From assembly GCA_030651035.1 (NCBI GenBank), contig JAUSCK010000296.1, positions 1 to 33,801 on the forward strand: 33,801 bases of DNA. Reading direction: 5' to 3'. Position numbers and translations under genes: made by a program. The number at the start of each line of letters is the position of its first letter. The first letter of the stretch is position 1. The notes below the pieces were generated by a model. The model saw only the letters and a program-made list of their open reading frames with translations, was not told where the DNA came from and did no database searches. This document shows, piece after piece, positions 1 through 33,801 of the stretch. This DNA comes from Elusimicrobiota bacterium (GTDB lineage: Bacteria > Elusimicrobiota > Elusimicrobia > Elusimicrobiales > UBA9959).

Positions 1-117
1 ATTATGCTGCGCTCTAAAGCCGGGCCTCACCTGCCTGCCTCAGGCTCGGCGCTACGCAAGCCTCGCCTTCCGGCGGCTTTTGCTAACCCTGTCCCCCAGC
101 CGCCCGCTCCAATTATT

Positions 118-381
118 ATGCCTGCCGCTTCTTCTAAAAAATCCTGGACCGTATATATCGTCCGCTGCGCCAACGGTTCCTTATATACGGGGATAACCAA
201 TAACCTGGCTTCGCGCATTGCCGACCATAATTCGGGTAAAGGCGCCAAATATACCGCCGCCTTCGGGCCGGTAAAGGTGGTCTGGAAAAAGCGCAAAAAA
301 GACCGCTCCGCCGCCTCCATCCTCGAAGCCGCCATCAAAAAGCTCTCCCGCAAAGAAAAAGACTCCCTCATAAAAAAATAA
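118..381 (+). CDS. GIY-YIG nuclease-like protein (YhbQ/UPF0213 type)
   Basis: This is a small single-domain GIY-YIG protein of 87 residues, the usual size for the YhbQ/UPF0213 group. The motif is visible as VYIVRC at residues 11-16 and LYTGITNNLASRI at about 21-33, followed by the typical HNSGKGAKYT stretch. Members of this group are predicted DNA-structure nucleases; the exact substrate is mostly unknown. The frame stays open upstream to an ATG at position 4, but those 38 extra residues are low-complexity Pro/Ala/Arg and do not belong to the domain, so ATG 118 was chosen. There is no clear Shine-Dalgarno site. The C-terminus is Lys-rich. It does not appear to share an operon with glmU, 126 bases downstream. 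Confidence 0.85.
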   Translation: MPAASSKKSWTVYIVRCANGSLYTGITNNLASRIADHNSGKGAKYTAAFGPVKVVWKKRKKDRSAASILEAAIKKLSRKEKDSLIKK

Positions 382-507
382 GTCCCCCATACCCCTGCCA
401 GGCCCCGCGAACCCAAATATCCGTTCCTTCCCTCCCGCCTATTTTTGTAGAATTTACTTGTAGACCTTTCCGTTCCTTATATTTTTTCAGTCTTCTTTCT
501 TGAACTT

Positions 508-1902
508 ATGCCCAAAAATAAAAATTTCGCGGCGGTGGTGCTGGCGGCCGGCCTCGGCACCAGGATGAAATCCAACCTCCCCAAGGTCATGCATTACCTC
601 GGCGACATGTCGCTGGCCGAGCGCGCCATACGCAAAGTGGCCGCGCTCGGCCCGGAAAAGATCATAGTCATAACCGGCCACAAGGCCGAGCTGGTGGAAG
701 CCGAACTCACCCAAAAACTAGGCCCCGCCATCCTTGGAAAAACCGTCTTTATCCGCCAGAAACTCCTGAAAGGCAGCGGGCGCGCCGTGCAGGAAGCCAT
801 GCCGCAGATACGCCGGTACGAGAACGTGATGCTGCTGTGCGGCGACGCCCCTCTTTTCAGGGTGGAGACCGTCAGGAAGATGTTCGGCTACTACTGCAAG
901 CGCTCGCCCGATTGCCTGGTGATGACGGCCGAATTGCCCGAGCCCGGCTCCTACGGGCGCATAAAGCGCAACCACGCCGGGGACGTGGCCGCGATAGTCG
1001 AGGCCTCCGACGCCGACGCCTGGGAGAAGGCGATAAAAGAGGTCAACTCCGGCACCTATTTTTTCCTCGTGAAGAGCCTTGAAAAGGCCGTGCGCACCCT
1101 TAAAAAGAAAGGCTCCAAAGGCGAGTTCTACCTGACGGACACGGTGGAGAACATAATCGCCGCCGGCGGCAGGGCCGCCGCCTTCAAGCTGGCCGACCCC
1201 ACCGAGATGACCGGCATAAATTCCCGAGCCGACCTGGCCGCCGCCTACGCTATGCTGAACCGGCGCAAGGCCGCGGAGCTGATGGCCGCCGGGGTCACCA
1301 TCGTGGACCCGTTCAACACCTATATCGACGAGAGCGTAGTGATCGGGCGCGACACCGTGGTCTACCCCGGGGTTTTTATTAAAGGCGCCACCGTTATCGG
1401 GAACAACTGCAAAATAGGCCCGTGCGGCGTTATCGAGGACTGCGTGATAGACGACGGCGCGGTGATAAAGTATTCCTGCGCGCTCGAAAAGAGCCGCGTG
1501 CGCGCCGGCGCCATCGTCGGGCCTTTCGCCCGCCTGCGCCCGCTTTCGGATATCGGCCCCTGCGCCGAAGTAGGCAATTTCGCCGAGGTCAAGAAGTCGC
1601 GCATAGGGCGCGGGTCCAAGATGCACCACCACAGCTACATCGGCGACACGGAGATGGGCGAGAAGGTGAATATCGGCGCGGGCACGATCACCTGCAACTA
1701 CGACGGGGTTAACAAGAACAGGACCGTGATAGGGGCGGGCGCTTTTATCGGCTCCAACACCAACCTGGTGGCCCCGGTAGCCATAGGGGCCGGCGCTTAC
1801 ACGGCCGCCGGTTCGACTATAACGGAGGACGTCCCGGGCGGCGCGCTTGCCATTGCGCGCGCACGGCAGGTGGTAAAACAGCTTAAAAAAAGGACAAAAT
1901 GA
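508..1902 (+). CDS. glmU: bifunctional UDP-GlcNAc pyrophosphorylase / glucosamine-1-phosphate N-acetyltransferase
   Basis: GlmU makes UDP-N-acetylglucosamine from glucosamine-1-phosphate in two cytoplasmic steps, feeding peptidoglycan and polysaccharide synthesis. The N-terminal uridyltransferase domain starts with the nucleotide-binding loop LAAGLGTRM then LPKVMH (residues 12-28). The C-terminal half is a left-handed beta-helix of hexapeptide repeats (about residues 260-455). The acetyltransferase signature is intact: KMHHHSYIGD, where His374 aligns with the catalytic His of the Escherichia coli enzyme, then VNIGAGTITCNYDG. At 464 residues the length is normal. The stop codon overlaps the start of prs (ATGA at 1899-1902), suggesting translational coupling. 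No Shine-Dalgarno site is seen before ATG 508. UDP-GlcNAc may also serve the polysaccharide locus downstream. Confidence 0.97.
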   Translation: MPKNKNFAAVVLAAGLGTRMKSNLPKVMHYLGDMSLAERAIRKVAALGPEKIIVITGHKAELVEAELTQKLGPAILGKTVFIRQKLLKGSGRAVQEAMPQIRRYENVMLLCGDAPLFRVETVRKMFGYYCKRSPDCLVMTAELPEPGSYGRIKRNHAGDVAAIVEASDADAWEKAIKEVNSGTYFFLVKSLEKAVRTLKKKGSKGEFYLTDTVENIIAAGGRAAAFKLADPTEMTGINSRADLAAAYAMLNRRKAAELMAAGVTIVDPFNTYIDESVVIGRDTVVYPGVFIKGATVIGNNCKIGPCGVIEDCVIDDGAVIKYSCALEKSRVRAGAIVGPFARLRPLSDIGPCAEVGNFAEVKKSRIGRGSKMHHHSYIGDTEMGEKVNIGAGTITCNYDGVNKNRTVIGAGAFIGSNTNLVAPVAIGAGAYTAAGSTITEDVPGGALAIARARQVVKQLKKRTK

Positions 1903-2852
1903 CTTCCGAAATGAGGAAGCGGGGCACGTTCAAGATTTTCAGCGGAAACGCCAACCCGGCGCTGGCCAAGAAGATATGCGACATCCTCGGCGTACCGCTC
2001 TCCGAAACGAAAATGGCCCGTTTCGCCGACGGTGAAATAGACGCGCATATCCTCGAGAACGTGCGCGGAGAGGACTGCTACGTGGTGCAGCCCACCTGCC
2101 CGCCGGTCAACGATAACCTGATGGAGCTCCTCATCCTGATGGACGCGCTGCGCCGCGCCTCCGCGGGCCGCATAACGGCCGTCATCCCCTATTACGGCTA
2201 CGCCCGCGCCGACCGCAAGCCTGCCCCGCGCGTGGCCATCACGGCCAAGCTGGTGGCGAACCTGATAACCGAGGCCGGCGCCAACCGGGTCATCACCATA
2301 GACCTGCACGCCGCCCAGATACAGGGCTTCTTCGATATTCCGCTGGACCACCTCTATGCCCGCCCGGTGGTCCTGGAATACATAAAGGGACGCAATTTCG
2401 AGAACATGGTGGTGGTCTCCCCCGACGTGGGCAGCGTCGAGCGCGCCCGCTCCTTCGCCAAGAGGCTGGATATGGGCCTGGTCATCATCGACAAGCGCCG
2501 CCCGCGGCCCAACGAGGCGGTGGTGTACAATATCATCGGCGACGTGAAGGGCAAGACCTGCTTCATCTTCGACGACCTGGTGGACACGGCCGGAACGCTG
2601 ACGCAGGTGGCCTATTCCATAAAAGAGCAGGGCGCGGGCAAGATAATAGCGGCCTGCACCCACGGCGTGCTTTCGCGGGACGCGATAGAGAAGATAGACA
2701 AATCTCCTATAGAAGAGCTTATTCTGACGGATACTATTCCCGTAAATGCCTCAAAAAGTGCTAAAATTAAGATAGTATCCGTGGCCGCGCTCCTTGCGGA
2801 GGCCATCAAGCGCAATCACATGGGCGAATCAATCAGCGAACTCTTCCAGTGA
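1899..2852 (+). CDS. prs: ribose-phosphate pyrophosphokinase (PRPP synthetase)
   Basis: The product converts ribose-5-phosphate and ATP into PRPP, the precursor of purines, pyrimidines, NAD, His and Trp. The family landmarks are all present: FSGNANPALA near the N-terminus, the PYYGYARADRK stretch that forms the ATP site, VITIDLHAAQIQGFF with the catalytic-site His, KRRPRPNEA in the flexible loop, and the PRPP-binding loop FIFDDLVDTAGTLTQ. The length of 317 residues matches class I enzymes. It overlaps glmU by four bases. The glmU-prs-rplY-pth order is a widely conserved bacterial arrangement, and it supports the assignment of all four genes. An in-frame ATG at 1911 would be an alternative start. 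Confidence 0.97.
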   Translation: MTSEMRKRGTFKIFSGNANPALAKKICDILGVPLSETKMARFADGEIDAHILENVRGEDCYVVQPTCPPVNDNLMELLILMDALRRASAGRITAVIPYYGYARADRKPAPRVAITAKLVANLITEAGANRVITIDLHAAQIQGFFDIPLDHLYARPVVLEYIKGRNFENMVVVSPDVGSVERARSFAKRLDMGLVIIDKRRPRPNEAVVYNIIGDVKGKTCFIFDDLVDTAGTLTQVAYSIKEQGAGKIIAACTHGVLSRDAIEKIDKSPIEELILTDTIPVNASKSAKIKIVSVAALLAEAIKRNHMGESISELFQ

Positions 2853-2902
2853 TCGCTTCTGGCGGATATAGTTTTTAACTAAATTGGCAGGAGGAACAGC
2901 AG

Positions 2903-3634
2903 ATGCAACAGACATTGATTTCAGCGGAGATGCGGGATAAAGCCGGCGTGCGGAGCGCGCTCACCGCTTTCAGGGCCGGCGGCCGGATCCCCGCCGTCAT
3001 ATACGGCCAGGATAAGAAACCCCTGAGCGTTACCGTGGACGCGAAGGCCATGGCCGCCATCATAAAGGTGGACCCCAACGCCATAATCACTATAAAGCAC
3101 TCGGGCGGCGAGGACACGGTCATAATAAAGGCCGTACAGCGCCATCCGGTTACCGACAAGCGCACGCATCTGGACTTCCTGCGCATCTCGCTCACCGAGA
3201 AGATCAAGGTGAAGGTGCACGTTAAGCTCGTGGGCGAGTGCTTCGGCGCGAAGGTCCAGGGCGGCCTGGTGGAGCATACCATGCGCGTGCTGAACGTCTC
3301 CTGCCTGCCCACCGAGATCCCGCACGAGATCGAGCTGGACATCACGGACCTGAACATCAACCATTCCCTGCGCGTTAAAGATATTAAAGCCGGCAAGGCC
3401 GAGCTGCTTGACGCGCCCGACCAGATAGTGGTCAGCGTGACCGCGCCGAAGGAAGAGAAGGTTGAGGAGCCTGTGGCCGGGGCGGTGGTGGCCGGTGCCG
3501 AGCCTGAAGTTATAGCCAAGGGCAAGAAGGAAGAGGGTGAAGAAGGCGAAGCCAAGGACGGCGCCAAGCCCGCAGCGGGCAAACCCGCGGCCGGCAAGCC
3601 CGAGGATAAGAAACCGGGAGCTCCTAAGAAGTAA
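2903..3634 (+). CDS. rplY: 50S ribosomal protein L25 (TL5/CTC form)
   Basis: This is the long, two-domain L25 form called TL5 or CTC, which binds 5S rRNA in the large subunit. Residues 1 to about 92 form the 5S-binding domain, with RIPAVIYG and the HLDFLRI segment that closes it. Residues about 95-190 form the second beta domain. The last 55 residues are a disordered tail rich in Ala, Lys, Glu and Pro with a KPAAG repeat. A good ribosome binding site, AGGAGG at 2889-2894, sits 8 bases before the ATG. A TATAGT at 2867-2872 could be a weak internal -10 element, but no good -35 is present. A strong hairpin follows the gene. Confidence 0.95.
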   Translation: MQQTLISAEMRDKAGVRSALTAFRAGGRIPAVIYGQDKKPLSVTVDAKAMAAIIKVDPNAIITIKHSGGEDTVIIKAVQRHPVTDKRTHLDFLRISLTEKIKVKVHVKLVGECFGAKVQGGLVEHTMRVLNVSCLPTEIPHEIELDITDLNINHSLRVKDIKAGKAELLDAPDQIVVSVTAPKEEKVEEPVAGAVVAGAEPEVIAKGKKEEGEEGEAKDGAKPAAGKPAAGKPEDKKPGAPKK

Positions 3635-3650
3635 CGGGGGCCCGGCGCAC

Positions 3651-3692
3651 AGGAGCAGAAGCTGGACCTTAACCTGTTCGGCTTCTGCTCCT
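3651..3692 (+). other. Strong hairpin between rplY and pth
   Basis: AGGAGCAGAAGC at 3651-3662 is perfectly complementary to GCTTCTGCTCCT at 3681-3692. Five further pairs (two of them G-U in RNA) extend the stem inwards, leaving an 8-base loop, for about 17 pairs in total. No T-run follows, so it does not look like a classic intrinsic terminator. It ends 21 bases before the TTG start of pth. It may be an mRNA processing or stability element, or a partial terminator that sets the ratio of L25 to peptidyl-tRNA hydrolase. Confidence 0.7.
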
Positions 3693-3713
3693 TGCATTAC
3701 CGGGGGATTTTAA

Positions 3714-4310
3714 TTGAAAGACCAGGTACAGATGGCGGCCCTGCTGGGGAATCCGGGCAGGGAATACGAGAAGACCAGGCATAATATCGGCTTTATGCTG
3801 GCCGACCTCGCCGCCGCGCGTTTTGCTCCCGGGGGGAAATGGCGTGACTGGAAAGGCCTTGGGCTTTATCTCGAGTTCGAGGCCGCCGGCCGCAGGGTTT
3901 TCCTGCTGAAGCCCCAGACTTACATGAACCTTTCCGGGGCTGCGGTGCAGAGCCTCGCGTCCTTCTACAAGATCCCGCCCGCGGAAATACTGGCGGCTTA
4001 CGACGACCTGGCGCTGCCCTTCGGAAAGCTGCGCTTGCGCAAGGACGGCTCCGCGGGGTCGCACAACGGGATGGACTCGATAGTTTCGGCGCTGGGGCCG
4101 GCCCTGCCGCGCCTGCGGCTGGGCATAGGGCCGCGGCCGGCGCAGATACCGGGCAAAAATTTCGTAATGTCGGGATTTTCTAAAGAAGAGGGGGGGCGGC
4201 TCGCTGAGTTCCTGGACCTGGCCTGCGAAGCGCTGAAGGCGGCCTTCGAGGACGGCGTGGAGCGAGCGATGAACCGCTACAATTATGACGGAGATAAACC
4301 CGTATCTTAA
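3714..4310 (+). CDS. pth: peptidyl-tRNA hydrolase
   Basis: Pth releases tRNA from peptidyl-tRNAs that drop off the ribosome. The family signature GNPGREYEKTRHNIGF is clear. Counting from the TTG start, Asn13, His23, Asp97 and Asn118 (in SHNG) match the known substrate-binding and catalytic residues, and the LLKPQTYMNLSG segment is typical. The TTG at 3714 was chosen over the ATG at 3732 because GGGGGA (3702-3707) lies 6 bases upstream and because the later start would cut the first beta strand before GNPG. The length of 198 residues is normal. The 3' end contains a G7 run (4190-4196) and overlaps the next gene by 26 bases. Confidence 0.95.
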   Translation: MKDQVQMAALLGNPGREYEKTRHNIGFMLADLAAARFAPGGKWRDWKGLGLYLEFEAAGRRVFLLKPQTYMNLSGAAVQSLASFYKIPPAEILAAYDDLALPFGKLRLRKDGSAGSHNGMDSIVSALGPALPRLRLGIGPRPAQIPGKNFVMSGFSKEEGGRLAEFLDLACEALKAAFEDGVERAMNRYNYDGDKPVS

Positions 4311-4515
4311 GATTTTTTTCGGGCTGGTCTTTATCCTGCTCGGGCTTGGCTACATTTACAAGCCGGAAATAATAGTGCGTATTAACCGCCTGATAAAGGA
4401 CACTTTCCTGAACGATTCCTACGTGGCGCTGCACCGAAAAAACTGGGGTTTCCTGCTGCTGCTTGTGGGCGGGGTGCTCATTTATATGGGCTTCACCAGA
4501 ACAGTCGGCGGGTAA
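4285..4515 (+). CDS. small two-helix membrane protein, unknown function
   Basis: This predicted protein of 76 residues has two hydrophobic segments, about residues 8-25 (LKIFFGLVFILLGLGYIY) and 53-70 (WGFLLLLVGGVLIYMGF), joined by a basic, polar loop. That arrangement suggests a helical hairpin in the inner membrane. It starts inside the last codons of pth and so is probably translated by coupling to it. I do not recognise a family. The reading frame, hydrophobic pattern and tight packing support a real gene, but nothing shows its role. Confidence 0.65.
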   Translation: MTEINPYLKIFFGLVFILLGLGYIYKPEIIVRINRLIKDTFLNDSYVALHRKNWGFLLLLVGGVLIYMGFTRTVGG

Positions 4516-4520
4516 GGCCT

Positions 4521-4946
4521 TTATTTTTCAGTGGCGTTCAATTGTATTTCAAGACCTTTGCTGATGAAGTTCACGCGGTCCCGGCGCGCCCCTTTCAGGT
4601 CGCCCCTGCGCGGGACTCCCAGCTGCCCGTGGGTGTTGAGGAGCGCCTCAAGGTGGATCCTGCGCGACAGCAGGTCCGGCATTATCAGGCTGGAGGAGGT
4701 CATCTCGAATCTGGCCGGGAAAACCGGGTTTATAATCTTTTTTACCGCCACCGGCACCCCGTCTTCGTTCCTGGCCACGATAAAAAGCATGCCGTTGGCT
4801 CCCGGCAGGCCGGGGATCAGCCCGGGGGCCACGCTGATGGTCCCCGATATCCTGAAAAAATATTTAAGCGCGACGGGGTAGCCGAAGCGCCAGGCCAGGA
4901 AGCCGGCCGCCGCCAATAAAACCAGCCACAGGAATTTCTTAAGCAT
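4521..4946 (-). CDS. membrane-anchored protein with a CcmH/CycH (CcmI) C-terminal-like domain
   Basis: The 141-residue product begins with one N-terminal hydrophobic helix (residues 4-22), either an anchor or a signal, followed by a periplasmic domain. The domain starts with GTISVAPGL and contains GMLFIVARN, VPVAVKKI, FPARFEMTSSSLIMP and GVPRRGDLKG. This order resembles the C-terminal domain of the cytochrome c maturation protein CcmI/CycH, in which a beta-rich domain carries VFVFAR, PLAVKR, DDSMAMMPG-like and PGDL motifs. Here the TPR part that precedes it in CcmI is absent, and there are no other ccm genes nearby. The match is by recalled motif order, not by a search. It is convergent with the preceding gene, 5 bases apart. 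A weak promoter may lie within 4950-4980. Confidence 0.7.
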   Translation of the reverse strand: MLKKFLWLVLLAAAGFLAWRFGYPVALKYFFRISGTISVAPGLIPGLPGANGMLFIVARNEDGVPVAVKKIINPVFPARFEMTSSSLIMPDLLSRRIHLEALLNTHGQLGVPRRGDLKGARRDRVNFISKGLEIQLNATEK

Positions 4947-5057
4947 CGGATAAAATTATTCGGGTGAGCTTGGCGCAACAGGGCGAAAAGACAGCAAGCC
5001 CGGATCTAAAGTCGCTGCTGTACCGGTGAATGAGGTCTTGGGTTCCGGCCGGCCGGA
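4947..5057. other. Structured intergenic segment, possible RNA element
   Basis: This 111-base gap between two minus-strand genes is rich in short inverted repeats. On the + strand GGGC and GCCC enclose a 13-base purine-rich loop, ACAGCA pairs with TGCTGT further on, and TCCGGCCGGCCGGA is a palindrome next to the stop of the response regulator. On the + strand the order of short blocks recalls the c-di-GMP-I (GEMM) riboswitch, but the middle helix is missing and no + strand gene follows directly. On the minus strand it would be the leader of the CcmH-like gene. Confidence 0.3.
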
Positions 5058-5492
5058 TCAAGTCGGACGTCTCAGGATATTGTTGCGGACTTGCTTTGCC
5101 AGGTCATTTGCGCTTGCGCGCCGCAAAAGCACTCCTATGCGGGCCTTAAGCTCTTCAACGGCGAACGGCTTCGTGAGATAATCGTCGGCGCCGACGTTAA
5201 GCCCAAGTACCTTGTCGGTCACGGCTCCCCTGCCCGTCAGCATCAATATCGGCACGGAGCGCAGCCTGGGGTCGTTCCGCACCTTTACGCACAGCTCCAC
5301 GCTGTCTCCGTCGGGTAATTCGCGGTCGAGCAGGATCAAATCGGGGCGGTGGGTTTCAAGCAGCTTGTATGCTTCTTTCAGCGTGGGAGCGGAAAGCAAA
5401 ACGGTGGTTTCATCCGAAAGGACATCGTGCAATAATTGCTGTATATCGGGGTCGTCCTCCACCGATAATATTTTGCGTTTAATAGGTTCCAT
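5058..5492 (-). CDS. stand-alone response regulator receiver (CheY-like)
   Basis: This is a receiver domain of two-component signalling with no DNA-binding or enzymatic output domain. The acidic pair Asp13-Asp14, phospho-acceptor Asp56 in LILLDRELPDGD, Thr86 in ILMLTGRG and Lys108 in YLTKPF are all present, so it should be phosphorylatable. A basic tail of about 25 residues follows the domain. GAGGGG at 5498-5503 is the ribosome binding site. No histidine kinase is encoded in the window, so its partner is elsewhere. It is divergent from the Cys-containing hypothetical, and the two share a promoter region. Confidence 0.92.
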   Translation of the reverse strand: MEPIKRKILSVEDDPDIQQLLHDVLSDETTVLLSAPTLKEAYKLLETHRPDLILLDRELPDGDSVELCVKVRNDPRLRSVPILMLTGRGAVTDKVLGLNVGADDYLTKPFAVEELKARIGVLLRRASANDLAKQVRNNILRRPT

Positions 5493-5525
5493 CGCATTTC
5501 CCCTCGAACGAGTGTAGCATATTTT

Positions 5526-5534
5526 CAGTATAAT
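5526..5534. promoter_or_regulatory. Overlapping divergent -10 elements
   Basis: The + strand reads TATAAT at 5529-5534, a perfect -10 consensus. The opposite strand reads TATACT across 5526-5531. They point to the hypothetical at 5658 and to the response regulator ending at 5492, and they cannot both be occupied at once. The -35 boxes are weak on both sides, so an activator may be needed. Confidence 0.5.
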
Positions 5535-5657
5535 TGCCCGGAAAAAATATACAATGTGGTTCAGGGCATCATCTATGCGTCAACTGCGGGAGGGTTTCAG
5601 GAATTTAGTGATGATAAAAGCAAAAACATCTAAAATCCGCGGGATAAAGGCAATGAT

Positions 5658-6386
5658 ATGACCGCTGTCCGCGACGAAAAACCGTTTATAATACGCTATA
5701 GCTTCAGGTTCGATGACGGCGCGCGGAAAGTATTTGAAGTGCGTCTGGACCCGAAGACCCTCACCGCCCCGGCCGCGTCCGGGCCACTGCCCGACTGGGT
5801 GCGTCTGGAACACCTGCGGTGCGAGGGCTGCCTGCTCGATCCCGCGGCGCACCAGTATTGCCCGGTGGCCGCGAATGTCGCCGGGATCGTTTCCGCTTTT
5901 CAGGATATCATTTCGGTCACCATGGCCGAGGTGACGGTGGAAATGGACGAAAGGACCATTTCAAAGCGGGTCGTCGTTCAAAACGGCCTTTCGTCGCTTA
6001 TGGGGATCTACATGGTGGTCAGCGGCTGTCCGACCATGGAAAAGCTGAAGCCGATGGTGCGGGTCCATCTGCCGTTCGCCACCTCCGATGAAACGGTCTA
6101 CCGGGTCATGACCATGTACCTGGGGGCGCAGTACTTCCGCATGAAAAAGGGGCTGGCGCCCGACTGGGAACTGCGGCAGCTTAATGAGCTGTATGAGCGG
6201 GTGAAAGAAGTGAACCTCGGATTTTCGGCCAGGCTCCAGAAGGCCGCCAAAGAGGATTCCCTCAGGAACTCCATCTGCCATCTTGATGTGTTCGCGACCT
6301 TCCTGCAGATGGGCGCCCTGAAGAAGGTGGACTCCCTGGAGTACCTGTTCGCTCCATATCTAGATTGTGAAAAGGGAGCGGTTTGA
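5658..6386 (+). CDS. conserved-looking hypothetical with clustered cysteines
   Basis: The 242-residue soluble protein has an N-terminal beta-rich part (YSFRFDDGARKVFEVRLDP, residues 14-32) and then a cysteine cluster, Cys55-x2-Cys58 and Cys68 in the PAAHQYCPVA stretch, with Cys124 in the VVSGCP segment. These could bind a metal. The C-terminal half is mainly helical. Its pattern suggests a conserved family of unknown function that I have seen in other bacteria but cannot name. AAAGG at 5644-5648 is a plausible ribosome binding site. A weak hairpin (CCGGG-CAT-CCCGG, 6424-6436) follows the gene. Its divergent pairing with a receiver-only regulator hints at a signalling role, which is inference only. 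Confidence 0.8.
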   Translation: MTAVRDEKPFIIRYSFRFDDGARKVFEVRLDPKTLTAPAASGPLPDWVRLEHLRCEGCLLDPAAHQYCPVAANVAGIVSAFQDIISVTMAEVTVEMDERTISKRVVVQNGLSSLMGIYMVVSGCPTMEKLKPMVRVHLPFATSDETVYRVMTMYLGAQYFRMKKGLAPDWELRQLNELYERVKEVNLGFSARLQKAAKEDSLRNSICHLDVFATFLQMGALKKVDSLEYLFAPYLDCEKGAV

Positions 6387-6548
6387 GAATATCCGCCTTT
6401 AAAAGTCCGATTTAAGCCTGAGCCCGGGCATCCCGGCCCGCCGCCTTCATTTTAGTCCTTCACAGCTTTCCCTGCCTTTTGCGGCCGCCGCCGCTATAAG
6501 CGGTCCTTTATGACACAATCTGTTAATAATCATTCAATATTCCTTTTA

Positions 6549-6577
6549 TTGACTTAGAGGGGGGTGTGTATTAAACT
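6549..6577 (+). promoter_or_regulatory. Candidate sigma-70-type promoter for the coiled-coil operon
   Basis: TTGACT (6549-6554, 5 of 6 matches to the -35 consensus) is followed after exactly 17 bases by TAAACT (6572-6577, 4 of 6 to the -10 consensus). The spacer contains a run of six G (6559-6564). The region around it is unusually A+T-rich for this window. AAAGGG at 6593-6598 serves as the ribosome binding site for the ATG at 6605. Confidence 0.55.
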
Positions 6578-6604
6578 TGATATAGAGTATTTAAAGGGAA
6601 AACT

Positions 6605-9600
6605 ATGGCAAACGAATACGGCGAAATCGAACAGATGGTCAATGACGTCACAAGCCTGGACACCGCGCGCATGACGCTGCGCTGGGCGCTGGAAAGGCTG
6701 AACTCCATTGAAAAAGAAAAGGCCGACCTCAAAAAAAACCTGACTCTCGCCGAAGAAACTTCAAAGCGGCTGCAGCTCAAGGAAGCCACCCTTACGGACG
6801 CCTACACCTCGCGCTCCAAGACCCTTGAGGAGAAAGAAGATTTTTACACCAAGCTGGAAGCCACGATGTCCCTGCTGGGCGAGGGCAAGCTGGATATTCA
6901 GCAGCTGCTGAAAAAAGAGGCCAAGCTGGACAGCCTGCGGCACAGCCTAGAGAGCGAATACTCGGATAAATTTGAGGAGCTGGACCGCAACCAGCGCTCC
7001 GTGATAGAGCGCTGGAACTCGCGGCTTCTTGACGTGGAAAGCCAGTACGCCGGCCGCCTGGCCGGGGCCCAGAAGAAATATGACGGGCTGCGCTCGGAGC
7101 TGGAGGGCGACTACCAGGGACGCATGACCGCGCTCCAGGCATCCTTCAGGTCGCGGGAGAAAGAACTCTCTGAAAGAATAGGCGGGCTCGAGGGCAGCGT
7201 GCGCCAGTCCGAGGAGAAGGTGGAGGCGCGCCGCCGCGAGCTGGAGAGCGAGTACCTCGCCAAAAAACGCGAGACGGAGGAAAGTTACCGCAAGCTTAAG
7301 AACATGCTGGAAACCGGCCTTGAGGAGAAGATCCGGTCCATGGACTGCGACCACCAGGAGCAGATAAGCTCCTTTGAGGCCTCCTGGCAGATCGAGCGGG
7401 CCAGGCTTCTTGAGGAGCAGCGCGTGCGCGAGGACCAGTTCTCGGCCGCGCAGTCCCGCATAAAATCGATAGAGAACACGCTGGCGGCCCAGCAGGAGAT
7501 CCATCATTCAGAGCTTTTAAAGATCATCTCGGAGAAAGAAACGGCTTTCAGGGCCCAGTTGGTCCAGCTGGAAAATGAAAAGGACTCCAAAGAGGCGACG
7601 GTGAGGGAACTTCAGGCCAGGCTGGAAAAAAAGGCCGACGTCTGGGAGGCCGACCGCTCAAGGCTGCAGACCGAATTCGACGGGCGGCTGAACTCCATAG
7701 AGGCAGGCCTGCGGGAGCGCGCCGCCTCGCTTGAGACGGAGTATTCCGCGAAAAAAGCGGAGGCCGAGAAAACGATAGCTGCCAGCCGCGAGGAGTTCAG
7801 GAAAGAATTCGACGCGCAGCTCCTGACGGAGCGCCAGGCCATGGACGCCGAGAGATCCCGCCTGGAGTGGGAAAAGCGCGAGCGCGAAGAGGCGCTTGCA
7901 CTTAACACCGTAAGGCTTATAGAGCTTGAAAACGCTCTCGCGGTCACCCGCGAAGAGCATCACAAGGACCTGATGGAGCGCATCCGCACCGGGGAAGCCT
8001 CCTTCCGGGAAAAGCTGGCCGGCTTTGAATCGGAAAAACAGGCCTATAATGAAACAATAAATAACCTTACCGACCAGCTGCGCCGCAGCGAAGCCTCCCT
8101 GCTGGAGGAAAAGAACCTGATCGCCGCGGAGTTCGAGGCCAAGTCCGCCATACACAGCGAGATGCTCGCCAGGACAGAGGCGTCCTTCGACGAGAAGCGC
8201 CGCGCCTACGAGGAGAGGATCACCGCGCTGGCCGCAGGGGTGGCGGAGGCCGCCAAGGCTTCCGCCCTGGAGAAGGAAAATTTCAGGAACGAGCTCGCAC
8301 GCGTTTCCTCCGCCGTGCAGGCGATGGCCGACGAGCGGACCGCCGCCATCCGCGCCGACTACGGGAGCCGCAAAGCGGCCCTGGAAAAAGAGTTCGATCA
8401 GCGCGTAGAGCACAGTGTCGCGGTGCGCACCGCGCGGCTGCTTGAGGTGCTGGAACTGGCGAAAGCCAAGAACGCGGAGCTTGAGGGGATGACGGAGGAG
8501 CGGGTGGCCGCCGTCCGTACACAGTACGAGGAACGCAAGGCGGGGCTTGAGAGGGAATTCGAGACCAAATTCTCCGACCGGATGAAAACCCTTGAGTTCG
8601 AGAAAAACCGCGCGAAAGAAATGGTGGCCGCAACGCAGGACAAGATTGCCGAGATCAAAAAAGAATGCGAGACCGAGAAGAACTCGCTTATGACCGCCTA
8701 CGGCGAGAAATTCGCCTTCATGGAGCAGGAGCTTGTAAAGATCCACGCCGACGGCAAGGAAGAACTGGCCATGACGCGCGAGAACGCTTTGAGGGAAAAG
8801 GAGAGCCTCCAGGAGGCGATGGGTGAGCGCGAGCGCGCCTTTGAAGAGCGCCTTGCAGCCGCGCAGCTGAAGATGCAGCAATTAAAGGAGGAGTACGAGG
8901 CTGAGAGAAACTCGCTTATGTCCTCTTACGGCGAGAAACTGACTTTCATGGAGCAGGAGCTTGTAAAGGCACAGACCGACAATAAGGAAGAACTGGCCAT
9001 AATGGAGGAGGCTGCTTTAAGGGAAAGGGAGCATCTGCTGCAGGAAAAGGCCGATTATGAAAAAAAGCTGGCCCTGATGTGGGAAACCGCCATCGCGGAG
9101 AAAAGGGAAGTCGAGGCCAGGGCAAGAAAAACCGTGGCCGCTGAAAAAGCCCTCGCCGACGAGCGGTTCGCCGCGGCCATGGACGCGTTAGAAGCCGAGA
9201 AAAACTCGCTTGTTTCCTCTTACAGCGAGAAACTGGCTTTCATGGAGCAGGAGCTTATAAAGACACAGACCGACAGCAAGGAAGAACTGGCTATAATGGA
9301 GGAGAAAGCTTTAAGGGAAAGGGAGCGCCTGCTGCAGGAAAAGGCCGATTATGAAAAAAAGCTGGCCCTGATGTGGGAAACCGCCATCGCGGAGAAAAGG
9401 GAAGTCGAGGCCAGGGGAAGGAAAACAGTGGCCGCCGAAATAGCCCTCGCCGACGAGCGGTTCACTGCGGCCAGGGAAGCGTATGAAGCCGAGAAAAACC
9501 TGCTTATTTCCGCTTACGGCGAGAAACTGGTTTTCATGGAGCAGGAGCTTATAAGGACACAGACCGACAGCAAGGAAGAACTGGCGATAACACAGGAGAG

Positions 9601-10393
9601 CGCTATGAGGGAGAAAGAGCGCCTGCTGGAGGAAAACGCCGACTATGAAAAAAAGCTGGCCTCGCAGTGGGAAACCGCCATCGCGGAGAGAAGGGACCTC
9701 GAGGCCAGGGTGAGGAAAGTAGTGGCCGCCGAAAAAGCCTCCGCCGACGAGCGGTTTGCCGCGGCCAAGGAGGCGTACGAGGCCGAGAGAAACTCGCTAG
9801 TTACCGCTTACGGCGAGAAAATGACTTTCATGGAACAGGAGCTTATAAAGACGCAGATCGACCGCAAGGAAGAACTGGCGATGCTCCAAGAGAGCGCTTT
9901 AAGGGAAAAGGAGCGCCTGCTGGAGGAGGTGGACTCCCGCTCCCGGTATGTTGAAGGCGCGGAGCTGAAGATACAGGAGCTTGAGCAGGAAATGATGAAA
10001 TACCGCCAGGCCGCCTCCGGAGAGCTGCTGAAGAATATCTCCGAGCAGGACAGCCGCTTCCGCGAGATGGCGGCCGAGGAAAAAGCCCGCAGCGAAGCCA
10101 GCGTCAGGCGGCTGGAAAACCTGCTGTCCGCCAAGGAAAAGCTGCTGGCCGAAGGCGACAGCTTCTACCGGCAGAAGCAGCAGGAACTGGACGGATTGCA
10201 TGCCGAGCTTAATATGCGCGAGAGCAAGTTCAACGAAGAGCTCTTCGCGCAGAAGCAGGCGCTGAGCGACAAGGAAAAGGCGCTTAACGACTACCGGCTT
10301 AAGCTGGAAAAAGATTACGCCTATAAAGACACCGAGCTGGAGCAGATGAAGGCGGAGCTTACCCGCGCCATCATGGACTACAGGAAGAAATAA
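6605..10393 (+). CDS. giant coiled-coil protein with 98-residue tandem repeats
   Basis: The 1262-residue product is almost entirely Glu, Lys, Ala, Arg, Gln and Leu in heptad-like order, with almost no Pro or Cys, and should form a very long parallel coiled coil. It has no signal peptide, membrane helix or ATPase motif, so it is not an SMC or Rad50 protein. Residues 691-1108 hold tandem repeats, each with an FMEQEL core (Met at 706, 782, 880, 978 and 1076). The full units carry a lone Trp at 826, 924 and 1022. Older, diverged repeats can be seen near residues 289 and 441 (IENTLA and LENALA, 152 apart). The next gene starts 2 bases after the stop. A cytoskeletal or scaffold role is inferred, as no family is recognised. 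Minus-strand frames inside the gene are composition artefacts. Confidence 0.9.
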   Translation: MANEYGEIEQMVNDVTSLDTARMTLRWALERLNSIEKEKADLKKNLTLAEETSKRLQLKEATLTDAYTSRSKTLEEKEDFYTKLEATMSLLGEGKLDIQQLLKKEAKLDSLRHSLESEYSDKFEELDRNQRSVIERWNSRLLDVESQYAGRLAGAQKKYDGLRSELEGDYQGRMTALQASFRSREKELSERIGGLEGSVRQSEEKVEARRRELESEYLAKKRETEESYRKLKNMLETGLEEKIRSMDCDHQEQISSFEASWQIERARLLEEQRVREDQFSAAQSRIKSIENTLAAQQEIHHSELLKIISEKETAFRAQLVQLENEKDSKEATVRELQARLEKKADVWEADRSRLQTEFDGRLNSIEAGLRERAASLETEYSAKKAEAEKTIAASREEFRKEFDAQLLTERQAMDAERSRLEWEKREREEALALNTVRLIELENALAVTREEHHKDLMERIRTGEASFREKLAGFESEKQAYNETINNLTDQLRRSEASLLEEKNLIAAEFEAKSAIHSEMLARTEASFDEKRRAYEERITALAAGVAEAAKASALEKENFRNELARVSSAVQAMADERTAAIRADYGSRKAALEKEFDQRVEHSVAVRTARLLEVLELAKAKNAELEGMTEERVAAVRTQYEERKAGLEREFETKFSDRMKTLEFEKNRAKEMVAATQDKIAEIKKECETEKNSLMTAYGEKFAFMEQELVKIHADGKEELAMTRENALREKESLQEAMGERERAFEERLAAAQLKMQQLKEEYEAERNSLMSSYGEKLTFMEQELVKAQTDNKEELAIMEEAALREREHLLQEKADYEKKLALMWETAIAEKREVEARARKTVAAEKALADERFAAAMDALEAEKNSLVSSYSEKLAFMEQELIKTQTDSKEELAIMEEKALRERERLLQEKADYEKKLALMWETAIAEKREVEARGRKTVAAEIALADERFTAAREAYEAEKNLLISAYGEKLVFMEQELIRTQTDSKEELAITQESAMREKERLLEENADYEKKLASQWETAIAERRDLEARVRKVVAAEKASADERFAAAKEAYEAERNSLVTAYGEKMTFMEQELIKTQIDRKEELAMLQESALREKERLLEEVDSRSRYVEGAELKIQELEQEMMKYRQAASGELLKNISEQDSRFREMAAEEKARSEASVRRLENLLSAKEKLLAEGDSFYRQKQQELDGLHAELNMRESKFNEELFAQKQALSDKEKALNDYRLKLEKDYAYKDTELEQMKAELTRAIMDYRKK
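8675..9928 (+). repeat. In-frame tandem repeat array, period 294 bp
   Basis: The ATG of the FMEQEL core recurs at 8720, 8948, 9242, 9536 and 9830: one step of 228 bases and then three of exactly 294. Units start at 8675 (short, 76 codons), 8903, 9197, 9491 (98 codons each) and 9785 (partial, 48 codons). The second and third units are identical over 88 bases (9035-9122 against 9329-9416). Because 98 is 14 times 7, gain or loss of a unit keeps both the reading frame and the heptad phase. Confidence 0.92.
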
Positions 10394-10395
10394 CT

Positions 10396-11178
10396 ATGGA
10401 AAAAGAACGCGCCATACAATGCGTGCCGGTGGAACTGCTGGAAAAACTGAAAACGCTGGCGGCAAGGCTCTGGGAAGACAGGAACCCGGCCTCCGTACAC
10501 CTCAACGCCATCCTGGATGAGTTCGAGCCGGACGTCAGGACGCTGGGCAATGTAATAACGGAATACGAGGCCGATCATTCCGGGCGCCTGGCCTTCGCCC
10601 AAAGCGAGTACGCGCAGAAAGAAAGCCTGCTTAAGAAAGTGATAGAGGACCTTAAGGGGCGGATGGCCGGGATCGAAGCCTCCCGGGCCGAGGCCGTCAA
10701 GAAGAACGTGGAGCTGAGGTCGGAGTTCAACGCGCGGGAGGAGCTGCTCGCCGAGCTGAAGTCCAAAAACGCGGAGCATGAAAGCGTGGTAAACGCGAGA
10801 TTTTCAACGAGGATGGAGGAGCTTTACATCAAGGTCAATAATAAAGAGATGGAAATCCTGGCCCAGTGGGAAGAGAAAAACAAGGCCCTGGAAACAAAGG
10901 CGCAGGAGCTTAACGGCAAGGTTGATAAAAAAGAGCGGGAAATACTGGCCCGGTGGGAAGAGAAAAACAAGGTCTTCTCGGCGAGGGCGCAGGAGCTTGA
11001 GAGCAATTACGCCGCAACAGGCAGGCAGCTGAAGCTGCGCGAGAGGGCCCTGGAGGAAGATTATAACGCCCGGAAGGCCGAGCTTATAAGAACCTTCGAC
11101 CGGATACGCGCCGGCCTGGAAGCCAAGGAAAAAGAGCTTTCCGCGCGCGAAGCGGGGCAGGCGGGCGGTGCTTTATGA
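10396..11178 (+). CDS. coiled-coil protein, partner of the giant coiled-coil protein
   Basis: The 260-residue protein has a non-coiled N-terminal part (about residues 1-55, containing RAIQCVPVELLEKLKTLAAR and a short Pro- and Asp-bearing stretch) followed by a continuous coiled coil to the end. An internal duplication of 29 residues is seen: EILAQWEEKNKALETKAQEL and EILARWEEKNKVFSARAQEL (from 10852 and 10939). The Trp-centred core resembles the LALMWETAIAEKR motif of the preceding protein, so the two may be paralogous in part or may co-assemble. The start lies 2 bases after the upstream stop, and its own stop overlaps the next start as ATGA (11175-11178). No known family is recognised. Confidence 0.85.
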   Translation: MEKERAIQCVPVELLEKLKTLAARLWEDRNPASVHLNAILDEFEPDVRTLGNVITEYEADHSGRLAFAQSEYAQKESLLKKVIEDLKGRMAGIEASRAEAVKKNVELRSEFNAREELLAELKSKNAEHESVVNARFSTRMEELYIKVNNKEMEILAQWEEKNKALETKAQELNGKVDKKEREILARWEEKNKVFSARAQELESNYAATGRQLKLRERALEEDYNARKAELIRTFDRIRAGLEAKEKELSAREAGQAGGAL

Positions 11179-11798
11179 GCGACACCAGGGAACTTAAGGA
11201 TTTGCTGGACAGGCTTAAGGGCGAGGTCGGCCCCCTGCCGCAGGCACAGCCGGAACGGGGCTGGGGCGAAGCGGCGCAATTCGGCGAACAGCCGCCCGCC
11301 GCCGCTCCGGCGCAGCAGGCGCTTCGGTCCGCGGCAGGCAGGACGGACCGCTATGCCGCCAGGCCCTACAGGGCGCAGGAACAGCCGGCGTCTTCGGGCG
11401 GGCCGGAGAACCTGGTCTGGAGCGAGAACAAGGAGAGCATGCTTTTCGGCATGCTGGCCTCGCTGACAGCCGCGCTGGGGGGCATCCTGGCCGGCCTTGA
11501 CTACCTGGTGCTTACCGGGGCCGTGTTCTTTTCGTTTTTTTCCATGGTAACGCTGCTGGCGCTTTTCCGTTTCAGCCTGAATTCCAGGCGGGCCGTCGTA
11601 GAAGCCGCGGGCCTGGCCGACCGCGTAGACGCGCTGTCAAGAAAAGTCGAGATGCTGAGCTCCAGGGCCGCTTCGGGAGACGGGGTTTCGGTTTCAGCCG
11701 CCAGCCCCGACAGGGAGCGCGAACTGGAGCAGAAGGTGGAGGAGCTCCGTGTTCTGGTGAAAACCCTGGCCAAGGCCGTGAACGGAGGAGATAAGTGA
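11175..11798 (+). CDS. two-TM membrane protein with coiled-coil tail
   Basis: This 207-residue protein has a soluble N-terminus with a short helix (SDTRELKDLLDRLKGEVG) and a disordered Ala/Pro/Gln-rich linker to about residue 80. Two hydrophobic segments follow, about residues 90-108 and 112-133, with a very short turn, so both ends probably face the cytoplasm. The C-terminal region (about 138-205) has heptads (LADRVDALSRKVEML and LEQKVEELRVLVKTLAKAV) broken by a Ser/Ala linker. It is coupled to the coiled-coil gene before it by an ATGA overlap, so it is a natural candidate for the membrane anchor of that scaffold. That role is inferred from context alone. Confidence 0.82.
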   Translation: MSDTRELKDLLDRLKGEVGPLPQAQPERGWGEAAQFGEQPPAAAPAQQALRSAAGRTDRYAARPYRAQEQPASSGGPENLVWSENKESMLFGMLASLTAALGGILAGLDYLVLTGAVFFSFFSMVTLLALFRFSLNSRRAVVEAAGLADRVDALSRKVEMLSSRAASGDGVSVSAASPDRERELEQKVEELRVLVKTLAKAVNGGDK

Positions 11799-11819
11799 AA
11801 ACGCGGTACATTAAATATA

Positions 11820-11825
11820 TATAAT
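11820..11825 (+). promoter_or_regulatory. -10 element that would give a leaderless wza-like mRNA
   Basis: A perfect TATAAT ends 6 bases before the A of the ATG at 11832, the normal distance from a -10 box to a transcription start. No Shine-Dalgarno sequence precedes that ATG, and the 33-base gap is A+T-rich. The -35 region is poor. Transcription would then start on the start codon itself. Confidence 0.4.
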
Positions 11826-11831
11826 TACCCT

Positions 11832-12515
11832 ATGAAAATATCGTCCATAGCCCTGTCGATCCTGACCTTTTTCAGCTCCATGCCGGCCTTCAGCCTGGAC
11901 CTCGGGGCGCTGGGCAAGGAATATTTTATTGAAGCCGGGGACGTGATAAGCATCAATGTCCAGCCGGCGGAGGAATTCTCAAAGGAAGTGACGGTGCAGC
12001 CCGACGGAACTATCGAGATACCGCTGCTGGGCTCGATGAAGGCGCAGGGCATCAAGCCCGACGACCTGCAGAAAATACTGACGGCCAAGTTTTCCAAGTA
12101 CGTCTCGAACCCCTCCATCACGCTGAGCGTGCGCAAGTTCTCCTCAAGCCGCGTGGCGGTGATAGGCGAGATACGCCAGCCCGGCTATTTTGAATACCGG
12201 GAAGGCATGCGCCTGCTGGACCTGGTGGCGCAGGCCGGCGGTACCGCCGATTACGCCCGCAGGGACAGGGTGCGGATCTTCAGGCGCGTTAAAGGGGTTA
12301 ACGACAAGGTTTCCGAAGAGGTTATAAATGCCGACCTTGAGGACGTGTTCGCGGGTATAATGGAAAAAAATATCCTGCTGGCCAGCGGCGACATCGTTTA
12401 TATCCCGCGCAAGGGCTATTCCACGGGCGCCAAGTGGATTTCCGATAATTTTACCCCCTGGATCACTCTTTTCACCTTCGTGGTAACGGCCAGCATAGTG
12501 GCGAGGAAAAACTAG
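11832..12515 (+). CDS. polysaccharide export protein, Wza-like (Poly_export + SLBB)
   Basis: The protein should form the outer-membrane or periplasmic channel that exports the finished polysaccharide. A signal peptide is visible at residues 1-21 (ISSIALSILTFFSSMPAFS). The Poly_export domain begins at YFIEAGDVISINV with VTVQPDGTIEIPLLG. An SLBB domain follows (about 108-165: VAVIGEIRQPGYFEYREGMRLLDLVAQAGG). The C-terminal helix FTPWITLFTFVVTASIV (about 205-223) may be the membrane-spanning helix used by Wza. At 227 residues it is much shorter than E. coli Wza, with one SLBB domain instead of two and no lipobox Cys. The Wzc-like gene starts 4 bases after its stop. Confidence 0.92.
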   Translation: MKISSIALSILTFFSSMPAFSLDLGALGKEYFIEAGDVISINVQPAEEFSKEVTVQPDGTIEIPLLGSMKAQGIKPDDLQKILTAKFSKYVSNPSITLSVRKFSSSRVAVIGEIRQPGYFEYREGMRLLDLVAQAGGTADYARRDRVRIFRRVKGVNDKVSEEVINADLEDVFAGIMEKNILLASGDIVYIPRKGYSTGAKWISDNFTPWITLFTFVVTASIVARKN

Positions 12516-12519
12516 GGCC

Positions 12520-14376
12520 ATGAACGCCGATCTCACGCTCTACGATTACTGGCGCATAGTGAACCGCCGCAAGTGGATAGCCCTGCTGATCTTCTCGGTA
12601 ACTGTTTTTTCCACCCTGTTCTACACGCGCCTGCAGCCCACCGTATACCGCAGCCAGGCCCTTATTAAAATAAAGCCGCCGGTCTCTTATTCCCGGATCG
12701 CCGGCTCGGTCGCCGAGGAGTTCGACCCCTGGAGCGCCGTGGCCACCGAGCTGAAGGTGATAACCTCCTCGGAGATCTCCGAGCGCGCCGCGGCCAAGCT
12801 GGGCATGCCGTCGGGTGCGAAGTCGGCTTCCGAGATAGCCGGGTCTTACAAGGTGGAGCGCCTGACGGAATCCAACCTCATCGCCATCTCCGCCTACAGC
12901 TCCGACCCGGTGAGGGCCGCCGACATCGTATTGGCCGTAATAGCGGCCTACCGCGACTTCGACCTGGAGCAGAAGAGCATGCAGGCCAGGAAGACCCTGG
13001 CTGACATCTCCGCGCGCAAGGACGAGGTTGAGGACAACCTGCGCACGCTGGAGAGGCGGAAGCAGAATTTCGTAGAGAAGAATCCCAAGACCGGGCTCGG
13101 CGCGGCGCTGGCCAACCAGCTGGCCGACCTGGAGATAAAGAAAAGAGAACTGCTTCAGAAGTACACCCCGAACCACCCCGACATACTCAACCTCAACCAG
13201 CGCATAGATGTTGTGGAGAGCAAACTTGAGGAGATCCCCGCGCAGGAGGTTACGCTGGCCCGGATAAGCCGCGAACTGCGCATGCAGGAGGACCTGTACA
13301 CCACGCTCAACAAGCAGCACGAGGAGGCCAAGCTGGGCGTCTCGTCGATGGTTTCTTTTGTCAGCGTGGTAAACCGGCCCGTGCCGGAAAGCGCCCCCAT
13401 ATCGCCGAACCGCAAGCTCAATATGATGGTGGGCGCGGTGCTCGGCCTGTTCATAGCCGTAATGGTGGTTTTCCTGCTGGAGAACCTGGACGTTTCCATT
13501 TCCACTATTGAGGATATTGAGGATTTTATGAAGCTGCCGGTGCTGGGGATCATCCCCAACATCCTCAGCGAAAAGCACCTGGACAACTGGCTTACGCAGG
13601 TGTTCAAGAAGGAGCGCTACACCGTGGACGCTTTCCGCAGCGTGCTGATAGTGAACAAGAACTACTCCTCCGGCGTGATAGAGTCCTACCATACCCTGCG
13701 CACCAATATCATGTCCCACCTGAACACCAAGGAGAGCGTGTCGCTGGTGATCAGCTCGGCCGGAGCGGCAGAAGGCAAGACCCTCACCGCGGTCAATTCA
13801 GCGCTGGCCAGCGCGCATTCAGGGCTTAAGACGCTGCTGGTGGACGCCGATCTGCGGCGGCCCGCCATAAACGATATTTTCGGCACGAAGAAAGCGCCGG
13901 GCCTCAGCGACGTGCTGGCCGGCAAGGCTGATTGGCGCGAAGCCGTGCTTGAAAGCGCGGACTTTATAATGGGCGGACTGGATTTTGACCAGCTGATGCG
14001 CTTTTCGGGCATTGAAAACCTCAAGGTGCTCAACTGCGGCACCCAGCCGGAAAACGTAGTGGACGTCCTTAATTCCGCCAACTGGCGGGACCTGATGGAA
14101 GACCTGAAGAGCGAGTTCGATCTTATAATCTTCGACGCACCGCCGGTGCTGCTCTTCGTGGACGCGCTGGTGATAGCCAAGCACGCCTCCGACGGCGTGG
14201 TGCTGGTTTATAAGGCCGGCAAGATAGCGCGCGGCGCCCTCAAGCGCGCGGGCGACCAGATATCCGGCGCGAACGCCCGCATGCTGGGGGTGGTGCTTAA
14301 CGGGGTGCGCGCCTCCGAGATGGGCCCGCAGTACGGCTACTATTACAAAGATTACAAGAACTACGCGCACCGCTAG
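12520..14376 (+). CDS. Wzc-like chain-length determinant with tyrosine kinase domain
   Basis: This 618-residue inner-membrane protein couples a Wzz-type polysaccharide co-polymerase to a bacterial tyrosine kinase. TM1 lies near residues 16-36 and TM2 near 300-322, with a periplasmic coiled-coil region between them that ends in the Pro-rich segment VNRPVPESAPISPN. The kinase has Walker A SAGAAEGKT with Lys420, Walker A' LLVDADLRRP with Asp442 and Asp444, and Walker B LIIFDAPP with Asp539. The tail carries six tyrosines (605, 607, 608, 609, 612, 615), the usual autophosphorylation cluster. Phosphorylation state would control polymer length and export with the Wza-like protein just upstream. Domain order and length are typical of the family. 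Confidence 0.95.
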   Translation: MNADLTLYDYWRIVNRRKWIALLIFSVTVFSTLFYTRLQPTVYRSQALIKIKPPVSYSRIAGSVAEEFDPWSAVATELKVITSSEISERAAAKLGMPSGAKSASEIAGSYKVERLTESNLIAISAYSSDPVRAADIVLAVIAAYRDFDLEQKSMQARKTLADISARKDEVEDNLRTLERRKQNFVEKNPKTGLGAALANQLADLEIKKRELLQKYTPNHPDILNLNQRIDVVESKLEEIPAQEVTLARISRELRMQEDLYTTLNKQHEEAKLGVSSMVSFVSVVNRPVPESAPISPNRKLNMMVGAVLGLFIAVMVVFLLENLDVSISTIEDIEDFMKLPVLGIIPNILSEKHLDNWLTQVFKKERYTVDAFRSVLIVNKNYSSGVIESYHTLRTNIMSHLNTKESVSLVISSAGAAEGKTLTAVNSALASAHSGLKTLLVDADLRRPAINDIFGTKKAPGLSDVLAGKADWREAVLESADFIMGGLDFDQLMRFSGIENLKVLNCGTQPENVVDVLNSANWRDLMEDLKSEFDLIIFDAPPVLLFVDALVIAKHASDGVVLVYKAGKIARGALKRAGDQISGANARMLGVVLNGVRASEMGPQYGYYYKDYKNYAHR

Positions 14377-14382
14377 GTTTTC

Positions 14383-15768
14383 ATGCCCATAATAATAGTC
14401 ATTGCAGCCCTTGCCGCCGCGGGTTGGCTGGGCTTCATGGCCGCCGCCGGGGCGCAATACTCCATTGTGTTGGTGCTGGGCTCCGCCATGGTGGCCCTGT
14501 TTGCTTTTTTCTCTCCCAAACTAAGCCTTCTCCTCCTGGTTTTTTCCATGCTGCTGTCTCCGGAAATAAATCTCGCGGGGCTGGCGGGCAGCGGCCGGAA
14601 CATTGTGCTGCGCTACGACGACATTCTGCTGATGATCATCTTCCTTTCCTGGCTGGCCAAGACGGCCATTATCAAGGGCAAGCCGCTGGTTTTCCGTTCC
14701 CCGGTGCAGAACCCGATATTGCTCTATACGGCGGTCTGCGTCCTGTCCACGGCCTTCGGCGTGATGGGAGGAAGGATAAAGTGGGAGATCGCTGTTTTCT
14801 ATCTCTTGAAATACGTCGAATATTTCCTCCTGTATTTCATGGCTTTCAATCTCATCGAGAGCAAGGAAGAGGTTCGCCGGTATCTGAAGGCCGGGGCCAT
14901 AGTCGCCGCGCTGGTGACGGTTTACGCGGTCTGGTATTATTTCAGCGCCGGCCCGGGCGCCAGGGCTTCTACCCCGTTCGAGGCCCCGCTGGGAAATCCC
15001 GAAGAATCTGAACCCGCTTCGCTCGGGGGGTATTACCTGATCGTGTTCGGCCTGATCTTCGGGGCCGTTTCTGAAATGCCTTTCAAGACTTTTGTCTGGT
15101 CCTTTGCGGCAATGGGAGCAATGCTGCCGGCTTTCATACTCACGCTTTCGAGGTCCTCCTATATAGGACTGGCATTTTCAGGCGCGGCCGCCATTTTCCT
15201 TTCCAGGCAAAGACGGCTTTTCCTGGTAATCGTTGCCGCGCTCGGGGTGCTTGCTGTATCGCTTTCGCCTTTTCTCTCGGAACGGGCCAGGGGCCGGGTA
15301 CAGGAAACCTACACCGGCAGCCAGGCTGCGACGATTTTTAAGACACCTGTGGGCGAGATCAGGCTGGAAGAATCCGCCGCGCAGCGGGTGCAGTCCTGGA
15401 TGAGGAGCGTTACTTACTGGCTGCCTAAGAACGTGTTGATAGGCAATGGCGTAACCGGTTGCGGCCTCGTGGACGCACAGCTGCCGCTTGTTATAGGCGA
15501 AACGGGGGTTATAGGCACGCTCTTCTGGCTCTGGATGATAGCCGTATGTTTTAAGGTTTCCTGGCGGCTTTACCGCGCCAGCGCGGACCCCTTCGTGCGC
15601 TCCATCTCCCTCGGCTACGTGGTCGGGCTGATCGGCCTGCTCTGGCAATCGGTGGGAGTTAATACTTTCATCATCGTGCGCATCATGGAGCCTTTCTGGT
15701 TCCTTACCGCTATTGTAATGAAGCTGTCCCAACTGGAGGAAAAAAGTGGAAAAACCTCCCCAGCTTGA
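14383..15768 (+). CDS. O-antigen ligase / polymerase family membrane protein
   Basis: The 461-residue protein has about 10-12 hydrophobic segments and one longer periplasmic stretch after LSERARGRVQETY, as in the O-antigen ligase (WaaL) and Wzy polymerase family. The SRSSYIGLAFSGAAAIF segment resembles the conserved Wzy_C region. It would either polymerise repeat units or attach the glycan to its acceptor; sequence alone does not tell these apart, though its place directly after the Wzc-like gene favours polymerase. It starts 6 bases after the upstream stop, with no obvious Shine-Dalgarno site. It overlaps the next gene by 23 bases. Confidence 0.88.
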   Translation: MPIIIVIAALAAAGWLGFMAAAGAQYSIVLVLGSAMVALFAFFSPKLSLLLLVFSMLLSPEINLAGLAGSGRNIVLRYDDILLMIIFLSWLAKTAIIKGKPLVFRSPVQNPILLYTAVCVLSTAFGVMGGRIKWEIAVFYLLKYVEYFLLYFMAFNLIESKEEVRRYLKAGAIVAALVTVYAVWYYFSAGPGARASTPFEAPLGNPEESEPASLGGYYLIVFGLIFGAVSEMPFKTFVWSFAAMGAMLPAFILTLSRSSYIGLAFSGAAAIFLSRQRRLFLVIVAALGVLAVSLSPFLSERARGRVQETYTGSQAATIFKTPVGEIRLEESAAQRVQSWMRSVTYWLPKNVLIGNGVTGCGLVDAQLPLVIGETGVIGTLFWLWMIAVCFKVSWRLYRASADPFVRSISLGYVVGLIGLLWQSVGVNTFIIVRIMEPFWFLTAIVMKLSQLEEKSGKTSPA

Positions 15769-17212
15769 AGGCAGCGGCGGCGACGAGGTCTGGCTGGCGG
15801 GGGCGGTTTTCCTCGCCCTGGCCCTGCGCGCTGTTTTCTTCAGCGCATTGACCGGGTACGACGAATTCGCCTATTCGCGGATAGCCGGGGATATAGCCGA
15901 CGGCACGTTCCGGTTTAAAGACGTCTCTGGCTATTACGGCTTCCGTTACCTGGTAACTTTCCCGGCCGCGCTGTTCCATAAATTATTCGGCCAGAATCCG
16001 TATTCAGCGGCCGCCTGGCCGCTTTTATGCTCGTTAAGCAACACAGTCCTGGCTTACTACCTGGGACGCGAGATCTTCGGCCGCCGGGCCGGCATACTCT
16101 CCGCGTTCTTCCAGGCTTTCCTGCCCATAAGCGTAGTATACGGAACAATGCTTTACCCGGATGAAATACTTGTTTTCTGGACCGGCCTTTCCGCCCTGTT
16201 CTTTCTCAGGGGCTCGAAAATGCCAGGCCGCTGGGGAGGGGCCGGGCTCCTGGCGCTTTCCGGCCTGTTCGCGGGGCTGGGCTGGCATACCAGGCTTAAT
16301 TCCGCCGTGATGCTGCTGGTATATGCCGTCTGGATAGTGCGCCGCGGCCCGCGCCCGGCGCACCTGGCCCTGGCCTGCGGTTTCTTGTCGGCGCTTATCC
16401 CCGACTGGGCGGCAGGCGCGGCGCTGGCCGGTGATCCCTTGTTCAGCCTGCGCTCGCAGCTGGCCAAACTCTCCGCGGATCCCGGCGTCTATCCCGCGGG
16501 ACACTTCGTCTATTTGCGCGGCCTGCTCGGGATCGACCTGTACGGCCTGGCTTTGTTCGGGTTTTATTTTTATTTTTTTATTGCCGCTTGCGCCGTTGCC
16601 GCATTTAAGAAAGAGCTGAGCCGCTTATGGGTGCCTCTCGCCTGGTTCGCGGTATTATTCGCTTATCTTGAATTCGGCCCGGCTTCAATTTCTCCCTACC
16701 AGCCGGTGCATAAGCAGCTGAGGTTCCTTTCAATGGGGTTTTTCCCCCTTATTATCACGACCGCGCATTTTGTCTCAGGGTTAAAGCGGCGTTATCTGAT
16801 CGCGGCCGCCGCGTTCCTGCTTTTGACTTCTGCCGGAGCGTCCTGGAAAATGAGCGCTTACAGGGCCGTTGAAGCCGCGCCGCTGAAGTCGGCGGCCGGG
16901 TATTTGACTGGCCGTTCCCCGTCAGCCATCTACGCGGATGGGAACTGGGGTAATTCGCTCGGCTATTATTTGCGGGAAATACATAAACAGCCGTATTATC
17001 GCGGGGCCGGCGCGGCGGGCGGATTTATAAAACCTCTGGATGAAGCGGCCTCGGCCGCAGCTCTTTCCGGCGCCTGCGCCGTAACTGGTTCGTCGGATGG
17101 GAATAGCCCATGGGACAATTCCGGGCCATCCCCCGCCCTGCTGCGTCTGGGAAATAAGCCCGCTGATATTTTTATTATTAATCCCGGCGCGAAGATATAT
17201 TGCTTTAAGTGA
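15746..17212 (+). CDS. GT-C membrane glycosyltransferase (GT39/ArnT-like)
   Basis: This 488-residue polytopic protein has the GT-C layout: after the first helix a luminal or periplasmic loop carries the acidic pair Asp39-Glu40 (TGYDEFAYSRIA), then many hydrophobic helices and a soluble C-terminal domain of about 100 residues. Such enzymes transfer a sugar from a polyprenyl-phosphate donor on the outer face of the inner membrane. The start is GTG 15746, with GGAGGA at 15736-15741 just upstream and an overlap with the preceding gene. The acceptor and sugar are not evident. A second GT-C protein lies at 24879. Confidence 0.85.
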   Translation: MEKPPQLEGSGGDEVWLAGAVFLALALRAVFFSALTGYDEFAYSRIAGDIADGTFRFKDVSGYYGFRYLVTFPAALFHKLFGQNPYSAAAWPLLCSLSNTVLAYYLGREIFGRRAGILSAFFQAFLPISVVYGTMLYPDEILVFWTGLSALFFLRGSKMPGRWGGAGLLALSGLFAGLGWHTRLNSAVMLLVYAVWIVRRGPRPAHLALACGFLSALIPDWAAGAALAGDPLFSLRSQLAKLSADPGVYPAGHFVYLRGLLGIDLYGLALFGFYFYFFIAACAVAAFKKELSRLWVPLAWFAVLFAYLEFGPASISPYQPVHKQLRFLSMGFFPLIITTAHFVSGLKRRYLIAAAAFLLLTSAGASWKMSAYRAVEAAPLKSAAGYLTGRSPSAIYADGNWGNSLGYYLREIHKQPYYRGAGAAGGFIKPLDEAASAAALSGACAVTGSSDGNSPWDNSGPSPALLRLGNKPADIFIINPGAKIYCFK

Positions 17213-17217
17213 ATGTA

Positions 17218-18255
17218 ATGGACAAACCTTCAAACCAAGACGTCCCGGACTGCCTTTTCTGTGAAAAGCCGGGAGAGCTTCAATACAAGGATGTCGGCGA
17301 CTTCTTTTTCGAGAACGCGGGCGCGTTCTCTTTCCTGCGCTGTCCCTCCTGCGGTCTCACCTGGCTTTCCCCCAGGCCGACACCGGAAGATATGGGGAGA
17401 TTCTACGGGGATTATTATACCCACGCCGCCCCAGAGCAGGATAAAACCACCGCCTCCGGAAAAAGATTTCTCGGGGGGGGCCGGGATCTTATCCGGGACA
17501 GCATACTTTGCGGCTATTATGGTTATAAACATATACATGACACACACCGCCTGTGCGGCATAGGGGGCTTCTTGGGAGGGCTGCCTTTCTTCAGGAACAG
17601 GGCGGCGAACGTGTACAAGGCCCTTGTCCCATTTTACAGGGAAGGCGGGCGGATAGTGGATGTGGGCTGCGGAAGGGGCGATTTCCTCGCCTGGATGAAA
17701 GAACTGGGCTGGGAGACGCTGGGGATAGAGACGGACGCTATGGCAGCGAAAGTAGCCGCCGGGCGGGGGCTAGCGGTGGAAACCCGGCCGCTGGAAAAAG
17801 CCGGTCTTCCCGGTGACTGGGCGGACGAGGTCACCATGAACCATGTCCTGGAACATTTTTATGACCCGGTATCTGCGCTTACAGAATGCCGCAGAATACT
17901 AAAAAAAGGCGGCCGGCTCGCGCTGTACACCCCAAATGCCGCAAGCCTGGGACACCGGGTATTCGGACGGGAATGGAGAGGCCTGGAGCCTCCCCGTCAT
18001 TTGTATATCTTTTCACCACGCGCCATTTTGTCGGCTTTATCAAAGGCGGGATTCACGGACGTGCGGGTAAGAACGTCAACCCGGCTCGCCGGAGCGATAT
18101 ATAATGCCAGCGTCTTGATCTCGAGGGAGGGAAATCTTAAAGGCCGCATCGCCCCGCGCCAGACAGGGGTTTCCGTTTTTAAGATAGTTGAATCATGCCT
18201 GTGCGCCCTGGGATTTCCCAAAGGCGAGGAACTGGAAGTTATCGTATATAAGTAA
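17218..18255 (+). CDS. SAM-dependent methyltransferase with N-terminal zinc ribbon
   Basis: The N-terminus has Cys12-x2-Cys15 and Cys42-x2-Cys45 (RCPSCGLTWL), a zinc-ribbon pattern seen in many sugar-locus methyltransferases. A class I Rossmann methyltransferase follows, with motif I VDVGCGRGDF (Asp148 to Gly154 onward), an acidic residue ending strand 2 (GIETD), and the MNHVLEHFYDP stretch typical of Methyltransf_11/23. It probably methylates a sugar or lipid-linked intermediate. ATG 17218 was preferred to a GTG at 17209 that overlaps the upstream stop; both remain possible. The gene contains a run of eight G (17473-17480), the longest homopolymer of G noticed in the window. Confidence 0.87.
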   Translation: MDKPSNQDVPDCLFCEKPGELQYKDVGDFFFENAGAFSFLRCPSCGLTWLSPRPTPEDMGRFYGDYYTHAAPEQDKTTASGKRFLGGGRDLIRDSILCGYYGYKHIHDTHRLCGIGGFLGGLPFFRNRAANVYKALVPFYREGGRIVDVGCGRGDFLAWMKELGWETLGIETDAMAAKVAAGRGLAVETRPLEKAGLPGDWADEVTMNHVLEHFYDPVSALTECRRILKKGGRLALYTPNAASLGHRVFGREWRGLEPPRHLYIFSPRAILSALSKAGFTDVRVRTSTRLAGAIYNASVLISREGNLKGRIAPRQTGVSVFKIVESCLCALGFPKGEELEVIVYK

Positions 18256-18271
18256 ATGTCTTAAGTGAAAT

Positions 18272-19732
18272 ATGGGCAACTCCTTTAAACTAAAAACTTT
18301 TGAGAATGTCGGCTATAACGCTTTCGGCCGGGTTATTGCCATGGCGTTCCAGTTCGCCGCCAATATCGTCCTGGCCCGGAACCTGGCTTCTTCCGACTAC
18401 GGCATAGCCGGGTTCGCGATGATCTTTGCCGATTTCTTTACGCGCTTCGGGGATATGGGGATACAAGCCGCCGTTATCAAAGAGCGGGAGCTCGACGAAA
18501 AAGGGCTTTATACCGGGTTTGTCATCAAAGCCGCGCTCGGGATCGCCGTTTTCGCGGCAGCCCTGGTCTTTTCTCCGTCGGCGGGAAAGTTGTTCGGCAA
18601 CCCCGCAGTAGTGAACGTGGTTAAATTCCTGGCGCTGAACTTCGTGATAAACAGCTTTGTTTTCCTGCCCAGCGTCCTTTTAACCAGGGAGCTTGATTAC
18701 AGGAAGCTGCTGCTCCCCCAGACCGCTTCTGTAGTGGCTAACTCCGTTATTTCCATACTCCTGGCCCGCGCGGGATACGGCTATTGGAGCATTATCCTCG
18801 CCAATGTGGCGTCTACGGCCATTTTCGCGGTCATAATTAATATTGTAAGGCCTGTAAAAATGCGCTTCCTTTACGACAGGGAGCGGGCGGACGGTTTCAT
18901 CAATTTCGGGGGGAATATTTTTGTTTCCGGACTGATAGTCTTCCTGATATTTAACGTGGATAATTTCGCGATAGGAGTGTTAAAAGGGGCCGACGCGCTG
19001 GGGCATTATTCAGTGGCTTTCAACTGGGGGACCATGATCGGCGGTATGGTCGGCCTGGTTATACTGAGCGTGCTTTTCCCGACTTTTTCCAGGTTCCAGG
19101 AGGACAGGTTGCGCCTGAAGAATGCCTATTTGCGCGTGCTGGAATATGTGGGTTTTTTCGGCATACTGTGCAATTCCGGACTGTTCATGGTATCTAAAGA
19201 GTTCCTGTTCCTGGTGCTGGGCCGCGATACGGGGAAATGGCTGCCCGCGCTGACTTCGCTCAGGATACTTTGTTTCTACGGGATGATCCGGCTCCTCTTT
19301 GAACCGGTGGGAAGCGTGATACTGGCGATGGGTAAGTCGGGAGCGCTGCTCAGGGTGCAGGTGATAGTGGCGGCGGTGGAGCTTCTCCTTCTTTATCCGG
19401 CTTTAAGGTTTTTCGGCATAGAGGGGGTAGCGGCCGCGGTAACGCTGGCATATGCGGTCTCATTCTTCGCGCTGTTCCCGCTGCTTAAGCGGGAATTAAA
19501 GCTCAGCGCGGCGCAATGGGCCGCCCCGGTAGTGCCGGCCATATTCTCAGCCCTTGTCGCCGCCGCGCTGCTGGGCTCCGCCGGGAAATATTTCCCTTTT
19601 TCCCTATACAGCCTCGCGGGAAAGATAATTATTTTTACCGGAGTATACTGCTTAGTGTACGGAGTTGCAACTAAATGGAAGATGGCCGGAGAATTAAAAG
19701 AGATAGCGGCCGAGTTCAGGCGCGGCAGGTAA
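18272..19732 (+). CDS. Wzx-type polysaccharide flippase
   Basis: The 486-residue protein has about 12-14 hydrophobic helices and the layout of the polysaccharide transporter group in the MOP superfamily. Its N-terminal NVGYNAFGRVIAMAFQF, the NIVLARNLASSDYGIAGFAM stretch and the central INFGGNIFVSGLIVFL with NVDNFAIGVLKGADALGHY are typical. It should move the lipid-linked repeat unit across the inner membrane to the polymerase and Wzc-like protein. It is the last + strand gene of this block and converges with a minus-strand gene 19 bases away, with no clear terminator in between. Confidence 0.92.
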   Translation: MGNSFKLKTFENVGYNAFGRVIAMAFQFAANIVLARNLASSDYGIAGFAMIFADFFTRFGDMGIQAAVIKERELDEKGLYTGFVIKAALGIAVFAAALVFSPSAGKLFGNPAVVNVVKFLALNFVINSFVFLPSVLLTRELDYRKLLLPQTASVVANSVISILLARAGYGYWSIILANVASTAIFAVIINIVRPVKMRFLYDRERADGFINFGGNIFVSGLIVFLIFNVDNFAIGVLKGADALGHYSVAFNWGTMIGGMVGLVILSVLFPTFSRFQEDRLRLKNAYLRVLEYVGFFGILCNSGLFMVSKEFLFLVLGRDTGKWLPALTSLRILCFYGMIRLLFEPVGSVILAMGKSGALLRVQVIVAAVELLLLYPALRFFGIEGVAAAVTLAYAVSFFALFPLLKRELKLSAAQWAAPVVPAIFSALVAAALLGSAGKYFPFSLYSLAGKIIIFTGVYCLVYGVATKWKMAGELKEIAAEFRRGR

Positions 19733-19751
19733 TTTGCCGCGTTCGTTTATC

Positions 19752-20477
19752 TCAGAGGACCTGACCCTTTTGCGAGCCGATCTTTCCCGCCCTTACCAGG
19801 TAGAAAACAATTATAAAAATAAGGTCGAAGCCTGAAATCAACAGGCTGGCGGCTATAAACTGTTTCCCGAAACCGGCCAGGATAAGGATCGGGAGCAGGA
19901 AAACATGGGCCTGCGGGTCGGTCAGGTTATAATAGAGCTTATAGTACCAGGAGCCGGTGTAGGGGACATAGCCAGACGTCTGCTTTGATTTCTCCCATAA
20001 GCCGCCCAGCGTCTGCCAGAAATTATTGCGGATGCTGATTATCAGCAGCTTGCAGACCGTGACCAGCGCCCCCAGAACCGGCCATTCGCCGCCGAGGCCC
20101 GCCGCCAGCGGGATGTAGCAGATAAGGTAAAAATTCCCCACCAGTTCGCCCCAGTATTGCCCCGCCGGAGAGCCCGTTTCAGGGAAGGCCCGCGCCATGT
20201 CCCCGTCCACGCAGTCGAACACAGTGTACAGCACCAGGCAGAACGCGCCAAGGGCCATCAGCCCCGGCCGCCCGCAGGCCAGCAGCGGCACCGAGGCGAA
20301 CCCCAGCGCGGCGGTGAGAACTGTTACGTGGTTGGCCGTAGCCCCGGCTTTAAGCAGCAGCCAACTTATAGGGAAGGAGACCGGCCTGGCGATATAATAG
20401 ATCCAGGGGTAGGTGCCGTCCCAGGCCTTTTTTACGGGCGGATAACTTAAGAGAAGTTTCTTCCAGAGTTCGTCCAT
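19752..20477 (-). CDS. CDP-alcohol phosphotransferase family protein with degenerate motif
   Basis: This 241-residue membrane protein has about six hydrophobic segments, and a TANHVT stretch precedes the active-site region, as in CDP-alcohol phosphotransferases. These enzymes move a phospho-alcohol from a CDP donor to an acceptor in the membrane. The family motif is D-x2-D-G-x2-A-R-x8-G-x3-D-x3-D. Here the first half is intact (Asp88, Asp91-Gly92, Ala95-Arg96), but Gly106 comes one residue late and the last two Asp are Gly110 and Gly114. Either this is a divergent subfamily or it is catalytically altered. It follows the GT2 gene by 9 bases on the same strand, so the two form an operon. Confidence 0.82.
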   Translation of the reverse strand: MDELWKKLLLSYPPVKKAWDGTYPWIYYIARPVSFPISWLLLKAGATANHVTVLTAALGFASVPLLACGRPGLMALGAFCLVLYTVFDCVDGDMARAFPETGSPAGQYWGELVGNFYLICYIPLAAGLGGEWPVLGALVTVCKLLIISIRNNFWQTLGGLWEKSKQTSGYVPYTGSWYYKLYYNLTDPQAHVFLLPILILAGFGKQFIAASLLISGFDLIFIIVFYLVRAGKIGSQKGQVL

Positions 20478-20486
20478 AGCGGGTCC

Positions 20487-21440
20487 TTATTTTTCAGGCG
20501 AAAGAGGGATCCTGAAAAGTTCGTTCAAATACCAGCTCGTTTCCGCTTCCAGGCGCGCCGTCTCGTTCTCGTCGCGCCGCGGGTTAAAAAGTTTTCTGTA
20601 CGCCAGCGCGGCGGCGTCACCGGCGAGGGCCGAGGCGTACATAAGCTTTACCAGGAAAAGGGCCTTATGCCTTTTAAGCATCCTGTCGTGGGCGGCCAGG
20701 GTCACAAGGGACGCGCGGACTATGTCCCATTTCTGTTTCGAACTCTGCCCGCCCAGGTGTATGGCCGCCGCGCCCGGGTAAAACCAGATCTCGCGCCCTT
20801 TTTCGATCATTGTCCAGCACCAGTCGTGCACCTCGCCGTAAAAAAAGAAATCCTCGCACAGCAGCCCGGCCTCGTCCATAGCCGCTTTCGGCACCATAAT
20901 GCAGGCGCCGGTCAGCCTCCCGGCCTTTAACGCGGTTTTATGGTCAAAGAAGGACCCGAGCAGCAGGCCGGCTTTCAGCCTGCCGGGCAGCAGCGCGGAT
21001 AATTTCGAGGCTCTTGAAAATTCATTCCAGAAGCCCGGGAGCGGGTACGTGGACGGCCGCACGCGGCGCGCCGCGTCAAGCAGGACGGGGCCGACCATCC
21101 CGGCGCGGGGGTGGCTTTTTAAAAAATCAAGCAGTGATTTTCCGGCGCCCGGCTCCAGCATGGCGTCGCTGTTCAGCAGAAGCGCGAAACTTCCCTTCAT
21201 CAGCTTCAGCGCCTGGTTGTTCGCTTTGGCGAAGCCGAGATTCTCAGCGTTGGCAATAAGGTTTATGCCCGGAAATTCCTTCTCTACCATTTCCCTGCTT
21301 CCGTCCGAAGATGCGTTGTCCACCACCCAGGTTTCATAGGGTGCGCCGCCCATGCCGGCGGCCAGGGAAAGGAGGCATTGCCGGAGCAGGTCCTTTGTGT
21401 TGTAACTTATTATTATTATTGAAACTTCGTCCTGTCCCAT
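20487..21440 (-). CDS. GT2 family glycosyltransferase (WbbL/rhamnosyltransferase-like)
   Basis: This cytoplasmic GT-A enzyme has 317 residues. Its N-terminus SIIIISYNTKDLLRQCLLSL, the VVDNASSDGS motif (Asp41) and the metal-binding NSDA (Asp92, where most relatives have NPDA) are typical of the rhamnosyltransferase-like GT2 group. ENLGFAKANNQAL lies between them. A later FFFYGEVHDWCWTMIEKG segment matches the conserved acceptor-site region with the E/D-D-x-D/W-type pattern. It would add one sugar to the growing lipid-linked unit. It is the first gene of a two-gene minus-strand unit and is divergent from the methyltransferase at 21782. Confidence 0.92.
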   Translation of the reverse strand: MGQDEVSIIIISYNTKDLLRQCLLSLAAGMGGAPYETWVVDNASSDGSREMVEKEFPGINLIANAENLGFAKANNQALKLMKGSFALLLNSDAMLEPGAGKSLLDFLKSHPRAGMVGPVLLDAARRVRPSTYPLPGFWNEFSRASKLSALLPGRLKAGLLLGSFFDHKTALKAGRLTGACIMVPKAAMDEAGLLCEDFFFYGEVHDWCWTMIEKGREIWFYPGAAAIHLGGQSSKQKWDIVRASLVTLAAHDRMLKRHKALFLVKLMYASALAGDAAALAYRKLFNPRRDENETARLEAETSWYLNELFRIPLSPEK

Positions 21441-21781
21441 TATTATTTGAAAACATTATGGGGCTTCAGCTTCAGCCCGGACCTGGTTACTGCCGAAGCC
21501 AGCCGTTTCCTGGCGTCACTTAATTCAGCTGGCATTTACGAATTGTAGCAAAATCGTTCTTTCTATTACCTGAACTATAGAGAACGAAGTCTCTCGGGTT
21601 ATGGCCGGGGGGCATTGCCGACGTAATGATCTGCCTGGAGGCTTGAGGATCCTGAGAAGCAGCCTGTTGAGGCTGCTGGTAGTTTAGTAATATCATATGT
21701 GGACCGGATTTTAATGTAAGGAGTTCGCAGTAAAAGCGCATTATGCCAGCTATCACGTAATGCTCTGTTCCGGGCAAAAAT
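21441..21781. other. A+T-richer intergenic region, divergent promoters likely
   Basis: This 341-base gap has no convincing gene in any frame. It is clearly poorer in G+C than the flanks. It contains a hairpin (AGCAGCC-TGTTGA-GGCTGCT, 21658-21677) without a T-run, and TTGAGG (21667-21672) with TATCAT 18 bases later (21691-21696) as a possible + strand promoter. A tiny frame of five codons starts at ATG 21743. The rest is featureless; a decayed gene is possible but not shown. Confidence 0.4.
21667..21696 (+). promoter_or_regulatory. Candidate promoter for the methyltransferase at 21782
   Basis: TTGAGG (4 of 6 to the -35 consensus) and TATCAT (5 of 6 to the -10 consensus) are 18 bases apart. 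The -35 lies in the loop and right arm of a small hairpin. The leader would be about 80 bases long. Confidence 0.3.
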
Positions 21782-22567
21782 ATGGCCTTAAAAAACACTT
21801 CAGAATTATGGGACAGCGGCTGGAGCAACAGAAAAGTGTCCGCGGAGGAAGACGCGTATAATCTGCTGAAAGAAGAAAGATCTGTCAGGTTTCAGCGTAT
21901 CGAGAAAATAATCGCTGAAAGGTTTAAAAGTCTTAGCGGGTTGAAAGCGATAGAGATCGGCGCCGGCGCCGGGACAAATGCGGCGCTCCTGGCGAAAAGA
22001 GGCCTGGACATCACTATCCTGGATTATTCCGAGAGCGCGCTTTCGCGCTCCAGGGAAATGTTCGCAAGAAATGCCCTTAAAGCCGAATTCGTTCATGAAG
22101 ACGCGTTAAACCTCAGCGCCGGCCTGCTGGGGAAATTCGATGTCTCGATGAGTTTCGGGCTGAGCGAACATTTTACAGGCGAGCGGCGATTGCAGATAAA
22201 TAAAAGCCATTTCGACCTGCTGAAAAAAGGCGGCGTCGCCTTTATTTCCGTCCCGAATAGTTTGAACCTCCCTTATCGTATTCATAAGTTCGCGTCCGAG
22301 GCTTTAGGCTGGTGGACGGTCGGAGAGGAATATCCGTTCACACGGGGGGAACTTAAGGATATTTGCCGTAAAATAGGCGTGGAGAAATACTTGTTCCTGG
22401 GGGATTCCCTCTGGTCCTCCTTGTATTTTATCAGCCCCGCAAGGCTGATGAGAAAAATATTCAAAACCGGCCAAAATTTCAGTTGTGACGCGATCAGGAC
22501 AGAAAAGGGAACTTCGATGGATGAGTATCTCAGTTACGCCCTGGTCCTGTGCGCTTTTAAGGATTAA
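21782..22567 (+). CDS. class I SAM-dependent methyltransferase
   Basis: The 261-residue protein has motif I AIEIGAGAGTNAALLA, an acidic end of strand 2 (ITILDYSESAL), and FDVSMSFGLSEHF at the position of motif II, with LLKKGGVAFISVPN after it. This is a typical Methyltransf_11/25-type fold. The substrate is unknown; a sugar or lipid-linked glycan is likely from context. The gene uses more AAA, ATA and TTA-type codons than its neighbours and follows an A+T-rich gap, which suggests a different origin. No good Shine-Dalgarno site precedes the ATG. The next gene starts 3 bases after the stop. Confidence 0.87.
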   Translation: MALKNTSELWDSGWSNRKVSAEEDAYNLLKEERSVRFQRIEKIIAERFKSLSGLKAIEIGAGAGTNAALLAKRGLDITILDYSESALSRSREMFARNALKAEFVHEDALNLSAGLLGKFDVSMSFGLSEHFTGERRLQINKSHFDLLKKGGVAFISVPNSLNLPYRIHKFASEALGWWTVGEEYPFTRGELKDICRKIGVEKYLFLGDSLWSSLYFISPARLMRKIFKTGQNFSCDAIRTEKGTSMDEYLSYALVLCAFKD

Positions 22568-22570
22568 TTC

Positions 22571-23701
22571 TTGAAGATGCCTTCCAAAGAGCGGATCCAT
22601 GTTTTCTACTTTATCCACGACCTGGCGCCATTCGGCGCGCAGCGTGTTGTGCTTCACACGGTGCAAAATCTGTCTCCGGACAAGTTCAGGGTGACTGTCT
22701 GCCCTTTCTGGGGAGATGAAACCCTGGCCCCGGCTTTCGCCGCCGCCGGTGCGCGGATCATCCCGTTAAGGGCCCGCCGTTTCCTGGACGTACGGGCCTG
22801 GCTCCGGCTGGCCCGCCTGCTTATTTCCGAAAAGCCGGATATAATCCAGACCAACCTCGCGGAAATGGCCATCCCCGTCAGGCTGCTGTCCCTGTTTTTG
22901 CCGAGCCTGCACGTGGTGCATTCGGTGCAGAATCCATTCAGCTGTTACCCCGTGTATTGGCGCCTGCTTGACCGCGCGACCCTCGCCCTTTGTGACGCTA
23001 TAATATTTTGCTCCCGGAGTTTAAAAGAAGCGGCGGGGCTTAACCCGCGGCATTTTAATAATAAGTCCTTTATCGCCCAAAATGGAGTGTCTATTAAGGC
23101 AGCTCCGGCCGCGGATGGGCGGGGCTTGCGCGAGGAACTGGGGATAGCGGAGGCGGAAAAAATGATCTGCTGCGTCGGCAGGCTTGTCGGCCAGAAGGGC
23201 CAGGATATCCTGATCGAAGCGGCCGCGATACTTGCAGGTGAGAAAAGGCGGCTGCGGTACGTTCTGGCCGGGGACGGAGAAACCCTTGCGGAACTTCAGG
23301 CTCAGGCCGAGTTGCGCGGGGTCGGTCGGGATTTCCTTTTCCTGGGCCGCCGCTCCGATATCGCCCGTATTCTTTCCGCTTGCGACGTCTATGCTGCGCC
23401 GTCGCGCTGGGAAGGCCTTAATATCGCGCTGGGCGAAGCTATGCTGGCCGGGAAGCCCTGTGTCGCCACTGCTATTCCCGGACATGCCGACATATTGAAG
23501 GACGGAGTTACCGGAGTGGCTGTCCCTGTGCGGGACCCGATAGCTCTCGCGGCGGGAATAGCAAAGATGCTGGATAATCCGCAGGACGCCCGGAAAATAG
23601 CCGCTGCGGCGTCCACCCTTATCAGGACTGACTTTACAGTGGAAGCTATGGCGAAGAAGTACGAAAAGATCTACCTGTATTTGATGGGGAGGCCGGGATA
23701 G
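22571..23701 (+). CDS. GT4 family glycosyltransferase
   Basis: This GT-B retaining glycosyltransferase has 376 residues. The N-terminal donor half opens with FIHDLAPFGAQRVVLHTVQNL, a typical GT4 start. The C-terminal GT1-like domain has CCVGRLVGQKGQDILIEAA and the nucleotide-sugar motif SRWEGLNIALGEAMLAGKP (Glu281 and Glu289). It should use a nucleotide sugar in the cytoplasm. The TTG start at 22571 has AAGGA (22559-22563) 7 bases upstream; an ATG at 22577 is the alternative. It is likely co-transcribed with the genes on both sides. Confidence 0.92.
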   Translation: MKMPSKERIHVFYFIHDLAPFGAQRVVLHTVQNLSPDKFRVTVCPFWGDETLAPAFAAAGARIIPLRARRFLDVRAWLRLARLLISEKPDIIQTNLAEMAIPVRLLSLFLPSLHVVHSVQNPFSCYPVYWRLLDRATLALCDAIIFCSRSLKEAAGLNPRHFNNKSFIAQNGVSIKAAPAADGRGLREELGIAEAEKMICCVGRLVGQKGQDILIEAAAILAGEKRRLRYVLAGDGETLAELQAQAELRGVGRDFLFLGRRSDIARILSACDVYAAPSRWEGLNIALGEAMLAGKPCVATAIPGHADILKDGVTGVAVPVRDPIALAAGIAKMLDNPQDARKIAAAASTLIRTDFTVEAMAKKYEKIYLYLMGRPG

Positions 23702-23720
23702 CCGCTCTGACCATCCGCTT

Positions 23721-24872
23721 ATGACCTCAACGAAGAACGCCATATTATTTGTCATCGAGAACGAGCGCTACGGCGGGGGGGAGCGGGCTTTTGCCCAATT
23801 GATCAACGGGCTGGACAAGGAACGCTTCGAGGTTTACGCCGCCTGCCTCACGGGAAATCCCTGCTCCGACGTTTTTACGCGCGAGATAGGCACGTCGGCG
23901 CGGGTAATAAACCTGGACCTGCGCCGCCTTTTTAATCCGGGCGCCGTCCTGGAACTGAAAGGGATTATCCGCGACAATAATATAAAGATCGTGCATAGCC
24001 AGGGGGCGCGCGCCGATTTTTATGCCAGGGTGGCCGCCCGCCTGGCAGGGGCCGCGGCTGTTTCAACGGTCGCCGCGCCCGTGGAAGAGTACGATGTGAA
24101 TTGTTTCCGGAGAGCTGTTTACACCGCCCTGGACCGCCTTCTTTGCTCCTCGACCGATAAATATATAGCCGTTGCCGGCCATCTGCTGCGGAAGCTGGCG
24201 GACGGCCGGGGCGTGCCGCCTGAAAAAGTCATACGGATATATAACGGCATTGATGCCGCCCTCTACGCCTGTACCGCTGAGCAGTCCGCCAGGGCGCGTT
24301 CAGCGCATAATATCCCGGCCGGCTGTTTTCTTGCCGCCGCTTTCTGCCGCCTGAGCCCGGAGAAAGGCCTGTTCAGCCTTGTTGAGGCCGCGGCGAAAAC
24401 CGGAAGCGCCGAGCCCGTGAAATACCTGGTGGCCGGCGAGGGACCGCTTGGCGCGGAACTTAAGGCCAGGGTTAAGAGCCTCGGCCTTGAAAAAGATTTT
24501 ATATTCACGGGTTTTGTCGAAGACATAAGACCTCTTTTATGCGCTGCCGACCTGGTGGTTCTTCCCTCCCTAAGGGAAGGCTTCCCGGTGATACTGCTGG
24601 AGGCTATGGCCGCCGGAAAGCCCGTGGTGGCTTCAAAAATAGCAGGTATAGATGAAAGCGTCGAGGACGGCCGCACCGGCCTGCTGGTCCCCCCGGGAGA
24701 CGGCGCGGCGCTGGCGGCGGCGATAACGGGACTGTGCGGAAACAGGGGCCGCGCCCTGGAAATGGGTGAGAACGGACGCGCCGCGGTCAGGGAAAAATTC
24801 GGCATAGATAAAATGATAACTGCCCATGAAGCCGTCTATACCGAGGTCCTGGCGAGGCGGTCAGGGCATTGA
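23721..24872 (+). CDS. GT4 family glycosyltransferase
   Basis: This second free GT4 enzyme has 383 residues. It begins AILFVIENERYGGGERAFAQL, where the glycine loop for the acceptor side is seen, and has FCRLSPEKGLFSLVEAA and SLREGFPVILLEAMAAGKP (Glu286 and Glu294) in the donor domain. A run of seven G lies at 23775-23781, in codons 19-21 of the glycine loop. It lies 19 bases after the preceding GT4 and 6 bases before the GT-C gene. The two GT4 proteins are only distantly alike, so each probably adds a different sugar. Confidence 0.92.
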   Translation: MTSTKNAILFVIENERYGGGERAFAQLINGLDKERFEVYAACLTGNPCSDVFTREIGTSARVINLDLRRLFNPGAVLELKGIIRDNNIKIVHSQGARADFYARVAARLAGAAAVSTVAAPVEEYDVNCFRRAVYTALDRLLCSSTDKYIAVAGHLLRKLADGRGVPPEKVIRIYNGIDAALYACTAEQSARARSAHNIPAGCFLAAAFCRLSPEKGLFSLVEAAAKTGSAEPVKYLVAGEGPLGAELKARVKSLGLEKDFIFTGFVEDIRPLLCAADLVVLPSLREGFPVILLEAMAAGKPVVASKIAGIDESVEDGRTGLLVPPGDGAALAAAITGLCGNRGRALEMGENGRAAVREKFGIDKMITAHEAVYTEVLARRSGH

Positions 24873-24878
24873 TACAAC

Positions 24879-26528
24879 ATGAGTAAACGCCTGATTTTAT
24901 TATCCGGGGTCATTCTGACCGGCCTGGTCCTCAGGCTGGCCTGTATCGGCAGCGGTCTGCCCAGCAAGTCGCTGTCGCTCAGCACCTATCATCCCGACGA
25001 GAGCATAGTGCTGTACAGCATTGCGGCCATGGAGCCCGGAAAATTTAATTTCCACCCCGGCGAGAGCATGTCGTGGGGAAGCCTTTACACGTATCTCACC
25101 GCGGCGGCCCTGAAGACGGCTTCCCTGGCCGGGTATGTAAAGGAGCGGGAGCGGAAATTCTTCGAAGAGGATTTAAAACAAGCCGACAGGCTTTACCTGG
25201 TCGGCCGGGCTGTGTCCGTACTTGCCGGCACGCTTGCCATTCTGTTCATGTTCCTGGCCGGGGAAGCTCTTCTGGGTACGGCGGCGGGCCTGATAGCCGC
25301 GTTCCTGCTGGCCGTTTCCGCCGGGGCCGTAATGTCTTCCGTTTATCTTAAGCCGGATTCCACCCTGCTGCTGTTCTGCACCCTGACCCTTTACCTGAGC
25401 GTTCTGATATTCAAAAAAAAGGGCGGGCGCGCCTGCCTGCTGGCCGGGCTCGCGGCCGGGCTTACCGCGGCCTCTAAATATAACGGGGCGGTATTCGTTC
25501 TTGTGCCGCTTTTCGCGGCGGTTCTGGCGCGGGACCGCAGGCTCTGGCAGATCCCGCTTTTTTTCTGCGCCGGGTTCGTTGCAGGGTGCCCGTACAGCCT
25601 TATAGACCCCGGCTTTTTCCTGAAAGTTCTTTCGGTAATGGCTAAAATGGGCATGCAGGCTCCTCCCCCGTGGAATATGGGCCTTCATGAAGGCCTGTCC
25701 GGTTATTTCGGCTATTACCTGCTTTACGCGCTGGGGTGGCCGCTTTTGTCGGCGCTGGCCCTTTCCCTTGTCTGGTCGGCAGGGCGGATATTTTTTAACC
25801 TGAAAGACAGGCCCGGGGGCGAAGACCTTAAGACCAACCTGTTCCTGCTGGCTCCGGCGGCGGTCATGTACGCTCTTTTCGCCTCTTCAAGCAGGCAGGT
25901 CGTTCTCTACGGCTTGCCGATGTGGCCGCTTTTTTTCCTGCTTATAGCCAAGGCGGTTTTGGAAGCCTGTAAAGCGGCGGAACCTTATCCGGCTTTCCGG
26001 AAAACCCTGCTGGCCGCCGGCTGCCTGGCAGCTGCGCACGTCTTTGTATATTCGGCCGCCTATGCCGGCCTGTTTGCCGGCGCTAACGTCCGTGAGGAAG
26101 CCTCGGAATGGATACAAGCGAATATCGGAAAGGATAAAGTGATAGGCCTGACCCAGAAATATTTCTGGACGCTGCCGGCGCTGCGGAAGCCGGGGCTCGG
26201 TTATAAGACGGTCTCTTTTCAGGATGACAGCTTGGACCTTTCGGGCGGGACGCTGTCTTTGAAGGATACCGCGGAGAAGGCGGACTACCTGGTCCTGAGC
26301 GATTTCGAGATAAGGGATTTTCTCCGCCTTCCCGGCGTTTATCCCGCTGAGTCAAGCCTCTTGAAGGAGATCCTCGGGCGCAAGTTCACCATAGCCGCCC
26401 GTTTCGAAAAGTCGCCGGCTTTCCTGGGTGTGGTATTCAATAAGAGCCACCCCCCCTGGGACTGGCTGTATCCGAATCCCACTATCTACGTTTATAAAAA
26501 AGCAAAACAAGCCAAAGGAGCGGTCTAA
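24879..26528 (+). CDS. GT-C membrane glycosyltransferase (PMT/GT39-like)
   Basis: The 549-residue protein has about 10-12 hydrophobic helices and a C-terminal soluble part of roughly 130 residues. The first periplasmic loop has HPDE (His38 to Glu41 in STYHPDESIVLYSI), the acidic site expected for the PMT/ArnT class using polyprenyl-phosphate sugars. A further loop has YLKPDSTLLLF. It would act on the outer face of the inner membrane after flipping. Together with the enzyme at 15746 it makes two GT-C proteins in the locus, which is more than usual and suggests late side-branch decoration. The next gene's start lies 1 base after its stop. Confidence 0.87.
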   Translation: MSKRLILLSGVILTGLVLRLACIGSGLPSKSLSLSTYHPDESIVLYSIAAMEPGKFNFHPGESMSWGSLYTYLTAAALKTASLAGYVKERERKFFEEDLKQADRLYLVGRAVSVLAGTLAILFMFLAGEALLGTAAGLIAAFLLAVSAGAVMSSVYLKPDSTLLLFCTLTLYLSVLIFKKKGGRACLLAGLAAGLTAASKYNGAVFVLVPLFAAVLARDRRLWQIPLFFCAGFVAGCPYSLIDPGFFLKVLSVMAKMGMQAPPPWNMGLHEGLSGYFGYYLLYALGWPLLSALALSLVWSAGRIFFNLKDRPGGEDLKTNLFLLAPAAVMYALFASSSRQVVLYGLPMWPLFFLLIAKAVLEACKAAEPYPAFRKTLLAAGCLAAAHVFVYSAAYAGLFAGANVREEASEWIQANIGKDKVIGLTQKYFWTLPALRKPGLGYKTVSFQDDSLDLSGGTLSLKDTAEKADYLVLSDFEIRDFLRLPGVYPAESSLLKEILGRKFTIAARFEKSPAFLGVVFNKSHPPWDWLYPNPTIYVYKKAKQAKGAV

Positions 26529-26529
26529 A

Positions 26530-29500
26530 ATGTGCGGAATATGCGGCTTCGCTAATTACAGGAACGAAGAGCTTCTGAGAGGCATGGCCTCCCGGCTGGC
26601 GCACCGCGGCCCGGATGAGGACGGTTTTTTTACGGACGGGGAGAAAGTTTCCCTGGGGATGCGCCGGCTGAAGATCATCGACCTGGCCACCGGGGCACAG
26701 CCCATTTCCAACGAAGACGGCACGGTGACAGTGGTCTTCAACGGCGAGATCTACAATTTCAGGGAACTGCGCGCGGAGCTGGAAGCGAAGGGCCACCGCT
26801 TCCGCACCAGGACCGACACGGAAGTGCTGGTTCACCTTTACGAGGAGTACGGAGCCGGCCTCGCCCCTAAGCTGCGCGGCATGTTCGCTTTCGCTATCTG
26901 GGATTCCAGGCGGGCAGCCCTGCTGCTGGCCAGGGACCACTTCGGGATAAAGCCGCTTTTTTATTCTCTTGTCGGGGACAGGCTTTACTTCGCTTCGGAG
27001 ATGAAGGCGCTCCTGCTCTCCGCCGATATCGGCGCCGGGCTGAATCCGGAGGCCGTGGATGCCTACTTCACCAGCCTCTACATCCCGGCTCCCCTCACCG
27101 TTTACAGGGCTATCCGCAAGCTTGAGCCGGCGCAGACCCTGTTGTTCCAGGGCGGGAAGGCGGAGATAGAGACATATTGGCGGGTGCCTGAATTCGGCGC
27201 CTCCGCCGTTAAAACCTGGGAGGAATACCTGGAGGCCGCGGACGGCCTGCTCGCCGCCAGCGTCACGGAACAGCTCGTCTCCGACGTGCCCATCGGGCTG
27301 CTGCTTTCGGGCGGCGTGGATTCCTCTACGCTGCTGTATTATATGAACCGGGGCGGGGCCGCCCCGGTGAAGACCTTCACCGTCGGCTACGGCAAAAAGG
27401 ATGCGAGCTTTAACGAAACAGCCCAGGCCCTGCGTGTTTCGCGGCATTTCCGTTCGGACCATTTCGAGGCCATACTTTCGCCGGACCCGCGCGACGTAAT
27501 AGAGAAACTGGCCGCCACTTTCGACGAGCCCTTCGCCGACGCCTCGGCCCTCCCTACCTTCCTGGTGACGGCCGAGGCCCGCAAAAACGTCACGGTGGCG
27601 CTCACGGGGGTCGGCGGGGACGAGTTCTTCGGCGGCTACCCGCGGCACCTGGGAGCCAGGCTGGTGCCGGCGTACCTGAAGCTGCCGCGCGCGCTCCGGG
27701 AGGGTTTCTGGTCGGCGGCCAGGCTGTTCCGGGAATCTCACTCCGCGCAGAACCTGCCGGGGCGGGTGAAGAGATTTTTGCGGGGCGGCCGCGGCGACTT
27801 CCGCTGCGCTTACGATTCCTGGATCTCTTATTTCAGCCCGGAAGAGCGGGCCCGGCTTTACAGCGCCGCCCATTCCGGTGCGGCCGGTTCCGCCCCCAAG
27901 CTGCCGGGCCGGCTGGACTCTCCGGACGATATCTTCGCTTATGAGCTCAGGAACTATCTCTCCGACGACCTGCTGTGCCTGGCGGACAGGGTTTCGATGT
28001 CCAATTCCCTTGAACTGCGGGTGCCTTTCCTGGACGTGAGGCTTGCCGAACTTATGGCGTCGGCCCCGCTGGCGCTAAAGACGCGCGGGTTCGGCCTTAA
28101 GACCATGCTGAAAACGCTCATGGCCGGGCGCCTGCCGCCGGAAACGCTCAGCGGCCCGAAGCGCGGCTTCCAGGTGCCGCTCGCCAGGTGGTACGGAGAA
28201 GAGCTGAAAGGCTTCGTCCGCGAGGTGCTTGACGCGAGCTCCCTGGAGAAGAACGGCTGGCTCTCTCCCGGCTCGATAGCCGGCCTGCTGAAGGAGCACG
28301 AAAGCGGGCGGAGGAACCTCAGCGACCAGATCCACGCGGTCATCATGTTCGAACTCTGGCTGTCCCGGAACAGGAAACTGGCGGCCGGCGGTGTCGCGGC
28401 CGGCATCAGGACCGCCGCGGGGCCGCTGACCGTGCTTGTCTGCACGGATATTATACAGGAGGACGACGCCGGCGGCTCGGGCCGCGTGGCCTGGGAAACG
28501 GCCAAGCGGCTGGCGGCCATGGGGCACCGGCTGGTGGTGCTTACGAAGGGCGCCCCGGGCAAAAAAAACTTTGAGACTTCGGAGGGGATAGAGGTCCACC
28601 GCTACCGCGGGAACCCGCTGAAGCTCCGGGCCGCGGTGAAAGATATACTCGCGCGTCACGGACGGATCGACGTAATGGAACTGCACCACCCCTACACGGG
28701 GCTTCTGGCCCTGGCCATGCTCAAGGGCGTGCCGGCGGTCTATAATTTCCATTCGCCATGGGCGGAGGAATACTCGATAAGGGCCCGCTACCTGGGGATA
28801 AACCCGCTGCGAAGATTCATTTGCGCCGGTTTGAGGAACCTGGCGGAACGCAAAGCCCTCAGATCCTCGGGAGTCATCCTTAACGCCAGCCGCTTTATGG
28901 CTTCGAAACTGAGATTCGCCCACACCCTTGAGTCGCGGATACTCCCGCTGGGTGTGGACCAGGATAAATTCCGCCCCGCGGCGGACGCCGCCGCGCTGCG
29001 CGAAAGGCTCGGGCTCCCTGCCGGCGGCTTCATGGTCTTTACCGTCCGAAACCTCGTGAGCCGTATGGGTCTTGAAAATCTTGTCGAGGCCGCCGCGGCC
29101 GTGATCAAAGAGAGGCCAGAAGTGTTTTTTGTTATCGGGGGCAGCGGCTACCTGCGCGGCAAACTGGAGGCTATGATCAAGTCGGCCGGGCCCTCCGGCA
29201 GCGTGCGCTTGGCCGGGTATATCCCGGAGGCGGACCTCCCCGCCTATTACCAGTGCGCCGACCTTTTCATCCTGCCGACGAAGCTGCTGGAGGGGTTCGG
29301 GCTGGTAACCCTGGAAGCTCTCGCCTGCGGCACGCCTGTGCTGGCCACCCCTGTGGCCGCGAACCCGGAAATACTCGGCCGGCTCGACGCCCGGATGCTG
29401 CTGGAAGATTGTTCCGCCGGCGGAATAACCGCGGGGATACTTGGGTTTATTCCGCGGTATCTGGAAAACCGCTCGGCCATAAGGAGCGCCTGCAGGAAAT

Positions 29501-29589
29501 TCGTGGAAGAGAATTATTCCTGGGCAAAATACGCCGAGGGGGTGGAACAGGCCCTGTTCGAAGCCGTTTCCGCCGGGAAACGGGCATGA
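26530..29589 (+). CDS. asparagine synthase-like amidotransferase fused to GT4 glycosyltransferase
   Basis: This 1019-residue protein joins two enzymes in one frame. Residues 1 to about 615 are an AsnB-type glutamine amidotransferase: nucleophile Cys2 in MCGICGF, RGPDEDG, the EIYNFRELR stretch and the ATP-pyrophosphatase loop LLLSGGVDSST (Ser260 to Ser266). Residues about 632-1019 are a complete GT4, from VLVCTDIIQEDDAGGSGRVA to LLEGFGLVTLEALACGTP (Glu921 and Glu929). A short Ala/Gly linker joins them. ATG 26530 was chosen because Cys2 must become the N-terminal residue, and AAAGGAG at 26513-26519 precedes it. Related AsnB proteins in polysaccharide loci are separate genes of about 620 residues. 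The amidated substrate is likely a uronic acid or an amino-acid decoration of the glycan. Confidence 0.95.
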   Translation: MCGICGFANYRNEELLRGMASRLAHRGPDEDGFFTDGEKVSLGMRRLKIIDLATGAQPISNEDGTVTVVFNGEIYNFRELRAELEAKGHRFRTRTDTEVLVHLYEEYGAGLAPKLRGMFAFAIWDSRRAALLLARDHFGIKPLFYSLVGDRLYFASEMKALLLSADIGAGLNPEAVDAYFTSLYIPAPLTVYRAIRKLEPAQTLLFQGGKAEIETYWRVPEFGASAVKTWEEYLEAADGLLAASVTEQLVSDVPIGLLLSGGVDSSTLLYYMNRGGAAPVKTFTVGYGKKDASFNETAQALRVSRHFRSDHFEAILSPDPRDVIEKLAATFDEPFADASALPTFLVTAEARKNVTVALTGVGGDEFFGGYPRHLGARLVPAYLKLPRALREGFWSAARLFRESHSAQNLPGRVKRFLRGGRGDFRCAYDSWISYFSPEERARLYSAAHSGAAGSAPKLPGRLDSPDDIFAYELRNYLSDDLLCLADRVSMSNSLELRVPFLDVRLAELMASAPLALKTRGFGLKTMLKTLMAGRLPPETLSGPKRGFQVPLARWYGEELKGFVREVLDASSLEKNGWLSPGSIAGLLKEHESGRRNLSDQIHAVIMFELWLSRNRKLAAGGVAAGIRTAAGPLTVLVCTDIIQEDDAGGSGRVAWETAKRLAAMGHRLVVLTKGAPGKKNFETSEGIEVHRYRGNPLKLRAAVKDILARHGRIDVMELHHPYTGLLALAMLKGVPAVYNFHSPWAEEYSIRARYLGINPLRRFICAGLRNLAERKALRSSGVILNASRFMASKLRFAHTLESRILPLGVDQDKFRPAADAAALRERLGLPAGGFMVFTVRNLVSRMGLENLVEAAAAVIKERPEVFFVIGGSGYLRGKLEAMIKSAGPSGSVRLAGYIPEADLPAYYQCADLFILPTKLLEGFGLVTLEALACGTPVLATPVAANPEILGRLDARMLLEDCSAGGITAGILGFIPRYLENRSAIRSACRKFVEENYSWAKYAEGVEQALFEAVSAGKRA

Positions 29590-30413
29590 AAAACTGCCTA
29601 TGTCCCGTCTGTGGCGCCGCCGCCGCCCCGGCGGCCGCCGGCCTGTTGAAATGCGGCGCCTGCGGCCTTGTATTTAAAACGGAAAAAGATCCCGGTCCAG
29701 CGGTCTATGCGCCCGGCCTGGAGGAGGGAATTTATGCCGCAGCCAAGGAAAACCTTTTCGCTTCGGCGCTGGATTTTCTTGGCCGGGTATTGCCGCGTAG
29801 AGGGCGCCTGTTGGATATAGGCTGCGCCGCGGGGGAGCTGATGAAAGCCGCTGCGGCGCAGGGCTGGGAGGCTGATGGCGTTGAACTCGATCCGAGCCTC
29901 GCGCATAAAGCGGCCGGGCTGGGTTTCCATGTATACTCAAGGCCGGTGGAGGATTCTTTCCTTGATTCTGAAACTTATAACGCCGCGACGGTTTTTGAGG
30001 TGTTCAGTCAGATGGAAGACCCGGCCCGGGCAGTATCGGAAATTTTCAGGGTAATGAGGCCTGGCGGATATATTTACATCAGGGAATTCAACGCGGCTTT
30101 TCACCTGCCGCTTTACGCCCTGGAGATGCGCGGGGTTTTTAAACCGCTCGGGCTTAGCCCCTCGGTAGTTCATAATTTCAATTTCAGGGCCAAAACCCTG
30201 CGCGTAATGCTTGAAAGCGCCGGTTTCCGGGATATAACCGTAAGGAACTCCCCGCCCACCTCCGGGGACCCTTACCGCACCGGCGGAGCGCTCGGGGGAT
30301 TTCTTACCGGCGCCCTTAAAGTTCTATACTATTGGCTGACGCAGGCGCTGTGGCTTATTACTTTCAGGCGCGTCTTCGCCGGTTCCACACTGATAGCTAC
30401 CGCACGCAAATGA
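29586..30413 (+). CDS. SAM-dependent methyltransferase with N-terminal zinc ribbon
   Basis: The 275-residue protein opens with a Cys4 zinc ribbon, Cys6-x2-Cys9 and Cys23-x2-Cys26 (KCGACGLVF), and continues with a Methyltransf_23-type domain: motif I LLDIGCAAGELM (about residues 75-86), GVELDPSL at strand 2, and VFEVFSQMEDPARAVSEI. Its layout matches the methyltransferase at 17218, though the two differ widely in sequence. The ATG at 29586 overlaps the stop of the fusion gene as ATGA. A longer open frame upstream lies within the GT4 domain and is rejected. Target is unknown; O- or C-methylation of a sugar is likely. Confidence 0.9.
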   Translation: MKNCLCPVCGAAAAPAAAGLLKCGACGLVFKTEKDPGPAVYAPGLEEGIYAAAKENLFASALDFLGRVLPRRGRLLDIGCAAGELMKAAAAQGWEADGVELDPSLAHKAAGLGFHVYSRPVEDSFLDSETYNAATVFEVFSQMEDPARAVSEIFRVMRPGGYIYIREFNAAFHLPLYALEMRGVFKPLGLSPSVVHNFNFRAKTLRVMLESAGFRDITVRNSPPTSGDPYRTGGALGGFLTGALKVLYYWLTQALWLITFRRVFAGSTLIATARK

Positions 30414-31084
30414 AAGCCGCAATACACCAACTCCAATACTGGCCGGGCCTGCGCTTCTTCGCGAAGATGCGCCTGGCCGACCTTTTTATCTGCCTCGACG
30501 ACGTGCAGTTTGAGAAGCGGGAGTTCCAGAACCGCAACCGGATACGCAACGCGCGCGGCTGGCAGTACCTGACGGCCCCGGTCATTTCCAAGGGCCGGTT
30601 CTCCCAGAAGATAAACGAAGTTGAAATGGATAATTCAGCCCCGTGGAGGGAAGACCACCTGCGCGCGATAAAGCTAAATTACGCGCGCGCGCCTTTTTTT
30701 AAAGAGCAGCTGCCGGCGCTGGAAGAAATTTACTCGCGGGACTACCGCCTGCTGGCCGACCTGGCAGTCGCCACCATGGATTTTATCAAGGACGCCTTCG
30801 CCATCGGGACCCCGGTGAAGTTCTCTTCGGAGTTCAGCGTAGCGGAAACCTCAAGCGCACGGCTGGCCCGGCTTTGCGCCGCCGCCGGCGCGGACGAGTA
30901 TCTCTCCGGCGCGGGGGCGAAGGCCTACCTTGATCCCGGGGTTTTTAGTTTCGCCGGCATAAAGCTTTCCTGGCAGGACTTCAAGCCGCGGGAATACCCG
31001 CAGGCTTTCCCTGGGTTCGAGCCTGACATGTCTGCGCTGGACCTGCTGCTTAACTGCGGGCCGGCCTCCGGTGAATATCTATGA
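30410..31084 (+). CDS. WbqC-like family protein
   Basis: The N-terminus HQLQYWPGLRFFAKM, then LADLFICLDDVQFEKREFQN and RNRIRN, is the hallmark of the WbqC family (O-antigen loci). The 224-residue length is typical. Proteins of this family are thought to modify sugars in lipopolysaccharide or glycan synthesis and are often next to methyltransferases or aminotransferases; their reaction is not well defined. The start ATG 30410 overlaps the previous stop (ATGA), and its stop overlaps the next start in the same way (31081-31084). That coupling supports work on one substrate. Confidence 0.92.
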   Translation: MKAAIHQLQYWPGLRFFAKMRLADLFICLDDVQFEKREFQNRNRIRNARGWQYLTAPVISKGRFSQKINEVEMDNSAPWREDHLRAIKLNYARAPFFKEQLPALEEIYSRDYRLLADLAVATMDFIKDAFAIGTPVKFSSEFSVAETSSARLARLCAAAGADEYLSGAGAKAYLDPGVFSFAGIKLSWQDFKPREYPQAFPGFEPDMSALDLLLNCGPASGEYL

Positions 31085-31818
31085 ATCCTTATATAGCCGA
31101 AGCGGTTGCCGCAATGGACAAAGTCCCTCTCTCCAGGCTTGAGCACCCCGGCTCGCTGGCCATGGACCCCGCCTCCTGCCGCTTCCTGGCAGCCTTTGTG
31201 CAGGCGCTGGGAGCCAGGCGCGTAATAGAGTTCGGCTCAGGCTTCTCCACCATTATGATGGCCAGGGAGATCGCCCCGTTGGAAAACAACTATCTGCTTT
31301 CCATCGACTGTTCACCGCAATACTCCGCGCTGGCTAAAGAGGCTTTCGACGGTTCCGGCTGCCAGGCAAAAGTGGAATTCCGCGTGGCGCCGCTGCGGCC
31401 CAAATTATACGGTTCCCGCCTCCTGCTTTCCTACAACCTGCCGAAGGGCCTGCTGGAGGCCCTGGGGCCCTTCGACCTGGCGCTTATAGACGCGCCGCAT
31501 CACGACTATGGCCGCGAGTCGGTCTTCTACGACGTGTACCGGGCTTTAGCCCCCGGCGGCTATATAATACTGGACGACGCCAACCGCGAGGACAGGGAAA
31601 GGGCCTATGTGCGCTCCTGGCAGGCCGCTTACGGCGATGCCATCGACCCTATACTGCTTGAGGGGATAGGCAACGGGCTGGGCGTGATAGAAAAACTTTC
31701 CGACGCCAAGCCGGCGTACCCGCTGGCCGGTTCCCTGCCGGCCTCGCTGAAAACCCTGCGCAACTTCGGCCGCCTGCTGTTCGGTTCAGAGGTGCCGGCG
31801 GTAAACAGCGAAGAATGA
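31081..31818 (+). CDS. class I SAM-dependent methyltransferase (Methyltransf_24-like)
   Basis: This 245-residue enzyme has motif I VIEFGSGFSTIMMARE, an acidic end of strand 2 (LLSIDCSP), FDLALIDAPHHDYGR and the later GGYIILDDANREDRE, which together fit the Methyltransf_24 group of O-methyltransferases. The Asp-rich segments could bind a metal. It is the fourth methyltransferase of the polysaccharide region and the last gene of its + strand unit, coupled to the WbqC-like gene by ATGA. After it comes a 202-base gap with no clear terminator. The substrate is unknown. Confidence 0.87.
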   Translation: MNPYIAEAVAAMDKVPLSRLEHPGSLAMDPASCRFLAAFVQALGARRVIEFGSGFSTIMMAREIAPLENNYLLSIDCSPQYSALAKEAFDGSGCQAKVEFRVAPLRPKLYGSRLLLSYNLPKGLLEALGPFDLALIDAPHHDYGRESVFYDVYRALAPGGYIILDDANREDRERAYVRSWQAAYGDAIDPILLEGIGNGLGVIEKLSDAKPAYPLAGSLPASLKTLRNFGRLLFGSEVPAVNSEE

Positions 31819-31972
31819 ACAACCTGCTATCTGCTCTCTCTTCCCTTAATCCTTAATCCTTTCTTCTATAGGCCCTTTGTCCTTTGCCGTAGGCCTTTAT
31901 ATTTAATTCCCGGGTACCAACGGCCCTTTTGACCTGCATTCTTTGAAGCTAAACTATATACACAGTGCAAGC

Positions 31973-32005
31973 CCCGCACTTTTTCCGAAGCGGCCAAAGT
32001 GCGGG
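31973..32005 (+). other. Hairpin just upstream of the PLD gene's ribosome site
   Basis: CCCGCACTTT (31973-31982) pairs exactly with AAAGTGCGGG (31996-32005), a 10-base-pair stem with a 13-base loop. It ends 15 bases before the ATG at 32021, with AAAGGG directly after it. It may be a protein-binding operator in DNA, a 5' mRNA stabiliser, or a translation control hairpin. No T-run follows, so it is not a terminator. Confidence 0.6.
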
Positions 32006-32020
32006 ATAAAGGGAAAAAAC

Positions 32021-33751
32021 ATGGTACACAAAACCCATCTACACGATTTCAAGATCTTCAACATCATTTTTCTTTTCTCCTTCGCTATTTTCCTCGCCTG
32101 CTTTACCGACCTCACCTACGGCCAGCAGTTCGCCGGCGAAAGCCTTCTGGGCCGGGTCCGGGCTTCAGGGGCCTTCGACGTTTCCATGCTGACGGATAAG
32201 GCTGTTCCCGCTCCCGAGCCCGCCTCGCCCGAGCTTCTCAGGCAGTCGAAAGAGGCGCAGGCCAAGATGGTATCCGATTTCAGGGAAAGACTGGTGGGCC
32301 AGGTAACCTCCAACTGGAACCATCCCTCCAAAGTAGACGAAGCTATAGTCAAGGAGCTGGGGATCGCCTACAAGCAGGGCGTGCTGGAGCCCGTGATAGT
32401 AGCCGTTTTAAGCGACCCCAGGCTGGCGAGGTTCTTCCCGGCCGGCGCCAAGATGGAGCCGTCGGAAGCCGCCCGGATCTTCTCGATGTACGTCGGAGCG
32501 GAGCTCGAGTCCAACGGGCACGTGGAAGGCGTGGCGCCCGTTGAGCAGTGGGACGAGCTGACCGCCAGGCACCTTGCCCTGGCCAGGGGCGGCTCCCCGG
32601 TCTCTAACGTGCCCGCTTTTATCTCCGAGCTCGGCGCGCTGCAGCGCACGCCCTTTTCCGCCGGCAACTTCGTCGCGCCGCTGATCAACGGCCCCGCCTC
32701 TTTCGCCAGGCGCGCGGAACTGATAAAGGGCGCGAAGAAGAGCGTTTTCCTCACCACCTGGGCTTTTGTCGACGACGAGACCGGCCACCAGACCGCGGAG
32801 ATGCTGATAGCGAAAAAGAAGCAAGGCCTGGACGTCCGCCTGATGATAGACAAGGATACCGCCGGGCTTTATGACAAGGGCATACTCGCAAAAATAGCGG
32901 CGGCCGGCATACCGGTGCTGCGCTACCAGCCCGCGGCGAAGACCTATTACGAATTCCATTCCAAGATACTTATCGTCGACGGCAAGTACGCGGTGCTGGG
33001 CGGCATGAACATCGGCAACGAATATTCCCACCTGGCCGGCGACCAGAAGTGGCGCGACACGGACGTTTTCGTGCAGGGCCCGGCCCTGAAGGACGCGATG
33101 AGGTTTTTCGCCGGAGCCTGGAACGCCCAGGCCTCCGAGGACGGGCTGGCCTCCCGCGTGTCCGCCTCCTCCTACGACGGCTCGCCAGCCGGTTCCTCCC
33201 AGGCTTCCATAGTCTGGAACGACCCCGGCCAGGAGCCTTATATACTGCTCTCCATGCTGAAGGCCGTCTACGGCGCCAGGGAGCGGATAAACATTGAGAA
33301 CGCCATCATAGTGATGCCGCCCGCCATGAAGATCGCCCTGCTGGACGCCAGGGCACGCGGCGTGGAAGTGAACATACTCTCCAATTCGCTGGAGACCATC
33401 GGCGACAAGATAATGGGCGCCATGATACTGGGCAGCTTCCCCGAGCTGGTTAAGGCCGGCGCGAACGTCTATCTTAAAGAGGGCGGGCTTGCCAACCGCC
33501 TGCATTCCAAGTTCATGACGGTGGACGGGAGCTACGGGACCATCGGCTCCTTCAACCTGCAGCCCCGCTCGATACGCTACGTGATGGAGATAACCCTGAA
33601 TTTCAGCGACCGGCAGGCCGTCTCGGCGCTGGATGCGGCTTTCAAGAAAGACACAGGCGCGGCAAAGAAAGCGAACAAGGTTAAAGATCTCGGTATCCCC
33701 TATATGCCCATAAAGGGGCTGATACACAAACTGATGTTCAACCAGCTGTAA
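32021..33751 (+). CDS. exported phospholipase D-family protein (two HKD motifs)
   Basis: The 576-residue protein has an N-terminal hydrophobic stretch (residues 11-28, FKIFNIIFLFSFAIFLAC), likely a signal peptide with cleavage near residue 34. A region of about 190 residues with no recognised domain follows, then two PLD domains. HKD motif 1 is HSKILIVDG (His313, Lys315, Asp320) followed by GGMNIGNEY, and motif 2 is HSKFMTVDG (His495, Lys497, Asp502) followed by GSFNLQPRS. Such pairs act in phosphatidyl transfer or phosphodiester hydrolysis, as in cardiolipin synthase-type enzymes. ATG 32021 was chosen over a TTG at 31943 because AAAGGG precedes it and the signal peptide then lies at the N-terminus. 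It seems monocistronic. A palindromic terminator follows. Confidence 0.88.
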   Translation: MVHKTHLHDFKIFNIIFLFSFAIFLACFTDLTYGQQFAGESLLGRVRASGAFDVSMLTDKAVPAPEPASPELLRQSKEAQAKMVSDFRERLVGQVTSNWNHPSKVDEAIVKELGIAYKQGVLEPVIVAVLSDPRLARFFPAGAKMEPSEAARIFSMYVGAELESNGHVEGVAPVEQWDELTARHLALARGGSPVSNVPAFISELGALQRTPFSAGNFVAPLINGPASFARRAELIKGAKKSVFLTTWAFVDDETGHQTAEMLIAKKKQGLDVRLMIDKDTAGLYDKGILAKIAAAGIPVLRYQPAAKTYYEFHSKILIVDGKYAVLGGMNIGNEYSHLAGDQKWRDTDVFVQGPALKDAMRFFAGAWNAQASEDGLASRVSASSYDGSPAGSSQASIVWNDPGQEPYILLSMLKAVYGARERINIENAIIVMPPAMKIALLDARARGVEVNILSNSLETIGDKIMGAMILGSFPELVKAGANVYLKEGGLANRLHSKFMTVDGSYGTIGSFNLQPRSIRYVMEITLNFSDRQAVSALDAAFKKDTGAAKKANKVKDLGIPYMPIKGLIHKLMFNQL

Positions 33752-33773
33752 GACGGCTGACTGACCGGTTCAA

Positions 33774-33801
33774 AAAGGGCCTACGCATGCGTAGGCCCTT
33801 T
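33774..33801. terminator. Palindromic terminator after the PLD gene
   Basis: The last 28 bases of the window are a perfect inverted repeat centred on GCATGC, with AAAGGGCC arms on the left and GGCCCTTT on the right. A preceding A-run and the T-run that begins at the window's end are typical of a bidirectional intrinsic terminator. The T-tract is cut off by the window edge, so its full length is unknown. Confidence 0.8.

Follow-up and report, generated by a model that had tools for sequence, protein, structure and literature searches.

The stretch of DNA analysed here, referred to as the window (33,801 nucleotides, contig JAUSCK010000296.1 of an Elusimicrobiota bacterium), carries three consecutive genes, called A, B and C below, that lead directly into genes for polysaccharide export:

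6605..10393, + strand: gene A, a coiled-coil rod protein of 1262 aa, one copy in the genome
10396..11178, + strand: gene B, a coiled-coil protein of 260 aa
11175..11798, + strand: gene C, a membrane anchor of 207 aa
11832..12515, + strand: Wza-like OPX export protein gene, Pfam PF02563 (Poly_export) and PF10531 (SLBB)
12520..14376, + strand: Wzc-like co-polymerase / tyrosine autokinase, GNVR (Pfam), TIGR01007 over cut-off (NCBIfam)
14383-15768: O-antigen-ligase-like gene (wzyC), weak match (Pfam/NCBIfam)
18272-19732: flippase gene, Pfam/NCBIfam match

The genes are tightly packed, with 2 bases between A and B, an ATGA overlap (-4) between B and C, and 33 bases from C to the Wza-like gene; the reading frames, lengths and spacings (+2, -4) given in the initial annotation, and the run into wza, are all as it described them. 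Conserved counterparts of A, B and C exist in related genomes, so none of them is a chance open reading frame, and the -4 overlap is kept in nearly all of those relatives. The Poly_export and SLBB domains of one partner, next to the GNVR domain and autokinase of the other and accompanied by ligase-like and flippase genes, identify the partner machine as a Wza/Wzc exporter of the Wzx/Wzy-dependent type. Its Wzc has a tyrosine-rich C-terminus, YGYYYKDYKNY. The Wza-like protein (11832-12515), of only 227 aa, closes with a hydrophobic helix where E. coli Wza has its long C-terminus.

On the other side of A, positions 4521-4946 hold a gene, oriented divergently from A, for a small protein that has a CycH Ig-like domain and a membrane anchor; this gene adjoins A in almost every locus, including loci without B, C and wza. 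A DUF6901 gene (5658-6386) sits between a receiver gene (5058-5492) and A, and none of the relatives examined has a labelled match to it in its syntenic stretch. Stand-alone short receiver proteins like that at 5058-5492 are also encoded near A modules at L086, L159, L160, L162, L165, L201, L206 and L208, a recurrence not compared with chance.

Nothing over cut-off was found for A, B or C in Pfam or NCBIfam, and nothing convincing in sequence searches of the PDB or in Foldseek fold searches. A phmmer search of A against all PDB chains, intermediate-filament-like members included, gave no match at E 0.001. The models of the A head and of C had no PDB match in a fold search, as expected of models that are lone helices. 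PADLOC returned weak coiled-coil matches, at 18-22 bits, to B alone. The initial statement that no known family is visible therefore stands, no member having a clear match to a known unrelated family in these searches. Several named systems were considered and rejected. The PADLOC matches of B to Zorya ZorA and JetC cover only internal stretches of those profiles, and B has no Pfam domain. For bactofilins, Pfam matches none of A, B and C over cut-off, and the A head and C models are all-helical; the N-terminal domain of DivIVA is not matched over the Pfam cut-off; and A lacks the ATPase domain of SMC or Rad50 proteins (Pfam, NCBIfam). Membership of the AglZ/FrzS group was set aside because A has no Response_reg match (Pfam), the receiver gene at 5058-5492 being separate and not fused. 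A literature search found no paper on the A, B or C proteins, and the three families appear to be undescribed.

The description of A and B as coiled coils has been borne out. In A, the spacing of hydrophobic residues shows an excess at lags 4, 7, 11, 14 and 18 (z 2.7 to 7.5 by lag autocorrelation) and a deficit at lags 1, 2 and 5; this pattern is shared by B and by relatives from other families and is absent from globular neighbours. (A first test, of hydropathy power in 42-residue windows, did not separate A from globular proteins; lag autocorrelation did.) The heptad/hendecad periodicity of A and B is real. There is no proline in the 1262 residues of A, and its E-to-K/R i+4 pairs are not in excess, which argues against a single-helix rod. 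Three parts of A can be told apart:

6605..7129, + strand: A head, residues 1-175 (alignment A1)
8810..9634, + strand: near-tandem 98-residue (14-heptad) repeats in the A rod, residues about 736-1010
10325..10384, + strand: A tail motif KDTELEQMKAELTRAIMDYR, residues 1241-1260, predicted B-docking segment

The head, with 87% mean column identity (alignment A1, 28 sequences), is most strongly conserved in DVTSLDTARMTLRWALERL and EATMSLLGEGKLDIQQLLKKEAK. AF2 models it as one long helix with a pLDDT of 86, the AF2 output in this study consisting of single-chain helices with low pTM. Three same-genus comparisons put identity to relatives at about 90% for the head and about 20% along the rod, with a recovery to 65-75% over the last 160 residues. 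The rod aligns with itself at 76% identity at an offset of 98 across 260 residues (an offset of 196 scores too), and full-length A proteins run from about 730 to 2960 residues across the family. Such a pattern of conservation and length fits an adjustable-length spacer between two binding ends.

The initial annotation placed a single candidate promoter ahead of the three genes. Its pattern, TTGACT-17-TAAACT at 6549-6577, matches at 9 of 12 positions and is no better than chance; what holds of the proposal is its place, inside a block conserved within the genus:

6519..6584, + strand: conserved block upstream of A, probable promoter/operator, direct repeats CTGTTAA-N4-CATTCAA

Conservation of the block is strong in the genus and extends partly beyond it, and with up to three mismatches allowed (<=3) the block has a single match in its own genome. 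It resembles an operator of the OmpR/PhoB type, its two direct repeats being 7 bases each with a PhoB-site-like spacing. No link to a regulon was found for the block. A Pho-box reading gained nothing from the stretches read at two phosphate-binding-protein loci, which contain no convincing site, or from loose matches elsewhere in the genome, which are at control level; it is kept as a lead only. At four loci (L068, L080, L096 and L138) an additional hairpin-rich leader, about 45 bases long, separates the conserved block from the start of A. An RNA element in the A leader was considered and dropped: there was no Rfam match in the loci searched, and the insert is absent from the window.

Of 31 same-genus genomes, 29 contain the first 165 residues of A (78-95% identity), and most contain B and C at about 40-65%. 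Profile searches of 295 genomes of the phylum, a sample of 90 genera, detected the A head in 89 genomes from 35 of those genera, spread over the class, B in 42 genomes from 16 genera, and C in 32 genomes from 10 genera, nearly all of one family. A-head matches below about 1e-9 are counted as specific, judged by frame length and alignment span; those around E 1e-4, in frames of 1000-1200 residues, were set aside as probable generic coiled-coil proteins. Nearly every uncut locus in the genus reads prs - L25 - pth - (small opposite-strand gene) - A - B - C - wza - wzc - wzyC. The three-gene order beside wza and wzc, for which the initial annotation proposed a search of related genomes, is maintained within the genus and also in further genera of the family. 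Departures from it are instructive. In the genome G011 A is complete, tail included, but the genes behind it encode a receiver protein and unrelated products, with no B or C and no Wza or Wzc, and in G022 and G003 A is shortened to 277 and 329 residues at a locus without B, C and wza.

B is found only in genomes that also carry A (16 genera), and its conserved part is the head, CVPVELLERLKALAARLW..NPASVHLNAILEEF. A tail motif built from the A tails of the family was scored at A C-termini elsewhere. It is present in every complete A that has a B neighbour and in 1 of about 21 that have none; outside the family the counts are 10 of 10 A proteins with B and 0 without B, fused A proteins included. 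The full table of tail against B reads 35/3/0/20, with L201, L209 and G011 as its three exceptions, and in L201 and L209 a B-like gene is present that the gap rule had overlooked. The covariation can be followed inside a single genus (g12), where L211, with B, has the tail and L132 and L134, without B, lack it. Since the tail tracks the presence of B in independent families, the last 20 or so residues of A are predicted to dock B; that the A tail binds B is the simplest reading of this correlative covariation. A search for the A tail motif inside B tails was not significant, save for one borderline case (L208). At L068:7393-9858 an extra coiled-coil protein of 821 aa is encoded between C and Wza; its head is B-like, and it is also similar to the A rod.

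C consists of an N-terminal helix, a disordered linker, a transmembrane hairpin and a coiled-coil tail:

11175..11228, + strand: C N-terminal helix motif DLKxLLDRLKxEV, residues 1-18 (alignment A2; AF2 helix 3-17)
11436..11573, + strand: C transmembrane hairpin, residues about 88-133 (hydropathy; AF2 helix 80-166)
11706..11786, + strand: C coiled-coil tail, residues 178-204 (AF2 helix, pLDDT >90 over most)

Hydropathy places the two transmembrane helices at residues about 88-106 and 111-133, and AF2 gives a disordered stretch around residues 27-79; hydropathy and model together agree with the first description of C as a protein with two transmembrane helices and a coiled-coil tail. By the positive-inside rule, the arginines behind the second transmembrane helix would put the C tail in the cytoplasm. 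A DLKxLLDRLKxEV-like start is shared, at a similar position, by three C-like hairpin proteins from other lineages (nominal P 0.01-0.02 each), and the motif may, on this weak evidence, be a docking peptide for A; in propeller-type anchors the motif was not significant.

Rearranged modules elsewhere in the phylum bear on the claim that the set is membrane-attached. At L153-L157, L203 and L204, which belong to distant families, A is one polypeptide made up of head, coiled coil, linker, one transmembrane helix and an extracytoplasmic domain. That domain, called propeller-like from its repeat pattern (Pfam gave no name for it), is homologous to the third gene of the separate A-B-anchor modules L196 and L201 (E down to 6e-22) and, more weakly, to the anchors in L159 and L165. 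G121 (L205) encodes a protein of 177 residues in which the B head is fused to the transmembrane hairpin of C. In another genus (L212, L213), A is followed by a different anchor with a DLKELI N-terminus, two transmembrane helices and a long coiled coil. The fusions of A to a transmembrane helix point to a coiled coil anchored in the inner membrane, its head lying on the cytoplasmic side, and together with the C hairpin and the fusion of B to C they uphold membrane attachment.

The link to the exporter can be followed first within the family. Among 46 family genomes scored, taking a Wzc at least 55% identical as orthologous, 29 carry C together with Wzc and 17 carry neither; because G026, counted among the 17, preserves part of a Wzc where its contig stops, it is left out, which gives 29 with both and 16 with neither. 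Both states occur inside six genera, which implies several separate changes, with the caveat that a single deletion can remove adjacent genes. B agrees with the presence or absence of Wzc throughout the family, except in G091 and one contig-cut genome. This perfect pairing of C with Wzc is also what would be seen if A, B and C regulated Wzc itself, as activator, substrate or chain-length control, and did not place it; the cytosolic ends of C would adjoin the Wzc kinase domain, and the Wzc of the window has both that domain and the tyrosine-rich C-terminus. However, a regulator needs no freely length-varying rod of 700-3000 residues with head and tail kept, and the module is found without Wzc in several lineages. 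We regard this explanation as unlikely.

A itself is retained in ten family genomes without orthologous Wzc, so the exporter does not simply carry A along. The full-length A of G011 without B, C or exporter, and the pairing of A with another anchor at L212 and L213, point to a role of A beyond the exporter. The retention of A in those ten genomes, with its occurrence in 35 of 90 genera, its pairing with different anchors and its place downstream of the housekeeping genes prs-L25-pth, would suit a general cell-shape or envelope cytoskeleton of the Elusimicrobia, intermediate-filament-like, whose adjacency to wza and wzc reflects shared regulation or convenience. Against it stand the truncation of A in G022 and G003, where B, C and Wzc have been lost, and the repeated occurrence of A next to Wzc, in different orders, in distant families; we consider it quite unlikely. 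Outside the family, 10 of 39 A-head loci (counted at E below 1e-10) lie within 8 kb of a Wzc-like gene, where random placement would give 0.11. Six loci of family f8 have the order Wza-Wzc-A, L196 reads A-B-propeller anchor-B-X-Wzc, L197 and L198 have convergent A genes adjoining Wzc, and L199, with a weaker head match, reads A-C'-Wza-Wzc. This recurrent adjacency is the strongest evidence for a functional association. In family f7 many A-B pairs have no Wzc nearby. The initial proposal that the set serves the export machine thus gains from the co-loss and from the recurrent adjacency in distant families, and must allow for the several lineages in which A, sometimes with B, lacks Wza and Wzc. 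The scaffold is a broader Elusimicrobia module, often but not always tied to polysaccharide export. A family f7 genome encodes, at L197:7961-8770, an ATPase that looks ExeA-like in sequence, between Wzc and two A-head genes.

In family f8, L153, L154, L156 and L215 share a conserved set in which Wza, Wzc and the propeller-type A are followed by a CBM48-like transmembrane protein and a very large Kelch-like surface protein. Distant modules, in which the rod is connected to propeller-like extracytoplasmic domains, to proteins of Kelch-like and CBM48-like type and to stand-alone receivers, could be read as components of an apparatus for surface motility or adhesion (extruding slime or a stalk, coupled to sensors), with a role like that of AglZ-type gliding systems. 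Yet neither a motor nor a GTPase was seen adjoining the modules and A has no receiver domain, so that we hold a motility or adhesion role to be highly improbable.

On balance, and with modest confidence, we favour a membrane-tethered cytoplasmic coiled-coil scaffold, made of A, B and C, that works with the downstream Wza/Wzc export machine. Its observed basis is the gene order, the co-inheritance and co-loss with Wzc, the periodicity, the transmembrane anchor, the fusions and the covariation of A tail and B. A would be the long rod, whose head is nearly invariant, whose tail peptide is conserved and whose length depends on expandable repeats; B would be a shorter second coiled coil docking on the A tail; and C would be a hairpin in the inner membrane, its two ends cytoplasmic, binding A and tying the assembly to the membrane. 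The scaffold may self-assemble and form filaments. It would hold or cluster Wzc and Wza along the inner membrane, and might thereby decide where, or in what array, polymer exits the cell. More tentatively, as a possibility we would not put at even chances, A, B and C may amount to a cytoskeleton under the inner membrane specific to the phylum Elusimicrobiota, with an adjustable rod, a tail-bound B and interchangeable anchors (the C hairpin, the propeller-like anchor or an anchor fused to A), arraying Wza/Wzc. If so, it would be a kind of cytoskeleton for positioning exporters of which no relative has been described.

How exporters of the Wzx/Wzy type come to be placed in the cell is largely an open question. 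In A, B and C there is now a defined gene set that is repeatedly associated with Wza/Wzc in distant families; its residues of particular interest are the last 20 of A, the N-terminal helix of C and the head of B. It also puts a name to a conserved, hitherto unannotated protein family in a phylum of which very few members are in culture.

Coiled-coil scaffolds are in themselves already known. AglZ and FrzS of Myxococcus are long cytoplasmic coiled coils tied to surface behaviour, with a receiver-like domain at the start, whereas A starts with a helical DTARMTLRWAL head matching no receiver. We know of no counterpart of A, B or C in the E. coli export machine, and of no earlier instance of A, B and C combined with Wza/Wzc. 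The partner genes of the window are ordinary members of the same kind as the E. coli-type Wza-Wzc machine (PMC12881504). Crescentin, FilP and Scy (PMC2680258, PMC6224456) have in common with the present set that they are enzyme-less coiled-coil rods with conserved ends and variable length. A is likewise a rod with head and tail and no enzyme domain (periodicity z up to 7.5, no Pfam domain); its sequence relation to any solved chain is undetectable and, unlike theirs, its set has a dedicated membrane anchor and an exporter operon. A likeness in function is seen in the cortical belt of Gluconacetobacter, proposed to line up cellulose synthase complexes under the export sites, its protein component being unidentified in that work (PMC7811197). 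The likeness would lie in a cytoplasmic structure by the inner membrane that holds polysaccharide synthase complexes in line; the difference is that the belt serves cellulose synthase and has no gene assigned, whereas the window has a Wzx/Wzy-Wza-Wzc system. The belt is a precedent not for the proteins A, B and C but for the idea of positioning.
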